Positions 1 through 64,000 of a stretch of 64,000 nt of DNA are shown one piece after another. Where the stretch lies: the NCBI RefSeq assembly GCF_015840335.1, contig NZ_CP060395.1, positions 2,269,277 through 2,333,276 on the forward strand, written 5' to 3'. The first letter of the stretch is position 1. The number at the start of each line of letters is the position of its first letter. The translations under genes were made by a program, and so were the position numbers. The DNA comes from Synechococcus sp. CBW1108. Its GTDB lineage: Bacteria; Cyanobacteriota; Cyanobacteriia; PCC-6307; Cyanobiaceae. A model generated the notes under the pieces. It was not told where the DNA came from. It was given only the letters and a program-made list of their open reading frames with translations, and did no database searches.

Positions 1-157
1 TCTGATAGCTCAATCCCAGCACCAGCGCCATCGCCAGCAGCAGCTGGGCGGCAAAGGGGGCGAACATCAACTGGGGCAGGCTGCTGCGCTGGGGCAGGCG
101 ATCGCGCAGGTTCTCCAGCCACCGCAGGCGGGGGCTGCGTCGTCTTCGCCGGGGCAC
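1..157 (-). CDS. N-terminal fragment of a membrane protein, possibly a sensor (runs off the window)
   Basis: The reverse strand is open from a GTG at 155-157 to the window edge. It reads as an Arg-rich N-terminus (VPRRRRRSPRLRW), then a short polar stretch, then one hydrophobic segment of about 20 residues ending in VLGLSYQ. This pattern (positive N-terminus, PF..Q, one membrane helix) is common at the start of cyanobacterial membrane sensors, but no diagnostic domain lies inside the window. It is the last gene of the minus-strand run that starts at ndhB. The frame stays open upstream of the GTG, so the start could lie further out and overlap the 95-residue gene. Function unknown. Confidence 0.45.
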   Translation of the reverse strand, partial: MPRRRRRSPRLRWLENLRDRLPQRSSLPQLMFAPFAAQLLLAMALVLGLSYQ

Positions 158-171
158 TGGGCCGCCGGGGC

Positions 172-459
172 TCAGCTGGCTGGAGCTTTCCATTCTTCCC
201 ACTCCACAACTACATCGCTGATCGCGGCTGGATCTGGAGGTGGCATGCGGGAGAGCACATCCTGGGGCAGGCCTAGCCGCTGGAACACCTCCTGGCGCTG
301 CTCCTGGGCCATCGAGGCCAGTGCCTGCACCACATCGCGGATCTTTTTCTCCCTGTAAACCAGGCCCATCAGGTGGTGCTGATCGTCTGGCTGGAGGCTT
401 TCAAACCACTGCAAAAAGCTGGAGACGCGTTCGGCAGTGGGGCGGGGAGTGGCGGTCAT
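172..459 (-). CDS. hypothetical protein, 95 aa, next to a type I secretion locus
   Basis: A short soluble protein with ATG start, no signal peptide and no membrane segment. It is rich in charged and Gln residues (EQRQEVFQRLGLPQDVL) and looks helical, with an acidic, Trp-containing tail (VVEWEEWKAP). I do not recognise a family. It starts 5 bases after the HlyD adaptor gene ends, so it is very likely co-transcribed with the exporter; a small accessory role in secretion is possible but is inferred from position only. Confidence 0.55.
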   Translation of the reverse strand: MTATPRPTAERVSSFLQWFESLQPDDQHHLMGLVYREKKIRDVVQALASMAQEQRQEVFQRLGLPQDVLSRMPPPDPAAISDVVVEWEEWKAPAS

Positions 460-464
460 GGTGG

Positions 465-1610
465 TTAGGAGCGGATGCGGCGCAGGGAGTCGATCGCCTT
501 CTGCACCGCATCGGTGAGCAGGGTGATCACCCGTTTTTCGCGCACCACCAGATTCACCGATACGGTTTGGCCGGAGCTCACCTGGTGGCGGGTGCCGTTG
601 TTCTCCAGGTAGAGCCGATCGAGGGCCACGTAGGCCGGAAAGCGTGGCAGGGGGTTCTCTGGATCGGGCGGCAGCGAATCGGTGCCGATCGCCTTTAGCC
701 GGCCGGGGATGGAGCCAAATTGGGTGAAGGGAAAGGCGTCCACCCGCACCTGGGCTTCCTGGCCGGGGCGGGCAAAGCCCACATCCCGGTTGGTGAGAAA
801 CACCTTCGCCTCCAAGGTGCCGCTGGGCACCACCTTCAGCAGGGTTTCGTTGGCGCTGGCCGCATAGCCCGGGCTGGATGGTTTGAGCTCGAACACCATC
901 CCCGCCAGCGGTGCGCGCAACATCTCATATTCCCGGGCCTTGTTCACTTCCACCAACTGGCGCTCCAGGTCGGAAAGATTACGCAGCGATTCCTGGCGCA
1001 GCTTCACCAGTTCGGCCTGCACCTCCCGCAAATTCGCTTCCGATTGGGCGATTTCCGAGCGCAGTTGCTGGATCTTGTTTTTCTGCTGCAGCACCTGCAC
1101 AGTCTGAATTCCACCTTCCCGGGCCAGCGGTTCGATCTGGCTGAGGATCACCCGCTCGGTTTCTACCGAACCCTCCAGGCTCTCGGTGCGTGAGCCCAGG
1201 CTCTGCTCGCGGGCCCTGAAAGCCCGCTCCTGCTCCTGGAAGCGCTGGCGCTCGAGCCGCAACTGTTGCTGCAGGGTGTTACGCCGCGTTTGGCTCACTT
1301 CCGGATCAAAGCGCAGCAGCGGTTCGCCAGCCCGCACCGACTGGCCCTCTTTGACGAAGATCTGGCTCACCACCCCCGGGGCGGGGCTCATGATCGGCCG
1401 GGCTGCTCCCAAGGCCTGGATGGTGCCGTTGGCCACCACCACCTCATCAATCTTGGCGGTGACCGCATAGATAAACCCGAGTGAGGCGGTGCCGATGATC
1501 GTCCACACCACCGCCTGGCTCCACACCGGTGCAGCTTTGAGACGTACCTCCTGGTAATCCAGGGGCCTGGCCACCAGCGCGGCCTTGCTGCGTTTGCCCA
1601 GGTTGGTCAT
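465..1610 (-). CDS. HlyD-family periplasmic adaptor of a type I secretion system
   Basis: 381 residues: a short cytosolic N-terminus, one membrane helix near residues 33-52 (VVWTIIGTASLGFIYAVTA), a lipoyl/barrel-sandwich half around VSQIFVKEGQSVRAGEPLL, a long Gln/Glu-rich coiled-coil hairpin (about 115-225), the second lipoyl half (LRAPLAGMVFEL), then a beta-barrel domain. This is the membrane-fusion-protein layout that links an inner-membrane ABC exporter to an outer-membrane channel. Its ATG overlaps the exporter stop in an ATGA junction, so the two are translationally coupled. No TolC-like channel gene is in the window. Class is secure; substrate unknown. Confidence 0.9.
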   Translation of the reverse strand: MTNLGKRSKAALVARPLDYQEVRLKAAPVWSQAVVWTIIGTASLGFIYAVTAKIDEVVVANGTIQALGAARPIMSPAPGVVSQIFVKEGQSVRAGEPLLRFDPEVSQTRRNTLQQQLRLERQRFQEQERAFRAREQSLGSRTESLEGSVETERVILSQIEPLAREGGIQTVQVLQQKNKIQQLRSEIAQSEANLREVQAELVKLRQESLRNLSDLERQLVEVNKAREYEMLRAPLAGMVFELKPSSPGYAASANETLLKVVPSGTLEAKVFLTNRDVGFARPGQEAQVRVDAFPFTQFGSIPGRLKAIGTDSLPPDPENPLPRFPAYVALDRLYLENNGTRHQVSSGQTVSVNLVVREKRVITLLTDAVQKAIDSLRRIRS

Positions 1611-4604
1611 ACAAGCGCCGCCTCCTGCTGGCTGTAGAGCGTGGCGTAGCGGCCGCCCAGGGCCATCAGCTCAGCGTGGGCGCCCTGCTCCACCAGGGCG
1701 CCCTTATCCATCACCAGGATCTGATCGGCGTGACGCAGTGCTCCGAGCCGATGGGTGATGAACAGCACCGTGCGGCCCCGGTAGGCCTCCATCAGGTTGC
1801 GGGTTACCTGCTTCTCGGTTTCCCCATCGAGGGCGCTGGTGGCCTCATCGAGAATCAGCAACCGCGGCTGCTTGAGCACCATGCGGGCAATGGCGATCCG
1901 CTGGCGCTGGCCGCCACTTAAGCCAGCCCCCCGCTCGCCCACCGAGCTGCTGTAGCCAGCTGGCATGGCCTGGATGAACTCGTGGGCACAGGCCACCTCG
2001 GCCGCCAGGCAGATCTCCTCAAAGGAGGCATCGGGGCGCGTCAGCGACAGGTTGGCCAGCACCGAGCCGTCGAACAGCAGGCTGTCCTGGGGCACCACGC
2101 CGATCTGGGCCCGCAGGGAGTAGAGATCCACCTTGCTGATGTCGTAGCCATCGATGCGGATCCGGCCCTCAAGCGGGTCGTAGAGCCGGGTGAGCAGCTT
2201 GAGCAGGGTGCTCTTGCCGCTGCCACTGCTGCCAACGATGCCGATGAAGGCACCGGCGGGGATTTCGAAGCCCACATTCACCAGCTGCAGGGGCCCCTGG
2301 TTGCCAAAGCGGAAGTTCACGCCCTCGTAGCTGATGCCCCCCTGCAGCGGCGGCAGGGGCGGCAGCTGTTCGCCGGCGATTTCGATCTCCTCGGGCTGGT
2401 CGATGATGTCGGCGAGCCGCTCCAGCGACAGGGCGGTTTCCTGGAAGTTCTGCCAGAGGGTGGCCAGGCGTAGCAGGGGGCTGGTGACAAAGCCGGCCAG
2501 GATGCGGAAAGCGATCAGCTGGCCCAGGGTCATTTCCCCCTTGAGAACCAACCCAGCCCCCACCCACAACACCAGCAGGCCGGAGAGCTGCTCGAAAAAC
2601 TTGCTGGCCGAGCCGGCTGCAGTGCTGGTGAGGGTGTTGCGGAAGCCGGCCTGAATCTGGCCGCCGTAGAGCTGCTGCCAGCGCCAGCGGCTGTGCAGCT
2701 CCATCCCCTGGCCCTTCACCGTTTCCATGCCGCTGAGGGTTTCCACCAGGTGGCTCTGTACCCGGGCATTGGCCTCGGCCTGGTCGCGCAGCTGGGCGCG
2801 GATGATCGGCGCCGTGGCCGCCGTGAGCCCCACGAAAAATGGCACCACCGCCAGGCTCCAGAAGGTGAGGCTGACGCTGTAGAGCAACATCACGGCGATG
2901 TAGATCAGGGCAAACACCGCGTCCAGCACCACCGTCAGCGCCGTGCCGGTGAGAAAGCGGCGGATCTTTTCCAGCTCGTTGATGCGGCTGCTCACCTCCC
3001 CCACCGGCCGGCTGGCGAAATAGCCCAGGGGCAGGCGCAGCAGGTGGTCGATGATCGTGGCGCCGAGGGTGATGTCGATTCGGTTGGTGGTGTCGGAGAA
3101 CAGATAGGTGCGCAGGGCGCCCAGCACCGCCTGGGCGATCGCCATGCCCACCAGCAGGGTGCCGAGCACATTGAGGCTGCTGAGGTTGCCCTGGCTGATC
3201 ACCGCATCGATGATCTGCTGGATCAGCAGCGGATTGAACAGCCCAAACAGCTGCACAAAGAAGCTGGCGATCAGCACCTGGATCAAAATCCTGCGGTGCT
3301 GTTGGAGCGCCGGCAAAAACCAGCTCAGGCCAAAACGGGCCGTGGGCGAGCTGGCACTGCGCTCCACCGCCAACACCGCCACCGTTCCATCCCCGTTGGA
3401 ACTGGTGAACGCCTCCAGGCCGCGCCACTCCTGCTTGCCACGGGGATCGCCCACCAGGGCATCGCCGGCGCCGATCTCCCAGAGCAGCTGGGGGTGGCCC
3501 TCCTGCAGCACCAACACCGGCAGCGGCAGCCGCGGCAGCTGGGCCGCCGACACCTCCAGCAGCGAGGCCCGCAGGCCCATCAGGTCGCACACGGCCGCTA
3601 GCTGGGTCAAAGCGATGCCCGCATCGCCTTGATGCTGGTGTTGGGCCACCAGGATCCGGCGCAACACGTCCTTGCGGAAGGGCAGGTCGAAGTGCCGCGC
3701 CAGCATGCGCAGGCAGGCCATCGGTTCATCGATCGGCCCCTCGCCGCGGGCCTGGGGGAAGCTGCCGTCGTCGCTGAGGCGGCCATACCAATCCTCGAGC
3801 GAATCGGTTTGCCGCTCCACCGCCACGATCGCGCCGGGGCTCTCCACCCATTCCGGCTCCAGCACCTCGGCATCGGGAGCCAGATCCCCGTCCACCACCA
3901 TGGCCGCCGGTAGGCGATCGGGCGGCCAGCCCGGCGGTTGGGCCACCAGCCGGCCGGGCAGCTTGCCGCGCACAAACAGCTCCGCAGGGCCTGTTACCTC
4001 GGCGCCCGGTTCCAGGCCCTCGAAGTTGGCCGAGCTGACCAGCCAGGCCCCACCGCCGGCCTGGAGGCTGTGGCTACCTGGGGGCAGCAGCAGCACCTGC
4101 TGGTCGCCGAAGTGCTCCTGCAGTTGGTTGGAGGCCCAGTCCCGCAGGGCCTGGCGGGGGGGGCAGGTTGGGCCGGGGGCTGGCGGCCAGCGCGGCGTAG
4201 AGCTCCTCCAGGCTGGGGGTGGCCAGCGGCGGGCAGGGCTTGGGCAGCTCTTCGATGGCCGCCAAAAAGGCGTCTGCCGGCAGTAACCACAGCTGGGTGG
4301 GCAGGGCGGCCTGCAGTGCCAGGGCAGTCGTGCCACGCAGCAGGCTGCGTTCGCCCACCATGGAGCCCGGATCGATGCGCTTGAGCGTGAAGGGTTCGCC
4401 GTTTTCGTCCTGGGCCAGCAGCCGCAGCTGGCCCTTCACCACGTAGGCAACCCCCGGCGGCAGGCTGCCATGCTCAAAAAGTTTCTGGCCAGGACGCAAC
4501 TGCAGCGGCTGGAGGGTTTCGGCCAGACGGGCCTGCTCTTTTGGCTGCAGCTGGTTGAAGGGCGTCCAGCCGGCCAGAACCCGCAGGGCAATTGCTAAAT
4601 CCAA
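1607..4604 (-). CDS. CNB-C39-like-ABC exporter (HetC-type), frame broken at a poly-C tract
   Basis: Two overlapping frames together encode about 998 residues. The N-terminal part, from a TTG at 4604, is a cyclic-nucleotide-binding (Crp-like) domain with FEHGSLPPGVAYVVKG and GSMVGERSLL. After the tract at 4156-4163 the frame shifts by one base. The rest holds a C39-like domain (about residues 285-420), a six-helix ABC transmembrane domain and an ATPase domain with Walker A GSSGSGKST, signature LSGGQRQRIAIA, Walker B LLILDEATSALD and an H-loop His. In the C39-like domain the His and Asp survive (GHPQLLW, GDPRG), but the usual Cys before MACLRM is replaced (DEPMACL). That fits a non-cleaving, HlyB-like domain. 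The layout resembles HetC and other cyanobacterial type I exporters. Neighbours are a parvulin and a HlyD adaptor. An ATG at 4336 is only a frame artefact. Confidence 0.8.
4156..4163 (-). other. C8 homopolymer (G8 on plus strand) at the exporter frameshift
   Basis: Eight G on the plus strand (C on the coding strand) sit where the cyclic-nucleotide-domain frame must change to the C39-like/ABC frame. Seven C would join NLPP directly to RQALRDW in one frame; eight C, as here, run the first frame into low-complexity Pro/Gly/Ala sequence. This can be a sequencing error, a phase-variable tract or a slippage site. Confidence 0.75.
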
Positions 4605-4713
4605 AGCCCCTCATCCTTGGGAAAAGTTAGCGGCTTTGAGGAGACGTTGATCATTTACGCGGATTTTGGCTGCAACGCCCCGATTTGGGCGGTTCAGCCT
4701 GAGCAATTGCTGA

Positions 4714-5421
4714 TTATTTCTGCAGGGCCGCCAGCTGTTGCAGCTGGCGCTGCAGGGCCCGCTCCCCCTCCTCCAGCAGCAGGGTTTCCTGCAGGGCCGC
4801 ATCCAGGCTGGCGGGCAGCAGCTTCTCCAAGCGCACGATTACCCACCAGCCTTCATGTCTTTTCGGCGGCCAGAGCTGCCCCGGCTTGCTCACCTGCAGG
4901 AGCTTTGCCAGGGCCGGATGGGGCTGGCTGAGGGGCACCGGCCCCAGCAGGCCGCCGCTGTGTTTTTCCGGTCCCTCGGAGAAGGTGCTCGCCAGGTCGG
5001 AAAACAGGGCCTCGCCCTCCTTGATCTGCTGGTAGAGCTCGGCGGCCAATTCGGCATCTCGTAGACGCAGCATTGAGTAGCTCACCCGGTCGAATTCGGC
5101 CTTGCGGCGTAGAAAAATTGTCTCCAGCCCGCTGCCCCAGCGCTCCCGGCACCACCCCAACCACTGCCAGGAGCGGGCTGCCATGCGGTCCAGCGCCTCT
5201 TCGCTGAGGCCGTGCTGTTGAAGCCATTGGCTGCGCCGCTCCGGATCCAGCAGCCCCAGCTTCTGCTCAAGTTCCTGGCGCATCTGCAGCAGTAGCTCAG
5301 GGGCCGGCAGCGGCCGGTTGCTCAGCAGTCGATCGATGCAGCGCTCTCGGGCCACCTGATCGAGCAGTCCCCAGCGGGCCAGATCGCTGTTTTTGAGCTC
5401 AGAGCACCAGTCGGTCGCCAA
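4714..5421 (-). CDS. parvulin-type (PpiC/SurA-like) peptidylprolyl isomerase
   Basis: 235 residues with a helical SurA-like N-terminal part and a C-terminal PpiC rotamase domain (about 130-210: ALFSDLASTFSEGPEKHSGG, then LGPVPLSQPHPALAKLL and GWWVIVRLEKL). The family catalyses cis-trans isomerisation at proline bonds and acts as a folding helper. No signal peptide is visible, so it may act in the cytoplasm on substrate before export. It lies 109 bases upstream of the CNB/C39-like exporter and 6 bases after the LolD/DevA-like ATPase gene, and linked parvulin-exporter genes suggest a role with the secreted protein (inference). The start is a TTG with weak ribosome-binding support, so the true start may differ. 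Confidence 0.8.
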   Translation of the reverse strand: MATDWCSELKNSDLARWGLLDQVARERCIDRLLSNRPLPAPELLLQMRQELEQKLGLLDPERRSQWLQQHGLSEEALDRMAARSWQWLGWCRERWGSGLETIFLRRKAEFDRVSYSMLRLRDAELAAELYQQIKEGEALFSDLASTFSEGPEKHSGGLLGPVPLSQPHPALAKLLQVSKPGQLWPPKRHEGWWVIVRLEKLLPASLDAALQETLLLEEGERALQRQLQQLAALQK

Positions 5422-5427
5422 TTTCCT

Positions 5428-6102
5428 TCAGCCCAGGATGTGGCCGTCGCGGAAGCGCACGATCTTTTCGGCCCGGGCGGCGACATCGTCTTCGTGGGTC
5501 ACCATCACCACTGTCATGCCTCCCTGGTGCAGGGCATCAAAGATGTCCAGCACCTCGGCGGTGGTGTGGGAATCGAGGGCGCCGGTGGGTTCATCGGCCA
5601 GCAGCAGGGCCGGCTGGTTGATGATCGCCCGGGCGATGGCCACCCGTTGCTGCTGGCCTCCGGAGAGCTGGTTGGGCTTGTTGTAAAGCCGCTGGCCCAG
5701 CCCCACCCGCTCCAGGGCCGCCTGGGCCCTCTCCCGTCGCGCGGCGGCCGGCACCCCGGCATACACCATCGGCAGCATCACGTTCTCGAGCGCGCTCAGC
5801 TGGGGCAGCAGGTGGAACTGCTGAAACACGAAGCCCAGATCCCGGTTGCGCAGGTCGGCCAGCTGGTCATCGCTAAGCCCTTCCACCGGGGTGCCATTGA
5901 GCAGGTAGCTGCCGCTACTGGGCCGATCCAGGCAGCCCAGAATGTTCATGGCGGTGCTCTTGCCCGAGCCAGAGGCCCCCATCACCGCCAGGTAGTCCCC
6001 CCGGTTGACGGTGAGATCGAGTTTGTCGAGGGCGTGGACGGCCGTGTCGCCAGTGCCGTAAACCTTGTCTACGGCCTCGAGCTGTGCCACGGGGGCGCTC
6101 AT
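5428..6102 (-). CDS. LolD/MacB/DevA-type ABC transporter ATP-binding protein
   Basis: 224 residues with Walker A GASGSGKST, Q-loop FVFQQFHLLPQL, signature LSGGQQQRVAIARA, Walker B LLADEPTGALD and the H-loop VTHEDDVAARA. The DEPTGALD motif and the length are typical of the LolCDE/MacB/DevBCA ATPases. No matching FtsX-like permease lies next to it, so the partner is elsewhere. ATG at 6102 was chosen because the longer open frame upstream only overlaps ndhB out of frame. It starts 5 bases after the ndhB stop and is probably co-transcribed with it. It could pair with the RND/DevB-like adaptor at 47309-48517, but that is speculation. Confidence 0.9.
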   Translation of the reverse strand: MSAPVAQLEAVDKVYGTGDTAVHALDKLDLTVNRGDYLAVMGASGSGKSTAMNILGCLDRPSSGSYLLNGTPVEGLSDDQLADLRNRDLGFVFQQFHLLPQLSALENVMLPMVYAGVPAAARRERAQAALERVGLGQRLYNKPNQLSGGQQQRVAIARAIINQPALLLADEPTGALDSHTTAEVLDIFDALHQGGMTVVMVTHEDDVAARAEKIVRFRDGHILG

Positions 6103-6107
6103 GGGGC

Positions 6108-7667
6108 TCAACCGATCGCCTGCACCAGCATGGGCGTGCCGGTGACGGCCTGGCTGGCCCAGGTGAACAGGGGGTTGGAGAGAATGCCGCCCACCGCGGT
6201 GACAATCACACATCCCACCAGGGCGGTGCGTAGGGCCGGTAGGCCGGCTACGCTCCAGGAGATGGTCGGGTAGGCCTTCACCACGTCGGAGGCTTCCTGG
6301 GGCTCCTTGACCACCATCATCTTGATCACCGAGATGTAGTAGTAGATCGACACCACCGAGGTGACCAGACCCACCACCACCAGCAGGTATTGGTGATCGG
6401 CCCAACCGGCGAAAAATAAATAAATCTTGCCGAAGAAGCCCAGCATCGGCGGGATGCCGCCGAGGGAAAGCAGGCAGAGGCTCAGCCCCAGGGTGATCAG
6501 GGGATCCTTTTGATAGAGACCCGCGTAGTCAGCGATGCGGTCGGAGCCGGTGCGCAGGGAGAAGAGGATGATGCAGGCAAAGGCGCCCAGGTTCATGAAC
6601 AGGTAGGCCGCCATGTAGAGCACCATGGCGGCGTAGCCGTCTTCGGTGCCGCACACCAGGCCGATCATCACGAAGCCGGCCTGGCCGATCGAGCTGTAGG
6701 CCAGCATCCGCTTCATCGAGGTCTGGGCGAGGGCCACCACGTTGCCCAGCACCATGCTCAGCACCGCCAGCACGGTGAACAGCAGCTTCCACTGGGCATC
6801 GAAACTCTCAAAGCAGCCCACCAGGATGCGCAGGGCCAGGGCAAAACCGGCAGCCTTGGAGCCCACCGAAAGGAATGCCACCACTGGGGTAGGCGAGCCC
6901 TCATACACGTCTGGAGTCCACTGGTGGAAGGGCACCGCGGCGATCTTGAAGGCGACGGTGGCCAGCACAAACACCAGGGCCAGGGCCGTTACCGGTGAGG
7001 CACTGGTGCGCAGGGCCACGGCCACCTCATCGAGGCCGGTGCCGCCGCCGGTGATGCCGTAGAGCAGGGAGGCGCCGTAGAGGAAAACGGCCGCAGCGGC
7101 GGAGCCCACCAGCAGGTATTTGAGGGCGGCCTCGGAGCTGCGGGCATCGCGCTTCATGTAGCCCGCCAGCAGGTAGCTAGATACCGAGAGGGTTTCCAGC
7201 GATATGAAGATGCTCACCAGGTCGGTGGCGCCGCACAGGAACATTGCCCCCAGGGTGGCGGCCAGCAGGATCCCGGCGTATTCCCCCACCGGCGTGCCGC
7301 TGCGCTCTACGTAGCGCCAGCTCAGCAGCAGGGAGATCAGGGTCGAGGCAGCCACCACGGCCCGGAAGGCGATGGCCAGGTTGTCGGCCAGGAAGGAACC
7401 CACGAAGGCGGGCTGCAGGTTTGGGTTGTTCCACTGCAGGGCCAGCAGCAGCAGAGCGCTGCCCAGGCCCGCATAACAGATCGGGGGCACCCAGCGGCTG
7501 GCGGCCTTTTCGCCGGCCAGATCCACCAGCAGGCAGCTGAGCAGGGCGATCAACACCGCCGCTTCGGGGGCGATGGCGCCGGCATTCAGCTGCAGATTCA
7601 AGCCCCCCGTGCTGGCACCACTGCCGATCGCATCGGCCACGGTGGAGAGGGCGCCGAGCAGAGACAT
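6108..7667 (-). CDS. ndhB: NAD(P)H-quinone oxidoreductase subunit 2 (NdhB)
   Basis: 519 residues and about 14 hydrophobic segments. This is a proton-pumping antiporter-like subunit of the thylakoid NDH-1 complex, used in respiration, cyclic electron flow and CO2 uptake. Family signatures include [31 protein letters not shown], the conserved Lys-containing helix [20 protein letters not shown] and [12 protein letters not shown]. The start was set at the ATG at 7667, which gives the usual length; the upstream open extension is rich in Pro/Ser/Thr and runs into the topA 5' end. It is divergent from topA over a 110-base gap that must hold both promoters, and it leads the minus-strand run toward the secretion genes. 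Confidence 0.95.
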
Positions 7668-7777
7668 CAGGGTGTTGGCGGTGAGCTGGAAGCCTTGACG
7701 AACAGGACTGTAGCCGTGCTGGGCGGTGGACCTGGTCGGTGGATGCGATAAAGAGGTATGCGGTTGTGCGCTGGTCT

Positions 7778-10525
7778 GTGGGTCACACCCTGGTGATTGT
7801 CGAAAGCCCAACGAAGGCCCGCACCATTCGCGGCTTCCTTCCGAAGGACTTCAAGGTGGAGGCCTCCATGGGCCATGTCCGCGACCTGCCCAATAACGCC
7901 AGCGAGATTCCGGCGGCCCATAAGGGCGAGAAGTGGGCAAACCTGGGCGTGAACACCGCCAGAAATTTCGAGCCCCTCTACGTGGTGCCGAAGGACAAAA
8001 AAAAGGTGGTCAAGGAGCTCAAGGACGCCCTCAAGGGTGCCGACCGGCTGCTGCTGGCCACGGACGAAGACCGGGAGGGAGAATCGATCAGTTGGCACCT
8101 GCTGCAGCTGCTCAGCCCCAAGGTGCCGGTGAAGCGGATGGTTTTCCACGAGATCACCCAGGAGGCGATTGGCCGGGCTTTGAATCAAACCCGCGAGCTC
8201 GACATGGAGCTCGTGCACGCCCAGGAAACCAGGCGGATCCTGGATCGGCTGGTGGGCTACACCCTCTCGCCCCTGCTCTGGAAAAAGGTGGCGTGGGGGT
8301 TGAGCGCCGGCCGGGTTCAGTCGGTGGCGGTGCGCCTGCTCGTGCAGCGCGAGCGGGCCCGCCGGGCCTTCCGCAGCGGCAGCTACTGGGACCTCAAGGC
8401 CCGGCTGGAGCAGCCCGGCGGCGGCTTTGAGGCCAAGCTCAGCCAGCTGGGCGGCGTCAAGATCGCCGGTGGTAGCGATTTCGATGAGACCACCGGTGGC
8501 CTCAAGGCCGGCAGCAAGGTGCGGTTGCTGGCCGAGGCCGAGGCCCGCCAACTCCAGCAGGCGGTGCAGCAAGCCCCCTGGCGGGTGGCCGAGGTGGAGG
8601 CCAAGCCCAGCGTGCGCAAACCGGTTGCCCCCTTCACCACCAGCACCCTGCAGCAGGAGGCAAATCGCAAGCTGCGCCTCTCGGCCCGGGAAACGATGCG
8701 AGCCGCCCAGGGGCTCTACGAGCGTGGCTTCATCACCTACATGCGCACCGATTCGGTGCACCTCAGCGACCAGGCCATCGATGCCGCCCGCAGCTGCGTG
8801 GCTGCCAAATACGGCAAGGAATACCTGAGCCCGGCGGCGCGCCAGTTCACCACCAAGGCCCGCAATGCCCAGGAGGCCCACGAAGCGATCCGCCCCGCCG
8901 GCGACAGCTTCCGAGATCCTGCTGCCACCGGCCTCGATGGCCGTGATCTGGCCCTCTATGAGCTGATCTGGAAGCGCACCGTGGCCAGCCAGATGGCCGA
9001 AGCCCGGCTCACCATGCTGGCGGTGGAGCTTCAGGTGGATTGCGGCGCCCTGGGGTTGGCCAGCTTCCGAGCCTCCGGCAAGCGGATTGATTTCGCCGGT
9101 TTCTTTCGCGCCTACGTGGAGGGTTCCGATGATCCCGACGCTGCCCTCGAAGGCCAGGAGGTGCTGCTGCCCAGCCTCAAGGTGGGGGATAGCCCCGCCT
9201 GCAAGGAGGTGGAAGCCCTGGGCCACCAGACCCAGCCGCCGGCCCGCTATAGCGAGGCGGCCCTGGTGAAGATGCTCGAGAAGGAGGGCATCGGCAGGCC
9301 CTCCACCTATGCCTCGATCATCGGCACAATCGTCGATCGCGGCTACGCCACCCTCCAGAACAATGCCCTGATGCCCAGCTTCACGGCCTTTGCCGTCACG
9401 GCCCTGCTGGAGGAGCATTTTCCGGACCTGGTGGACACCAGCTTCACGGCCCGGATGGAGAACAGCCTCGATGAGATCTCCCACGGCAAGGTGGAGTGGC
9501 TGCCCTACCTGGAGAGCTTCTACAAGGGCGAAAATGGCCTGGAAACCCAGGTCGCCCAACGGGAGGGCGACATTGATCCGGGGGCGTCACGCACGGTGGA
9601 GCTCGAGGGTCTCCCCTGCGTGGTGCGCATCGGTCGCTTCGGCGCCTACCTGGAAGCCAAGCGGGTAGCAGAGGACGGCAGCGAGGAGCTGCTCAAGGCC
9701 ACCCTGCCCCAGGAGATCACCCCGGCCGATCTCGATGCCGACAAGGCGGAGCTGATTCTCAAGCAGAAGGCCGATGGCCCCGAGACCCTGGGCGAGGATC
9801 CGGAAACCGGGGAGCAGGTGTATCTGCTCTTTGGCCAGTACGGCCCCTACGTGCAACGGGGCCAGGTGAGTGACGCCAACCCCAAGCCGAAGCGGGCCTC
9901 CCTGCCCAAGGGGGCCAAGCCCGAGGAGCTCAGCCTGGAGGACGCCATCGCCCTGCTGAGGTTGCCGCGCCTCCTCGGGGAGCACCCCGATGGGGGCAAG
10001 CTGGAGGCTGGGCTGGGTCGCTTCGGGCCCTTCGTGGTGCACCACAAGGGCAAGGGTGAGAAGGACTACCGCTCCCTCAAGGCTGAGGATGATGTGCTGC
10101 TGGTAGGCCTCAGCCGCGCCATCGAGCTGCTCGCCATGCCCAAAAAGGGCCGGGGTGGCCGCACGGCCCTCAAGGATCTCGGCACCCCCGAGGGCGGCGA
10201 GGAGGCGATCCAGCTGTTCGATGGCCCCTACGGGCTCTATGTGAAGCAGGGCAAGCTGAATGCTTCGCTGCCGGAGGGCACCACCGCTGACACCATCAGC
10301 CTGGAGCAGGCGGTGGAGCTGCTGGCCGCCAAGGCTGCCTCTGGTAAGGCTGCCTCTGGTAAGGCTGCCTCTGGCAAAACTGCTACTGGCAAGCCCAAGG
10401 GCCGCAAGCCAGCGGCCAAGAAACCTGCCGCCGCTACACCCGCCGCCAAGAAGGCCCCCACCACCACCAAGACCGGCCGGCTGCGGGCCAGTGCCGTGCG
10501 GGTGATCAAGGCGGCCGATCGCTGA
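7778..10525 (+). CDS. topA: DNA topoisomerase I
   Basis: 915 residues, type IA topoisomerase that relaxes negative supercoils. Toprim domain at the N-terminus ([15 protein letters not shown]; acidic TDEDREGE), catalytic Tyr near residue 319 in [14 protein letters not shown], and the conserved [15 protein letters not shown]. In place of Cys4 zinc fingers there are C-terminal repeats of the QYGPYVQRG / RFGPFVVHH / PYGLYVKQG type, then a basic Lys/Ala/Pro tail, the usual cyanobacterial form. The start is the GTG at 7778, right before GHTLVIVES; the upstream ATG would add a non-conserved leader. The tail contains a 15-bp tandem repeat. The stop shares one base with the lipoprotein ATG. Confidence 0.96.
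10331..10390 (+). repeat. 15-bp tandem repeat, 4 units, in the topA tail
   Basis: Units at 10331, 10346, 10361 and 10376 (consensus aaggctgcctctggt, the last unit diverged) encode KAASG three times and then KTATG. The period is a multiple of three, so copy changes only alter the length of the basic tail. Confidence 0.9.
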
Positions 10526-10998
10526 TGGCAGCAGCCGGCCGCCGAAGCTTGGTGCTGGTGGCCGGCTTCCTGCTGCTGGCGGGCTGCAGCGGCACGCCGT
10601 TTGGGGACCAGTTGGCCGGCAGCTTTTCGGCGCCGCCAGCTCCAGCCCCCACTCCTGCGCCCTCCAGCCCCAAGCCCCCTCCCCCGGCAACGGCCACGAA
10701 AACTCCAGCCAGCAAAGGCCCAGACCCCAAAGCCAGGCCAGCCGCGCCCCAGGCCCCCTCCCCCAGCAACACCTCTCCAAGTAACACCTCTCCCACCAAC
10801 CCCGCCCCCAGCAAGCCCGCCCCCTACCGGATCACGATCCAGCTGCCTGCGGCCGATCCGGCGGCCCCCGCCGAGGCGGTGACAGAAGCCCTGCGGGCGG
10901 CCGGACTGCGTTTTGAGGTGGAGATGATCGAGCGGATCGGTTCCCCCGCCGCTCCCGCCGCCGCGCCCACGGTCAGCCCCGCACCGGCGCCGCGCTGA
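10525..10998 (+). CDS. Pro-rich lipoprotein, function unknown
   Basis: 157 residues. The N-terminus is a clear lipoprotein signal: basic start, hydrophobic LVLVAGFLLLAGC with the lipobox Cys at about residue 21. A long Pro/Ala/Ser/Thr linker follows (about 35-98), then a small folded part, YRITIQLPAADPAAPAEAV ... LRFEVEMIERI, of about 40 residues. The linker contains a 15-bp repeat encoding SNTSP. It is joined to topA and to the DUF2232 gene by one-base TGATG junctions, so the three are probably co-translated. No known domain is recognised. Confidence 0.75.
   Translation: MAAAGRRSLVLVAGFLLLAGCSGTPFGDQLAGSFSAPPAPAPTPAPSSPKPPPPATATKTPASKGPDPKARPAAPQAPSPSNTSPSNTSPTNPAPSKPAPYRITIQLPAADPAAPAEAVTEALRAAGLRFEVEMIERIGSPAAPAAAPTVSPAPAPR
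10765..10794 (+). repeat. 15-bp tandem repeat, 2 units, in the lipoprotein linker
   Basis: agcaacacctctcca followed by agtaacacctctccc, encoding SNTSP twice; a weaker third unit (TNPAP) follows. Confidence 0.8.
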
Positions 10999-11651
10999 TG
11001 GGGGATCCCTCCCGCCAGCTGAACAGGCGCCAGGCGCGCCAGTTGATGGACACCGCCTATCTGGCCGCCGCCACTGCCCTGCTCTGGGTGGCGCTCTACT
11101 ACCTGCCGGTTGGCAGCCCCCTGTTTCGCCTGGCCCTGCCCCTGCCCCTGGCCCTGCTGCAATTGCGCCATGGCTGGCGCTGTGCCGTTGAGGGGCTGGT
11201 GGTGACAGCCCTGCTGCTGGTGGCCCTGATGGGCCCGATCCGGGGCCCCCTGGTGATTTTTCCCTATGGCTCCCTGGCCCTCTGGCTGGGCTGGTGTTGG
11301 AGGCGGCGCGCCAGCTGGTGGCTGAGCTGGAGCGTCGGCAGCCTGATCGGTTTGGCTGGCTTCCTGGTGCGGGTGCTGGTGTTGTCGGTGATGGTCGGTG
11401 AAAACCTCTGGGTGGTGATCACCAGCGCGGCCGCCGGTCTGTTGGAGAAGGTTGCCGGGGCTCTGGGCCTGGCCACTGGCCTTGAACTGGCCCAGGTGCA
11501 GCTGGGGGCGCTGGCCCTGGTGTGGGTGCAAAACCTGATTGTGGTGCTGGTCCTGCACGTGGTGGCCTACTGGATCTTTGCGCGCCTGCAGGCGCCGATC
11601 AGCGAGCCGCCGGAATCCCTGCGGGCCCTGGTGGCCCTCGATCCCCTCTGA
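10998..11651 (+). CDS. DUF2232-family membrane protein
   Basis: 217 residues with about six to seven hydrophobic segments ([72 protein letters not shown] and so on). The short aromatic/Gly pattern of the first half (R.AL.LPLALLQLRHGW) resembles the DUF2232/YybS family of inner-membrane proteins, whose function is not settled. It has a one-base TGATG overlap with the lipoprotein gene, and the CobT-like gene follows after 8 bases. Confidence 0.75.
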   Translation: MGDPSRQLNRRQARQLMDTAYLAAATALLWVALYYLPVGSPLFRLALPLPLALLQLRHGWRCAVEGLVVTALLLVALMGPIRGPLVIFPYGSLALWLGWCWRRRASWWLSWSVGSLIGLAGFLVRVLVLSVMVGENLWVVITSAAAGLLEKVAGALGLATGLELAQVQLGALALVWVQNLIVVLVLHVVAYWIFARLQAPISEPPESLRALVALDPL

Positions 11652-11659
11652 GCGGGCCC

Positions 11660-12775
11660 GTGGCCGCCGACCCATGGACCGGGGCCTGGCGGCAGCGCTG
11701 GCGTGAGTGCTGGCGGGCCACCCGCACCCTGGTGCTGCTGGCCGCCACCGACACGGCCGCGGTGCCAGGGATCTCGGCCGCCGGCGCCACCCCCGAGGCC
11801 AGACTCGGCACGGCGGCGGCCGATGCCGAGCTGCTGCTGCAGGGGCCTGGCAGCGGCCGGAGCCACGCCCTGCCCCAGCTGCCGGCCGGGGTGAGCCCAG
11901 CCCTGATCAGCCATGTGGTGTTGCGGGAGCTGGGCTTGCTGGAGCGCACCCGGGTGGTGGATCTGGGCTGCCCGATAGCTGCGGCCGTGCCCCACCTGCG
12001 CCTCCCCGCGTTGGAAAGCGCCGGCCCCGCCCGCTGCCTCAGCAGCGGCCAGGCCCTGGATCCAAATCGGGTGGCGGCCCTGCTGCAGCGCGGCCGCGAC
12101 TGGGGCCGGGACTGGAACCCGGCCGAGCCGCTGTTGCTGGCCGAGTGTGTGCCGGGCGGGACCAGCACGGCCCTGGCGGTGCTGGAGGGCCTGGGAGTTG
12201 GGGCTGGGGGCCTGGTCAGTGGCAGCTTGCGCCAGCCCGCCCACGACCTCAAGGCGGCCCTGGTGCGGCGGGGGCTGGCCGCTGCCGGCCTGGCTGGTGC
12301 TGGTGCCGATCCCCTGGCGGTCCTGGCGGCGGTGGGCGATCCGATGCAGGCGCTGGCGGCTGGGTTGGTGGGCGCCGCTGCGGCGAGCGGTGCGCCGGTG
12401 CTGCTGGCCGGCGGCAGCCAGATGGCGGCGGTGCTGGCCCTCGCCCTGGCCCTGGCGCCGGCGGCGGCCCGGCCGGCCCTGGCGCAGCGGCTGGTGGTGG
12501 CCACCACGGCCTGGGTGGCCGAGGAGCCCGGCAGTGATCTGGCCCTGTTGCTGGAGCGCATTGGCGCGCTCTGGCAGGTGCGGCCGCGGCTGGCGGTGGC
12601 CGCCCTGCGCTTCCACGGCTGCACCAGCCCTGCCCTGCGCGACTACGAGCGCGGCTATGTGAAGGAGGGCGTAGGCGCTGGCGGCTTGGCCCTGCTGTGG
12701 CAATTGGCCGGTCGGGATCCGGCGGCCCTGGCGGCCGCCTGCGACCGGGCTTGCCGGATCGAGCTCGGTGTCTAG
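11660..12775 (+). CDS. CobT-related protein (TIGR00303-like)
   Basis: 371 residues. The chain has the glycine-rich texture of the nicotinate-nucleotide:dimethylbenzimidazole phosphoribosyltransferase family: LLLAECVPGGTSTALAVLEG, PVLLAGGSQMAAVLALAL and a late GYVKEGVGAGGLALL. The cyanobacterial TIGR00303 group shares this fold; its exact reaction is unclear, though a cobalamin nucleotide-loop step is likely. The start was set at the GTG at 11660, 8 bases after DUF2232; the longer frame only overlaps that gene. A nearby ATG (11674) is out of frame. Very Ala/Leu/Gly rich. Confidence 0.75.
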   Translation: MAADPWTGAWRQRWRECWRATRTLVLLAATDTAAVPGISAAGATPEARLGTAAADAELLLQGPGSGRSHALPQLPAGVSPALISHVVLRELGLLERTRVVDLGCPIAAAVPHLRLPALESAGPARCLSSGQALDPNRVAALLQRGRDWGRDWNPAEPLLLAECVPGGTSTALAVLEGLGVGAGGLVSGSLRQPAHDLKAALVRRGLAAAGLAGAGADPLAVLAAVGDPMQALAAGLVGAAAASGAPVLLAGGSQMAAVLALALALAPAAARPALAQRLVVATTAWVAEEPGSDLALLLERIGALWQVRPRLAVAALRFHGCTSPALRDYERGYVKEGVGAGGLALLWQLAGRDPAALAAACDRACRIELGV

Positions 12776-12785
12776 GGTCGCTGCC

Positions 12786-13805
12786 ATGGCTCCTGTCTTC
12801 GGATCGCTCTCCCGCCGCCAGCTGCTGCAATTGGGGGCGGCGGCCGGCCTTTTGGCCGCCTGCCGCCCCGCTGATGGTCCCGAGCTGTTGCAGGTGGAGG
12901 GCGAGCTGCCGGCTGCCTGGCTGAAGCAGCTGCCTGGCCCCTGGCGTGCCCGGGCCCTGGCGAATCCCGCGGCGGTGCAACGGGCCGGATTTGCGGCGGG
13001 CCGGCCGGGGCCTGGTTTGGTCTCCCTCAGCGACGGCTGGGCCAGTGGTTTGGGCCGGGAGCGGCTGCAGTCCTTTGGGGCGCCCCGGCTCTGGGCCCGT
13101 CTGGCCCCCTTCAGCGCCGGCGTTTCCGGGCTGTTCGGCCCGGCCGGCTCCGGTGAGCTGGCCTTCCCCTGGGCCTACAGCCCCTGGGTGATCGCCCTGC
13201 GCAGCCGGCCAGATCTGGTGGCGCGGCGCCTGCAGGGCTGGTCGCTGCTGCTCGACCCCAGCCTGCGGGGCCGGCTGGTGCTGCCCTCGGCCCCCCGCAT
13301 CAGCTTGGAGATCGTCAAGGGCGACTTTGGCCAGCTGGAGCGGCTGCGGGCCCAGGCCCTGGCCTACGACGACCGCGACGGCCTCAACCTGTTGCTCAGC
13401 GGCAACGCCGAGGTTGCAGTGCTGCCGTTGCAGCGGCTCATCCCCCTGCTGCGCCGTGACCAGCGCCTAGCGGTGATCTGGCCCGACAGCGGCGCTCCCC
13501 TCAGCTGGCAACTGCTGCTGCGACCGGCCGCACCCCAGGACTTTGAGCCGACTCCACCTCCGCTGGAGTGGCTCGGGGCGGTCCTGGAGCCACCGCTGCT
13601 GGAACCCCTGCTGGCGACGGGCTGGGTGCCTCCTCTACCCCAGGCGGTGCTGGAGCCAGTGGCCCGGCGTTTCCCCGCGTCGATGGCGGCCTTGCTGCTG
13701 CCGGGAGATGCCCTCCTGGGCCGCTGCTGGAGCCTGCCGCCGCTGAGCCTGCCCGAACAACTGGCCCAGCAGAACCTCTGGGATGCCGCCGCCCCCCGGC
13801 CCTGA
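12786..13805 (+). CDS. PotD-like extracytoplasmic solute-binding lipoprotein
   Basis: 339 residues. The N-terminus has a twin-arginine-like SRRQLLQLGAAAG followed by a lipobox ending LLAAC, so it is probably exported by Tat and lipid-anchored. The body looks like a polyamine/iron-type periplasmic binding protein: FPWAYSPWVIALR, WSLLLDPSLRGRLVLPSAPR, then NLLLSGNAEVAVLP. No permease or ATPase gene is adjacent, so its transporter is elsewhere or it has another role. ATG at 12786 is preferred to an upstream GTG-type start because it leaves a clean signal. It follows the CobT-like gene after 10 bases. Confidence 0.75.
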   Translation: MAPVFGSLSRRQLLQLGAAAGLLAACRPADGPELLQVEGELPAAWLKQLPGPWRARALANPAAVQRAGFAAGRPGPGLVSLSDGWASGLGRERLQSFGAPRLWARLAPFSAGVSGLFGPAGSGELAFPWAYSPWVIALRSRPDLVARRLQGWSLLLDPSLRGRLVLPSAPRISLEIVKGDFGQLERLRAQALAYDDRDGLNLLLSGNAEVAVLPLQRLIPLLRRDQRLAVIWPDSGAPLSWQLLLRPAAPQDFEPTPPPLEWLGAVLEPPLLEPLLATGWVPPLPQAVLEPVARRFPASMAALLLPGDALLGRCWSLPPLSLPEQLAQQNLWDAAAPRP

Positions 13806-13985
13806 GCCCAGGCATTCGGCTGTGGGGCCCTGTCGTCGCGGGCAACTGTTCGCCCGGGAAACTGTCAGCTTTCCGAACAGTCTGTACTGAACAAGGAACC
13901 CATCGCAGCGATCGATCCCCAGCCAGCGCTCTCCGGCAAGACAATGCCCCATCAAGCCCCACCCACCAAGCCCCCCCACCAAGCT

Positions 13986-15182
13986 CTAGCCCCAGAGCCG
14001 GCGGCGGGGGGCAGCGCTCAGGCGCCGGTGGGTGTCGGCCAGCAGCGCGGGGATCGGCAGCTCCAGCGGACAGCGGGGCAGGCAGGCGCCGCAGGCTTGG
14101 CAGGCCTCGGCGTTGAGATCCTCCCACCAGTGGCCGGCGCGGCCGATCAGGTTGTAGCGCTCCTGGGCAAAGGTCTCCATGCCGTGGCCCACGGCCAGGT
14201 TGCGCAGGCGCAGCAGTTCGGGGATCGGCACGCCATTGGGGCAGGGCAGGCAGGCGCGGCACTGGCCGCAGCGCTCCGTCCCCAGGCGCTCCCGGCCGGC
14301 GGCCTCCAGGCGCAGTAGGGCGGCGCGCTGCTCGGGGTTGAGCCAGCCTTCGTCCGGGCTGGATTGGCCCGATCCCCCCCTGGGCGCCGAGGGCCCGGCA
14401 AGGGCGGCGGCCCAGGCCAGATCGCCGGGCTGTTCGGCCCCCAGGCTCAGGGTGGAGATCCCCTGATCGAGCAGGAAGCGGTAGGCCAGCTCCAGGGGGT
14501 GGAACGGGGCGCAGTCGGCCACCAGTTCGGCCGGAGGGTCATAGAGGCGGCCGCCCTTGTCGGCCGGTGAGATGGCCTGCACGCCCAGTCCGCCCGCGAG
14601 GGCGGCGCGGGCCAGGGGCAAGCGGGTCTGGTCAAACAGATGCAGGTGCAGGCTGCAGAAACGGAAGCGACCGCTGGCCAGGGCGGCCTCGATCAGCTCG
14701 GGTTTGCCATGGCTGCTGAAGCCCACCTGGGTCACCAACCCTTCGCCGAGGGCCCACTCCAGCAACTCGGCGCCAGGCCCGTGCAGCGCCCATTCCAGGT
14801 GCTCAGCAAGGTTGAGGCCATGCACCGCCAGGTTGGTGAGCTGGGCAACGCCCAGGCGCTCGAGGATCGCCCGCAGTTGCTCCTGGCCGTGGGCGAGATC
14901 GCAGCCGGGCAGCACCTTGCTGGTGATTCGCCAGCCGCCTGGGGGCGCCAGGCTGTCCCGCTGCAGGGCCGCCAGGGCCAGGCCCAGGAAGATTTCGGCT
15001 GGGCCGTAGCCGGGGGCCGTATCGAGGTGGTTGATGCCCGCGGCCATGGCTGAGCGCAGCACCGACTCCATCTGGGAGGGGCTGTCCAGGGCCCGCATGG
15101 TGCCCAGGGTGAATGGCGACACCGCCGTTGCCGGTGCGGGGCCGAAGGGGCGCAGGCCAGAGTTTTCAGGCAGGTTTTCCAT
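13986..15182 (-). CDS. aldo/keto reductase with C-terminal ferredoxin-type Fe-S domain
   Basis: 398 residues. The aldo/keto reductase barrel occupies about 15-270 (TLGTMRAL, NHLDTAPGYGPAE, VHGLNLAEH, GFSSHGKPE). The C-terminal 120 residues carry two cysteine clusters, CGQCRACLPCPNGVPIP and CQACGACLPRCPLELPIP, expected to bind 4Fe-4S centres. This fusion is widespread in bacteria; the substrate is not known. It is convergent with the PotD-like gene, leaving 180 bases between stops, and is 30 bases downstream of the nuclease-domain gene on the same strand. Confidence 0.85.
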   Translation of the reverse strand: MENLPENSGLRPFGPAPATAVSPFTLGTMRALDSPSQMESVLRSAMAAGINHLDTAPGYGPAEIFLGLALAALQRDSLAPPGGWRITSKVLPGCDLAHGQEQLRAILERLGVAQLTNLAVHGLNLAEHLEWALHGPGAELLEWALGEGLVTQVGFSSHGKPELIEAALASGRFRFCSLHLHLFDQTRLPLARAALAGGLGVQAISPADKGGRLYDPPAELVADCAPFHPLELAYRFLLDQGISTLSLGAEQPGDLAWAAALAGPSAPRGGSGQSSPDEGWLNPEQRAALLRLEAAGRERLGTERCGQCRACLPCPNGVPIPELLRLRNLAVGHGMETFAQERYNLIGRAGHWWEDLNAEACQACGACLPRCPLELPIPALLADTHRRLSAAPRRRLWG

Positions 15183-15212
15183 CCATACAAGCTCCCGCTG
15201 CGCTCTCCAGCC

Positions 15213-15857
15213 TCATGGGGCCGGAGTGTCGCTGCCTGGTTCCTCACTGCCTGGTTCCTCCCCGCCTTGCTCGCCCTCCGGGTGGGATTGTTTGAGGTGG
15301 CGCACCAGGTCGGCGGGGCTGGTGCTGTCGAGGAAGCGGCGGAAGTTGTCCTGGTCTTCGGCGTCGGCTTCGGCATCCACCGGAATTGAGGCGTCGGCCA
15401 CCACCTCCTCCAGCATCCAGATGCTGCTGCCGGTGCGCAGGGCCAGGGCGATGGCGTCGCTGGGACGGGCATCCAGTTCCAGCCTGGTCGCTCCTTTGGC
15501 CGTTGGTTTGGCCGCTGCTTTGGCCTCGCCGGCCCCAGCCTCCCCAGCGCTGGCTTCGGCAGGCCCATCGCCCGCCGCTTGGCTGAGTTTGAGCACGGCC
15601 CGAAAGGTGCTGGCTTCGATCGTGTGGATGATCACCCGGTCAAGCCTCAGCCCGCCTGCCTCCAGCAGGGAAACCATCAGGTCGTGGCTGAGGGGTCGGG
15701 AGGGGGCTTCGTCACGGAGTCCGGCCAGGATGTTCTGGGCCTGGGCCTGGTCGATCCAGATCGGCACCTGGCGCCGGCCGGAGGAATCCCGTAGCAGCAC
15801 GATCGGGCTGCGGCTGGCCGCATCCAGGCCGATTCCAGCAACGTGCATTTCGATCAT
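15213..15857 (-). CDS. bifunctional nuclease (BFN/DUF151) domain protein
   Basis: About 214 residues. The BFN core is clear: MHVAGIGLDAASRSPIVLL, RRQVPIWIDQAQAQNIL, ARPSDAIALALRTGSSIW. Plant and bacterial relatives have nuclease or regulatory roles; the cyanobacterial function is uncertain. Two oddities: a low-complexity Ala/Gly/Glu/Lys insert of about 35 residues splits the domain just before LDARPSDA, and the acidic tail carries a 15-bp repeat encoding EEPGS twice. The ATG at 15857 (MIEMHVAG) is preferred to 15917, which would nearly abut the divergent ribE start. Confidence 0.85.
   Translation of the reverse strand: MIEMHVAGIGLDAASRSPIVLLRDSSGRRQVPIWIDQAQAQNILAGLRDEAPSRPLSHDLMVSLLEAGGLRLDRVIIHTIEASTFRAVLKLSQAAGDGPAEASAGEAGAGEAKAAAKPTAKGATRLELDARPSDAIALALRTGSSIWMLEEVVADASIPVDAEADAEDQDNFRRFLDSTSPADLVRHLKQSHPEGEQGGEEPGSEEPGSDTPAP
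15231..15260 (-). repeat. 15-bp tandem repeat, 2 units, in the BFN tail
   Basis: gctgcctggttcctc then actgcctggttcctc on the plus strand; encodes EEPGS twice on the minus strand. In-frame length. Confidence 0.85.
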
Positions 15858-15919
15858 TTCCCCCCCAGAACCCGCTGAACGATTATGACCAGATTGGTTC
15901 CTCCCGGGCTGGATCACCC

Positions 15920-16618
15920 ATGTTCACCGGACTGGTGCAGGCCTTGGGCGTGATTCACCGCTGCCCGCGGGGGGTAGAGGTGCACTGGCGGCAGGCGGAG
16001 AGCCCAGCCTTTGGAGACAGCCTCCCTCTCGGGGACAGCCTTGCTCTGGGGGACAGTGTGGCTGTCGATGGGGTGTGCCTCACGGTGGCCCAGCGGCTTG
16101 TCGATGGCTTCCGCGCCGATGTCAGCGAAGAGACCCTCGGCCGCACCACCCTGGCCGCCAAGGCCGATCGGGGTGGGGCGGTGAACCTGGAGCCAGCCCT
16201 GCGACTGGCCGATCGCCTCGGCGGCCACCTGGTGAGCGGCCATGTGGACGGGCTTGGGGTAGTGCGGGCCCTCGAGCAGCAGCCGGCCTCCTGGCGCCTG
16301 GAGTTGGCCTGGAGCGACCCCGCCTACGGCCGCTACATCTGCAATAAAGCCAGCGTGGCGGTGGACGGGGTGAGTCTCACGGTGGCTGGCTGCGATAGCG
16401 ATGGGGTTGGTTTCTGGATCGCTGTCATCCCCCATACCTGGCTCACCACCACCCTGGGCCAGCTGGCGGTGGGCGATGGGGTCAATCTGGAGGCCGATCT
16501 GCTTGCCAAATACACCGAGCGGCTGCTTATGGCTCGGGGGCCATCCAGCGACCCCGCCCACCAGGGGATGGACAGTTCGTTAAATGCGTCCTGGCTGGCA
16601 GATCACGGCTGGATCTGA
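15920..16618 (+). CDS. ribE: riboflavin synthase, alpha subunit
   Basis: 232 residues, dismutates two 6,7-dimethyl-8-ribityllumazine molecules to riboflavin. Two lumazine-binding repeats are visible: MFTGLVQALGVI ... SVAVDGVCLTV and HLVSGHVDGLGVV ... ASVAVDGVSLTVAG. The first repeat has an unusual hexapeptide expansion, GDSLPL-GDSLAL-GDSVAV, where the family normally has a single GDSVAV-type step (see repeat 16013-16066). The extra C-terminal residues after ERLLMA are poorly conserved. It is divergent from the BFN gene, 62 bases between starts; no FMN riboswitch is recognisable there. Confidence 0.93.
   Translation: MFTGLVQALGVIHRCPRGVEVHWRQAESPAFGDSLPLGDSLALGDSVAVDGVCLTVAQRLVDGFRADVSEETLGRTTLAAKADRGGAVNLEPALRLADRLGGHLVSGHVDGLGVVRALEQQPASWRLELAWSDPAYGRYICNKASVAVDGVSLTVAGCDSDGVGFWIAVIPHTWLTTTLGQLAVGDGVNLEADLLAKYTERLLMARGPSSDPAHQGMDSSLNASWLADHGWI
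16013..16066 (+). repeat. 18-bp tandem repeat, 3 units, inside ribE
   Basis: Units at 16013, 16031 and 16049, each beginning gg(a/g)gacag, encode GDSLPL, GDSLAL and GDSVAV. The third copy aligns with the normal family sequence, so the first two look like an in-frame expansion. Confidence 0.9.
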
Positions 16619-16658
16619 ATGCCCTGTCTACGGTTGGGCAGTGGACGCTCAAAGCGCT

Positions 16659-17234
16659 ATGGGCTCAAGTTTGCTTTCTCCCAATGGTGCTGGCCTCAAG
16701 GCCTTCACCCTGTTTGAAGGGGTACTGATGCTGGTGCTGGGGGTGCTGGCCCTGATCTTCCCGGTGCTGGCCTCGGCCTGGATCGCCGTAATCGTGGCGA
16801 TTGGCTTTCTGGTGGGAGGGATCGTTGGCTGGATCAGCAATCTGGCCCGCTCCCGCCAGCTGGGCCGCTGGTATTGCTTCTCCCGGCTGGTGATCTCCAC
16901 CCTCTTTGTGGTGATCGGGGCCTGGATGATTCAGCAGTTTCGTGGCGGCCCACTTGAGGGTGGGGTGGTGGTGGCCAGCCTGGCCTTCGCCATCGGCATC
17001 GTTTTCATCCTGGAGGGGATCGTGTCGATGCTGGTCTCCCTCGGCCATATGGAGGTGATGGGCTGGGGCTGGGGCCTGCTCAACGGCATCGTCACCCTGG
17101 TGCTCGGCGTGCTGATTGTCAGCATGCAGGGCTGGGGATTGCTCTGGGTGCTCGGGGTGCTGGTGGGAATCAGTTTCCTGTTCAGTGGCTTTGACCTGCT
17201 GGCCTTCAGCGCCAGTTTCCACAGAGACGACTGA
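16659..17234 (+). CDS. HdeD/DUF308-family membrane protein
   Basis: 191 residues with about six hydrophobic helices (LFEGVLMLVLGVLALIFPV, WIAVIVAIGFLVGGIVGWI, GLLNGIVTLVLGVLIV and so on) in the repeated LxGxLxLxxGxxxLxxP pattern of the HdeD acid-resistance family. In cyanobacteria these are uncharacterised inner-membrane proteins. ATG at 16659 is chosen; an upstream frame start at 16584 would overlap ribE. The stop is 5 bases before a perfect hairpin shared with cyAbrB. Confidence 0.8.
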   Translation: MGSSLLSPNGAGLKAFTLFEGVLMLVLGVLALIFPVLASAWIAVIVAIGFLVGGIVGWISNLARSRQLGRWYCFSRLVISTLFVVIGAWMIQQFRGGPLEGGVVVASLAFAIGIVFILEGIVSMLVSLGHMEVMGWGWGLLNGIVTLVLGVLIVSMQGWGLLWVLGVLVGISFLFSGFDLLAFSASFHRDD

Positions 17235-17239
17235 AGGCC

Positions 17240-17265
17240 CCCCTGGAGGCTCATTCCTCCAGGGG
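17240..17265. terminator. perfect 10-bp hairpin between convergent genes
   Basis: CCCCTGGAGG (17240-17249), loop ctcatt, CCTCCAGGGG (17256-17265). It lies between the HdeD-like and cyAbrB genes; the loop and right arm overlap the last codons of cyAbrB. There is no T-tract on either side, so a two-way terminator or RNA-stability element is likely rather than certain. Confidence 0.6.
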
Positions 17266-17643
17266 TGAGAGGGAAATTGAGCCGTTTTCCGGGTGAATTT
17301 CGATCCGGAATTCCTTGCCGGGCTCCAGCCCCAGCCGGCGGGTATAGGCATGACCGATCAGCAGGTTGCCGTTGCCATGCACCCGGGTTCGGAATTCGGC
17401 CTGGCGGCCCTTGCCCTGGCCCGTGCCACGGCCGCCGCCGCTGGGGGCATCGGGTAGCTGGTAGCCCTTGGCGGCCACTAGGGCTCGGTAAAAGCTCTTT
17501 TTCATCACCCGACCACTGGGCCCCACGTAGCCGCAGGCCCGGGCGATCTGATCTTCCGGCTGGTTGCTAAGGGCCCGGGCCCGATCCAGCAGGGCCTGGC
17601 CCGCCAGCATTTCCAATGGACTGTCTCCTGGCCTTGACACCAT
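17251..17643 (-). CDS. cyAbrB-family DNA-binding regulator
   Basis: 130 residues. The N-terminal half (LDRARALSNQPEDQIARACGYVGPSGR, read in two parts) and the C-terminal AbrB-like fold (AEFRTRVHGNGNLLIGHAY, LGLEPGKEFRIEI) match the cyanobacterial AbrB family, which controls carbon/nitrogen balance, hydrogenase and other genes. ATG at 17643 is used; a second ATG at 17610 (MLAGQALLD) matches the common family N-terminus and may be the true start. Its stop lies inside the hairpin at 17240-17265. Confidence 0.88.
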   Translation of the reverse strand: MVSRPGDSPLEMLAGQALLDRARALSNQPEDQIARACGYVGPSGRVMKKSFYRALVAAKGYQLPDAPSGGGRGTGQGKGRQAEFRTRVHGNGNLLIGHAYTRRLGLEPGKEFRIEIHPENGSISLSPLEE

Positions 17644-17747
17644 GGATAACTCTCGCCCTGGGTTGTTTCTAGGGATGATTCTGTCTACTTAAGCCGGATA
17701 TGGCCATTAATGCCAGGGTGTTAAGACCATCGGCTCAGGCAATCCTG

Positions 17748-18359
17748 TTAAAGCAGATACAGAATCCCGTAGAGGACCACCCAGATCCCATCGACGAAGT
17801 GCCAATAAAGTTCGGCCGCTTCCAGGCCGAAATGGTCACTGGCGCTGATCCGTCCCCCTGCCCTGGTCTGCAGGGCCACGATGGTGATACAGATCACACC
17901 GAGGGTCACGTGAAGGCCGTGGAAGCCGGTCAGGGCGTAGAAGGTGCTGGCAAATAGGTTGTCGGTGAGGCTGAAGGGCAGGCTGAAATACTCCACCATC
18001 TGGCCGGCGAGAAATGCCGCACCCAGAGCTGCGGTGATGGCCAGCCAAAGCCGGCTTGCGCCTAGGTTGCCGCCCCTACATTCCTTGCCGGCCCGGTGGA
18101 AGGTGAAGCTGCTGATGATCAGCACCACGGTATTGATCGTGGGGAGCAGCAGCTCGAGTTCGTAATTGCCCCCTTCCGGCAGGGGATTCACGGCCCGGAA
18201 AGTGAGATAGGCGGCGAAGAAGCCGGCGAAGGTCATGCCGTCGGCCACTAGGAAGGTGGCCAGGCCAAACAGGCGGAAATCGCCGTGGCCCCCAGCTACG
18301 ACCGGGGTGTCGCCATGGAGGCTGGTGCTGGTGTCCTGAAGGGGGGCGGTGCTGGTCAT
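17748..18359 (-). CDS. ctaE: cytochrome c oxidase subunit III
   Basis: 203 residues with five hydrophobic helices, last gene of the ctaC-ctaD-ctaE operon. Family signatures: GLATFLVADGMTFAGFFAAY, FHRAGKECRG, then GFHGLHVTLGVI and the C-terminal YWHFVDGIWVVLY. It starts by an ATGA overlap with ctaD. Part of the aa3-type terminal oxidase that takes electrons from cytochrome c or plastocyanin to oxygen. Confidence 0.95.
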   Translation of the reverse strand: MTSTAPLQDTSTSLHGDTPVVAGGHGDFRLFGLATFLVADGMTFAGFFAAYLTFRAVNPLPEGGNYELELLLPTINTVVLIISSFTFHRAGKECRGGNLGASRLWLAITAALGAAFLAGQMVEYFSLPFSLTDNLFASTFYALTGFHGLHVTLGVICITIVALQTRAGGRISASDHFGLEAAELYWHFVDGIWVVLYGILYLL

Positions 18360-19978
18360 GGGGTGACCTCTTGCTTTTGGCCGTAGCCGTAGGGTTCGGT
18401 TACCAGGGGAGCCTCTCCGAGCCAGTTTTCAACCGGCGGCGGCGAGCTGGTCAGCCATTCCGGGGTAAGGGCGTTCCAGGGGTTATCGCCTGCCACTTTG
18501 CCGTTGATCGCAGTGAGCACGACGTTGATCAGCAGGGGCAGGGTGCTGATGGCCATCAACAGGGCACCCACGCTGCTGATCTGGTTGAGGGTGGTGAAGG
18601 CCGGGTCGTACTCGGCCACCCGACGCGGCATGCCGTTGAGGCCAAGCCAGTGCTGGGGGGCAAAGCAGAGATTGAAACCGATAAAGGTGAGCAGGAAGTG
18701 GAGCCGGCCCAGATCTTCGTTGAGCATGCGGCCGGTGAATTTGGGATACCAGTGGTAGAGGGACCCGAAGATGACGAACACGGTGCCGCCATAGACGATG
18801 TAGTGGAAATGGCCCACCACGAAGTAAGTGTCATGCACGTGAATGTCGAAGGGCACCTGGGCCAGGGCTACGCCGGTGATACCACCAAAGACAAAATTGA
18901 CGATGAAGGCGCAGGAAAACAGCATTGCCGAGTTCAAGGCGATCTTGCCCCCCCAAAGGGTGGCAAGCCAGTTGAAGAATTTGATGCCGGTCGGCACGGC
19001 AATGAAGGAGGTGGCGATCGTGAAGAAAAGGCGCATCCAGGGGGGAGTGCCGCTGGTGAACATGTGGTGGGCCCAAACGATCAAGCCCAGGAAGACAATC
19101 GCCATGATCGAATACACCATCGTGGTGTAACCAAATAGCGGTTTGCGGGCATGCACCGGCAAGATCTCACTCACCAAGCCGAAGGCTGGCAGCACCATGA
19201 TGTAGACCGCCGGGTGGGAGTAGAACCAGAACAGGTGCTGATAAACCACCACGTTGCCGCCTAGGGCCGGGTTGAAGAAGCCTGTGTGGGCAATGATGTC
19301 AAAGCTCAGCAGGATCAATGTGCCGGCAAGCACTGGCGTTGAGAGCACCACCAGGATGCTGGTGCCAAGCATGGCCCAGCAGTACATGGGCAGCTGCATC
19401 AGTTTCAGACCTGGCCTACGCAACTTGAGCACGGTAGCGATGAAGTTGATGCCGCCAAATATGGAACTGCCGCCAAGCAGCAGCACACTCAGGATCCACA
19501 CCACCTGACCCGCCGCCGGGGTGGTGAGGCTCAGGGGTGGATAGGCGGTCCAGCCAGACTGGGCTGCTGCCCCGGCAATGAAGTAACTACTGATCAACAG
19601 AATCCCGGCGGGGGGAATCAGCCAGAAAGCCACCGCATTGAGCCGGGGGAAGGCCATGTCCCGGGCGCCCACGTAGAAGGGGATCAGGTAGTTACCGAAG
19701 GCCCCGTTAACCACCGGCACGATCCAGAGGAAAATCATCACCGTGCCGTGCAGGGTGAGAACTTCGTTGTAGGTTTCGCGGCTGACGAAATCGGAGATAG
19801 GGCTGGCCAGTTCGGTGCGGATCACACCGGCCAGGGCCCCGCCGATCAGGTAGAAGATGAAGCCGCAAACCAGATATTGCAGACCAATCACCTTGTGGTC
19901 GAGGCTGAAACTGAAATACTTGAGCCAGCCCTGGGGCTGCAGGCTGCCATTGAAATCACTTGGATTGGCAAGGGTCAT
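18356..19978 (-). CDS. ctaD: cytochrome c oxidase subunit I
   Basis: 540 residues, 12 hydrophobic helices, the catalytic subunit with haem a, haem a3 and CuB. Signature residues are clear: HGTVMIFLWI (haem a His), QHLFWFYSHPAVYIMVLPAFG (CuB His and the cross-linked His-Tyr pair region), VWAHHMFTSG (two CuB His) and VGHFHYIVYGG (haem a3/haem a His). It starts 6 bases after ctaC and overlaps ctaE. Confidence 0.97.
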   Translation of the reverse strand: MTLANPSDFNGSLQPQGWLKYFSFSLDHKVIGLQYLVCGFIFYLIGGALAGVIRTELASPISDFVSRETYNEVLTLHGTVMIFLWIVPVVNGAFGNYLIPFYVGARDMAFPRLNAVAFWLIPPAGILLISSYFIAGAAAQSGWTAYPPLSLTTPAAGQVVWILSVLLLGGSSIFGGINFIATVLKLRRPGLKLMQLPMYCWAMLGTSILVVLSTPVLAGTLILLSFDIIAHTGFFNPALGGNVVVYQHLFWFYSHPAVYIMVLPAFGLVSEILPVHARKPLFGYTTMVYSIMAIVFLGLIVWAHHMFTSGTPPWMRLFFTIATSFIAVPTGIKFFNWLATLWGGKIALNSAMLFSCAFIVNFVFGGITGVALAQVPFDIHVHDTYFVVGHFHYIVYGGTVFVIFGSLYHWYPKFTGRMLNEDLGRLHFLLTFIGFNLCFAPQHWLGLNGMPRRVAEYDPAFTTLNQISSVGALLMAISTLPLLINVVLTAINGKVAGDNPWNALTPEWLTSSPPPVENWLGEAPLVTEPYGYGQKQEVTP

Positions 19979-19984
19979 GGCTAT

Positions 19985-20902
19985 TCAGGTAGTGGTGGTG
20001 CTGATCGGGCTGTTCTGCTGCAGCCAGGCGCTGTAGGCCTCAGGCTCATGCACCACGACATTGGAGCGCATGCCACCGTGGTAGGGACCACAGAGTTCGG
20101 CGCACACTATTGGGTAACTGCCCGCCCTGGTGGCCGTGAAGGAGAGCACGGTCGGCTGGCCGGGGATGATGTCCTGCTTGAGCCGGAACTGGGGCACCCA
20201 GAACGCGTGGATCACATCTTTGGCCTCCATGTGTAGTTCCACCGATTGGCCGGCCGGCACATGTAATTCACCACTGGTGATGTTGGCATCCGGGTAGTGA
20301 AAGATGAAGGCAAATTGCATGGCGGTAACTTCCACCGGCAACACCTTGCCCATACTTGGAGCATCCATTCCAGCTGCCCCGATCCCCCCCCAAACCCTGG
20401 ACGATGTCGAGGCCTGCATGGCTGGCTGGGCCATGGCCGCATGATCCATGGCCGAGTGGTCATTGAGGGCCACCATGCCGCCCATGCGCTCGTAGATGTC
20501 GTAGCTGTAGATACCTACAAACAGCACAACCACTGCGGGGATTGCTGTCCAGACAATCTCGAGGGGCAGGTTTCCTTCGATTGCCAGTCCGTCGCTCAGA
20601 TCACCGCTGCGACGACGGAATTTGAACAGGCTGTAAACCAGCAGGATCACGATGCCGACAAACAGCATGGTGCCAATGCTGAATAAAACCTTAAAGAGTG
20701 AGTCGTAGGTGGCTGCGTTGCTGCTGGCGTCGATGGGCAACATGTTGATGTTGTTGCCTACACAAAGCCCTGTGAGCACAAGGGCTGTGGCGGCCGTCAG
20801 CACAGTCAGGGTGGTGCGGATCTGCACGCTTGGCGCAAAGCTTTTCTCCAGCCTATGGTTCCGAAGCGGTGGCTGCGCAGGTGAAGTTGCATTGGTTGCC
20901 AA
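19985..20902 (-). CDS. ctaC: cytochrome c oxidase subunit II
   Basis: 305 residues. Two membrane helices (about 30-50 and 73-93, with a further hydrophobic stretch near 115-132) precede the periplasmic cupredoxin domain. The CuA ligands are visible: His near 242 (VIHAFWVPQF) and CAELCGPYHGGM near 267-278. Between the helices and the CuA domain is a Met/His-rich stretch (about 139-172, DHSAMDHAAMAQPAMQ) that is not standard and could touch copper. The start is a TTG at 20902 that lies inside an inverted repeat; a GTG at 20827 is an alternative. Confidence 0.93.
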   Translation of the reverse strand: MATNATSPAQPPLRNHRLEKSFAPSVQIRTTLTVLTAATALVLTGLCVGNNINMLPIDASSNAATYDSLFKVLFSIGTMLFVGIVILLVYSLFKFRRRSGDLSDGLAIEGNLPLEIVWTAIPAVVVLFVGIYSYDIYERMGGMVALNDHSAMDHAAMAQPAMQASTSSRVWGGIGAAGMDAPSMGKVLPVEVTAMQFAFIFHYPDANITSGELHVPAGQSVELHMEAKDVIHAFWVPQFRLKQDIIPGQPTVLSFTATRAGSYPIVCAELCGPYHGGMRSNVVVHEPEAYSAWLQQNSPISTTTT

Positions 20903-20909
20903 ACCAATG
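20890..20909. promoter_or_regulatory. 8-bp inverted repeat at the ctaC start, in the ctaC/ctaA divergent region
   Basis: CATTGGTT-gcca-AACCAATG, a perfect palindrome with a 4-base loop. It overlaps the proposed TTG start of ctaC and lies about 90 bases upstream of ctaA. It could be an operator for a regulator shared by the two divergent oxidase operons, or an mRNA hairpin that masks ctaC translation. Confidence 0.45.
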
Positions 20910-20997
20910 GGCCCGCTTCTCGAGATGTGCGGGATTGCTGATCCCTTGCTCTGATCGACCTGGCTAACTTGTGGCCACTAAAGGGCCGGTCGTTGCC

Positions 20998-21948
20998 ATG
21001 GCAGCGAATCCTCAATCCGATTTGGGGCCTGGGTCAGATCCGGTCCTCCTCCAGCGCCTCTGCCTGCTGGCTTCCCACCTGGTAGTGGCCCTGGTGGCCC
21101 TGGTGGGCATTGGCGGTGCCACCCGGGTGATGGAGGCGGGCCTGGCCTGTCCAGATTGGCCCCTTTGCTATGGCCAGTTTCTGCCCGGCCGCCACATGAA
21201 CGTCCAGGTATTTCTGGAGTGGTTCCATCGGCTCGATGCCTTCGTGGTTGGCGTTGCCCTGCTGGTGCTCACCGCGGCCAGCTACGTGTTGCGCCGCCGC
21301 CTACCTGGCTGGCTGCCCTGGGCCGCCGCTGGGTCCCTGCTCCTGGTAGCTGTCCAAGGGGCCCTCGGGGCCCTGACCGTCAGCCAATTGCTGGCCTCGC
21401 CCCTGGTGACGGCCCACCTGGCCACTGCCCTATTGCTGGTGGCTCTCTGCAGTGGTCTCTACCAGAGGCTCGCCATTGTGGGTCGGGATCTGGCTGCCCC
21501 CCCCCTGTGGTGGCTGGTTCTGGCGGCAATCGCCATGGGGCTGGTGCTGGCCCAATGCCTCCTGGGCGGCTCCATGGCCAGCCAGTGGGCAGCTGACCAA
21601 TGCCTCAGTCAGGGCAATGGCTGCTCCTGGCTACTGGCCCATCGCCAACTGGCCATGCCGGCCGCCCTGGCGGTGCTGGCCCTTGCAGCTACGACCCCAC
21701 TGCTGCCGCCTGGTCTTGGCCAATTGCCCGCCCTGGCCCTAGCTGCCGCTGGCCTGGTGGGGTTGCAGGTGGCCCTGGGGTTCTGGACCTTGAAGCTCCA
21801 GCTCCAGGCACCACTGGTAACAATTGGCCACCAGCTCACTGCCGCCCTGCTGGTGGGCCTGCTGGCAGCCGTGCTGGCCCGTTGCCTCGGCAGCCCTGGC
21901 AAAGCGCTGTCCTCTGCCCGGCTGGCGCCGGAGGTGATCCATGGTTAG
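20998..21948 (+). CDS. ctaA: haem A synthase
   Basis: 316 residues, about eight helices, COX15/CtaA family, converts haem O to haem A. Visible signatures: [21 protein letters not shown], the conserved [11 protein letters not shown] (haem-ligand His) and a later [12 protein letters not shown]. The ATG at 20998 is preferred; an in-frame GTG at 20971 gives nine more residues and has no better ribosome site. It overlaps ctaB by 8 bases and is divergent from ctaC. Confidence 0.94.
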
Positions 21949-22918
21949 TGCAACCGTTGTTGCCCCAGGGCCGGCCCCGATCCGCCCTTCTGTGCAGCTT
22001 CCCGCCTGGCTGGAGGTGGCCAAGCCCCGCTTGATTCCCCTGCTGCTCGCCACCACCCTGGGGGGGATGGCCCTCAGTGGCGGCGGCTCCCTTTCAGCCC
22101 GCACCATCGCCTGCACCCTGGTGGGAGGCAGCCTGGCCTCAGCAGCGGCCGGCGTTCTCAACTGCCTCTGGGAGCAAGACCTGGACGGCCGCATGCAGCG
22201 CACCAGTCGTCGCGCCCTGCCCTCTGGCCGCCTGGCCCAGCGCCAGGCCTTCGCCCTGGCCATCGGGCTGACGCTGCTCTCGGTGGTGGTGCTGGTGTTC
22301 GGCGTCAACCCCCTGGCTGCAAGCCTCTCCCTGCTGGGGCTCTGCAGTTACGTGCTGCTGTACACCGCCCTGCTCAAGCCCCGCACCAGCCAAAACATTG
22401 TGATTGGCGGCGTCGCCGGGGCAATCCCTCCCCTGGTGGGAGCTGCCGCCGCCACCGGCGCCCTGGGTTGGTCCTCCTGGTGGCTGTTTTGTCTGGTGAT
22501 GCTGTGGACGCCAGCCCACTTCTGGGCCCTAGCCCTGCTGCTCAAGGATGACTACCGCTCCGTCGGCATTCCGATGCTGCCGGTGGTGAAGGGGGTGCTC
22601 GTCACCACCAGGGCCATCAGTCACTACGCCTGGGCGACGGTTGCCTTCAGCCTGCTCGGGGTGCTGGCCTTGCCCAGTGGTGGTCTGCTCTATGGCCTGA
22701 TGGTGCTGCCCTTCAACGCCCGCCTGTTGCAGCTCAGCTCCCAGCTGCGCCGGGATTCGGAAAACCCCCAGCGGGCAAAGGCCATGTTCCGCTGGTCAAT
22801 TTTCTACCTCTTTGGCATCTGCCTGCTGCTGCTGCTCGCCCGACTGCCCCAGGCAGCCCTGCTGGGTCCGGAGCTCCTCAACGTCCAGCGGGCCATGCTG
22901 CCTACATTGGTTGGCTGA
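21941..22918 (+). CDS. ctaB: protohaem IX farnesyltransferase (haem O synthase)
   Basis: 325 residues, about nine helices, UbiA superfamily. The prenyl-diphosphate motif [20 protein letters not shown] and the second Asp-rich region ([14 protein letters not shown]) are clear. It makes haem O, the substrate of CtaA, for the oxidase encoded across the divergent region. The stop is followed directly by the ABC ATPase gene. Confidence 0.95.
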
Positions 22919-22936
22919 TTGGGGCGTCCTGGCTCG

Positions 22937-23959
22937 GTGATCGAACTGCAGCAGCTCTGCAAGCGTTACGGCGGCGGAAGGCGGGGTCAGGGGGTGGTAG
23001 CCCTCGATCAGCTCTCCCTGGAGGTGCCAGCCGGCTGCCTCTACGGCTTGCTTGGTCCCAATGGCGCCGGCAAGACCACCGCCCTGCGCATCCTCTGCAC
23101 CCTGCTAGCTCCCGACAGCGGCCTGGTGCGGGTGGGAGGCTTGGATGCCCTGAGCGACCCCCGGGCCGTGCGGCGTCTGCTGGGCTACGTGGCCCAGGAG
23201 GTGGCGATCGACAAGATCCTCACCGGCCGCGAGCTGATGCGGCTGCAGGGAAACTTATACCACCTGCCTTGGCGGCTAAGCAGCCAGCGAATTGAGGAGT
23301 TGATCGAGTTGCTCGGCATGGCCGACTGGATCGACCGCCGTTGCGGCAGCTATTCCGGCGGTATGCGGCGCCGCCTCGATCTGGCGGCCGGGCTGCTGCA
23401 TCGGCCCCAGGTACTGGTGCTCGATGAGCCCACCGTGGGTCTCGACATTGAGAGTCGGGCCGTGATCTGGGCGGTGCTGCGCCAGCTGCGTGACGGCGGC
23501 ACCACGGTGCTGCTCAGCAGCCACTACCTCGAAGAAGTAGATGCCCTGGCGGATCAGCTGGCCATCATCGAAGCCGGCCGGGTGATCGCCCACGGCGCCC
23601 CCGCCGAGTTGAAGGCTGCCCTGGGTGGGGATCGGGTGACCCTGAGGGTGCGGGAGTTCAGTGATGCCGAAGAGGCCGAGCGGGTACGTGCCCTGCTGCG
23701 CGCCTGTGCCGGCGTGCGCCAGGTGGTGGTCAACCAGTCCCAGGGCTATTCCCTCAACCTGGTGATCGAGCACGAAGGTGTGGTGGAGCAGCTGCGCCGC
23801 CAGCTCTCGGCAGCCGACCTGCCGGTGTTTGCCCTGGCCCAGAGTCGCCCCAGCCTCGACGATGTCTATCTCCAGGCCACCGGCCGCACCATGATGGATG
23901 CGGAGCTGGCCGTAGCTGGTAGCCGAGATCCCAAGGCAGAACGCAAAGCGAGCATGTGA
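22937..23959 (+). CDS. ABC exporter ATPase (DrrA/CcmA-like)
   Basis: 340 residues. Walker A GLLGPNGAGKTTALRIL, signature YSGGMRRRLDLAAG, Walker B VLVLDEPTVGLD and the H-loop SSHYLEEVD place it in the drug/polysaccharide exporter ATPase group with a C-terminal extension of about 90 residues. The GTG at 22937 (VIELQQLCKRY) is preferred to the TTG at 22919 that directly abuts ctaB. It is co-transcribed with ctaA-ctaB and coupled to the permease. The substrate is unknown; the constant position after ctaB suggests a membrane or haem-linked job (inference). Confidence 0.9.
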   Translation: MIELQQLCKRYGGGRRGQGVVALDQLSLEVPAGCLYGLLGPNGAGKTTALRILCTLLAPDSGLVRVGGLDALSDPRAVRRLLGYVAQEVAIDKILTGRELMRLQGNLYHLPWRLSSQRIEELIELLGMADWIDRRCGSYSGGMRRRLDLAAGLLHRPQVLVLDEPTVGLDIESRAVIWAVLRQLRDGGTTVLLSSHYLEEVDALADQLAIIEAGRVIAHGAPAELKAALGGDRVTLRVREFSDAEEAERVRALLRACAGVRQVVVNQSQGYSLNLVIEHEGVVEQLRRQLSAADLPVFALAQSRPSLDDVYLQATGRTMMDAELAVAGSRDPKAERKASM

Positions 23960-24816
23960 TGACGATCTCCCCTTCCTCCTCTCCAGTCACCTCCTCTTCT
24001 TCCCCCTCAGCCCCGGCCGAGATCAGCCAGGAAACCCTCGCCCTCACCGGCCGCCTGTTTGTGCAGTTGCAACGTCGACCCTCCACCCTGGTGGCCGGGG
24101 TGTTGCAGCCGCTGATCTGGCTGGTGCTGTTTGGAGCCCTGTTTGCCAAGGCCCCGGCGGGTCTACTGCCCGGCGACATCAGTTACGGACGCTTCCTCGG
24201 GGCTGGCGTGATTGTTTTCACCGCCTTCAGCGCGGCCCTCAATGCCGGCCTGCCGGTGATGTTTGATCGGGAGTTTGGCTTCCTCAACCGGCTACTGGTG
24301 GCGCCCTTGCGCTCCCGCAGTTCGATCGTGTTTGCTTCGGTGCTCTACATCACATCCCTCAGCCTGGTGCAGAGCCTGGCGATCATGGGCACCGCAGCCC
24401 TGCTGGGCTACGGCTGGCCAGGGGCAGGGGGCCTGCTGCTGGTGCTGGTTACCCTGCTGCTGCTCGTGTTTGCCGTCACTGCCCTGAGCCTGGGCCTGGC
24501 CTTTGCCCTGCCTGGGCACATCGAGCTGATAGCGGTGATCTTTGTGGCCAACCTCCCACTGCTGTTTGCGAGCACTGCCCTGGCTCCGCTGTCGTTCATG
24601 CCCACCTGGCTCGGCTGGCTGGCGGCACTCAATCCCCTGACCTATGCGATCGAACCGATCCGCGCCGCCTACGCCGGGGAGCTCTCCCTTTCAGCGGTGG
24701 TGTTGGAAGCGCCCTTTGGCACCGTGACCACTGCAACCTGTCTGGGGGCTCTGGCAGTGTTGGCTGCAGGGCTGTTTCTGTTGATTCGGCCCCTGCTCGA
24801 TCGCAAGCTCTCCTAG
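23959..24816 (+). CDS. ABC-2 type permease
   Basis: 285 residues. A polar, Ser/Pro-rich N-terminus of about 35 residues precedes the ABC-2 domain: RRPSTLVAGVLQPLIWLVLFG, then FDREFGFLNRLLVAPLRS and a block of about five helices ending LLIRPLLDRKL. It is DrrB-like. The ATG at 23959 overlaps the ATPase stop (TGATG); an adjacent GTG at 23956 would add one residue. It is the partner of the ATPase upstream. Confidence 0.9.
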   Translation: MTISPSSSPVTSSSSPSAPAEISQETLALTGRLFVQLQRRPSTLVAGVLQPLIWLVLFGALFAKAPAGLLPGDISYGRFLGAGVIVFTAFSAALNAGLPVMFDREFGFLNRLLVAPLRSRSSIVFASVLYITSLSLVQSLAIMGTAALLGYGWPGAGGLLLVLVTLLLLVFAVTALSLGLAFALPGHIELIAVIFVANLPLLFASTALAPLSFMPTWLGWLAALNPLTYAIEPIRAAYAGELSLSAVVLEAPFGTVTTATCLGALAVLAAGLFLLIRPLLDRKLS

Positions 24817-24846
24817 TTATCCCATTCCTGCCCGTGCTTCCAGTGC

Positions 24847-24891
24847 GCTGTCAGGCTGGGGGCTGTCAGGCTTGGGGCTGTCAGGTTGGCT
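24847..24891. repeat. 15-bp tandem repeat, 3 units, between permease and NanE-like gene
   Basis: gctgtcaggctgggg, gctgtcaggcttggg and gctgtcaggttggct at 24847, 24862 and 24877. It lies just after the permease stop and upstream of the GTG start used for the next gene. Confidence 0.88.
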
Positions 24892-24910
24892 AGTGCGGTA
24901 GATCTTCCCC

Positions 24911-24917
24911 AGGGAGG
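24911..24917 (+). promoter_or_regulatory. Shine-Dalgarno deciding the NanE-like start
   Basis: agggagg lies 7 bases before the GTG at 24925 (4 before the GTG at 24922). This supports a start here rather than at the TTG at 24886, which sits inside the tandem repeat. Confidence 0.6.
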
Positions 24918-24924
24918 CCAAGTG

Positions 24925-25605
24925 GTGGCAGAAGTTAGGCCCAATCCGAGCGGCCTGATTGTTTCGGTTCAGGCTCCGGAGGGTTCCCCCATGCGCCACC
25001 CCGATGTGATCGCGGCCATGGCGGAGGCCAGTCTCCGCAATGGTGCCCGCGGGGTGCGGCTGGAAAGCCCGGAACATATCGGTGCGGTGCGACGTCACTG
25101 CCCCGATGCCCTGATTGTGGGCCTGTGGAAGCGCAGCTTCCCTGCCAGCTCGGTGTACATCACCCCGGGCTGGCAGGAAATCCTTGCGGTGTGGGGCGCG
25201 GGGGCAGATGTGATCGCCCTTGACGCCACCGAGCGGGTAAGGCCGGGCGGCGAGGAGTTGGAGCAGCTGATCGGCCGGGCCAGGCGGGAGCTGGGGGCGC
25301 CGCTGATGGCCGATGTCGACAGCGTTGCCAATGGTCTGCGGGCCGCCGCCCTTGGCTGTGACTGGGTGGGAACCACCCTGTATGGCTACACGGAGGAAAC
25401 GGCTGGCATGCGTCCACCTGCTTGGCAGTTGCTGCCGCTGCTCAGGCAGCAACTGCCCCCCGAGGTGAGCCTGGTGTGCGAAGGAGGCATCGCCTGCCCC
25501 CAGCAGGTGCGTCAGGCCCTTGATCAGGGTGCAGACCTGGTGGTGGTGGGCACCGCCATCACCGGAGTTGACCTCCAGGTGGCTGCCTACGTGCAGGCCT
25601 GCTAG
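24925..25605 (+). CDS. putative N-acetylmannosamine-6-phosphate 2-epimerase (NanE-like)
   Basis: About 226 residues, a TIM-barrel protein with GLIVSVQAPEGSPM, RHPDVIAAMAEASLRNGARG, GADVIALDATERVRPGG, LMADVDSVANGLRAAALGCD and a phosphate-binding LVVVGTAITG. These match the NanE family that converts ManNAc-6-P to GlcNAc-6-P. No other sialic-acid genes are nearby, so the in vivo substrate in this organism is unclear. Convergent with groEL, three bases between stops. Confidence 0.82.
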   Translation: MAEVRPNPSGLIVSVQAPEGSPMRHPDVIAAMAEASLRNGARGVRLESPEHIGAVRRHCPDALIVGLWKRSFPASSVYITPGWQEILAVWGAGADVIALDATERVRPGGEELEQLIGRARRELGAPLMADVDSVANGLRAAALGCDWVGTTLYGYTEETAGMRPPAWQLLPLLRQQLPPEVSLVCEGGIACPQQVRQALDQGADLVVVGTAITGVDLQVAAYVQAC

Positions 25606-25608
25606 GGC

Positions 25609-27291
<1,683 letters not shown>

Positions 27292-27337
27292 TCAATTCGG
27301 GTGTTTTCAGGGTCCCACAGCAGCCCCGCTCCACGCA

Positions 27338-27355
27338 GGGGGGGGTGGGGTGGGG
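27338..27355 (+). other. G-rich tract (G8-T-G4-T-G4), possible quadruplex
   Basis: Eight G, then T, four G, T, four G, in the 150-base gap between groEL and the 79-residue gene. An intramolecular quadruplex on the plus strand is plausible; the same tract is C-rich in the groEL leader strand. Confidence 0.55.
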
Positions 27356-27433
27356 AAAGCCGAATCGATCCCCTCCTTGGGCTGCCGAATCCCGCCAGCC
27401 TCGATAGGGTCGACCCAAGCAGAAGGCGGGGAG

Positions 27434-27673
27434 ATGGAGGATCTGCTGCAAACGGCCCTGGAAAGCGCAAACGAAGCGGTTGCGCTGGCGCCTGCCACCA
27501 GTGCCAATGCGATGGTGTTTGTCATGGTGGCGGTGTTCGGGGTGTTGATGGCCCTGGTGTACGTGCCGGTGCGACTTTTTCTCACAATTACCGCCCGTAG
27601 CCGCCGTCTGCGCTTGCTGCTGAGAATTCGCCGGCTGCGCGAGGAGCTGGGTCAGCCGATCACCAATCCCTGA
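27434..27673 (+). CDS. small single-helix membrane protein, 79 aa
   Basis: The reading frame is embedded in a longer open frame but starts properly at the ATG at 27434, with ggggag just upstream. It has an acidic Ala-rich N-terminus, one membrane segment (AMVFVMVAVFGVLMALVYV) and a strongly basic tail (RSRRLRLLLRIRRLREEL). I know no function. The N-out/K-in pattern suggests a type II membrane orientation with the basic tail in the cytoplasm. Convergent with fabG, 4 bases between stops. Confidence 0.65.
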   Translation: MEDLLQTALESANEAVALAPATSANAMVFVMVAVFGVLMALVYVPVRLFLTITARSRRLRLLLRIRRLREELGQPITNP

Positions 27674-27677
27674 GGCC

Positions 27678-28430
27678 CTAGCGCATCACCATGCCGCCAT
27701 CCACCTGCAGTACCTGGCCGGTCATGTAGGCGGCGGCTGGATCGGCGGCCAGGAAGCGCACGGCGCTGGCCACTTCGGCCGGCTGGCCCATGCGCCCCAG
27801 GGGGATGGCCGCCAGGATCGGCTCCTTGTTGAGCTCGGCGGTCATGTCGCTCTCGATGAAGCCGGGGGCCACCGCGTTGACGGTGACGCCGCGGCTGGCG
27901 AATTCGGCGGCGCTGCTGCGGGTGAGGCCGATTAGGCCCGCCTTGGCGGCGCTGTAGTTGGCCTGGCCCGGATTGCCCATCAGGGCCACCACCGAGGTGA
28001 TGTTGATGATCCGGCCGGCGCGGGCCTTCAGCATCGTGCGGCTGACGGCCCGGGTGCAGAGGAACACGCCGGTGAGGTTGAGGTCGATCACGCTCTGCCA
28101 GTCGGCGGTTTTCATGCGCATCAGCAGGCCATCGCGGGTGATGCCGGCGTTGTTGACCAGCACATCGAGCCGGCCCTCCTTGGCCAGCACCGCCTTCACC
28201 ATCGCCTCCACCTGCTCCTCCTCGGCCACGTTGGCCTGGTGGGCCCAGGCCTGGCCCCCGGCCGCGGCGATCTCGGCTACCACCGCTTCGGCGGCCTGGG
28301 GTGAGCTGGCGTAGTTGACCACCACTAGGGCCCCGGCGGCGGCCAGCTCCAGGGCTATGGCACGGCCAATACCCCTGCTGGCTCCGGTGACCAGGGCCAC
28401 TTGGTCGGCCAGGGGAGCGGGGCTGGGCAT
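27678..28430 (-). CDS. fabG: 3-oxoacyl-[acyl-carrier-protein] reductase
   Basis: 250 residues, short-chain dehydrogenase. NADPH-binding [16 protein letters not shown], catalytic Ser/Tyr/Lys in [23 protein letters not shown], and the C-terminal [12 protein letters not shown] that is typical of FabG. It reduces 3-oxoacyl-ACP in fatty-acid synthesis. A separate upstream gene on the same strand (GT9-like) follows after 57 bases. Confidence 0.93.
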
Positions 28431-28487
28431 CGCAGCTAGGGCTTCACTGGCGCTGATCGTATGGCGTGGGCTGATCGTCTGGAGTAA

Positions 28488-29333
28488 TCAGCCCAGGCCC
28501 AGGGCGGCCAGCACCTCGGCGCCCGTGAGCTGGCTGAGGGAGGTGGCGGAGCCCAGGCCCTGAACCCCGGCGCGCTTGGGCAGACTGGTGGCTTCCCGGC
28601 CCAGGGCCACCAGCGGTATCCCCAGTAGCAGGGCCAGTTCAACCGTCAGCGGATCGCTGGCCAACACCACATCGACGCTGGCAATCTGGGCTGCCCGCTG
28701 ACGCAGGGCCCCGGCCGTGGCCCCCCCCAGGGCCGCCTGGGTCCGCAGGTTGGGCAGTTTGGTGCGGATCACTGCCGGCAGGTCCTGCCACTGGCCGGCG
28801 GGCCAGTCGCCAGCCGCGCCTGAGGGGGCGAGCAGCAGGGCCGGCCCATCCCCGGCAGGTAGGGCGGCGGCGGCGGCGGCGAGATCAGCCTGGGCCAGGG
28901 TGAGACGGAAGCTGTCGGCCTCAAGCCGCACCCCGATCGGTTGGAGGTAGGCGGCTAGGGCCTGGTTGGGCCAGGCGTCAGCGCTGGGTGTGATCTTTTT
29001 GGTGGCGGAGAAACCGCTGGCCGCAATTCGGGTGGGAATGTGGCTCAGGGACAGCATCAGGTCCATCTGGCGGCTGGGCGCCAAGTTGAAACACAGCTGA
29101 AAATCAGGCTCGCGCACCGATCCCATCAGGTTGGCCCAGTCGGCCAGGGTGGCCTGGTCGTAGGCGAAGGGCAGGGCCCGGCCCACCGCCGGATGCAGGC
29201 TCCAGATGGGCATGGCTGCCATCGGGCAGACCACCTGCACCTCGGCCTTGAGTTGGTCGGCCACCGCGGCGGCGGCGGCGAAACTCTGCAGCTGCTCGCT
29301 GCTGCCGCCCGGGATTAGAAACAGGGCGCGCAT
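28488..29333 (-). CDS. glycosyltransferase family 9-like (heptosyltransferase-type) protein
   Basis: 281 residues. The N-terminal Rossmann half (MRALFLIPGGSSEQLQSF) and the C-terminal nucleotide-sugar half (PALLLAPSGAAGDWPAGQWQ; DVVLASDPLTVELALLLGIP; LVALGRE) match the ADP-heptose-type GT9 layout, though shortened. It probably adds a sugar to lipopolysaccharide or another surface glycan. The ATG at 29333 is chosen; a longer open frame runs antisense to ispD and is not coding. Divergent from ispD. Confidence 0.72.
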   Translation of the reverse strand: MRALFLIPGGSSEQLQSFAAAAAVADQLKAEVQVVCPMAAMPIWSLHPAVGRALPFAYDQATLADWANLMGSVREPDFQLCFNLAPSRQMDLMLSLSHIPTRIAASGFSATKKITPSADAWPNQALAAYLQPIGVRLEADSFRLTLAQADLAAAAAALPAGDGPALLLAPSGAAGDWPAGQWQDLPAVIRTKLPNLRTQAALGGATAGALRQRAAQIASVDVVLASDPLTVELALLLGIPLVALGREATSLPKRAGVQGLGSATSLSQLTGAEVLAALGLG

Positions 29334-29394
29334 TGCAAGGGCATGGAGTCTGCGGCCTGATTGTATGAATTGGATCCGGTTTGACCCACTGAAC

Positions 29395-29399
29395 GGGAG
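29395..29399 (+). promoter_or_regulatory. Shine-Dalgarno deciding the ispD start
   Basis: gggag, 6 bases before the GTG at 29406. It supports that GTG over the in-frame TTG at 29400. Confidence 0.6.
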
Positions 29400-29405
29400 T
29401 TGCTT

Positions 29406-30095
29406 GTGCATTTGCTGATCGCCGCCGCCGGCAGCGGCCGCCGCATGGGGGCAGAGGGCAACAAGCTGTTGCTGCCTGTGGCGGGTCGGCCCGTGTTGGC
29501 CTGGACCCTGGAGGCCGCCCTGGCTTGCCCTGCCATCAGCTGGATCGGCATCGTCGGGCAGCCGCTGGATGGGGAGGCGATCGCCGCGATCGTGGCGGCG
29601 GCGGCGCCAGACCGGCCGGTCCGCTGGATCGTCGGTGGCGACACGCGCCAGGAGTCGGTGAGTCGGGGTCTGGCGGCGCTGCCGCCCGAGGCGGAGGGGG
29701 TGCTGATTCACGATGGCGCCCGCTGCCTGGTGGAGCCCGAGCTGCTGCAGCGCTGTGCCGCCGCCGTATCCGGCGGGGCTGCCGTGATTGCCGCCACCCC
29801 GGTCACCGACACGATCAAGCAGGTGGACGGCGAGGGCACGATCACCGCCACCCCCGATCGCCGCTCTCTCTGGGCGGCCCAGACCCCCCAGGGCTTTCCC
29901 GTGCACCAGCTGCGGGCTGCCCACGCCAGCGCCAGGGAGCAGGGCTGGAGTGTCACCGACGACGCGGCCCTATTTGAACTGCTTGGTCTGCCGGTGCAGG
30001 TGTTGGAGGGGCCGCCCTCCAACATCAAGCTCACCACCCCCTTCGATCTCAGCGTGGCTGCAGCGGTGCTCTCGACCAGGCCTGCTGCTCATTAG
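29406..30095 (+). CDS. ispD: 2-C-methyl-D-erythritol 4-phosphate cytidylyltransferase
   Basis: 229 residues, MEP-pathway step making CDP-ME from MEP and CTP. CTP-binding [12 protein letters not shown] with Lys in [25 protein letters not shown], and the C-terminal [15 protein letters not shown]. The enzyme feeds isoprenoids for chlorophyll, carotenoids and quinones. Its 3' end overlaps the convergent LD-carboxypeptidase gene by 4 bases. Confidence 0.95.
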
Positions 30096-31003
30096 AGCTG
30101 AGTTGCAGCTGGCCCAATTCGCAGCTGACCGCTGTCGCCATCGAGCTCGGCCATGACCCCCAGGGGCAAAGCCGCATTGCCGGCCACATGGCCCACGGGC
30201 AGGCCAGCCACCACCGGCATGTCTAGATCGGCGGTGCGCTCACGCAGCACCTGCTCAAGCGAGAAGCAATCTGAACTTGCCCCCCCCGAGTTCCCATCGC
30301 AGTCGCTGAACGCCCCCAGGCCGATGCCGCCCAGCTTTTGCAGTGCCCCGCACAGGCGCCAGTGGGTGAGCATCCGCTCGATCCGGTAGGGGGCTTCGCC
30401 CACGTCCTCCAGCACCAGGATGGCGCCGCGCAGATCGGGCAGGTGGGAGGTGCCGAGCAGGTGGGTGGCCACGGTGAGATTGGCCGCCAGCAGCGGCCCT
30501 TTGGCGCTGCCGCCAACCCAGCCCTCACCCTGCAGGGGGGCGAGGGGTTCGCCGAACAGCACGGCCCTCAACCGCTCCTGGCTCCAGGCGGGCTCGGCCC
30601 CCAGGGTGGTCAGCAGGGGACCGTGGATGGCGCCGCCCTGGCCCTGGGCCAGCTGGGCCCAGAGCAGGGAGGTGACGTCGGAGAAGCCCAGCAGCCAGCG
30701 GCAGGGCAGGGCCAGGGGTTGCTCCAGCAGGCGAGCCGCGCCCCAGCCCCCGCGCACGCAGGCCAGCAGGTCGGCGCCCCGCCGGGCGGCGGCCTCCAGG
30801 TCGCCGCGCCGCTCCTGATCGCTGCCGGCCAGGTAGCCCCAGCTCCGCCCAGTCAGCGGGGGGAGCTCCACCTCCAGGCCCCACCCCTGGAGCACCGAGA
30901 TGCCGCCATCCAGGCGGGCCAGGGCAGCGTCCCCAATCAGGGCCGAACTGGCTGCCACCATCTGTACCCGGTCCCCGGGCTGGAGGGGCGCTGGCTGCTT
31001 CAT
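30092..31003 (-). CDS. LD-carboxypeptidase (peptidase family S66)
   Basis: 303 residues. Serine nucleophile in [13 protein letters not shown], catalytic Glu in [17 protein letters not shown] and His in [10 protein letters not shown], the S66 triad. The family removes the terminal D-Ala from murein tetrapeptides in cell-wall recycling. The ATG at 31003 overlaps the ubiA stop region in ATGA. No signal peptide, so cytoplasmic. Confidence 0.9.
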
Positions 31004-31884
31004 GGCAGTTGGCCCAGCACCAGGGCGAGCAGCAGCAGACCCCCGAGTTGCACCTGGCGGCCGAAATGGCGCCCGAAGGCCGAGCGGGGCAGATTCGGGC
31101 GCCTCAGCAGGGCCGCTTGCCACTGCATGCCCGCGGCTGCCACCAGGCCGAGGGGCCAGGTGATCCAGCCCGTGCCCTGGAGTCCTGCCGCCAGGCCCAG
31201 GGCCAGGCTGGCCAGGCCGTAGCTGAGGGCCACCGCCAGGGGTGCGCGCTCACCCAGGCTGAGGGCGCTGCTGCGCACGCCGATGGCCCGGTCGTCGTCC
31301 CGGTCGGCCATGGCATACACCGTGTCGAAGCCGAAGGTCCACAGCAGGGTGGCCAGCCACACCAGGGCCAGGGGCCAGCCGCCCGCCAGGGAACCCGTGC
31401 GGGCCGCCCAGGGGATCAGGACGGCAAAGCCCCAGCAGAGGGCAAGCACCAGCTGGGGATAGGCAAACCAGCGCTTGGCCGAGGGGTAGAGCAGCACCGG
31501 CGGCAGGGCGGCGATCGCCAGCCCCAGGCAGGCCCCGCGGCTCGCCGGCGGCAGGCCCCAGACCACCACCCCCAGGGCTACCAGCAGGGTGACCAGCAGC
31601 AACAGCAGCGCTTCGGCCACGCTGACCCGGCCATCGGCCAGGGGGCGGGTGCGGGTGCGCTCCACCAGGGGGTCGATGCGCCTGTCCCAGAGGTCGTTGG
31701 CGATGCAGCCGGCTGCGCTCACGGCCAGGCCCCCGACCACGATCCATCCCACCAGCTGGGCTGGCGGCGGGGCATGGGGGGCGAGCCAGAGGCTCCAACC
31801 GGCTGGAATCAGCAGAATCAAGCGGCCACTGGGCTTGTGCCAGCGCACCAGCTCCAGCCAGGCCCGCAGTTGGGAGAAGGCCAT
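31000..31884 (-). CDS. ubiA: 4-hydroxybenzoate polyprenyltransferase (UbiA-type)
   Basis: 294 residues, about eight helices. First Asp motif NDLWDRRIDPLVERTRTRPL, second DTVYAMADRDDDRAIGV. It prenylates 4-hydroxybenzoate, the likely first step to plastoquinone in cyanobacteria. Coupled to the S66 gene, divergent from ppx with about 90 bases between starts. Confidence 0.92.
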   Translation of the reverse strand: MAFSQLRAWLELVRWHKPSGRLILLIPAGWSLWLAPHAPPPAQLVGWIVVGGLAVSAAGCIANDLWDRRIDPLVERTRTRPLADGRVSVAEALLLLLVTLLVALGVVVWGLPPASRGACLGLAIAALPPVLLYPSAKRWFAYPQLVLALCWGFAVLIPWAARTGSLAGGWPLALVWLATLLWTFGFDTVYAMADRDDDRAIGVRSSALSLGERAPLAVALSYGLASLALGLAAGLQGTGWITWPLGLVAAAGMQWQAALLRRPNLPRSAFGRHFGRQVQLGGLLLLALVLGQLP

Positions 31885-31974
31885 GCTCTTTTTCCATTGC
31901 GCCGCACCCTAGGGGTGCCGGTGGGATAGCCCGCGGATGGCAAAGTGGCGCCCTAGCGGCAGCAGCCGAGCCCG

Positions 31975-33585
31975 ATGGTCCAGGTCCCCAACCTTCAGCC
32001 GGCCGGCCGGCGCCGGGTGGCGGCGATCGACATAGGCACCAATTCGATCCACCTGCTGGTGGCGGAGGTGGATCCCAAGCTCTGCAGTTTCAGCGTGGTG
32101 CTGGCCGAGAAGGCCACCACCCGGCTTGGCGACAGGGATCCCCACAGTGGCGATCTAAGCGCTGAGGCGATTGAGCGAGCCTTCCGCACCCTGCGCCACG
32201 ACCGCGACCTGGCCCTCAGCCATGGCGTGGAGCAGATCGTCACCGCGGCCACCAGCGCCGTGCGGGAGGCCCCCAACGGTCGGGATTTCCTGGTGGCCCT
32301 CCAGGAGCAGCTGGGGCTGGATGTGGATCTGGTGAGTGGCCCGGAGGAGGCCCGGCTGATCTATCTGGGGGTGCTCTCGGGCATGGCCTTCGGCGACCAA
32401 CCCCACCTGATTATCGATATCGGTGGTGGCTCCACCGAACTGGTGCTGGCCGACGGTCGTGATGCCCGCTGCCTCAGCAGCACCCGTATCGGTGCGGTGC
32501 GGCTGCAGCGGGAGTTTTGCCAGCAGGACCCGCTCCCCGCCGATCGCCGGGGATTTCTGCAGGCCTACATCCAAGGGGCCCTGGATCCGGCCGTTGCCGA
32601 AGTGAAGGCGGCCCTGCGGCCGGGTGAGCAGCCGCTGATGGTTGGCACCAGCGGCACGGCCATGGCCCTGGCGGCCCTGGCGGCGGCCGAAGACCCCAAA
32701 CCCCCGCTCAAGCTCCATGGTTACCGGCTCAGCCGGGAGCGCATCGACCAGCTCACCGCCCGGCTGCTGGCGATGACCCCAGAGCAGCGCCGGGCCCTGA
32801 GCGCCATCAATGAGCGGCGCTCCGAAATCATCGTGCCCGGGGCGCTGATCCTGCAGACCGCGATGGCCATGCTGCAGGTGCGGGAGCTGGTGGTGTGTGA
32901 TCGGGCCCTGCGAGAGGGCTTGATTGTCGATTGGATGCTGCGCAATGGGCTGTTGGACGATCGCTTCGCCTTCCAGAGCACGATCCGGGAGCGCACGGTT
33001 CTGCACCTGGCCCAGAGTTTTGGCGTTGACCCCTCCCGGGCTGATCGGGTCGCGGCCCACGCCCTGAGCCTCTACGACCAATCCCGCGGGCTGCTCCACA
33101 CTGACGACGGCCCAGGTCGGGAATTGCTCTGGGCCGCCGCCCAGCTGCACACCTGTGGCAAGAGCATCAATATTTCGGCTTACCACAAGCACAGCTGGTA
33201 TCTGATTCGCCATGGCGAGCTGCTGGGCTACACCGAGCTGGAGCACCTGATGGTGGCGGCGATCGGCCGTTATCACCGGCGCAGCTTGCCGAAGAAACGG
33301 CATGAGTCGTGGCAGCTGATCGAGGGCCGCGAGCAGCGGCGCACGGTGAGTTCGATGGCCCTGCTGCTGCGGTTGGCCGCCGCCCTAGACCGCCGGCCGG
33401 CCCCGGTGATCGCAGCGTTCCAGGTGCAACGGCAGGAAGGCGCCGTGGGCATAGTTCTGGAACCCGTGGCGGCTCCCCCAGGGCAGCCGCAGGTGGATCT
33501 CAGCTTGGAGCGCTGGAGCCTGCAGGCCTGCGCTGCCGTGGTGCGGGAGGCCTGCGGCCTGGAGCTCAGGGTGCCGGAGCACTAA
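31975..33585 (+). CDS. ppx: Ppx/GppA exopolyphosphatase-family protein
   Basis: 536 residues. Actin-like ATPase-fold signatures AAIDIGTNSIHLLVAEV and LIIDIGGGSTELVLADG occupy the N-terminal 300 residues; the rest is an HD-type helical domain (AAQLHTCGKSINISAYHKHS). It hydrolyses polyphosphate or pppGpp. Overlaps the convergent RodZ-like gene by 20 bases. Confidence 0.93.
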   Translation: MVQVPNLQPAGRRRVAAIDIGTNSIHLLVAEVDPKLCSFSVVLAEKATTRLGDRDPHSGDLSAEAIERAFRTLRHDRDLALSHGVEQIVTAATSAVREAPNGRDFLVALQEQLGLDVDLVSGPEEARLIYLGVLSGMAFGDQPHLIIDIGGGSTELVLADGRDARCLSSTRIGAVRLQREFCQQDPLPADRRGFLQAYIQGALDPAVAEVKAALRPGEQPLMVGTSGTAMALAALAAAEDPKPPLKLHGYRLSRERIDQLTARLLAMTPEQRRALSAINERRSEIIVPGALILQTAMAMLQVRELVVCDRALREGLIVDWMLRNGLLDDRFAFQSTIRERTVLHLAQSFGVDPSRADRVAAHALSLYDQSRGLLHTDDGPGRELLWAAAQLHTCGKSINISAYHKHSWYLIRHGELLGYTELEHLMVAAIGRYHRRSLPKKRHESWQLIEGREQRRTVSSMALLLRLAAALDRRPAPVIAAFQVQRQEGAVGIVLEPVAAPPGQPQVDLSLERWSLQACAAVVREACGLELRVPEH

Positions 33586-34306
33586 AACGCTGCCAGCGCA
33601 CCTGATCGATCGGGCCCAGGACCCGGCTCGCTGCGGTGCCCAGCTGGGCCTGCACCAGATCGGGTCGCCCGGCGAGCACCTGCAGTCCGCCTCCTAGGGG
33701 GAAGCGCCGCTCGCCGTTGAAGGTGCCGCGGAAGAGGACCTTGCCTGCTTCGGCCTTCACCTCCAGCCAGCTGGGCTCCTGGCTGCGCAGCACGAGCTCC
33801 GGGCTGCTGGTGGCGACAGCCGCAGGTTGGGCTGCCGTTGGGATAGGGATGCGGCTGCCGGCAGGCCCAGGCTGGGCCCGCTGCTGCAACCATTGCTGGC
33901 GCAGTAGATTGCCCCCCGTTGCCACCCCAGCCAGGATTGCTGCTGCCAGGGCCATGGGCCCCAGGATCTGTGGGCGTGGGCGGGGGCCAGTTGGCCCTGG
34001 GGCGAGCGGGGTCTGAGCACTGGCGGCCTGGGGCTGGAATGGCCCGCTGGCGCGCAGCATCTGCAGGGGGCCACTGATGTCGATTGCCAGGTTGGAAGCC
34101 ACCCTGCGGGCCTGGGCGATCACGAATACGGCTTCGGGCAGGCGGCTGGCATCACCAGCCTCTAGGGCCTGGAGCTGCTCCAGGCCCATATTGAGCCGAC
34201 CAGCCAGCTCGGCAATGCTGAGACCCTGGGCCTCGCGGCCATGGCGGAGAGCCTCCCCTAGGGCTGAAAGGCCGCCAGTCGCGTTATTTGGGCAGGGGAC
34301 CGGCAA
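33566..34306 (-). CDS. RodZ-like HTH membrane protein
   Basis: 246 residues. N-terminal XRE-type helix-turn-helix (REAQGLSIAELAGRLNMGLE), a Pro/Gln-rich linker, one membrane helix (about 115-133, GPMALAAAILAGVATGG), then a C-terminal DUF4115-type beta domain (ELVLRSQEPSWLEVKA). RodZ links the MreB skeleton to the membrane in rods; in a near-coccoid picocyanobacterium the role is open. The start is a TTG at 34306, so not certain. Confidence 0.82.
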   Translation of the reverse strand: MPVPCPNNATGGLSALGEALRHGREAQGLSIAELAGRLNMGLEQLQALEAGDASRLPEAVFVIAQARRVASNLAIDISGPLQMLRASGPFQPQAASAQTPLAPGPTGPRPRPQILGPMALAAAILAGVATGGNLLRQQWLQQRAQPGPAGSRIPIPTAAQPAAVATSSPELVLRSQEPSWLEVKAEAGKVLFRGTFNGERRFPLGGGLQVLAGRPDLVQAQLGTAASRVLGPIDQVRWQRFSAPAP

Positions 34307-34379
34307 TTGGGTCAGGTCGGCGAAAAGCTACAGCAATTCTGCCTGCTGGTTGGGGGTCTGGCATCGACCCTGCTCAGAT

Positions 34380-34450
<71 letters not shown>

Positions 34451-34494
34451 GCACTCCCTGAGCCTAAAACACCGCAGGCAGCCCATCGGCCACC

Positions 34495-35997
34495 ATGGGG
34501 CAGAGCCAGCCGCATCGCGTGAGCGCCCAACCTCCTGGAACAGAGTTGTCCCTGGCCCCGTCTGGCGGCCCGGCCCCATTTGACGTTGACGTGCTGATTG
34601 TCGGTGGCGGCGTGTGCGGCACGGCCCTGCTGTTCGAGCTGGCCCGCTACACGGACCTCGATCGCCTCCTGTTGGTGGAGCGCTATGACGCCCTGGCCCG
34701 GGTGAACTCCAAGGTCTCCAACAACAGCCAGACGATCCATTGCGGCGACATCGAGACCAACTACACCTTGGAGAAGGCCCTGCTGGTCAAGCGCACGGCA
34801 GAGATGATCGTCCATTACGCCGATCTGCTCGATCCAGAGACCCGCAAGCGCTGCGTGTTTCGCACCCCAAAGATGGTGCTCGGCGTGGGCGAGCGGGAGT
34901 GCGCCTTTCTGCGGGAGCGTTTTGAGCGCTTTTCGCCCCACTTCCCCGCCATGGAGCTGCTCGACAAGCAGCAGATAGCCAGCTGGGAGCCCCAGGTGGG
35001 CTTTGTCAATGGCCAAATGCGCCCGGAGGAGCTGGTGGCCATCGGTATTCGCAGCACCTACACTGCTGTGGATTACGAGGAGCTCTCGGCCTCCTTTGTG
35101 GCCCAAGCCCGGCAGGCACTGGTCGGCAGCGGCCGCCAGCTCAGCCTCCAGCTCGGAACCAGTGTGGCCGCGATCAGCCCGGAGGGTGAGGGCTATCGGG
35201 TGGAGTTGGTTGCCACCGCCGGATGCACCAGCGCTGCAGGCCAGGCCCCCCGCAGTGTCCGGGCTCGCCATGTGGTGGTGAATGCCGGCGCCCACAGCCT
35301 GCTGATGGCCCAACGGATGGGTTTTGGTCTGGAGTATTCCTGCCTGCCGGTGGCCGGCAGCTTCTACTTCACCCCCGACCTGCTCCAGGGCAAGGTGTAC
35401 ACGGTTCAGAACGACAAGTTGCCCTTCGCCGCCATCCATGGCGACCCGGATGTGCGAGCCCCCGGCAAGACCCGCTTCGGCCCCACGGCCCTGCTGCTGC
35501 CGCTGCTGGAGCGTTATAAGCCGGGCTCGTTCTGGGAGTTCCTGCAGGTGCTGCGGCTGGATTGGGCCGTGCTCGCGGTTTTCTGGCAGTTGCTGCGCAC
35601 CGCTGACATCCGCAATTACATCTTTAAAAACCTGCTGTTTGAGGTGCCCTGGCTGCGGCGGCGCCTGTTTCTGGCCGATGCCCGCAAGATCGTGCCGAGC
35701 ATGGAGCTGGGCGACCTCAGCTTCGCGGAGGGCTATGGCGGCGTGCGTCCCCAGCTTATTGACAAGGCCAATCGCAAGCTGATGCTGGGCGAGGCCAGCA
35801 TCGCCGCCCGCCCGGGCCTGGTGTTCAACGTCACCCCCTCTCCAGGCGGCACCTGCTGCCTGGGCAATGGGGCCCGGGATGTGGCGGCTATCGCCGAGCG
35901 GCTCGGCTGCCGGTTTGATCGCGACCGGCTGGCCCGGGAGCTCTACGGCGAGAAGGTCTCAGATGCCGCCGCGGAAGAGGTGGTTGTGGCTGGCTGA
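34495..35997 (+). CDS. mqo: malate:quinone oxidoreductase-type FAD protein
   Basis: 500 residues. Leader of about 30 residues, then FAD-binding VLIVGGGVCGTALLFELA, the family signature VNSKVSNNSQTIHCGDIE, and a C-terminal PSPGGTCCLGNGARD. It oxidises malate and passes electrons to the quinone pool. Its end overlaps the convergent cobM gene by 39 bases. Very good match to Mqo; other FAD oxidoreductases are less likely. Confidence 0.9.
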   Translation: MGQSQPHRVSAQPPGTELSLAPSGGPAPFDVDVLIVGGGVCGTALLFELARYTDLDRLLLVERYDALARVNSKVSNNSQTIHCGDIETNYTLEKALLVKRTAEMIVHYADLLDPETRKRCVFRTPKMVLGVGERECAFLRERFERFSPHFPAMELLDKQQIASWEPQVGFVNGQMRPEELVAIGIRSTYTAVDYEELSASFVAQARQALVGSGRQLSLQLGTSVAAISPEGEGYRVELVATAGCTSAAGQAPRSVRARHVVVNAGAHSLLMAQRMGFGLEYSCLPVAGSFYFTPDLLQGKVYTVQNDKLPFAAIHGDPDVRAPGKTRFGPTALLLPLLERYKPGSFWEFLQVLRLDWAVLAVFWQLLRTADIRNYIFKNLLFEVPWLRRRLFLADARKIVPSMELGDLSFAEGYGGVRPQLIDKANRKLMLGEASIAARPGLVFNVTPSPGGTCCLGNGARDVAAIAERLGCRFDRDRLARELYGEKVSDAAAEEVVVAG

Positions 35998-36723
35998 ATA
36001 GAGTTTGGAGCGGGCTTCGGCCGGCGCCGCCAGGGCAGGACTCACCACGTAGAGGGTGGTGCGAATCAGGCCCCGTTCGCGGCTCACTTGGGCCATCTGG
36101 GCCAGGGGCACCACGCTGAGCCATTGGTCGGGCCAGCTCACCCGGTAGCCAATCGCCACGGGGGTGTCGGCTGGGTAGTGGCGCAGGAGTTCGGCCTGCA
36201 CCTCCTCGACATGGCGGGCGCTGAGGTAGAGGCAGAGGGAGGCCCGCAGGGCTGCCAGGTGCTCCAAGGCCTCGCGCTCGGGCACGCCCGTGCGGCCACC
36301 GGTGCGGCTGAGCACGATCGTCTGCACCAGCCCGGGGATGGTGAGTTCGCTTTGCAGGGCCGAGGCGGCAGCCTGGTAGGCACTCAGGCCCGGCACCACC
36401 TCCACGGCGATACCGGCATCGGCCAGGCGGCAGATCTGCTCGGCGATGGCGCCGTAGAGGCAGGGGTCGCCGTCGTGGAGCCGCACCACGGTCTTGCCGG
36501 CGCTGGCCCGATCCAGCACCACCGCCAGCACCTGCTCGAGGGTGAGGCTGCTGGTGCGCACCTGTTCACAGCTCGCCGGAGCCAGGGCAGCGATCTGGGG
36601 ATTTACCAGGGAATCGGTCCACACCAGCACCTCGGCCCGTTCCAGCAGCCTGGCTGCGCGCAGGGTGAGCAGGTCGGGGGCGCCGGGGCCCGCACCGACG
36701 ATCCAAACGGTAGGGCTGGTCAA
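35959..36723 (-). CDS. cobM: precorrin-4 C11-methyltransferase
   Basis: 254 residues, SAM-dependent tetrapyrrole methylase in cobalamin synthesis: [55 protein letters not shown], then [10 protein letters not shown]. The TTG at 36721-36723 overlaps the lgt stop (TTGA) and was chosen over a longer out-of-pattern leader. End overlaps mqo by 39 bases. CobJ/CobI-type relatives are possible, but the SRTGGRT region favours CobM. Confidence 0.85.
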
Positions 36724-37571
36724 GCGGAAACTCCACTGGGGTCGGGTAGGGGGCTGTGGCGGCCGTACAACCACCAGAGGCCAGCACCGCCCAGCCCGAT
36801 CAGCAGCAAACTCACGAGCTGGGCCATGCGCAGGCCGCCCTCACAGAAGGGCGGGGCGGCGAGCAGACAGAGGGGATCGGTCCTCAACCCCTCGATCCAA
36901 ACCCTGCCGCTGCTGTAGGCAAGCAGATAGACGCAGCTGAGGGTCCCTGGCAACAGCTGGATGCGGCCCCTGCTGGCGGCGCGGAACAGGAGCAACAGCA
37001 GGATGCAAACCCCCAGATTCCAGATGGATTCGTAGAGGAAGGTGGGGTGAAAGTAGGCCTGGTCGAGAAATTCGCTGGGCCGGAAAGCCAGTGGAATGAA
37101 CAGCTTCCAGGGCAGATCGGTGGGTAGCCCGAAGGCCTCTGAGTTGAAGAAGTTGCCCCAGCGGCCTATGGCCTGGCCCAGGGCTACCGCGGGCACCAGT
37201 ACATCCAACAGGGGCCAGAAGGGCTGCCTGCGCCAGCGGCAGAAGAGCACCGCAGCGAGGCTGCCACCGAGCAGGGCGCCGTGGATGGCGATGCCGCCTC
37301 GCCAGATGGCCAGCACATCGAGCCAGTTGCAGCCGTATTGGCGCCATTCCAGGAGCACGTAATAGAGCCGGGCACCCAGCACCGCCCCCAGCACCAACAG
37401 GGGCAGCAGGTCTGCGATCAGGGAAGGTTCGATGCCGCGGGCCCGGCCCAGCCTGGTGGCCAGGCTGAGACCCAGCAGCACGGCGATGGCGATAAGCAGA
37501 CCATACCAACGCAAGGCAATGGGACCCAGCTGGAAAACCAGGGGCCCCGGGGAGGTGAAGATGGCAAGCAC
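36720..37571 (-). CDS. lgt: prolipoprotein diacylglyceryl transferase
   Basis: 283 residues, seven helices. The signature is clear: [20 protein letters not shown], and [20 protein letters not shown]. It adds diacylglycerol to the lipobox Cys of lipoproteins such as those at 10525 and 12786. GTG start. It follows petA after 5 bases and is coupled to cobM. Confidence 0.94.
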
Positions 37572-37576
37572 GCTGC

Positions 37577-38512
37577 TCAGACGATGCCTTCTGCGGCCTG
37601 GACTTTCTCCACCTGACGCTTCTTGAGCACCAGCATGATCTGGGCCAGGGCGATGGCGGCGAAGAAGGCCAGCAGCCCGTAGATCCGCACCGGGTTCTGG
37701 AGCACCACCTCCGCATCGAGCTGGCCAAAGCCGCCGACGTTGGGATCGTTGGTGATGGCCGCACCGGCCGTGACCGCATCGCCCACGGCGACCGTCAGGG
37801 AGGGGCCGGCGGGCACGGTTTCGGTGGCCGTGCTGCCATCAGGGGCGGTGATCTCCACCAGGGAGGAGCCATTGTCTCCGGCGCTGATGGCCGAAACGCT
37901 GCCAGTCACAGGCGCATTGAACACACCGTTATTGCTCTTTTCACCGGTGGGGTACACCTGGCCCCGGCCCCGGTTGCCGCCCACGTGGATTTGATATTTA
38001 CCGAAGTGGATGCTGCTGTCGGTGGCCGGATCTGGGGAGAGGATCGGGAAGACGATCTCTTGGTGCTGATCCCCCGGGAGGGGACCAACTAGCAGGATGT
38101 TGGGCTGGTCGTCGGAGTATTGGGTGTAGTAGATGCCTGCTGTCTCCTCCTTCAATTCATCGCTGAGCCGGTCTTGGGGGGCCAGGGTGAAGCCATCGGG
38201 AAGCATCACAACCGCACCTACGTTCAGACCTGCGGGGCTGCCGTCACCGGACACCTGCTGCACGCTGGTGTCGTAGGGGATCTCCACCACCGCCTTGAAG
38301 ACGGTGTCGGGGAAGATGGCCTGGGGCACTTCGATTCGGGTGGCCTTCTTGGCCAGATGGCAGTTGGCGCAAACGATCTTGCCGGTGGCTTCCCGCGGGC
38401 TGGCGTAGTTCTGCTGGGCCCAGAAGGGGTAGGCCCAGCTGGGGCTGGCGCCGGTTAAAAGCACGGCAAAGGCGATCAGGGAGCCGAACAGCAGGGAGAG
38501 GGAACGACGCAT
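37577..38512 (-). CDS. petA: apocytochrome f
   Basis: 311 residues. Signal peptide ([16 protein letters not shown] to SPSWA), mature N-terminus [10 protein letters not shown] with axial Tyr, haem site VCANCHLAK, and a single C-terminal membrane anchor ([19 protein letters not shown]). Cytochrome f of the b6f complex hands electrons to plastocyanin or cytochrome c6. An ATG at 38512 is preferred over the GTG one codon upstream. Follows petC after about 46 bases. Confidence 0.96.
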
Positions 38513-38558
38513 CACGGGATCAGGCGACAGACGGGAAGGGGAAATGGGGATCGGGGGA

Positions 38559-39119
38559 TCAGGCCCACCAGGGCTTGTCGCCGGTGCGGAAGTCGGTTTC
38601 GCTCCACTGGCTCATGAAGACGGTGTCGTTTTCCACCGCAACGTGGGACAGGGCCAGGGAGAGCGGGGCCGGGCCGCGCACCACCTTGCCGGTGGCGTCG
38701 TACTGGGAGCCGTGGCAGGGGCACATGAACTTATTGGCGCCGCTGTTCCAGGGCACCACGCAGCCCAGGTGGGTGCAGATGGCGTTGATGCCGTAGCTGC
38801 CGATGGCATCGCTTCCCTCCACCAGCAGGTAGGTGGGGTCACCCTTGAGTCCCTGCACCAGGCTGCGGTCGCCTTCCTTGTGGGTGCTGAGCCAGCCGCT
38901 GGCCGTAACTGTGTTGCCCAGCTCATCCTTGGCGGTGGTGCCGCCGCCGCTGCCTGCTGCCTTGGGGGGGATGAAGTAGCGGGCCACCGGATAGAGGGCG
39001 CCCAGGGCTACGCCAGTAACCGACCCGAAGGTCAGCAGATTCATGAACTGCCGACGACCCATTCCGGGGACATCACCATTTGAAGCGCCAGTGGAAGCGC
39101 TCGCAGGCAGCTGGGTCAT
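38559..39119 (-). CDS. petC: Rieske iron-sulfur protein of cytochrome b6f
   Basis: 186 residues. A twin-arginine-like [16 protein letters not shown] leads into the membrane anchor; the 2Fe-2S ligands are [10 protein letters not shown] and CPCHGSQYD. The ATG at 39119 is chosen. petC-petA-lgt-cobM form one minus-strand run. Export and insertion need the Tat system, and tatC is 500 bases away on the same strand. Confidence 0.96.
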
Positions 39120-39275
39120 GTCGGCTTGCCGGGACAACGTATTGCCCATTATGAACCTTGCCTGTGCGGTCAGGAGCCCGCCTGGGGCCTCTCAGCGGTG
39201 GCTGCAACATGCTGTTGTGCAATCCCTTGCCGCCAGCGTCGCGTGAGCCCTGGTCTGCCCCTGCCCCCCAGCCCC

Positions 39276-39617
39276 ATGCCGGTTCCCGGCGAAGGCGATG
39301 GAACTCTCTCGGGCCAGGAGGTTTGGGACCTGTTGCTGGCCCGCTGGCAGGTTTCCTACGATCTCCAGCTGGTGCAGCGGCGAGGCCGCATCTATTTGCA
39401 GGTGATGTGGGCCTACCTGGAGCAGCAGTCCTTTCCGCTGAGCCAGGAGGGTTACCTCCTCAAGCTCGAAGAGCTCAGCGGGCTGCTCAATGGTCTGGGG
39501 GTGGCGGGCCAGGTGCGGCACTGGCTGCTCACCACCACCGACAAGCCCAGGCAGGGGCGGGCGATGGGACTGGCCTTAGAGATTCCTGCCGGGCGAGCAA
39601 GCGAGTTTCTGCTCTGA
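39276..39617 (+). CDS. DUF3067-family protein
   Basis: About 113 residues. A soluble alpha/beta protein with GQEVWDLLLARWQVSYDLQL, RGRIYLQVMWAYLEQQSFPL, and LLKLEELSGLLNGLGVAGQV, which matches the cyanobacterial/plastid DUF3067 family of unknown function. Start uncertain: the ATG at 39276 and a GTG at 39243 are both possible. Divergent from petC, convergent with tatC. Confidence 0.75.
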   Translation: MPVPGEGDGTLSGQEVWDLLLARWQVSYDLQLVQRRGRIYLQVMWAYLEQQSFPLSQEGYLLKLEELSGLLNGLGVAGQVRHWLLTTTDKPRQGRAMGLALEIPAGRASEFLL

Positions 39618-39627
39618 ATCGGGCTGC

Positions 39628-40443
39628 TCAGGCGGGGCGCAGCCTTTCACTCAGGGCCACCAGGGCGATGCCCACCAGGTAGAGGGCCGTGATGGCGCCG
39701 GAGAGCAGCAGCATGGTCACCGGATCGGTGGAGGGGGTGAGTACGGCCCCGGCCAGGGCACTTGCCAGCACCACCCAGCGCCAGCCCGAGATCATGGCCT
39801 TGGCCTGCACCAGCCCCAGCGCACCCAGTAGCAGCTGCAACACGGGCAACTGGAAGGCCAGGCCCGTGGCCACCATCAGCAGCAGCACGAAATCCAGGTA
39901 GCGCTCAATCGACCAGCTCGGCTCCACCACGTCAGCGCCGTAGCTCACCAGGAAGTTCAGGGCCGCAGGCACCAGGGCCCACCAGGCGAAGGCCAGCCCG
40001 GCCGCAAACAGCACCGCTGAGCCCGCCACCGCCGGCGCCACCAGTCGCCGCTCCCTGCGGCTCAGACCTGGCAACACAAAGGACAGCCCCTCGTAGAGCA
40101 CGTAGGGGAGGGCCAGGCTGAGCCCCGCGTAGCCAGCCACCTTCAGCGATACGAACAGAAATTCCCCTGGCGCCAGCTGCAGAAAGCGGATGCCCTCGGC
40201 AGGCATTTCCAGCAGGCGCACCAGTGGCTTGACCGCCAGCAGGCAGCCAGCGGCGCCCAGGAGCACCGCCAGCAGGCTGCGCAGCACCCGCCGGCGCAGC
40301 TCCTCGAGATGGTCCACCAGGCTCATCTCCACCTCCCCAGGAAACTCCTCGAGGTTTGGTTGGCTGGCCAGCCGGATGGGGGGCGGAGCTGGCTGGGGCA
40401 GATCCGCTCTCCCTGGTTTGGCTGGATCGGATTCGGCGCTCAT
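39628..40443 (-). CDS. tatC: Sec-independent protein translocase TatC
   Basis: 271 residues, six helices, with a Pro-rich extension of about 35 residues before the core. Signatures: SLVDHLEELRRRVLRSLLAV, FVLPGLSRRERRLVAP and LTPSTDPVTMLLLSG. It is the receptor for folded twin-arginine substrates such as the Rieske protein nearby. Its ATG overlaps the rqcH stop (ATGA). Confidence 0.94.
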   Translation of the reverse strand: MSAESDPAKPGRADLPQPAPPPIRLASQPNLEEFPGEVEMSLVDHLEELRRRVLRSLLAVLLGAAGCLLAVKPLVRLLEMPAEGIRFLQLAPGEFLFVSLKVAGYAGLSLALPYVLYEGLSFVLPGLSRRERRLVAPAVAGSAVLFAAGLAFAWWALVPAALNFLVSYGADVVEPSWSIERYLDFVLLLMVATGLAFQLPVLQLLLGALGLVQAKAMISGWRWVVLASALAGAVLTPSTDPVTMLLLSGAITALYLVGIALVALSERLRPA

Positions 40444-42140
40444 GGTGACAGTCCCCCAAGCAGGCTAAGAGCGCGCTGGGGCTCGCCCCAGAGCACGGTG
40501 CCGCCGCGATGGCGCACCGTACCGGGCGCGGCCCCGGGGATGCGCTGTAGGTCTTCGGTGGGAACCATCACCACCGGGACCCGCAGGTTGCCCCGGCCGC
40601 GGCTGAAGTGGGCCGCCAGATCTGCGGCGGCCTGCAGATCGCCCTCGTTGGCCAGCCGCTGGGAACTCTTCAGCACCACATGGCTCCCCGGCACTTCCTG
40701 GGCATGGAACCAAAGATCTCCGCGGCGGGCCTGCCGGAGGCTGATCCAGTCGTTTTGGCGGTGGTTGCGCCCCACCTGCAGGGGCAGGCCGGAAGCGGTG
40801 TGCAGTTCCAGGGGCTGGGGCACGCCCTCGACCACGGAGCCGGGCCGGGCCCGGCGGGGCACGCTGCGGCCAGGTCCACTGCCTTGCCCAGATAAACCGC
40901 CCAGCCCAGGCAAACTACCCAGCGCTTCTAGGTCAGCGGCCAGGCCCAGCACCTGGTTGAGGTTTTCGGCCTGATCGAGATAGGTGAGGCTTGCCTCCAA
41001 CCAGGCCAGCCGCTGGTGGTGCAGCTCCAGCCGCGGAGTGATCGCCGCCACGGAGCGGCGGCGTTTGCGGGCGGTTTTGTAGAGCTTCTGGGCTGCGTCG
41101 ATGCACTGGCGGCTGGGTTGGATCTGGCTGAGGAGGGCGTCGGCCTGATGCTGCAGGACGTCGGCCTCGGCAACTGCCGCCAGCAGGGCCTCCTGTTCCC
41201 GGGCCTGACGGGTTTCTTTGGCGGCGACAGCCTCGAGCCGGTGGCGCAGTTGCTGTCGATGGTGCAGCAGGGCGCTGGCCTCCAGCTGCTCGCTGAAATA
41301 GGCGGCCAGGCCCCGGTTGATCCCCTGGGGCTCCTGCGGGCACAGTTTGCCCCAGCAGCGGTAGCCCTGCGGCTCGATGTGCCAGCAGAACTGCTCCCCT
41401 GCAACGGCGTCGAGCCACTGGCGCCATAGCTGCCAAAGCAGCTGCCATTGGGCTGGGCTGAGCCCGCCCACCTCGAGCTCCCCCCAACCCGGCGGCAGCA
41501 GCTGACGCAGCAAGGCCGGGCTCATTCCCTGGTAGGCGTCCCTCAGGGCCTGCTGCAGCGGCAGGGGCACCAGGCTCAGCCGTCTCTGCCAGCTCTGGAA
41601 GCTCTCCTCGAGCCGCGGGGGCTCGCCGGCCAGGGGGGGCGGGGGCTGGTAGGGATCCCCCGTGCCGATTGGCCGCAGGCGCGATTGCTTCGGTTTCACC
41701 TGGCGGGCCAGAGCCACCACCTGGCGCTCGCCATCCAGCAGCAGCAGGTTGCTGTGGCGCCCCATCAGTTCCACCACCAGCCAGCCCAGCACGGGCTCGC
41801 CAGGGCGTCGGGCGAAGCCAAGCTCCACCACCCGCTCCCAGCCCTGCTGGAGAATTTCCACCAGGGCCAGCCCCCGCAGGCCATGCTGCAATTGCTGGGC
41901 CAGGGTGCTGCCATCGCCCTGGCGGGGCGGCGCTGGGATCGTGTGCAGACGGGCAGCTTCCGCCTGCCAGCTGAGCTCGAGCCAGTGGGGCCCGCTGAGG
42001 CTGCGCAGGCTGAGTTGCAGGGTGTGGGGGCTGGATTGTTGGGCCTTCTCGAAGCGGCTGGGCAGTAGTAGTGGCCGCCATTCAGCCAGCAGCGCCCGCA
42101 GGGTCGTCACGTCCACTGCCTGCAGGCGAGAGGGGGCCAT
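40440..42140 (-). CDS. rqcH: NFACT-family protein (RqcH/Rqc2 homologue)
   Basis: 566 residues: NFACT-N ([40 protein letters not shown]), a central coiled-coil/HhH region ([20 protein letters not shown]), and the NFACT-R domain ([18 protein letters not shown]). In bacteria RqcH adds alanine tails to nascent chains on split 50S subunits. Older annotation as fibronectin-binding is misleading. Coupled with tatC. Confidence 0.88.
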
Positions 42141-42190
42141 GGGCAGGGCAGGGGCTTCGAGGCTGGCTTCTACTCTGCAGGCCAGAGCTG

Positions 42191-42763
42191 ATGTCTGCCA
42201 TGAGCGCCCTGCCCGGCCGCCTCACCCTGATCACCGGCCCCAGTGGGGTTGGCAAGGGCACCCTGGTGAAGGGATTGCTGGAGAGGCACCCAGAGATCTG
42301 GCTCTCCATCTCGGCCACCACCCGGGGCCCCCGGGCCGGCGAGGTGGATGGTGAGCACTATTTTTTCCTGAGTAGGGATGCCTTTGAGCGGCAAGTGGCC
42401 GGGGCGGGCTTCCTGGAGTGGGCTGAATTTGCCGGCAACCTCTACGGCACCCCCCGTCAGCCGGTGGAGGCCCAACTTGCAGCTGGCCGGCCCGTGCTGC
42501 TGGAAATTGAGCTGGAGGGGGCCCGGCAGGTGCGCAGGAGCTTTGGCGCCGGATTCCAGATTTTCGTGGAGCCGCCCAGCTTCAAGGAGCTGGAACGCCG
42601 CATCCGGGGCCGCGGCAGTGACAGTGAGGACTCAATCGCTCGCCGCCTGGAGCGGGCCCGCATTGAACTGGCGGCAGCCCCGGAATTCGACGCCAGGCTG
42701 CTGAACGGCAACCTGGAAGAGGCCCTTGCTCAGCTGGAGCAGCTGATGGGCCTGAACGGCTAG
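42191..42763 (+). CDS. gmk: guanylate kinase
   Basis: 190 residues. P-loop [29 protein letters not shown], and the GMP-site FAGNLYGTP. Phosphorylates GMP to GDP. An ATG at 42191 is preferred; the longer frame overlaps rqcH. The stop region carries a 20-bp repeat that runs to the psaJ stop. Confidence 0.93.
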
Positions 42764-42791
42764 GCCGCGGTCTGAACTGCTAGGCCGCGGT
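42752..42791. repeat. 20-bp tandem repeat, 2 units, spanning gmk and psaJ stops
   Basis: ctgaa(c)ggctaggccgcggt-type units at 42752 and 42772, 19 of 20 bases identical. The first unit contains the gmk TAG; the second ends at the psaJ stop. The period is not a multiple of three, as is possible only outside coding sequence. Confidence 0.9.
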
Positions 42792-42907
42792 CAGAGCGGA
42801 TGGAAGAGCAGGTCGGGGAAGAAGCGGTTGAACTCGATCAGGATGCCGGCCGTGATGGTGAACCAGACGGCGGCAAAAACCGGAGCGGTGGTGAGGAACT
42901 TTTTCAT
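42791..42907 (-). CDS. psaJ: photosystem I reaction centre subunit IX (PsaJ)
   Basis: A 38-residue gene. It reads [20 protein letters not shown] followed by [18 protein letters not shown], with one membrane helix and the typical NRFFPD end; ATG at 42907, stop at 42791-42793. The protein helps to hold PsaF and nearby chlorophylls. It follows psaF on the same strand after 59 bases, the usual psaF-psaJ order. Confidence 0.95.
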
Positions 42908-42945
42908 GGTTGAAATTCAGGACAGGACGGGTCGCAGTTCGAAGT

Positions 42946-42981
42946 TGCTCAGCGTGGCGAAACTGCTCAGCGTGGCGAAAC
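42946..42981. repeat. 18-bp perfect tandem repeat, 2 units, across the psaF stop
   Basis: tgctcagcgtggcgaaac at 42946-42963 and 42964-42981, identical. The second unit holds the psaF stop (42967-42969), so the first is an extra copy just past it in the psaF-psaJ spacer. Confidence 0.93.
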
Positions 42982-43461
42982 CGTGACCTTGTCGTCGGAT
43001 TCGAGCAGCTTGCCGCTGGTGAGTTCGCCAAAGGCGGCCAGGGGCCAGGTGGCGGCGGCCAGGGTGCTCTTGAAGGCCAGCGGCAGATCGATCTGGATCT
43101 CTTTCATGGTGGCGTCCTTGTCGCCCCGGATCGCCCGCAGGTAGTTGCGACCAGCCCAGCCGATGCAACCGGCTATGTATAGGAAGGCAATACCCGGGAT
43201 CATGAAGTCGCCGGCGTGGCTCCAGCGACCGTCCACGATCAGGTGGGGCAGGCCATCGGCACCGCAAACGGCCTGGCTGTACATGGCAAAACGGGCCTTG
43301 GCCTGCTCAGTTTTGGCGGTGGCGGCCCGCTGCTGAAAGCGGGCGCTTTCGGAGCAGGGGGTCAGGCCCGCCACGTCCGCATGGGCCATGGGGGCAAAGC
43401 CGACCAACAGGAAGGCTGAGAGCAGAACTGCGAAGAGTCTGGGGGAGATAAAACGGCGCAT
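42967..43461 (-). CDS. psaF: photosystem I subunit III (PsaF)
   Basis: 164 residues. Signal peptide ([20 protein letters not shown] to AHA), then [40 protein letters not shown], and a membrane segment near [18 protein letters not shown]. PsaF is the lumenal docking subunit for plastocyanin or cytochrome c6 in green lineages and supports PsaJ. ATG at 43461 chosen over an in-frame start ten codons upstream. Confidence 0.95.
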
Positions 43462-43522
43462 CAGACGCGGGGCCGCGGGGCAGGATGTCACCCACGGACA
43501 GTACGGGAGCTCCCCAGCTCAG

Positions 43523-44584
43523 ATGCCCACGGTTCTTGCCCTCGAAACAAGTTGTGACGAGTCGGCGGCAGCGATTGTGCGCGACCGGACGCTGCTGGCC
43601 AGTGCCCTGGCTTCCCAGGTGGAAGAGCACGCCCGCTGGGGGGGTGTGGTGCCCGAAATCGCCTCCCGTCGCCATGTGGAGGCCTTGCCCCAGCTGATCG
43701 CCCAGGTGTGCCTTGAAAGCGATGTCGCCCTGGCCGACCTCGACGGCATTGCCGCCACCGTTGCCCCCGGCTTGGTGGGGGCCCTGCTGGTGGCGTCTGT
43801 GACAGGTCGCACCCTGGCTCGCCTCTTTGCCAAGCCCTTTGTGGCCGTGCACCATCTGGAGGGTCACCTCTGCTCGGTGCAGCTGGGGGAGCCACTGCCG
43901 CCCGGCCCATACCTGGTGCTGCTGGTCAGCGGTGGCCACACCGAACTGCTGCGGGTCGATGGGCCCGGCCGCTATCTGCGCCTGGGCCGGAGCCATGACG
44001 ATGCGGCCGGAGAGGCTTTTGACAAGGTGGCCCGGCTGCTGGGCCTGGCCTATCCGGGCGGTCCGGCGATCGAGGCCGCTGGCCGGGAGGGCGATCCCAG
44101 CCGCTTTGCCCTGCCCAAGGGCCGGGTATCTCGCCCGGAGGGGGGCTATTACCCCTACGACTTCAGTTTCAGTGGCCTCAAGACGGCGATGTTGCGCCAG
44201 GTCCGGGCCCTGGAGCAGGCCAGGCCCGCTGAGCCCCTGCCCCTGGCCGATCTGGCGGCCAGCTTCGAGCAGGTGGTGGCGGAGGTGTTGGTGGAGCGGA
44301 GTTGCCGCTGCGCCCGGGAGCAGGGACTTGAAACCCTGGTGTTGGTTGGGGGAGTGGCAGCCAACAGGCGGCTGCGGGCCCTGCTGGAGCAGAGCTGCCG
44401 GCGGGATGGCCTGGCCTGGCGGGTGGCGCCGCTGGCCTACTGCACCGACAACGCAGCCATGATCGGCCTGGCGGCTGCCCAGCGGCTGGCGGCCGGTCAG
44501 ACCAGCTCCCTGGAGCTGGGGGTTGGGGCCCGAATGCCGCTGGAGCAGGCAGATCGGCTCTATGAACACCCTGGATGCTTTTAA
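43523..44584 (+). CDS. tsaD: tRNA N6-threonylcarbamoyladenosine transferase
   Basis: 353 residues, ASKHA fold: [15 protein letters not shown], the metal-binding [30 protein letters not shown] and [16 protein letters not shown]. It transfers the threonylcarbamoyl group to A37 of ANN-decoding tRNAs. The ATG at 43523 fits the family start; the longer frame overlaps psaF antisense. Confidence 0.95.
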
Positions 44585-44628
44585 TGCAATGCCCGTAGGC
44601 TGGTAACCCTGCGGATCGGTGCGGTGCC

Positions 44629-44868
44629 ATGACCCCCCTCGACGGCGAGAGCGATCCCCTGGAGCGTCCTGCTCCCACGTCACACTCCCCTGTTCAAGTA
44701 GCTGGCGAGCCCAGTCATGTCGCTGGCGAAGAGGTGCCGCCAACCGAGCTGAACGCCTGGCGCCGTGGTTTCACTCCCCAGGCTGAGATCTGGAATGGTC
44801 GCCTGGCGATGGTTGGGCTTTCGGTGGGACTTTCAGTTCTGGTGGTGGCCCGGTTGGCCAGCCGCTGA
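44629..44868 (+). CDS. high-light-inducible (HLIP)-type chlorophyll-binding protein
   Basis: 79 residues: polar, acidic N-terminus of about 45, then FTPQAEIWNGRLAMVGLSVG and a single helix. The ExxNGRxAM motif binds chlorophyll in one-helix LHC relatives. Function is photoprotection or chlorophyll safe-keeping. 44 bases downstream of tsaD; convergent with pilT. Confidence 0.88.
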   Translation: MTPLDGESDPLERPAPTSHSPVQVAGEPSHVAGEEVPPTELNAWRRGFTPQAEIWNGRLAMVGLSVGLSVLVVARLASR

Positions 44869-44898
44869 CTATCTATCGCTGCATATTTTTCCTGAAAA

Positions 44899-46050
44899 TC
44901 AGTAGCGACCACGCAGGGCCTGGGCCAGTTCGTTGGCTTTGGGACTCTCGGCAATGGCGTCCACGGGGTTGACCCGGCCCTGCTCCACCAGGATCTGCAG
45001 GGATTGGTTGGCAGTCTGCATCCCGTCAAAGCCGCTGCGGCCCATTATTTGCTCGATGGCGTCGAGTTCGCCGCGCTGGATGTAGTCCTTGCAGGCGTCG
45101 GTGTTGATCAGGATGTCGTGGTAGGCGGCCCGTTTGCCGTCATTGGTTTTTATGAGCCCCTGGGCGATTACGCCCAGCAAGGTCTCCGATACTGCCCGGC
45201 GCACGCTCTCCTGCTCGCTGGGCGGGTACATGCCCAGCATCCGTTCCACCGTCTTGATGGCGGAGTTGGTATGGAGGGTGGCAAACAGCAGATGGCCGGT
45301 CTGGGAGGCCTCGATGGCGGTGTCCAGGGTTTCCCGGTCGCGAATCTCCCCGATCAGGATCACATCCGGATCCTCCCGCAGGGCTGCCCGCAGCGCTTTG
45401 GCAAACAGCTTGGTGTGCTGGCCCACCTCCCGCTGGCGAATCAGGGAGCGACGACTGACGTGCACAAACTCAACCGGATCCTCAATCGTGAGGATGTGCC
45501 GGCTCTGGTTGCTGTTGATCCAATCGACCATGGCCGCCATGGTGGTGCTCTTGCCAGAGCCGGTGGCTCCGCTCACCAGGACCATTCCCTTGGGCCTGCG
45601 GCAGAGCTCCTGCAGCACCGGCGGCAGGTTGAGGTCTTCGAGGCTGGCGATCTTCTGGGGGACCAGCCTCAGCACCATCGCGGGCCCCCGCAACGAATCC
45701 ATCAGGTTGATGCGCACCCGCACAAAGGGGAAGGCGTGGGAGCCGTCGTAGTCCTTATCGCGCTGGAAGCCGTCGATGGCGGCGGGGCTGAGCATCTCCC
45801 GCATCCAGCCGTTGAAGCGGGCCGCATCCGTGCTCGGCCAGCCGGTGCCTGTCATTTCCCCCCTGGCCCGGAAGCGGGGTTCCTCACCCACGCCGAGGTG
45901 CACATCGGAGAAGCCCTGCTCGTGGGCGATCCGCACGATGCCCTCCAGGTTGTCAGGCTGGCTGACGCTTTCGAAGCTGGGGCGGCTGGCGGCCGGCGGT
46001 GAGGGGGGCGCGGCCGGGAAGGGCGAGGGGGGAAAGGGGGATTGACTCAT
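44899..46050 (-). CDS. pilT: type IV pilus retraction ATPase PilT-like
   Basis: 383 residues. A Pro-rich N-terminus, then Walker A SGATGSGKSTTMAAM, Asp box LTIEDPVEFVH, Walker B LREDPDVILIGEIRD and His box GHLLFATLHTN. PilT retracts type IV pili and supports twitching or DNA uptake. Other pil genes are not in the window. Convergent with HLIP. Confidence 0.9.
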   Translation of the reverse strand: MSQSPFPPSPFPAAPPSPPAASRPSFESVSQPDNLEGIVRIAHEQGFSDVHLGVGEEPRFRARGEMTGTGWPSTDAARFNGWMREMLSPAAIDGFQRDKDYDGSHAFPFVRVRINLMDSLRGPAMVLRLVPQKIASLEDLNLPPVLQELCRRPKGMVLVSGATGSGKSTTMAAMVDWINSNQSRHILTIEDPVEFVHVSRRSLIRQREVGQHTKLFAKALRAALREDPDVILIGEIRDRETLDTAIEASQTGHLLFATLHTNSAIKTVERMLGMYPPSEQESVRRAVSETLLGVIAQGLIKTNDGKRAAYHDILINTDACKDYIQRGELDAIEQIMGRSGFDGMQTANQSLQILVEQGRVNPVDAIAESPKANELAQALRGRY

Positions 46051-46130
46051 GGGCCCAGCGGCGTTGCCCCAGCTTCGCGGCTGCGCTTCTGTCTGTCAGC
46101 CCCGGATTTCTTCCCGGATCTCTTGCCAGC

Positions 46131-46162
46131 GCCCTTCGTAGGATTAGCCCTTCGTAGGATCA
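46131..46162. repeat. 16-bp tandem repeat, 2 units, upstream of wecB
   Basis: gcccttcgtaggatta then gcccttcgtaggatca, 15 of 16 identical, ending 19 bases before the GTG of wecB. It is in the pilT/wecB divergent gap (131 bases), so it could affect promoter spacing. Confidence 0.88.
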
Positions 46163-46181
46163 GTAAGTCTGCAAAGCTTCG

Positions 46182-47308
<1,127 letters not shown>

Positions 47309-47312
<4 letters not shown>

Positions 47313-48517
47313 GGGCGTTTCTTGGCCCAGGGGGGCAGGTCGATGAACACCCGGGTGCCGCTCTTGAGCCCCGAGATTATCTGGGTGTCCTTGCCGCTGC
47401 TGATGCCCAGCTCCACCGGCTGGAAGGTGGGCTGGTTGTTCTTGCCCACCAGCAGGACTCCTGGGCGGCCCGATTCGGTCACGATCGCCACGGTGGGCAC
47501 CAGGGTTTCGGCCCGCACCTGGCCGGTTCGGAAGCCGATGTCGGCGGTCATGCCGATCCGCAGCTCGGGCGGCTCACCCACCAGGCGCAGCACCACATCG
47601 AAGGAGGTGACGTTGTTGATCTTGACGGCCCTTGGTGTGATCCGCAGCACCTTGGCCTCGAAGCGCTGGTCTGGAAAGGCATCCACCCGCACCGTGGCGC
47701 TTTGGCCCATGTGCACCCTGCCGATGTCGCTCTCGGGCACCTTGGCAATCACTTCCAGGCCCTGGGAGAGTTCCACGATCGAGGAGCTGGTGGCGCCTGC
47801 GGTGGCTGAGGCGGTGGTGGTGGGGGTCACAAAGGAACCGGGATCGGCGAAGCGCTGGCTGATCACGCCAGCAAAGGGGGCCCGCACCACCAGCTCGGCC
47901 AGCTCCACCCGGCGGGCTGCTAGCCGTTGACCAGCGGCGCGCACGCCAGCTTGATCCACCAGAAAGGTGCTGCGCACCCTGTTGTAGTCACTCAGGCTGA
48001 TGGCGTTCTGGCGATAGAGCCGCTCGTTGCGCTCCAGTTCGCTGCGGCTGCGCACCAGTTCGGCCTGGGCTGAGTTCAGCTGGGCCTGGAGCTCCCCCAA
48101 GCGGTCGTCGAGGTCACCGCGATCCATGCGGGCCAGGGCCTGGCCGCGTAGCACCTGGTCGCCCTCCTCCACATAGAGCTCTTCGATTACGCCTTGGCGT
48201 TTGGGGCTCACATTCACCCTTTTTTCAGCTGCCAGCTCGCCACTGACACTCACCACGCCAGGCAGGTTGCCGGAGGCGGCAAGCACGGTGTAAGTCGCCA
48301 GGCTGGCGCTGCTCGGGCCGCGCTGCCGCTGGATCAAGGCGATGCCAGCCACCAGCACCACCGCCGCAGCGGCCGCTGCCCACAGGCGCCGTTGCTTTTG
48401 CCAGGGCCGGCTTGGGCCAGGGCCGGGCCCGGAGATTGGCTTTGACGCTGCCGATGGGCTGGACACTGCCGGTGGCGGAGTGAGGGTGGGGATCAGCCTG
48501 GGGGCGAAGATCACCAT
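47309..48517 (-). CDS. RND/MacA-DevB-type efflux adaptor protein
   Basis: About 402 residues. A Pro-rich N-terminus, one membrane helix near 45-63 (LWAAAAAAVVLVAGIALI), then a split lipoyl domain (KRQGVIEELYVEEGDQVLRG and VVRAPFAGVISQRFADPGSF), a coiled-coil hairpin (SAQAELVRSRSELERNERLY) and beta-barrel/MP domains. It would link an inner-membrane pump to an outer-membrane channel. No pump gene is adjacent. ATG at 48517 chosen over the TTG at 48562. Divergent from ychF by 44 bases. Confidence 0.85.
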
Positions 48518-48561
48518 TTTCGCTGCTGGGAGCCCTCGCCTGCGGCCCGTAGATTTCAGCA

Positions 48562-49653
48562 ATGCTCAAAGCCGGAATCGTCGGACTGCCCAACGTCGGT
48601 AAGTCGACCCTGTTCAACGCCCTGGTGGCCAATGCCCAGGCCGAAGCCGCCAACTATCCCTTCTGCACGATCGAGCCCAACTCGGGCATCGTTTCGGTGC
48701 CGGATCCCCGCCTCAACCAGCTGGCGGCCCTCAGCTCCAGCAAGGAGATCATCCCCACCAAGGTGGAGTTTGTGGATATCGCCGGCCTGGTCAAGGGGGC
48801 CAGCCAGGGGGAGGGGCTGGGCAACAAGTTTCTGGCCAATATCCGCGAGGTGGACGCGATCGTGCACGTGGTGCGCTGCTTCGAGAACGACGACGTGATC
48901 CATGTGAGCGGTTCGGTGGGCCCGGCCCGCGATGCCGAGGTGATCAACCTGGAGCTGGGCCTGGCCGACCTATCCCAGGTGGAGAAACGCCGCGAGCGGC
49001 TCAAGAAGCAGGCGCGCACCAGCAAGGAGGCCCAGGCCGAAGATGGGGTTCTAGAACGGGTCCAGGCCGAGCTGGAGGCCGGCGGGGCGGCTCGCAATTT
49101 GGTGTTCAGCGCCGAGGAGGCACTGCTGCTCAAGCCCCTAGGGCTGCTCACCGCCAAGCCGATTATCTACGCCACCAACGTGAGCGAAGACGACCTGGCC
49201 GGCGGCAATGCCTATTGCCAGGAGCTGGCCGCCGTGGCCAAGCAGGAGGGGGCTGCCACCGTCCGCATCTCAGCCCAGGTGGAGGCCGAGCTGATCGAGC
49301 TGCCCGAGGCGGACCGCGCCGAATTCCTGGCGGGCCTGGGGGTTGAGGAAGGCGGCCTGCAGAGCCTGATCCGGGCCACCTATGCCCTCCTCGGCCTGCG
49401 CACCTATTTCACCACCGGCGAAAAGGAAACCCGCGCCTGGACGATCCAGGCCGGTATGACCGCCCCCCAGGCCGCCGGGGTGATCCACACCGATTTCGAG
49501 CGGGGCTTCATCCGCGCCCAGACGATTGGCACCCAGCAGCTGCTGGAGGCGGGCTCGCTGGCCGCAGCCCGCACCAAGGGCTGGCTGCGGGCCGAGGGCA
49601 AGGACTACATAGTGGCGGAAGGGGATGTGATGGAGTTTTTGTTCAACGTCTGA
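48562..49653 (+). CDS. ychF: redox-regulated ATPase YchF (OBG family)
   Basis: 363 residues. G1 [19 protein letters not shown]3 [17 protein letters not shown], unusual G4 that favours ATP, and a C-terminal TGS domain ([20 protein letters not shown]). Binds ribosomes and responds to oxidative stress. Divergent from the adaptor gene. Confidence 0.95.
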
Positions 49654-49671
49654 GGTTCCGCGTGGGCTGCC

Positions 49672-49687
49672 GCGGCGTGAACGCCGC
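49672..49687. other. GCGGCG-tgaa-CGCCGC hairpin after ychF
   Basis: A 6-bp stem with a 4-base loop, starting 19 bases past the ychF stop. No T-tract, so a transcription terminator is possible but weak. Confidence 0.35.
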
Positions 49688-49689
49688 TG

Positions 49690-49836
49690 GTGCGATGGGC
49701 GCGAGGGTTGCTGGCGGTGCTGGCCCCAGGTTGTCTTGTCGGGCTGCAGCGGTTTGCGGTTCCAAGGGGGGGGCTCAACGCTCCAGAGGTTCGGAACGTG
49801 CTGCATCAGGACGGTGAACTGGTGGTGTTGGTGTGA
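49690..49836 (+). pseudogene. possible decayed small gene after ychF
   Basis: Two reading frames that look continuous in translation are separated by a run of seven G near 49766: one gives LLAVLAPGCLVGLQRF, the other NAPEVRNVLHQDGELVVLV then a stop. A single base change in the G-run would join them. I cannot name a family, and the start is not visible. Very tentative. Confidence 0.22.
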
Positions 49837-49838
49837 AG

Positions 49839-50198
49839 TCAGGGCAGCTCAAGCCAGCTGCGCAGGGCGAGATCGAGTTCAGCCAGGGTTCCTGATTCCA
49901 GGATCCCCACCACGGCACCGACAGCGGCTGTGGGCACTGTGAAAAGCTTGTCTGCCATGAGCTGTGAGGGTTTGCGCAGCCTATTGCTGCCACTGGGGTT
50001 CACGGGAATTCGCACCAGTGGTGCCTCCAGCAGGGTGCTGGTCAGCGGACAGAGCGTGACACTTGGATGACCTTGAAGCCAGCGATTGGCCTGCACCACG
50101 ACGGCTGGTCTTGGCTTGCCTGAGTACACCCCAGAGGTGGCAACCGTCACGATTAATCCCCGTTGTAGAGCCACCGTCATGCTGTCCAACTCCGTCAT
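49839..50198 (-). CDS. MazF/PemK-type toxin (mRNA interferase)
   Basis: 119 residues. MazF-like order: RGLIVTVATSGVYSGKPRPA, VVVQANRWLQG, VTLCPLTSTL, then LMADKLFTVPTAAVGAVVG. The family cleaves RNA and is held in check by a small antitoxin. The ATG at 50198 overlaps the antitoxin stop (ATGA), the classical coupled arrangement; an internal ATG at 50180 is an alternative. The patch is less GC-rich than its surroundings. Confidence 0.85.
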   Translation of the reverse strand: MTELDSMTVALQRGLIVTVATSGVYSGKPRPAVVVQANRWLQGHPSVTLCPLTSTLLEAPLVRIPVNPSGSNRLRKPSQLMADKLFTVPTAAVGAVVGILESGTLAELDLALRSWLELP

Positions 50199-50422
50199 GC
50201 GGTCCAATCAGTCCAGTCCGGAAGTTGCTCACTCCAGTTGGGTTTGCCGCTGTGTTCAGCAATCAAAGCCGACTGACGCCGAGCCTCATCGTTATTACTG
50301 AAGCGCTGCACATATTGCGCTATCGCCTCACGCACACAAGCGCTCCGGCTCTTTCCCATGCTCCGCGCCAGCCTATCCAACTGCTGCTCCAGCTCGGGCG
50401 CCACCCGCACACCGATCGCCAT
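50195..50422 (-). CDS. ribbon-helix-helix antitoxin
   Basis: 75 residues. VRVAPELEQQLDRLARSMGK then SRSACVREAIAQYVQRF is a typical RHH (CopG/MetJ) dimer domain, followed by a polar, Trp-rich C-terminus (NWSEQLPDWTDW) that likely wraps the toxin. First gene of the pair, ATG at 50422. A palindrome lies 8 bases upstream. Expected to repress its own promoter. Confidence 0.8.
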   Translation of the reverse strand: MAIGVRVAPELEQQLDRLARSMGKSRSACVREAIAQYVQRFSNNDEARRQSALIAEHSGKPNWSEQLPDWTDWTA

Positions 50423-50430
50423 TGTGGATC

Positions 50431-50441
50431 TCGTTAAACGA
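50431..50441. promoter_or_regulatory. TCGTT-a-AACGA inverted repeat, candidate antitoxin operator
   Basis: A perfect 5-bp inverted repeat around one base, 8 bases before the antitoxin ATG. RHH antitoxins usually bind short palindromes here; this is the best candidate in the gap. Confidence 0.45.
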
Positions 50442-50586
50442 TTTGTAGAACACCCTAGCGCCCTCTTTCCGCATCAACTCATCTGTTGATGCCTTCTCCC
50501 CTCTGGCCGCTGGTGCTAATCAGTCATGCTTGACGAGACCCCTGTGGATCGTGTCGTGACCGTCAAGAGTTCGATCTCTCTAAGCG

Positions 50587-50806
50587 ATGACCAGGACGCC
50601 TGTGCCAGATCCGATCCCTGGCGGAGACCGGCCGTTTCCCTTCAATGAGTTCCGTTCTTCAGCAGGGTCTAGATCTTTTGTGGCAGCAGCACGCCGATGC
50701 CCAGGCCGATCGGGCGGCCTTGCACGCCCTCCTTGCTTAGCGGGCAAGTGGCCCGTTTGTGACGTCCGGCGAGCTGCGTGAGCGCCTGAGCAAGTGGCGG
50801 GCATGA
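50587..50806 (+). pseudogene. decayed ParD-type antitoxin (frameshift plus TAG)
   Basis: Joining two frames gives MTRTPVPD / RSLAETGRFPSMSSVLQQGL / DLLWQQHADAQADRAALHAL, then LLA, a TAG (50738-50740), and RASGPFVTSGELRERLSKW. The ETGRFPSMSSVLQQGLDLL pattern fits ParD (SGRYxSxSEVVREGLRLL). The first eight codons (ATG at 50587) are one base out of frame with the rest, near a gatccgatcc duplication, and the TAG stops the frame mid-gene. The stop overlaps the ParE-type ATG (ATGA), as in a live operon. Confidence 0.7.
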
Positions 50807-51177
50807 CAAAAGCTGCATGGACCGTGGTGTTCGCCGCCGCTGCCGAATGGGATCTCGCCCTCATCGAGGCCTTTCTCAGTAAGGCCTATCAAGACTTTGG
50901 AGACCCCGCTGACCAAGCTGCACTCCACGCGGCAGCTAGAGTTGACGCCATAGTTGCCCACTCGGAACGACTGGCTGTGGCCCCAATGCGCGGGTCCATC
51001 CACGACGACCTCTTGCCAGGCCTGTGGTATCTCGCCCTTGGTCAGGCGATCTACTAGGCCATCTACTGGTTTCAGATCTGCGCAGAAGCGGCCTAGATTT
51101 GCATTCTCGCCGTGTTTTATGGCGGACAAGATCGTCAACTTCACATCCTCGTGAGGCTGCTTGGAACGAGGCGCTGA
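50803..51177 (+). pseudogene. decayed ParE/RelE-type toxin with two in-frame TAG codons
   Basis: From the ATG at 50803 the frame reads through SERLAVAPMRGSIHDDLLPG and LWYLALGQAIY, hits TAG (51055-51057), continues AIYWFQICAEAA, hits TAG (51094-51096), then ICILAVFYGGQDRQLHILVR and LLGTRR to a TGA. The LAVFYGGQD...LVRLLG end is the ParE C-terminus. Around the first TAG a 12-base unit (gcgatctactag / gccatctactgg) is duplicated. Without suppression only a truncated 84-residue product is possible. Confidence 0.78.
51046..51069 (+). repeat. 12-bp duplication, 2 units, in the ParE-like pseudogene
   Basis: gcgatctactag then gccatctactgg, 10 of 12 identical; the first copy carries a TAG where the second has TGG. 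In-frame period. Confidence 0.75.
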
Positions 51178-51516
51178 GAGCAGTGCGGCTTGTGGCCTTG
51201 AGCTCCAGTAAACCGGATGTCAAGCGACATTGAAAACAGAGCCACTTCCGACCAGCTCGCTGATCTGATCAGCTGCCCCCCCCGCTTCCACGCCGCCACT
51301 GCTCAGGAATGTGTGCAGCTCGCACAGACCTATGCACATCGCCCGCGCAACCATGTTCGCCCGCATCGCCCAGCAAGGCCAAGCAACGCCGAGCTCAGTG
51401 GAATCCTGATCAGCGCGTTCGAGTTGGGATTTCCCTGCTGGGGGAACACGGCGGATTTGCCTGATCCTTTGGAAGGGGGCCGGGGGCCGGGGGCGGGGGC
51501 TCAGAATGGCCCCAAC
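51178..51516. other. gene-poor stretch of accessory DNA
   Basis: No convincing gene on either strand. The open frame that starts at 51217 is low in coding character until the ATG at 51517. The right end carries the G-quadruplex motif. It may hold remnants of mobile or toxin-antitoxin DNA, but I see none that I can name. Confidence 0.5.
51475..51499 (+). other. four-tract G5 quadruplex motif upstream of a small gene
   Basis: G5-cc-G5-cc-G5-c-G5, with loops of one or two bases, 17 bases before the ATG at 51517. It is among the strongest possible quadruplex patterns, on the plus (mRNA-sense) strand. Confidence 0.85.
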
Positions 51517-51747
51517 ATGCCCCCTTACCCCGTGACCGATCCGGCCCAGCAAAAACCAGCCCAGACAAACTCACCTGCCAACTCACCTGCCGACTCTCTC
51601 CACGACTTCGACGTGCAGAAGGAGCTTCATCAGAAGATCCGCAACGATCCCGACTACGACGATTGGGAGTACGGCACCGAGCCCCTGCCCCATGAGGCCT
51701 GGGTGGCCAGCCAGGCCCCTAAGCCTGAGCCGCCTGCCGCGGTTTAA
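51517..51747 (+). CDS. small acidic hypothetical protein, 76 aa
   Basis: A Pro/Gln/Asn/Ser-rich N-terminus with a 12-bp repeat (encoding NSPA twice), then a compact acidic part, LHDFDVQKELHQKIRNDPDY and DDWEYGTEPLPHEAWVAS. Such short DPDYDDWEYG-type proteins look like conserved picocyanobacterial unknowns. ATG at 51517 is chosen because coding character begins here. Its 3' end overlaps the convergent MFS gene by 29 bases. Confidence 0.6.
   Translation: MPPYPVTDPAQQKPAQTNSPANSPADSLHDFDVQKELHQKIRNDPDYDDWEYGTEPLPHEAWVASQAPKPEPPAAV
51568..51591 (+). repeat. 12-bp perfect tandem repeat, 2 units
   Basis: aactcacctgcc twice, encoding NSPA NSPA in the 76-residue protein. Confidence 0.85.
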
Positions 51748-52957
51748 GTCGTCTCACCAGGTTGAGCCCCGCCAGGCACAGCAGGGTCATCCCTATCCAG
51801 AAGCCGCCGGCGTGGCGCTGGGCGTCGAGGGCCCGCCCCGCCAGCAGCGGTGCAGCCAGGGCGCTCAGGGCAAAGCACTGGGAGAAGAGGGCCATGGCCA
51901 GGCCCCGATGTTCAGGCGGGCTCAGTTCGATCACCGCCTCGGTGGCGATCGGCAGAAATGCAGCTGCCCCCAGGGCCAGGGGCAGCTGGGCCAACAACAC
52001 CAGCCACAGGCCCTGGCGGGTGAGGGCCGAGAAGGCCAGCAGCACTGTGCCGGCGGCAAAACAGGCGAGGCTGAGTCCGAGGCCGTGGGCGATTGGCCTG
52101 CGGGCCAGGGCTTGTCCCACGGGCCACTGGATCAACACCAGCAGCCCCAGCTGAATGCCAACCAGCAGGGCGCCGAGGCTCTCGGGCATGGCCGCCCGCT
52201 CCAGCCCGCCCCGCACCAGATCTAAAGGCAGGGCGCTTTGCATCAATACGGGTAGGGAGGTGGCCAGCAGGCTGATCGCCAGCACGGGTAGCAGGGCTGG
52301 CAACCATTGGCGCCAGGGGGTCTTGGCGGCGGCGGTGGCAGCGGACGGCTCCGGGTTGGGCAGGGGCTGGCGCAGCAGCAGCAGCACGAGCACCAGGGCG
52401 CTGATGCTGTCGACCAGGTAGATCCCCCGCAGCCGCCCCGCCGCCGCCAGCAGGGCTCCCACCAGGGCGCCCGTGGCGATGCCTGCCGCATCGGCGCTGC
52501 GCGCCATGGCATAGCCCCGGGCAGAGGGGATTGGCGCTGGACCCGAGCTGCAGCCCAGTGGCACTGCCAGCTCGATCGCCGGCCAGTAGAGGCCTGCGGC
52601 TACGCCCAGCAGCAGTTGGCCCTGGACATAGCCAGCGAAGCTGCTGGTGCTCGCCAGCCGCAGGTCACCAAGCACAATGGCCACTGCGGCCAGCAGCACC
52701 GGGATTGAGCAGGCCAGCCCCCGATCCACCAGGGCGCCGCTCAGCAAGCGCCCCAACGTGCCGGCCAGGGCCGCCAGCGCCAGCCCCTGGGTCACCGCCT
52801 GGGCGCTGAAGGCTTCCTGGTGGAACACGATCGGGGTCAGGTAGAGCACCCCGCCTGCCCCCACCGAGGCCACCAGCCGAACCAGGGACACGTGGCGCAG
52901 GGCAGCCGGGAACTGATCCAGCCATCCGCTTGGACGGATGCGGTGGAGTTTGCACAA
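51719..52957 (-). CDS. MFS transporter
   Basis: About 412 residues and 12 helices: SLVRLVASVGAGGVLYLTPI, ALAALAGTLGRLLSGALVDR (the loop 2-3 GxLxDR pattern), then ARGYAMARSADAAGIATGAL. Substrate unknown; it resembles sugar/drug efflux carriers. The start is uncertain: the region LDQFPAALRHVSLVRLV looks conserved, so the TTG at 52957 is used; the GTG at 52891 would shorten it. Divergent from the hydrolase gene, overlaps the 76-residue gene. Confidence 0.82.
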   Translation of the reverse strand: MCKLHRIRPSGWLDQFPAALRHVSLVRLVASVGAGGVLYLTPIVFHQEAFSAQAVTQGLALAALAGTLGRLLSGALVDRGLACSIPVLLAAVAIVLGDLRLASTSSFAGYVQGQLLLGVAAGLYWPAIELAVPLGCSSGPAPIPSARGYAMARSADAAGIATGALVGALLAAAGRLRGIYLVDSISALVLVLLLLRQPLPNPEPSAATAAAKTPWRQWLPALLPVLAISLLATSLPVLMQSALPLDLVRGGLERAAMPESLGALLVGIQLGLLVLIQWPVGQALARRPIAHGLGLSLACFAAGTVLLAFSALTRQGLWLVLLAQLPLALGAAAFLPIATEAVIELSPPEHRGLAMALFSQCFALSALAAPLLAGRALDAQRHAGGFWIGMTLLCLAGLNLVRRLKPRQAAQA

Positions 52958-52977
52958 GCAGGGCAATTCACGGCAGG

Positions 52978-54717
52978 GTGCCAGTCTGGCGGGTGTCCTT
53001 GCCCCTGGTTCCACTTCCGGTCTTGTTTCTGCGTCCCTTCGCTGCCCTGCTCCTCGGTGCCATGCCCCTCGGTGCCCCGGCCCTCGGTGGGATCGCGAGC
53101 CTGCTGGCTCCCCTGCCGGCCCAGGCTGCCGATGAGTTGCGCCTCCAGCTTGACGGGCTCGAGCTGCCGATTGATCTGGTGGAGCTGGAGGCCTTTACCC
53201 GCCAGCCGATGCAGTCCACCCGCCCCGGGGACGGCAATAGTGATCTGGCTGGGAATTTGGCTGGGGATCTAGGGGTGTGGCTCAACCTGCTCCAGCCCCA
53301 GAGCCGTCGTGACCTGATCCGGCTGCTGCAGGCCCCCCTGTTGCAGAACCGCAGCTTTGGTCAACAGCTGCTCAACAGCTGGACCGGAGAGCAGATGCTC
53401 AAGGAAGCCGGAGGGCTGCTCACCGTTACCGTCCCCGCCAGCAAGGGCCAGGGTCCCAGCACGGCCCCGTTGCTGCTGGCCAGCCTGCACCAGCTGCTGC
53501 AAAGCCAGGGCAGGGTGTCCACCCTGGAGCTGTTGCGCTCCCTGCCCGTGGCCAGTGTCACCCTGCGCATCGACGGGGCGCTGGAGCTGGCCAGCCAGTG
53601 GCGCAGGCAGCTCCAGCGTCAGAACGGCGCCCTTGCCCAGCTGCGCCAGCTGGGTTTGCCGCGGCGTAGTTCCAGGCCCCTTGCCTTTACGGGCTCCTTG
53701 AGCCGCCTGCCCAAGCGCCTGCTGTTGACCGTGCCCCACCGGGCCACGCCCCTGCCGATTGAGCTCTGGCCAGCCCACCAGCCCCGCCGGGGCCCCTGGT
53801 TGCTGGTGATGCCCGGCCTCGGCGGCAGCCCCGACCAGCTCAGCTGGCTGGCGTCAGCCCTGGCCGATCGCGGCTGGCCGGCGGTGGTGCTGGAACATCC
53901 CGGCAGCGACCAGCAGGCACTGCAGGCCTCCCTGCTGGGGGATGCGCCGCCACCGGGAGCCGAAGCCCTGCCCCAGCGCCTCGCCGACCTACAGGCCGTG
54001 CTGGAGGCCCAGCGGGAGGGTCACTTGCCTTCCTTTGGCCCTTCGCCGGCCGGCGAACAGGGGGTGGTGCTGCTAGGCCATTCCCTTGGGGGCTTGACGG
54101 CGCTGATGGCTGCTGGTCTGGTGCCGGAGCGGGGTTTGGCCCGGCGTTGTGAGCTGGCCATGGTTTCCTTGCCGCTCGCCAACCTCTCGCGGCTGATGCA
54201 ATGCCAGCTGCCCGGGATCATCGGGGATGGGGCGGCCAGCGCCGCACCGGGGCTCGCCCAGGTTTCCCAGCCCACCCCGTTGCTGGGGGTGGTGGCTTTC
54301 AATGGTTTCGGCAGCCTGCTCTGGCCCTACCGGAGCCTGCAGGATCTCAATCTGCCCGTGCTGCTGGTGGGAGGCAGCCTTGATCTGGTCACCCCCCCTG
54401 TTCAGGAGCAGTTGGCGGTGTTCGCCCGGGCCCGCCACCCCCGCAGCCGGCTGGTGCTGGTGGAGGGAGCCAGCCACTTTTCGCCCGTGCGGATTGAAAG
54501 CCGGGGCGAGGCCCTGTTTCAACTGGGAGAGGAGCTGGTGGGCATCGCGCCGCTCAAGGTGCAGGCCCTTTTGCTCAACTTCACCACTGAATTTCTCCAG
54601 GGTATGGAGCAGCCCAGCCTGCTTTCCCCCCAGCTTCGCGAGCAGGAGGGCGTGCAGGCCTACGTGCTTGACGGCGGCCAGGCCCGCCGTTGGAAACAGC
54701 GGATTCCGGAGCCCTGA
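52978..54717 (+). CDS. exported alpha/beta hydrolase with N-terminal DUF1400
   Basis: About 579 residues. Signal peptide, VLFLRPFAALLLGAMPLG through PLPAQAA, then DUF1400 (about 55-210: LDGLELPIDLVELEAF, LGVWLNLLQPQSRRDLIRLL) and an alpha/beta hydrolase with nucleophile elbow GHSLGGLTAL, acid LVGGSLDLVTPP and His EGASHFSPV. Cyanobacterial DUF1400 proteins are predicted lipases or esterases of unknown substrate. GTG at 52978 is chosen for a clean signal. The signal contains a 15-bp repeat. Confidence 0.85.
   Translation: MPVWRVSLPLVPLPVLFLRPFAALLLGAMPLGAPALGGIASLLAPLPAQAADELRLQLDGLELPIDLVELEAFTRQPMQSTRPGDGNSDLAGNLAGDLGVWLNLLQPQSRRDLIRLLQAPLLQNRSFGQQLLNSWTGEQMLKEAGGLLTVTVPASKGQGPSTAPLLLASLHQLLQSQGRVSTLELLRSLPVASVTLRIDGALELASQWRRQLQRQNGALAQLRQLGLPRRSSRPLAFTGSLSRLPKRLLLTVPHRATPLPIELWPAHQPRRGPWLLVMPGLGGSPDQLSWLASALADRGWPAVVLEHPGSDQQALQASLLGDAPPPGAEALPQRLADLQAVLEAQREGHLPSFGPSPAGEQGVVLLGHSLGGLTALMAAGLVPERGLARRCELAMVSLPLANLSRLMQCQLPGIIGDGAASAAPGLAQVSQPTPLLGVVAFNGFGSLLWPYRSLQDLNLPVLLVGGSLDLVTPPVQEQLAVFARARHPRSRLVLVEGASHFSPVRIESRGEALFQLGEELVGIAPLKVQALLLNFTTEFLQGMEQPSLLSPQLREQEGVQAYVLDGGQARRWKQRIPEP
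53053..53097 (+). repeat. 15-bp tandem repeat, 3 units, in the hydrolase signal peptide
   Basis: ctcggtgccatgccc, ctcggtgccccggcc and ctcggtgggatcgcg encode LGAMP, LGAPA and LGGIA, so the hydrophobic core of the signal has a repeat origin. Confidence 0.75.
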
Positions 54718-54719
54718 GC

Positions 54720-55751
54720 TCAGAAGCTGATGCGGGGATCCAGCAGGGCCACCACCAGGTCCACTACCACCGTCACCAGCACCACCAGGCCAGCTACCAC
54801 CACGACAATCCCCTGCACCAATGGGTAGTCGCGCTGGCTGATCGCTTCCTGCAGCCGGAAGGCGATGCCTGGCCAGGAGTAGGTGACCTCGATCAGCAGG
54901 GCGCCGCCGATCAGCGATGCCACCGTGATGCCCGTGATTGTCAGCACCGGCAGCAGGGCGTTGGGCAGGGCATGGCGCAGCACCACCCGGGCTTCGCCCA
55001 GGCCACGGCTGCGGGCCGCCTCCACATAGTCGGAGCCGAGGGTGCGGCGCAGGTTGAGCCGCAAAGCATTGGCGAAGATGCCGCTCAGCAGCAGGCCCAG
55101 GGTGGCCGCCGGCAGCACCAGGTGCCGCACACTGCCCGCCAGCTGCTGCCATTGGCCCGTGGCCAGGCCAGAGCGCAGGCTGTCAAATAGGTAGAAGCCG
55201 CTGCCTTCCGGTGGCAGCAGGGTGGGCGGGAAGCGGCCCCCCACCGGCAGCCAGCCCAGCCACACGGCAAACACCAGCTGCACCACCATCGCCGCCCAGA
55301 AGGGCGGCAGGGCATAGGTGCCGATGCCATAGAGACGGCCGGCCAGGTCGAGCTTGCCCTCGGGCCGGGCGATGCCGGAGAAGCCCACCGCCAGGCCCAC
55401 CAGCGCCGCCAGCAGCAATGCCACCACCCCCAGCTCCAGGGACGCCGGCAGGCTCTGGCGGATCACCGCCGTGACGGGTTCCTGGTTGGTGAGGGAGGCG
55501 CCCAGATCGCCATGCAGCAGCTTGCCCAGGAAGGTGCCGTATTGCTGCAGCAGGGGCTGGTCGAGACCCAGCTGGGTCCGCAGGGCCGCCCGGGCGCTCT
55601 CGGGGGCGCGGGTGCCGAGCAGGGCATCGATCGGATCGCCTGGAGCCAGCCGCAGCAGCAGGAAAACCAGGCTGGCGATCAGCAAGAGCATCAGCGGCGC
55701 CAGGGCAAGCCGGGCGGCCAGGTAGCGCAGCAGGGCGCGACGGCGGCTCAT
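54720..55751 (-). CDS. DppB/OppB-type ABC permease
   Basis: 343 residues, six helices. RLAPGDPIDALLGTRAPESA, ASLTNQEPVTAVIRQSLPAS, the EAA loop DYVEAARSRGLGEARVVLRH, then ALLIEVTYSWPGIAFRLQEA. Permease for peptides, nickel or similar. The ATG at 55751 overlaps the substrate-binding gene (ATGA). The second permease (DppC) and ATPases are not here. Convergent with the hydrolase, 2 bases between stops. Confidence 0.92.
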   Translation of the reverse strand: MSRRRALLRYLAARLALAPLMLLLIASLVFLLLRLAPGDPIDALLGTRAPESARAALRTQLGLDQPLLQQYGTFLGKLLHGDLGASLTNQEPVTAVIRQSLPASLELGVVALLLAALVGLAVGFSGIARPEGKLDLAGRLYGIGTYALPPFWAAMVVQLVFAVWLGWLPVGGRFPPTLLPPEGSGFYLFDSLRSGLATGQWQQLAGSVRHLVLPAATLGLLLSGIFANALRLNLRRTLGSDYVEAARSRGLGEARVVLRHALPNALLPVLTITGITVASLIGGALLIEVTYSWPGIAFRLQEAISQRDYPLVQGIVVVVAGLVVLVTVVVDLVVALLDPRISF

Positions 55752-57358
55752 GGCTTGTTGAGCTCCTGCAGCAGCAGCCGGCCGGAGCCGTCGAAACGGG
55801 GCTGGCTCACATTCCGCTGGGCCCAGGCCCGGGGTGCCACCAGCCATACCGGCAGGTAGGGGTTGGCAGCGGCGGTTTGGCGCTGGATGCGGCGCAGCTG
55901 GGCGGCCCGGGCGGGGCCGGTCAGGGAGGCACTGCGCTCCAGCTCCTGCTGCAGCCCTGGTTTGGCCCAGAAACTGCCACTGGCGGCGCTGGCCCCCTTG
56001 AGACAGCGCTCACCGCGGGCCTCCTCACAGCCCAGCAGGGGCACCAGGTAGTTGTCGGCGTCGGGGAAGTCGCCCATCCACTCCAGCAGGATCAGCGGGA
56101 AGGCTCCCTCCCCCAGCTGGCGGTAGGCGGTGGTGGCCTCCATGCCGGTCACCTCGAGTTCGACGCAGTCGCCCAGATCTTGGCGCAGCTGGGCCTGCCA
56201 GGTCAGGGCAAACATCCGGTCAGCGGGAATGTTGGAGCGGAAGGTGAGCGGCAGGCTGAGCCGCTTGCCCTGGCAGTAGCCGGCCTGGCGGTAGAGGGCG
56301 CGGGCCCGGGGCGGGCTGTAGCTGGGCCAGGCGGTGGGGTCGGAGCCCTTGAGGCTGGGGGGTACCAGATCCCGCAGCGGCGGTCGCAGGCCCAGGGTGA
56401 CCCGGCGGCTGATGGTGGCCCGATCGAGGCTGTAGGCCACGGCCTGGCGCAGCCGGGGATCGTTGAGGGGCGGCTGGTCGGTGAGCAGGGTGAGATAGCC
56501 GATCTCGAGGGCTGGCCCGCTGCCCTCCTGCAGCTTGCCTGCCGTGGCGCTGCGGCGCAGGGCCGCCTGCTGGTCGATCTCCAGGCTGGTGGAGAGCAAC
56601 ACGTCCACTTCGCCGCTCTGCAGGGCGCCGAACAGGGCGGTGGAATTACTGAGGGACACCAGGTCGATGCCGCCGTTGGCCGCTCTGGCTCCCCAGTAGC
56701 CGGCGAAGGGCTCCAGCCGCTGCTGCTGGTTGGTGAAGAAGCTGAGCCGGTAGGGCCCTGTGCCGACGAAGCGGTCGTTGAGGAAGCTCTTGCGGTGATT
56801 GCGGTAGGCGCTGGGCGAGAGGGGCGTGAGGTTGACGGCGCTGAGCAGCTCTGCCAGGGCGCTGAAGGGGCGCTTGAGGGTCAGCTCAAGCGTGTAGGGC
56901 CCCACGGCCCGCACCCCGCTCACCCGATCCCCCAGGAGATAACTGAGCTTGCCGATCGCCAGGAAGCGCTCCAGGGTGAACACCATGGCCGCAGCGTTGA
57001 AGGGCGTGCCGTCGTGGAAGCGCACGCCCTGGCGCAGCTCCACCCGGGCCGTCAGCCCATCGGCACTGACTTGAGGCGGGGCTAGCGCCAGGCGCGGCTC
57101 CAGCTGGCCGCGGGCATTGATGGCATAGAGCGGATCGCCGATCGCGCTCAAAAGCTGCATGGCTCCGAAGGTGTAGCCACCGGCTGGATCAACCGTGTCC
57201 ACCCGGTTTTTGCTGGCAACCACCAGGCGCTTGATCCCCCCATGGCTGGGCCTGGGCGCCCTACAGCTTGAAAGGAGAAGCACCAGCCCCAGGCTGCCAA
57301 TCAACAGGGCCAGGGGGAGGGGCTGGGCCAGGGTTTTTTTGACTGGCGACTGGATCAA
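55748..57358 (-). CDS. DppA/OppA-type substrate-binding lipoprotein (SBP family 5)
   Basis: About 536 residues. Hydrophobic signal LLIGSLGLVLLLSSC with lipobox Cys near 32, then the family pattern RLVVASKNRVDTVDPAGGYT, ARVELRQGVRFHDGTPFNAA, FVGTGPYRLSFFTNQQQRL, and DPRLRQAVAYSLDRATISRR. Binds oligopeptides or related solutes for the DppB permease. The start is a TTG at 57358; there is no in-frame ATG before the lipobox. Seven A on the coding strand (VKK codons) follow the start. Confidence 0.88.
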   Translation of the reverse strand: MIQSPVKKTLAQPLPLALLIGSLGLVLLLSSCRAPRPSHGGIKRLVVASKNRVDTVDPAGGYTFGAMQLLSAIGDPLYAINARGQLEPRLALAPPQVSADGLTARVELRQGVRFHDGTPFNAAAMVFTLERFLAIGKLSYLLGDRVSGVRAVGPYTLELTLKRPFSALAELLSAVNLTPLSPSAYRNHRKSFLNDRFVGTGPYRLSFFTNQQQRLEPFAGYWGARAANGGIDLVSLSNSTALFGALQSGEVDVLLSTSLEIDQQAALRRSATAGKLQEGSGPALEIGYLTLLTDQPPLNDPRLRQAVAYSLDRATISRRVTLGLRPPLRDLVPPSLKGSDPTAWPSYSPPRARALYRQAGYCQGKRLSLPLTFRSNIPADRMFALTWQAQLRQDLGDCVELEVTGMEATTAYRQLGEGAFPLILLEWMGDFPDADNYLVPLLGCEEARGERCLKGASAASGSFWAKPGLQQELERSASLTGPARAAQLRRIQRQTAAANPYLPVWLVAPRAWAQRNVSQPRFDGSGRLLLQELNKP

Positions 57359-57408
57359 CGACTTGATCAGCCGCGGGGCGCGGGGCAAGGGGCGGCCGTC
57401 AGATGGGA

Positions 57409-57438
57409 GCCATTCAAGTAGAGGCCATTCAAGACCGA
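57409..57438. repeat. 15-bp repeat, 2 units, at the stop of the 76-aa gene
   Basis: gccattcaagtagag then gccattcaagaccga; ten leading bases are identical. The stop of the gene at 57429-57659 lies in the second copy. Confidence 0.65.
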
Positions 57439-57659
57439 TGGGGCGCGGCCAGACTGACGTTCTGCAGTGAAATTTCAAAGACTTCCGAGCCCTGGCGGGT
57501 CAGGGGCCAGCGGCGCAGCCAGCAGCGGTCGTGGTGGTGGTCGATGCCGATCACTTGATAGAGCTGCTCATCACTGCCCAGGTGGACGCAGGCTCCTTGG
57601 TGAAGGTCGGCCGAGTTGGGGGAGCAGGTAGTAGTGGTCATAAAAGTGGTAATGGACAT
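57429..57659 (-). CDS. conserved small hypothetical protein, 76 aa
   Basis: A compact beta-rich pattern: GACVHLGSDEQLYQVIGIDH, HHDRCWLRRWPLTRQGSEVF, EISLQNVSLA. It has the look of a small conserved cyanobacterial protein; function unknown. ATG at 57659, with a second ATG at 57641. It precedes the substrate-binding gene on the same strand, with about 70 bases between. Confidence 0.65.
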   Translation of the reverse strand: MSITTFMTTTTCSPNSADLHQGACVHLGSDEQLYQVIGIDHHHDRCWLRRWPLTRQGSEVFEISLQNVSLAAPHRS

Positions 57660-57788
57660 AAAAGCGTTTACGGATCGAACCAGCGGAGAAGCTTAAGGAT
57701 TGCTTTCGATTGATGGAGCCACTGTGGCTTGCCGCGGGCCTCGCTGGCCAGGCCAGGTGGCGATTTGCAGACCTGACCACGGCCAGGC

Positions 57789-59156
57789 CTAGAGGGTGCG
57801 GAGACAGGCGGCCACGGCGTGGACGTCGCTGAGGGCGGTAATGCCGGCCAGGGCCTGGCGGAAGTTGGCTTCGCACACCTCGTGGGTGATCACCACGATT
57901 TCGGCGTCGCCGGCGCTCTGGGTCTCGAACTGCACGATCGACTGGATCGATACCCCCGCCTCCCCGAAGCAGGTGCCGATCTTGCCGATCACACCCGCCT
58001 GGTCGCCGGTGCGCAGCCGCACGTAGTTGCGATGTTTGGTGATGGCGCTGTCCACCAGGCGGCAGGGGCGCCAGCTGCTGGCCGCCAGCAGCGGATCGAG
58101 GGGGGATTTGCCGCCACTGCCCATCTGGTTTCCCAACTGGTTGCCCATCTGGTGGATCACTTGGCGGATGCCGGCGATGTTGAGGATGTCGGCCACGACG
58201 GCCGATGCCGTCGGCCCGGCCCCGGCTCCGGGCCCGTAAAACATCACTTCACCGACCGGATCCCCTTCCACCAGGATTGCGTTGTTGACGCCATTCACCC
58301 CGGCCAGGGGATGGGCCTTGGGCAGCAGGGTGGCATGGACCCGCACATCGAGCAGCTGCTCGGCCTGCCCGCCAGCGCTGGGCATAGCCACTTCATTAGG
58401 CATAGCCTCGGCGACTGCCAGCAGCTTCACCACAAAGCCCAGCTGGGCCGCATAGGCCACATCGCGGGCGTCGAGCTGGTCGATGCCCGCGGTGGGGATG
58501 GCGTCCCGGGGCACGCTGCCGCCGTAGGCCAGGCCGGCCAGGATGGCGATCTTGTCGGCCGCATCCCCCCCCTGCACATCAGCTGCGGGATCGGCTTCGG
58601 CGTAGCCCAGCCGCTGGGCATCGGCCAGTACGTCGGCGTAGGCCGCTCCCTCGGCCGCCATGCGGCTGAGGATGTAGTTGGTGGTGCCGTTGATGATGCC
58701 GCTGACCCGCTGGATGCGGTTTGCGCCGAGGGATTGCTTGAGCGGTTCGATGATTGGAATGCCCCCGCCCACAGCGGCCTCGATCAACACGTACACGCCA
58801 TGGGCGGCGGCGGCGGCGGCGATCTCCTCGCCGTAACGGGCGATCACCGCCTTGTTTGCGGTCACCACCGGCTTGCCGGCGGCGATCGCCTGCAGGATCA
58901 GGGAGCGGGCAGGCTCGAGGCCGCCCATCACCTCCACCACGATCTCGACAGCAGGGTCTTCGATCACTGCCCTGGGATCTGTGGTCAGCAGGTCGCTCGC
59001 CAGCGCCACCGGCCGCGGACGGGCCAGGTCGCGCACCGCCACCCGGCACAGGGCCAGCTCTGCCACCAGCGGATGGCGCCCCTCCGGGCTCGCCAGGATG
59101 GCCGCCACCCCTGCCCCCACCGTGCCGAGCCCGAGCAAGCCGATGCCGATGGTCAT
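57789..59156 (-). CDS. hom: homoserine dehydrogenase
   Basis: 455 residues: NADP-binding IGLLGLGTVGAGVAAILAS, catalytic region RIQRVSGIINGTTNYILSRM and YAEADPAADVQGGDAADKIA, then a C-terminal ACT domain (GVIGKIGTCFGEAGVSIQSI). Reduces aspartate semialdehyde to homoserine for Thr and Met. A 12-bp repeat inserts HQMGNQLGNQMG between the catalytic and ACT parts. Confidence 0.95.
   Translation of the reverse strand: MTIGIGLLGLGTVGAGVAAILASPEGRHPLVAELALCRVAVRDLARPRPVALASDLLTTDPRAVIEDPAVEIVVEVMGGLEPARSLILQAIAAGKPVVTANKAVIARYGEEIAAAAAAHGVYVLIEAAVGGGIPIIEPLKQSLGANRIQRVSGIINGTTNYILSRMAAEGAAYADVLADAQRLGYAEADPAADVQGGDAADKIAILAGLAYGGSVPRDAIPTAGIDQLDARDVAYAAQLGFVVKLLAVAEAMPNEVAMPSAGGQAEQLLDVRVHATLLPKAHPLAGVNGVNNAILVEGDPVGEVMFYGPGAGAGPTASAVVADILNIAGIRQVIHQMGNQLGNQMGSGGKSPLDPLLAASSWRPCRLVDSAITKHRNYVRLRTGDQAGVIGKIGTCFGEAGVSIQSIVQFETQSAGDAEIVVITHEVCEANFRQALAGITALSDVHAVAACLRTL
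58120..58155 (-). repeat. 12-bp tandem repeat, 3 units, in hom
   Basis: cccatctggttt, cccaactggttg, cccatctggtgg; encode HQMG NQLG NQMG in a linker before the ACT domain. Confidence 0.85.
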
Positions 59157-59206
59157 GCGCTGGGGGATTGCGGAACGGCGATCCTAGAAATCCGTTGCGT
59201 CGAGGT

Positions 59207-59245
59207 TGTCAAGCCGCTGTGTTAAGACGCCGTGTCAAGCCGCCA
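59207..59245. repeat. 13-bp tandem repeat, 3 units, across the sufE stop
   Basis: tgtcaagccgctg, tgttaagacgccg, tgtcaagccgcca. The third unit holds the sufE stop; the others extend toward hom. On the minus strand they repeat TTGACA/TTAACA, but no well-spaced -10 was found. Confidence 0.85.
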
Positions 59246-59657
59246 GGCATTGGGCCTGGGCCTGCATCTTCAGCAGGATGTTGAGGAAGCCGTTGGCCCG
59301 CGATGGCGTCAGGCTGGTCTGCAGGCCGGTGGCGGCGATGAAGGCCGGATCGATTCCTGCCGCTTGCTCTGGCGTCAGCCCCTCCAGGCCTTCGATCAAC
59401 AGGGCCAGCAGCCCCTTGGTGATGGCGGCGTCCGAATCGCCGCGCCAGTGAAGGGTGCCGTTGACCAGCTCCCCAGCTACAAACACCTGGGAGACGCAGC
59501 CCTTCACCTTGAAGGCTTCGTTGCGGAACTCCTCAGGTAGGGGGGCGAGCTTCTTGGCCAGCCAGAGCACATATTCGTAGCGGCGCCTGGGGTCCGCAGT
59601 GCCGGCCAGGCGTTCAACGATGTGGTCCAGGGCGGGACTGCCCGTGGGGGCGGCCAT
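59235..59657 (-). CDS. sufE: SufE-type cysteine desulfurase activator
   Basis: 140 residues. RRRYEYVLWLAKKLAPLPEE, catalytic Cys in FKVKGCVSQVFV, then LTPSRANGFLNILLKM. SufE takes sulfane sulfur from SufS for Fe-S cluster assembly. One-base TGATG overlap with the upstream gene. The end carries a 13-bp repeat. Confidence 0.94.
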   Translation of the reverse strand: MAAPTGSPALDHIVERLAGTADPRRRYEYVLWLAKKLAPLPEEFRNEAFKVKGCVSQVFVAGELVNGTLHWRGDSDAAITKGLLALLIEGLEGLTPEQAAGIDPAFIAATGLQTSLTPSRANGFLNILLKMQAQAQCLAA

Positions 59658-60157
59658 CAGTTGCGATCTGGCCGGCGATCTGGCCGGTGCCGCTGACGCC
59701 AGGCCATCAGCCCACCGATGGTGCTGAGGCCGAGGAGGCCCAGGCCCACACCCAGGCCATCGGAGAGCTGCTGGAGGTGCTGGCTGCCGGGCTTGTCCAC
59801 CGGAGCCCGGCCTGAGTGCACCTTGCCAGGCAGTTCCAGATAATCGCGATGACCGGGTCCCTGATCTACCTGCACCTCCCAGTGGGCCGTGGCGTCCTGG
59901 GGCACCTGGAAGCGCAGCTGGCCAAGGGCGTCGGTGCGGCCTACCTCAATCGGCTGACCGCCAGGGGGAATCAGGCGCACCACCGCATCGGCGGCGGGCT
60001 GGCCATTGCCGAAACGGCTCTCGAGCACCATTTGATCGGTAAGGCTGCTGACCCGCTCCAGGCTGCTTTCGATTGCATGGCCCAGGGCCGGTGCCTGGCT
60101 CAGGGCCGTAGCCGCGACGCCCAGGAACAACAAGGCTGGCAGGAGGCGCAGGCGCAT
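59657..60157 (-). CDS. exported protein with carboxypeptidase-regulatory-like domain and membrane anchor
   Basis: 166 residues. Signal peptide (LLPALLFLGVAATALSQAPA), a small beta domain (about 40-110: DAVVRLIPPGGQPIEVGRTD, ALGQLRFQVPQDATAHWEVQ), and a C-terminal helix (LGLLGLSTIGGLMAW) with a basic tail. Resembles carboxypeptidase-regulatory-like or metal-transport accessory proteins; role not settled. Coupled with sufE. Confidence 0.7.
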   Translation of the reverse strand: MRLRLLPALLFLGVAATALSQAPALGHAIESSLERVSSLTDQMVLESRFGNGQPAADAVVRLIPPGGQPIEVGRTDALGQLRFQVPQDATAHWEVQVDQGPGHRDYLELPGKVHSGRAPVDKPGSQHLQQLSDGLGVGLGLLGLSTIGGLMAWRQRHRPDRRPDRN

Positions 60158-60164
60158 TACGGGA

Positions 60165-60404
60165 TCAGGAGGCTTGCCAACGACTATCGCTGCTTTTGCC
60201 CGCCTGGACCATCCGCACCATCGAACTCACCATCATCGAGAGGGCGTCATTACTTTGGCCGCGATTCTGAAGTTCGGCGGCCAGCACCTGTTCCGGGGCC
60301 GAGATGGGTTTGGCTGCACAGGATTTGGCTGAAGAGGTTTTGGCTGCGAAGCGGGAGGCAGGCAGGTCCAAATCAGGAACATTTCGGTGAAACGATCCTG
60401 GCAA
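60165..60404 (-). CDS. possible small protein, 79 aa
   Basis: Weak case. TTG start at 60404, a low-complexity Ala/Lys/Ser region from a 15-bp repeat, then PEQVLAAELQNRGQSNDALS and MMVSSMVRMVQAG. It lies 7 bases upstream of the exported-protein gene on the same strand. May be a real short gene with a later start. Confidence 0.35.
   Translation of the reverse strand: MPGSFHRNVPDLDLPASRFAAKTSSAKSCAAKPISAPEQVLAAELQNRGQSNDALSMMVSSMVRMVQAGKSSDSRWQAS
60307..60351. repeat. 15-bp tandem repeat, 3 units
   Basis: ggtttggctgcacag, gatttggctgaagag, gttttggctgcgaag. In the 79-residue reading they encode five-residue units around AAK and SAK. Confidence 0.75.
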
Positions 60405-60457
60405 GGAGCGAAGTCGACTGCGGCCCCCGTAAAGCCTTTGTCAACAACTCTTCCCAT

Positions 60458-61045
60458 TCACCAGTCCAGCCAGGCCAGGCCGTCCTCATCCAGCCAGCCC
60501 TGGAGGGGCACATCCCAGGGATCTCGGGGCAGGCGCTCCACCCGGCAGCCCCGCGGCAGCACCGCCACTACTGGCACCTGGGCCCAGGCCAGGTCGGCCC
60601 GCAACCGGTCATACCAGCCACCGCCATAGCCCAGGCGGATTCCGGAGGCGTCGCAGGCCAGGGCTGGAACCAGCAGCAGCCCCAGCGCCGGCGCTGGCAG
60701 CTCCCCAGCGCCGGCCAGCGGCGCTGGGATGCGGCAACCATCTGGCTCCAGGGGATCACCTGCCCGCCAGGGCCGGTAGACCAACCGGGCACTTGGATCC
60801 CGTGGGCTTGCCGTGATCGCAGGCAGGGCCAGTCGGCCGGGCAGCAGGTTTTGCAGCGAGAGCAGGTTGATTTCGCCGGGCAAGGGGCAGTAGAGGCCAA
60901 GTAGGCGGCCATCGTCCAGCAGGCCGGCCACCTGCCGCTGGGCCTGGGCCTCAATGGCCGGTTGGGCTCTTTCTACCAACCCCTGGCGCAGGGCCCGGAA
61001 GTGACGGCGCAGGCTCGCCTTGGTGGCTCCGCCGCTGGCGCTCAT
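60458..61045 (-). CDS. 5-formyltetrahydrofolate cyclo-ligase
   Basis: 195 residues. [50 protein letters not shown] and the following RL. Converts 5-formyl-THF to methenyl-THF. Coupled to ruvC: its ATG overlaps the ruvC stop (ATGA). Confidence 0.92.
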
Positions 61046-61515
61046 CGCTGGAACCAGCCCGTCAGGGCGGCGGCCAGGGCATCGGCGGCGTCGTCGGGGC
61101 TGGGCGGGGTGTCGAGGTTGAGCTCCCGCATCACCGCCTCAAGCACCTCCTCTTTCTGGGCGTGGCCATGGCCGGTGAGGGCCTGCTTGATCTGCATCGG
61201 CGGAAATTCCACCACCGCCACGCCAAAGCGGGCCAGAGTCATCATCAGCACCCCCCGGGCTTGGACCACCGAGATCGTGGTGCTGGAGCGGTAGAAGAAA
61301 AACTTCTCCACCACCGCCAGCTGGGGCTTCCAGGTGCGGATCAGTACCCGCAGGTCGCGGGCGATCTCCACCATCCGCTCGCCCTCGCTGCGGCCCGGTT
61401 CGGTGCGGATGATGCCGCAGTCCAGCAGGTGCTGGGCGCCGCCGCGCTGCTCCTCCACCTCGATCACCCCATAGCCAACGCGGGCCAGGCCGGGATCGAT
61501 GCCGAGGATGCGCAC
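61042..61515 (-). CDS. ruvC: Holliday junction resolvase RuvC
   Basis: 157 residues. Acidic residues in [40 protein letters not shown] and [14 protein letters not shown], all catalytic positions present. Cuts Holliday junctions with RuvAB. GTG start overlapping the chlI stop. Confidence 0.95.
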
Positions 61516-62603
61516 TAGGCAGCCAGGGCCAGTTCGAAGGCGCTGCGGTCGGCGGAGTCGGGCCGCTCGAACACCTTGCAGAACACCTTCACGACTCTTT
61601 CGCCCGTGTCGATCTGCTCGAGGGGGTCCTTGCGCAGGCGGTGGCGCAGGCAGCAGGCCACCACCCGGGCCACGTCGTTTTCGTCCACCTCAGTGCGCCC
61701 CTCGAAGGCCGCCAGGGCCCGGGCGGCCCGGTTGGTGACGATGTCGCCGCGCAGGCCATCCACATCCAGCTCGCCGCAGACGGCGCTGATCCGCAGCCGT
61801 AGGTCGTCGTCGAGCTGCACCTGATTGAGCAGTTGCTGGGCCGCCACCACCCTCTCCTGCAGGGCGTCTTGAGTTGTCTGCACGGAGTTGTTGAAGCCGT
61901 CGGGGTCGCTGTCGAAGGCGGTGCGCTGATCCACCACCTGCACCCGCAGCTCCGGATCGCGCACGGTGCGCACCTCCACACTCATGCCGAAGCGATCGAG
62001 CAGCTGGGGCCGCAGCTCCCCCTCCTCCGGGTTGCCCGAGCCGATCAGCACGAAGCGGGCGGGGTGGCGCACACTCACCCCTTCGCGCTCCACCGTGTTC
62101 CAGCCTGAGGCGGCTGAATCCAGCAGCACGTCCACCAGGTGGTCGTCGAGCAGGTTCACCTCATCGACGTAGAGCAGGCCGCGGTTGGCCTTGGCCAGCA
62201 GGCCGGGTTCAAAGGCGCGAACGCCCTCGCTGAGGGCCTTCTCGATGTCGATGGTGCCGCAGAGGCGATCTTCCGTGGCTCCCAGGGGCAGGTCGACCAT
62301 CGGCACCTGGCGGGGCTCCACCGGCAGCGACTCCCCCTGCTCGGCCCGGGCACGCACCTCGGCGCTCTGCAGGTCGGGGTCCACCGGGGAGCTGTTGTAG
62401 GGGTCGCCGGCCACAACATCGATTTCGGGCAACAGGTCGGCCAGGGCCCGGATCGTGGTCGATTTACCGGTGCCCCGGTCGCCCATGATCATCACGCCGC
62501 CAATGCGCGGATCGATCACGTTGAGCAGCAGGGCCAGCTTCATCTCCTCCTGCCCGACGACCTGGGTGAAGGGGAAGACCCTGCGCTTGCGGACTGGCGT
62601 CAC
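61515..62603 (-). CDS. chlI: magnesium chelatase ATPase subunit ChlI
   Basis: 362 residues. AAA+ Walker [36 protein letters not shown], Walker [18 protein letters not shown], sensor/arginine region [16 protein letters not shown]. It powers Mg insertion into protoporphyrin IX, first step of chlorophyll. GTG start overlapping the DUF3370 stop (GTGA). Confidence 0.96.
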
Positions 62604-64000
62604 GGACGAGTGGCTGGAGTTGATTCGGATTGTTTCACAGCTGGCTCCACAGCTGGATTAATTGCTGGATCTGGCACCGGCAACAGGCTGAGCACCTGGG
62701 GCGGGGTGGCATCGGCCGGATAGATCAACCGCACCTGCAGCTGGCGGCTGGCCCCTGGCGCCAGGCTGATGGTGCCGAAGGCGGGGCTGGGCTCACCGGC
62801 CCGCTGCACCAAATGGAAGCTGCGCCGGCCAAGGGGCCGGCTGCCCGGGCTGGCGCCATCAAGGCCCGTCACCTCCACCGTGCCGCGGAACATCACCGGC
62901 CGACTGCCACTTGTGCTGCCATTAGTGCTGCCGCTAGTGCTTTTGAAGCGCAGGCCACCGCTGGCGGCATCGCCCTTGAGCGGTGATTCCAGGGCCAGCT
63001 GCAGGGCCACCGGCTTAGTGGTGTCGTTGCGGAGCGGAATGCTGAGGTCGTATTCGACGCCGTAGTTGCCGTGGGCGGCCCAGGCGGTGCCTGGGTAGAA
63101 GGCCTGCAGCTCGGCGGTCTGCACCTGGCCGCTGCCGAGGCTGCCCCGCTCCAGGCTGCTGATCGGCCAGGAGATCGGCGCCCGGCTCACGCTCAGCCAG
63201 CTCTTGCCCGGATCGGTGATGCGGGTGCGCCAGGTGCTGCCCACCTGCACCCCACTCACCCGCGAGTACACCATCCCCCCCTTGCTGCCCCGCGGGGTGG
63301 GGCTGTGCTCGCGGGGGCTGAGGCCCCCCTCCAGCAGGGCGGCCCAGCTAGAGGCGGCCGGCGGCTCATTGCCCCGGCCGAAGGCCGCCAGGGTGGCCAG
63401 GCTCACTGGGGCCGAGCTCTCCAGCCGCAGCTGCAGGTTGCGGCCGTTGAGCAGGGGGTCCAGACCCCGCACCGGCAGGGGCAACATGATCAGGGTGGTG
63501 GGAGCGCCCGGGGTCAGGGTCCAGCTGGCGGGCAGCTCGGGGCTGCGCTGGCGGGAGAGCAATTCGGTGGCCACGCGGCTGCCGGGGCCAGCCCACACCG
63601 GGGTGGTGCCCTGCACCATCAGGGCGGGCAGGGGCAGGAATGGGGCGCCGGCCTGGCCGGGTTCGATGGCTTGCGATAGGGCGGTGGAGCCGGCCAGCAG
63701 CTTCAGGGTCACGGGCCCGGGGCCGCGGGGCGCCGCCAGCACCGCCAGCCAAAGGGTGGAGTCGAGGCTCTCCGGCTTGCCCGCATACACGTGGTGGCTG
63801 AACAGATCAAAGCGGCCGTTCAAGGCCACATCCAGGTGGGCTGCAGGCACGCCGCGACCAGTGCCGGGGAAAGTGGAAAGCAGGATCCCGGGCTCGCGAA
63901 TCAGCTCGGGATTGTTGTCATTCACCAGCAGCACCCGATCCAGGCCCCCGGGCAGGGGGGCAACGCTCTGGGGACGCAACACGACGGGGGCGGGCTGGGC
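62600..64000 (-). CDS. DUF3370-family protein (5' end beyond the window)
   Basis: At least 466 residues, with the frame open to the window edge as AQPAPVVLRPQSVAPLPG. The body has repeated beta-rich segments: LLVNDNNPELIREPGILLST, FDLFSHHVYAGKPESLDSTL, HGNYGVEYDLSIPLRNDTTK. This matches DUF3370, a cyanobacterial exported protein family of unknown function. Contains a 12-bp repeat encoding a Gly/Ser/Thr linker. Coupled to chlI. Confidence 0.85.
   Translation of the reverse strand, partial: AQPAPVVLRPQSVAPLPGGLDRVLLVNDNNPELIREPGILLSTFPGTGRGVPAAHLDVALNGRFDLFSHHVYAGKPESLDSTLWLAVLAAPRGPGPVTLKLLAGSTALSQAIEPGQAGAPFLPLPALMVQGTTPVWAGPGSRVATELLSRQRSPELPASWTLTPGAPTTLIMLPLPVRGLDPLLNGRNLQLRLESSAPVSLATLAAFGRGNEPPAASSWAALLEGGLSPREHSPTPRGSKGGMVYSRVSGVQVGSTWRTRITDPGKSWLSVSRAPISWPISSLERGSLGSGQVQTAELQAFYPGTAWAAHGNYGVEYDLSIPLRNDTTKPVALQLALESPLKGDAASGGLRFKSTSGSTNGSTSGSRPVMFRGTVEVTGLDGASPGSRPLGRRSFHLVQRAGEPSPAFGTISLAPGASRQLQVRLIYPADATPPQVLSLLPVPDPAINPAVEPAVKQSESTPATRP
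62905..62940 (-). repeat. 12-bp tandem repeat, 3 units, in DUF3370
   Basis: tgccacttgtgc, tgccattagtgc, tgccgctagtgc; encode a STSG-STNG-STSG type linker. Confidence 0.85.

Follow-up and report, generated by a model that had tools for sequence, protein, structure and literature searches.

The four-run G tract that precedes a small conserved gene in the window (the whole 64-kb stretch of DNA analyzed here) is probably a private, imperfect 7-bp repeat (unit GGGGGCC, about 4 copies) that grew by slippage beside a promoter and has no selected role. Two considerations make an ordinary expanded repeat, as opposed to a conserved switch, the most likely reading: relatives with the small gene are without the motif, and the tract borders on a stretch that varies and is prone to insertions. 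The features that enter into the argument are the following (window coordinates, strand, description, and the basis of each assignment):

51475..51499, + strand: G-rich tract, four G5 runs forming a putative quadruplex on the non-template strand (pattern, G4Hunter, tandem-repeat call)
51502..51509, + strand: CAGAATGG, family-conserved box, candidate -10 element with its hexamer at 51502-51507 (position in homologues)
51532..51747, + strand: small gene, conserved, 71 aa with GTG as its probable start (homology); in the preliminary description it begins at ATG 51517 and has 76 aa
48562..49653, + strand: ychF, left neighbor (TIGR00092, E 1.2e-147)
51719..53014, - strand: MFS transporter gene, convergent right neighbor (PF07690, E 8.9e-23)
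49654..51474, no strand: family-variable 1.8-kb insertion between ychF and the small gene, ending at the tract (locus comparison)
49839-50207, - strand: PemK/MazF-like toxin gene inside the insertion (PF02452, E 9.7e-17)
50195-50422, - strand: ribbon-helix-helix partner of the toxin gene, inside the insertion (PF01402, E 1.1e-07)
51218..51252, no strand: IS21-type end remnant, 35 nt (94% identity beside istB/istA-like genes elsewhere in the genome)

The preliminary description reported a G-quadruplex motif at 51475-51499 with four G5 tracts and loops of 1-2 bases, and was exact in both sequence and coordinates: the + strand reads GGGGGCCGGGGGCCGGGGGCGGGGG, with loops CC, CC and C, and falls under the rule for putative G-quadruplexes (four runs of at least 3 G, loops of 1-7). 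On either strand of the 64-kb window this is the sole four-tract match with 4- or 5-G tracts, and it has the top 25-base G4Hunter score (2.84; the runner-up scores 2.60); a three-run quadruplex match lies on the other strand at 51510-51531. Four-tract motifs built on G3 are common: there are 33 in the window, and 20 simulations per Markov order give 21.7 +/- 3.5 (order 1), 12.1 +/- 3.2 (order 3) and 11.1 +/- 3.4 (order 5). A search of the whole genome (3,226,220 bases) for three G5 tracts returns 15 overlapping matches, counted by eye; in such a search a site with four G5 tracts must show two match starts separated by 6 bases or more, and by this reckoning only 51475-51499 has 4 x G5 in the 3.2-Mb genome. 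Among the matches are three G homopolymers, of 21, 18 and 18 G, none of them long enough to accommodate four G5 tracts plus loops.

Could so rare a motif have arisen by chance? Markov simulations of orders 1, 2, 3 and 5, extending over 9.6 Mb each, yield no four-G5-tract match at any order. Markov models make no tandem repeats, and the period-7 repetition of the tract explains why chance of the Markov kind fails to account for it: Tandem Repeats Finder reports period 7, unit GGGGGCC, 3.9 copies and score 45, the repeat being imperfect. The pattern GGGGGCN, searched for in the genome, is matched exactly at the tract alone; the remaining matches carry 1-2 mismatches.

The gene downstream is a genuine one, coding for a conserved protein of many picocyanobacteria. 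Homologues are found in 18 of the 40 genomes searched (its own genome included), and named genomes, when scanned, gave 116 confirmed loci. The best 80 of these form the set for the locus counts given here; the 80 include Cyanobium, Synechococcus, Vulcanococcus and further cyanobacterial records. (One record, L109, is titled Bifidobacterium breve and carries the picocyanobacterial small gene together with its neighbors; it is probably a mislabeled metagenome bin.) The conserved core of the protein is HDFDVQKELHQKIRNDPDYDDWEYGTEPLPHEAWV; the protein has no match among Pfam, NCBIfam and PDB sequences. Its surroundings are also recurrent: among the best 80 of the 116 loci, ychF lies upstream within the fetched stretch at 53, and the convergent MFS gene is present at 77. 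In some relatives (e.g., L003, L011, L016) the first part of the coding region contains C-rich four-tract motifs, which place a candidate quadruplex on the other strand.

The preliminary description placed the tract 17 bases upstream of a 76-residue gene. That is exact for the frame opened by ATG 51517, which is separated from the tract by 51500-51516 and ends with TAA at 51745-51747; the start is probably GTG 51532 instead, 32 bases from the tract, for a protein of 71 aa. The choice of GTG is favored by the closest relative, G015, which has an in-frame TGA between the positions corresponding to ATG 51517 and GTG 51532. Two other genomes, G010 and G001, have ATG at the position of the GTG (MTDPAQQ and MTDPSQQ, respectively); in G010 a further in-frame ATG stands where the window has ATG 51517, which counts against regarding GTG 51532 as certain.

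Between the tract and the gene lies the box. A NANAATG sequence is found 21-24 nt before an in-frame start at 43 of 79 loci (from the best 80 of the 116), loci that are kin to one another, so that these are counts of non-independent events; over 200 letter shuffles the count averages 0.5 and never exceeds 3. Upstream of the box the sequence is not the same from group to group, G001, G007, G014 and G024 included, in which ychF is not adjacent. A looser rule finds the box in 53 of the 80 named loci (again the best 80 of 116) and in the window, and finds the core without a box in 26 of the 80; a variant, GARGATGG, searched for over the whole locus, occurs at a like distance in 10 of these 26. Window-wide, CARAATGG is not enriched (2 found, 4.0 expected), and the case for the box rests on its position in homologues. 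A consensus scan for sigma-70 promoters of 49600-51800 finds none; since that scan requires a match at -35, it neither supports nor excludes the box. The ATG inside AGAATGG was also considered as the start of a leader peptide: by eye, the short frame that it begins overlaps the gene start in several genomes (ATGA/GTGA), while elsewhere the ATG either shares the gene's frame or soon meets a stop, and the idea was rejected on inspection. Directly 5' of the box, C-run/G-run hairpins can be seen by eye in L094, L106, L123, L131, L140 and L148.

We take CAGAATGG to be a putative -10 element. Transcription usually starts about 7 nt after such an element, which would put the start near 51514. On this reading the transcript, and with it the mRNA leader, would begin 3' of the G tract, which comes to lie at about -39 to -15. 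Any effect of the tract would then most likely be private and exerted on transcription: on polymerase binding or promoter opening of one gene, rather than on translation.

How far is the tract shared? On the gene strand the search ran over 220 nt, beginning 250 nt and ending 30 nt ahead of the conserved core; these 220 nt take in some coding sequence and approximately 100-150 nt that precede the start (L120, having no core, was left out). None of the 79 homologous loci (from the best 80 of the 116) has four runs of at least 3 G with loops of 1-7. The preliminary description had proposed conservation in homologous loci as a check on function, and the outcome speaks against leader or translation control. 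A closer look at the 60 nt before the box, in 15 of 17 relatives, finds four runs of at least 3 G in none of the 15. G015 is the only one of comparable G-richness (three G5 runs, best G4Hunter score 1.84); the other 14 have at most two runs of at least 3 G. G015 has both flanks in common with the window and two adjacent G5 tracts, without a four-tract motif; relative to it, the window carries additional repeat units. Replication slippage most likely lengthened a shorter G-rich sequence, such as G015 still keeps, an origin that we infer from the comparison with this one close relative. Most likely, the tract is without a selected role in the cell. One point against this explanation is that G-richness recurs: a run of at least 4 G lies close to the box in 13 of 54 rows, often (by eye) as one arm of a hairpin.

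The alternative that fares best has a DNA quadruplex on the non-template strand acting in cis on the promoter of the small gene, as a hindrance or an aid to RNA polymerase at the -35/spacer position. The position of the tract directly upstream of the box and the great stability of the motif are in keeping with this, and there are published cases and models of quadruplexes near bacterial promoters (discussions of PMC5801747 and PMC4692102). The 79 loci (from the best 80 of 116) lack the motif though the gene and its box are kept, and we regard such a cis effect as unlikely. An elaboration of the idea, that a heptamer repeat grown by slippage at the place of the -35/spacer became a copy-number-tunable quadruplex promoter element of the small gene in one picocyanobacterial lineage, is quite improbable.

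A quadruplex in the RNA, controlling translation from the 5' leader as the preliminary description had it, is credited with even less. The energetics are favorable: an RNA energy model of 51455-51534 puts the quadruplex fold at -65.9 and its competitor at -42.8 kcal/mol, a preference of about 23 kcal/mol, and the tract would probably fold as a quadruplex when single-stranded. Yet the conserved box, 21-24 nt before the start, would as a -10 element imply a transcript that begins 3' of the tract, and the motif is missing in relatives (0 of the 79 loci drawn from the best 80 of 116); leader control is highly improbable.

Whether the tract marks, or promoted, the recombination that brought in the insertion calls for a look at the surroundings. 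The spacer that separates ychF from the small gene has the look of a hotspot for insertions: at the 53 loci with ychF upstream (among the best 80 of 116) it ranges from 8 to 3411 nt, being no longer than 150 nt at 23 and no longer than 400 nt at 30. Among the 80 named loci (best 80 of 116) a MazF-like gene lies in the spacer of L073 alone, which is G015's record; DNA similar to the toxin-antitoxin spacer is sited elsewhere in G007, G010, G020, G005 and other genomes. The segment 51411-51464 resembles the 3' end of an uncharacterized gene on a G007 contig, and the tract stands between such insertion debris and the box, at the gene-side edge of the insertion. By eye, a ParD/ParE-type pair seems to have decayed at 50647-51057, where the first frame contains a stop; the second frame has no match in Pfam or NCBIfam. 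The end matching 51218-51252 adjoins istB/istA-like genes at G000:C1:3182594.

The preliminary description's suggestion of a recombination junction in accessory DNA holds up as regards place: the 1.8-kb insertion, which carries toxin-antitoxin genes, does end at the tract, and the 35 nt of IS21-type end are about 220 nt away. A marker role finds no support. None of the repeats flanking the insertion stands out, those at its two ends being no better than chance-like pairs; the sole pair that touches the tract (49766-49777 / 51492-51503, 12 nt, 92%) is ordinary for that stretch and no better than other pairs there; and relatives without such a motif show spacers of every length. The chance that recombination is involved seems very slim. 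The remaining notion, that the tract is coding and supplies a glycine-rich joint (GGRGPGAGA) to a 176-aa fusion protein at 51217-51747, has in its favor a frame that is open through the tract, and is rejected: in G015 stop codons and changes of frame interrupt it, and the protein has no family match.

An active tract would offer a natural example of a bacterial promoter with a very stable quadruplex next to it, and the relatives that have gene and box without the motif would provide a ready-made comparison. As matters stand, its main lesson is that a private repeat can look striking as a motif. Of more use, perhaps, are the by-products: a conserved small protein, often encoded beside ychF, and its promoter-like box.

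Known systems offer partial parallels. The promoters of GC-rich bacteria treated by G4PromFinder (PMC5801747) are similar in that a G4 motif immediately precedes a -10-like element; the rule stated there employs tracts of 2-4 G and the tract has five. Applied to the sense strand, the G4PromFinder rule picks 51547-51571 as the maximal AT element, and the 50 bp that precede this element contain no motif; the tract itself lies immediately before the first window of 40% AT (the 25-mer 51501-51525). According to the discussion in that paper, initiation could be impaired by a quadruplex at -35, and promoter clearance by one located between -35 and -10 on the antisense strand. A search of PMC6091082 for promoter words found no passage. 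The quadruplex repeats described as unstable in E. coli (PMC7023247) are alike in being G-rich tandem repeats, of which variation in copy number is to be expected, and their instability is in line with slippage of the tract; it differs from them in being a natural chromosomal site, known here from sequence alone. Closest in form are the heptameric repeats GGGAATC and GGGGA(C/T)T of Xanthomonas and Nostoc, as presented in PMC4692102. Here the differences are three: 1) the unit is GGGGGCC, in place of GGGNATC or GGGGA(C/T)T; 2) the tract is one site, while those repeats are abundant genome-wide; 3) the tract is on the sense strand, while those repeats, where upstream of genes, are preferentially antisense. 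The likenesses are a 7-nt G-rich unit in about 4 copies, a location beside a gene, and the capacity, in principle, to form a quadruplex, whose effects in E. coli, according to the discussion in that paper, depend on position.
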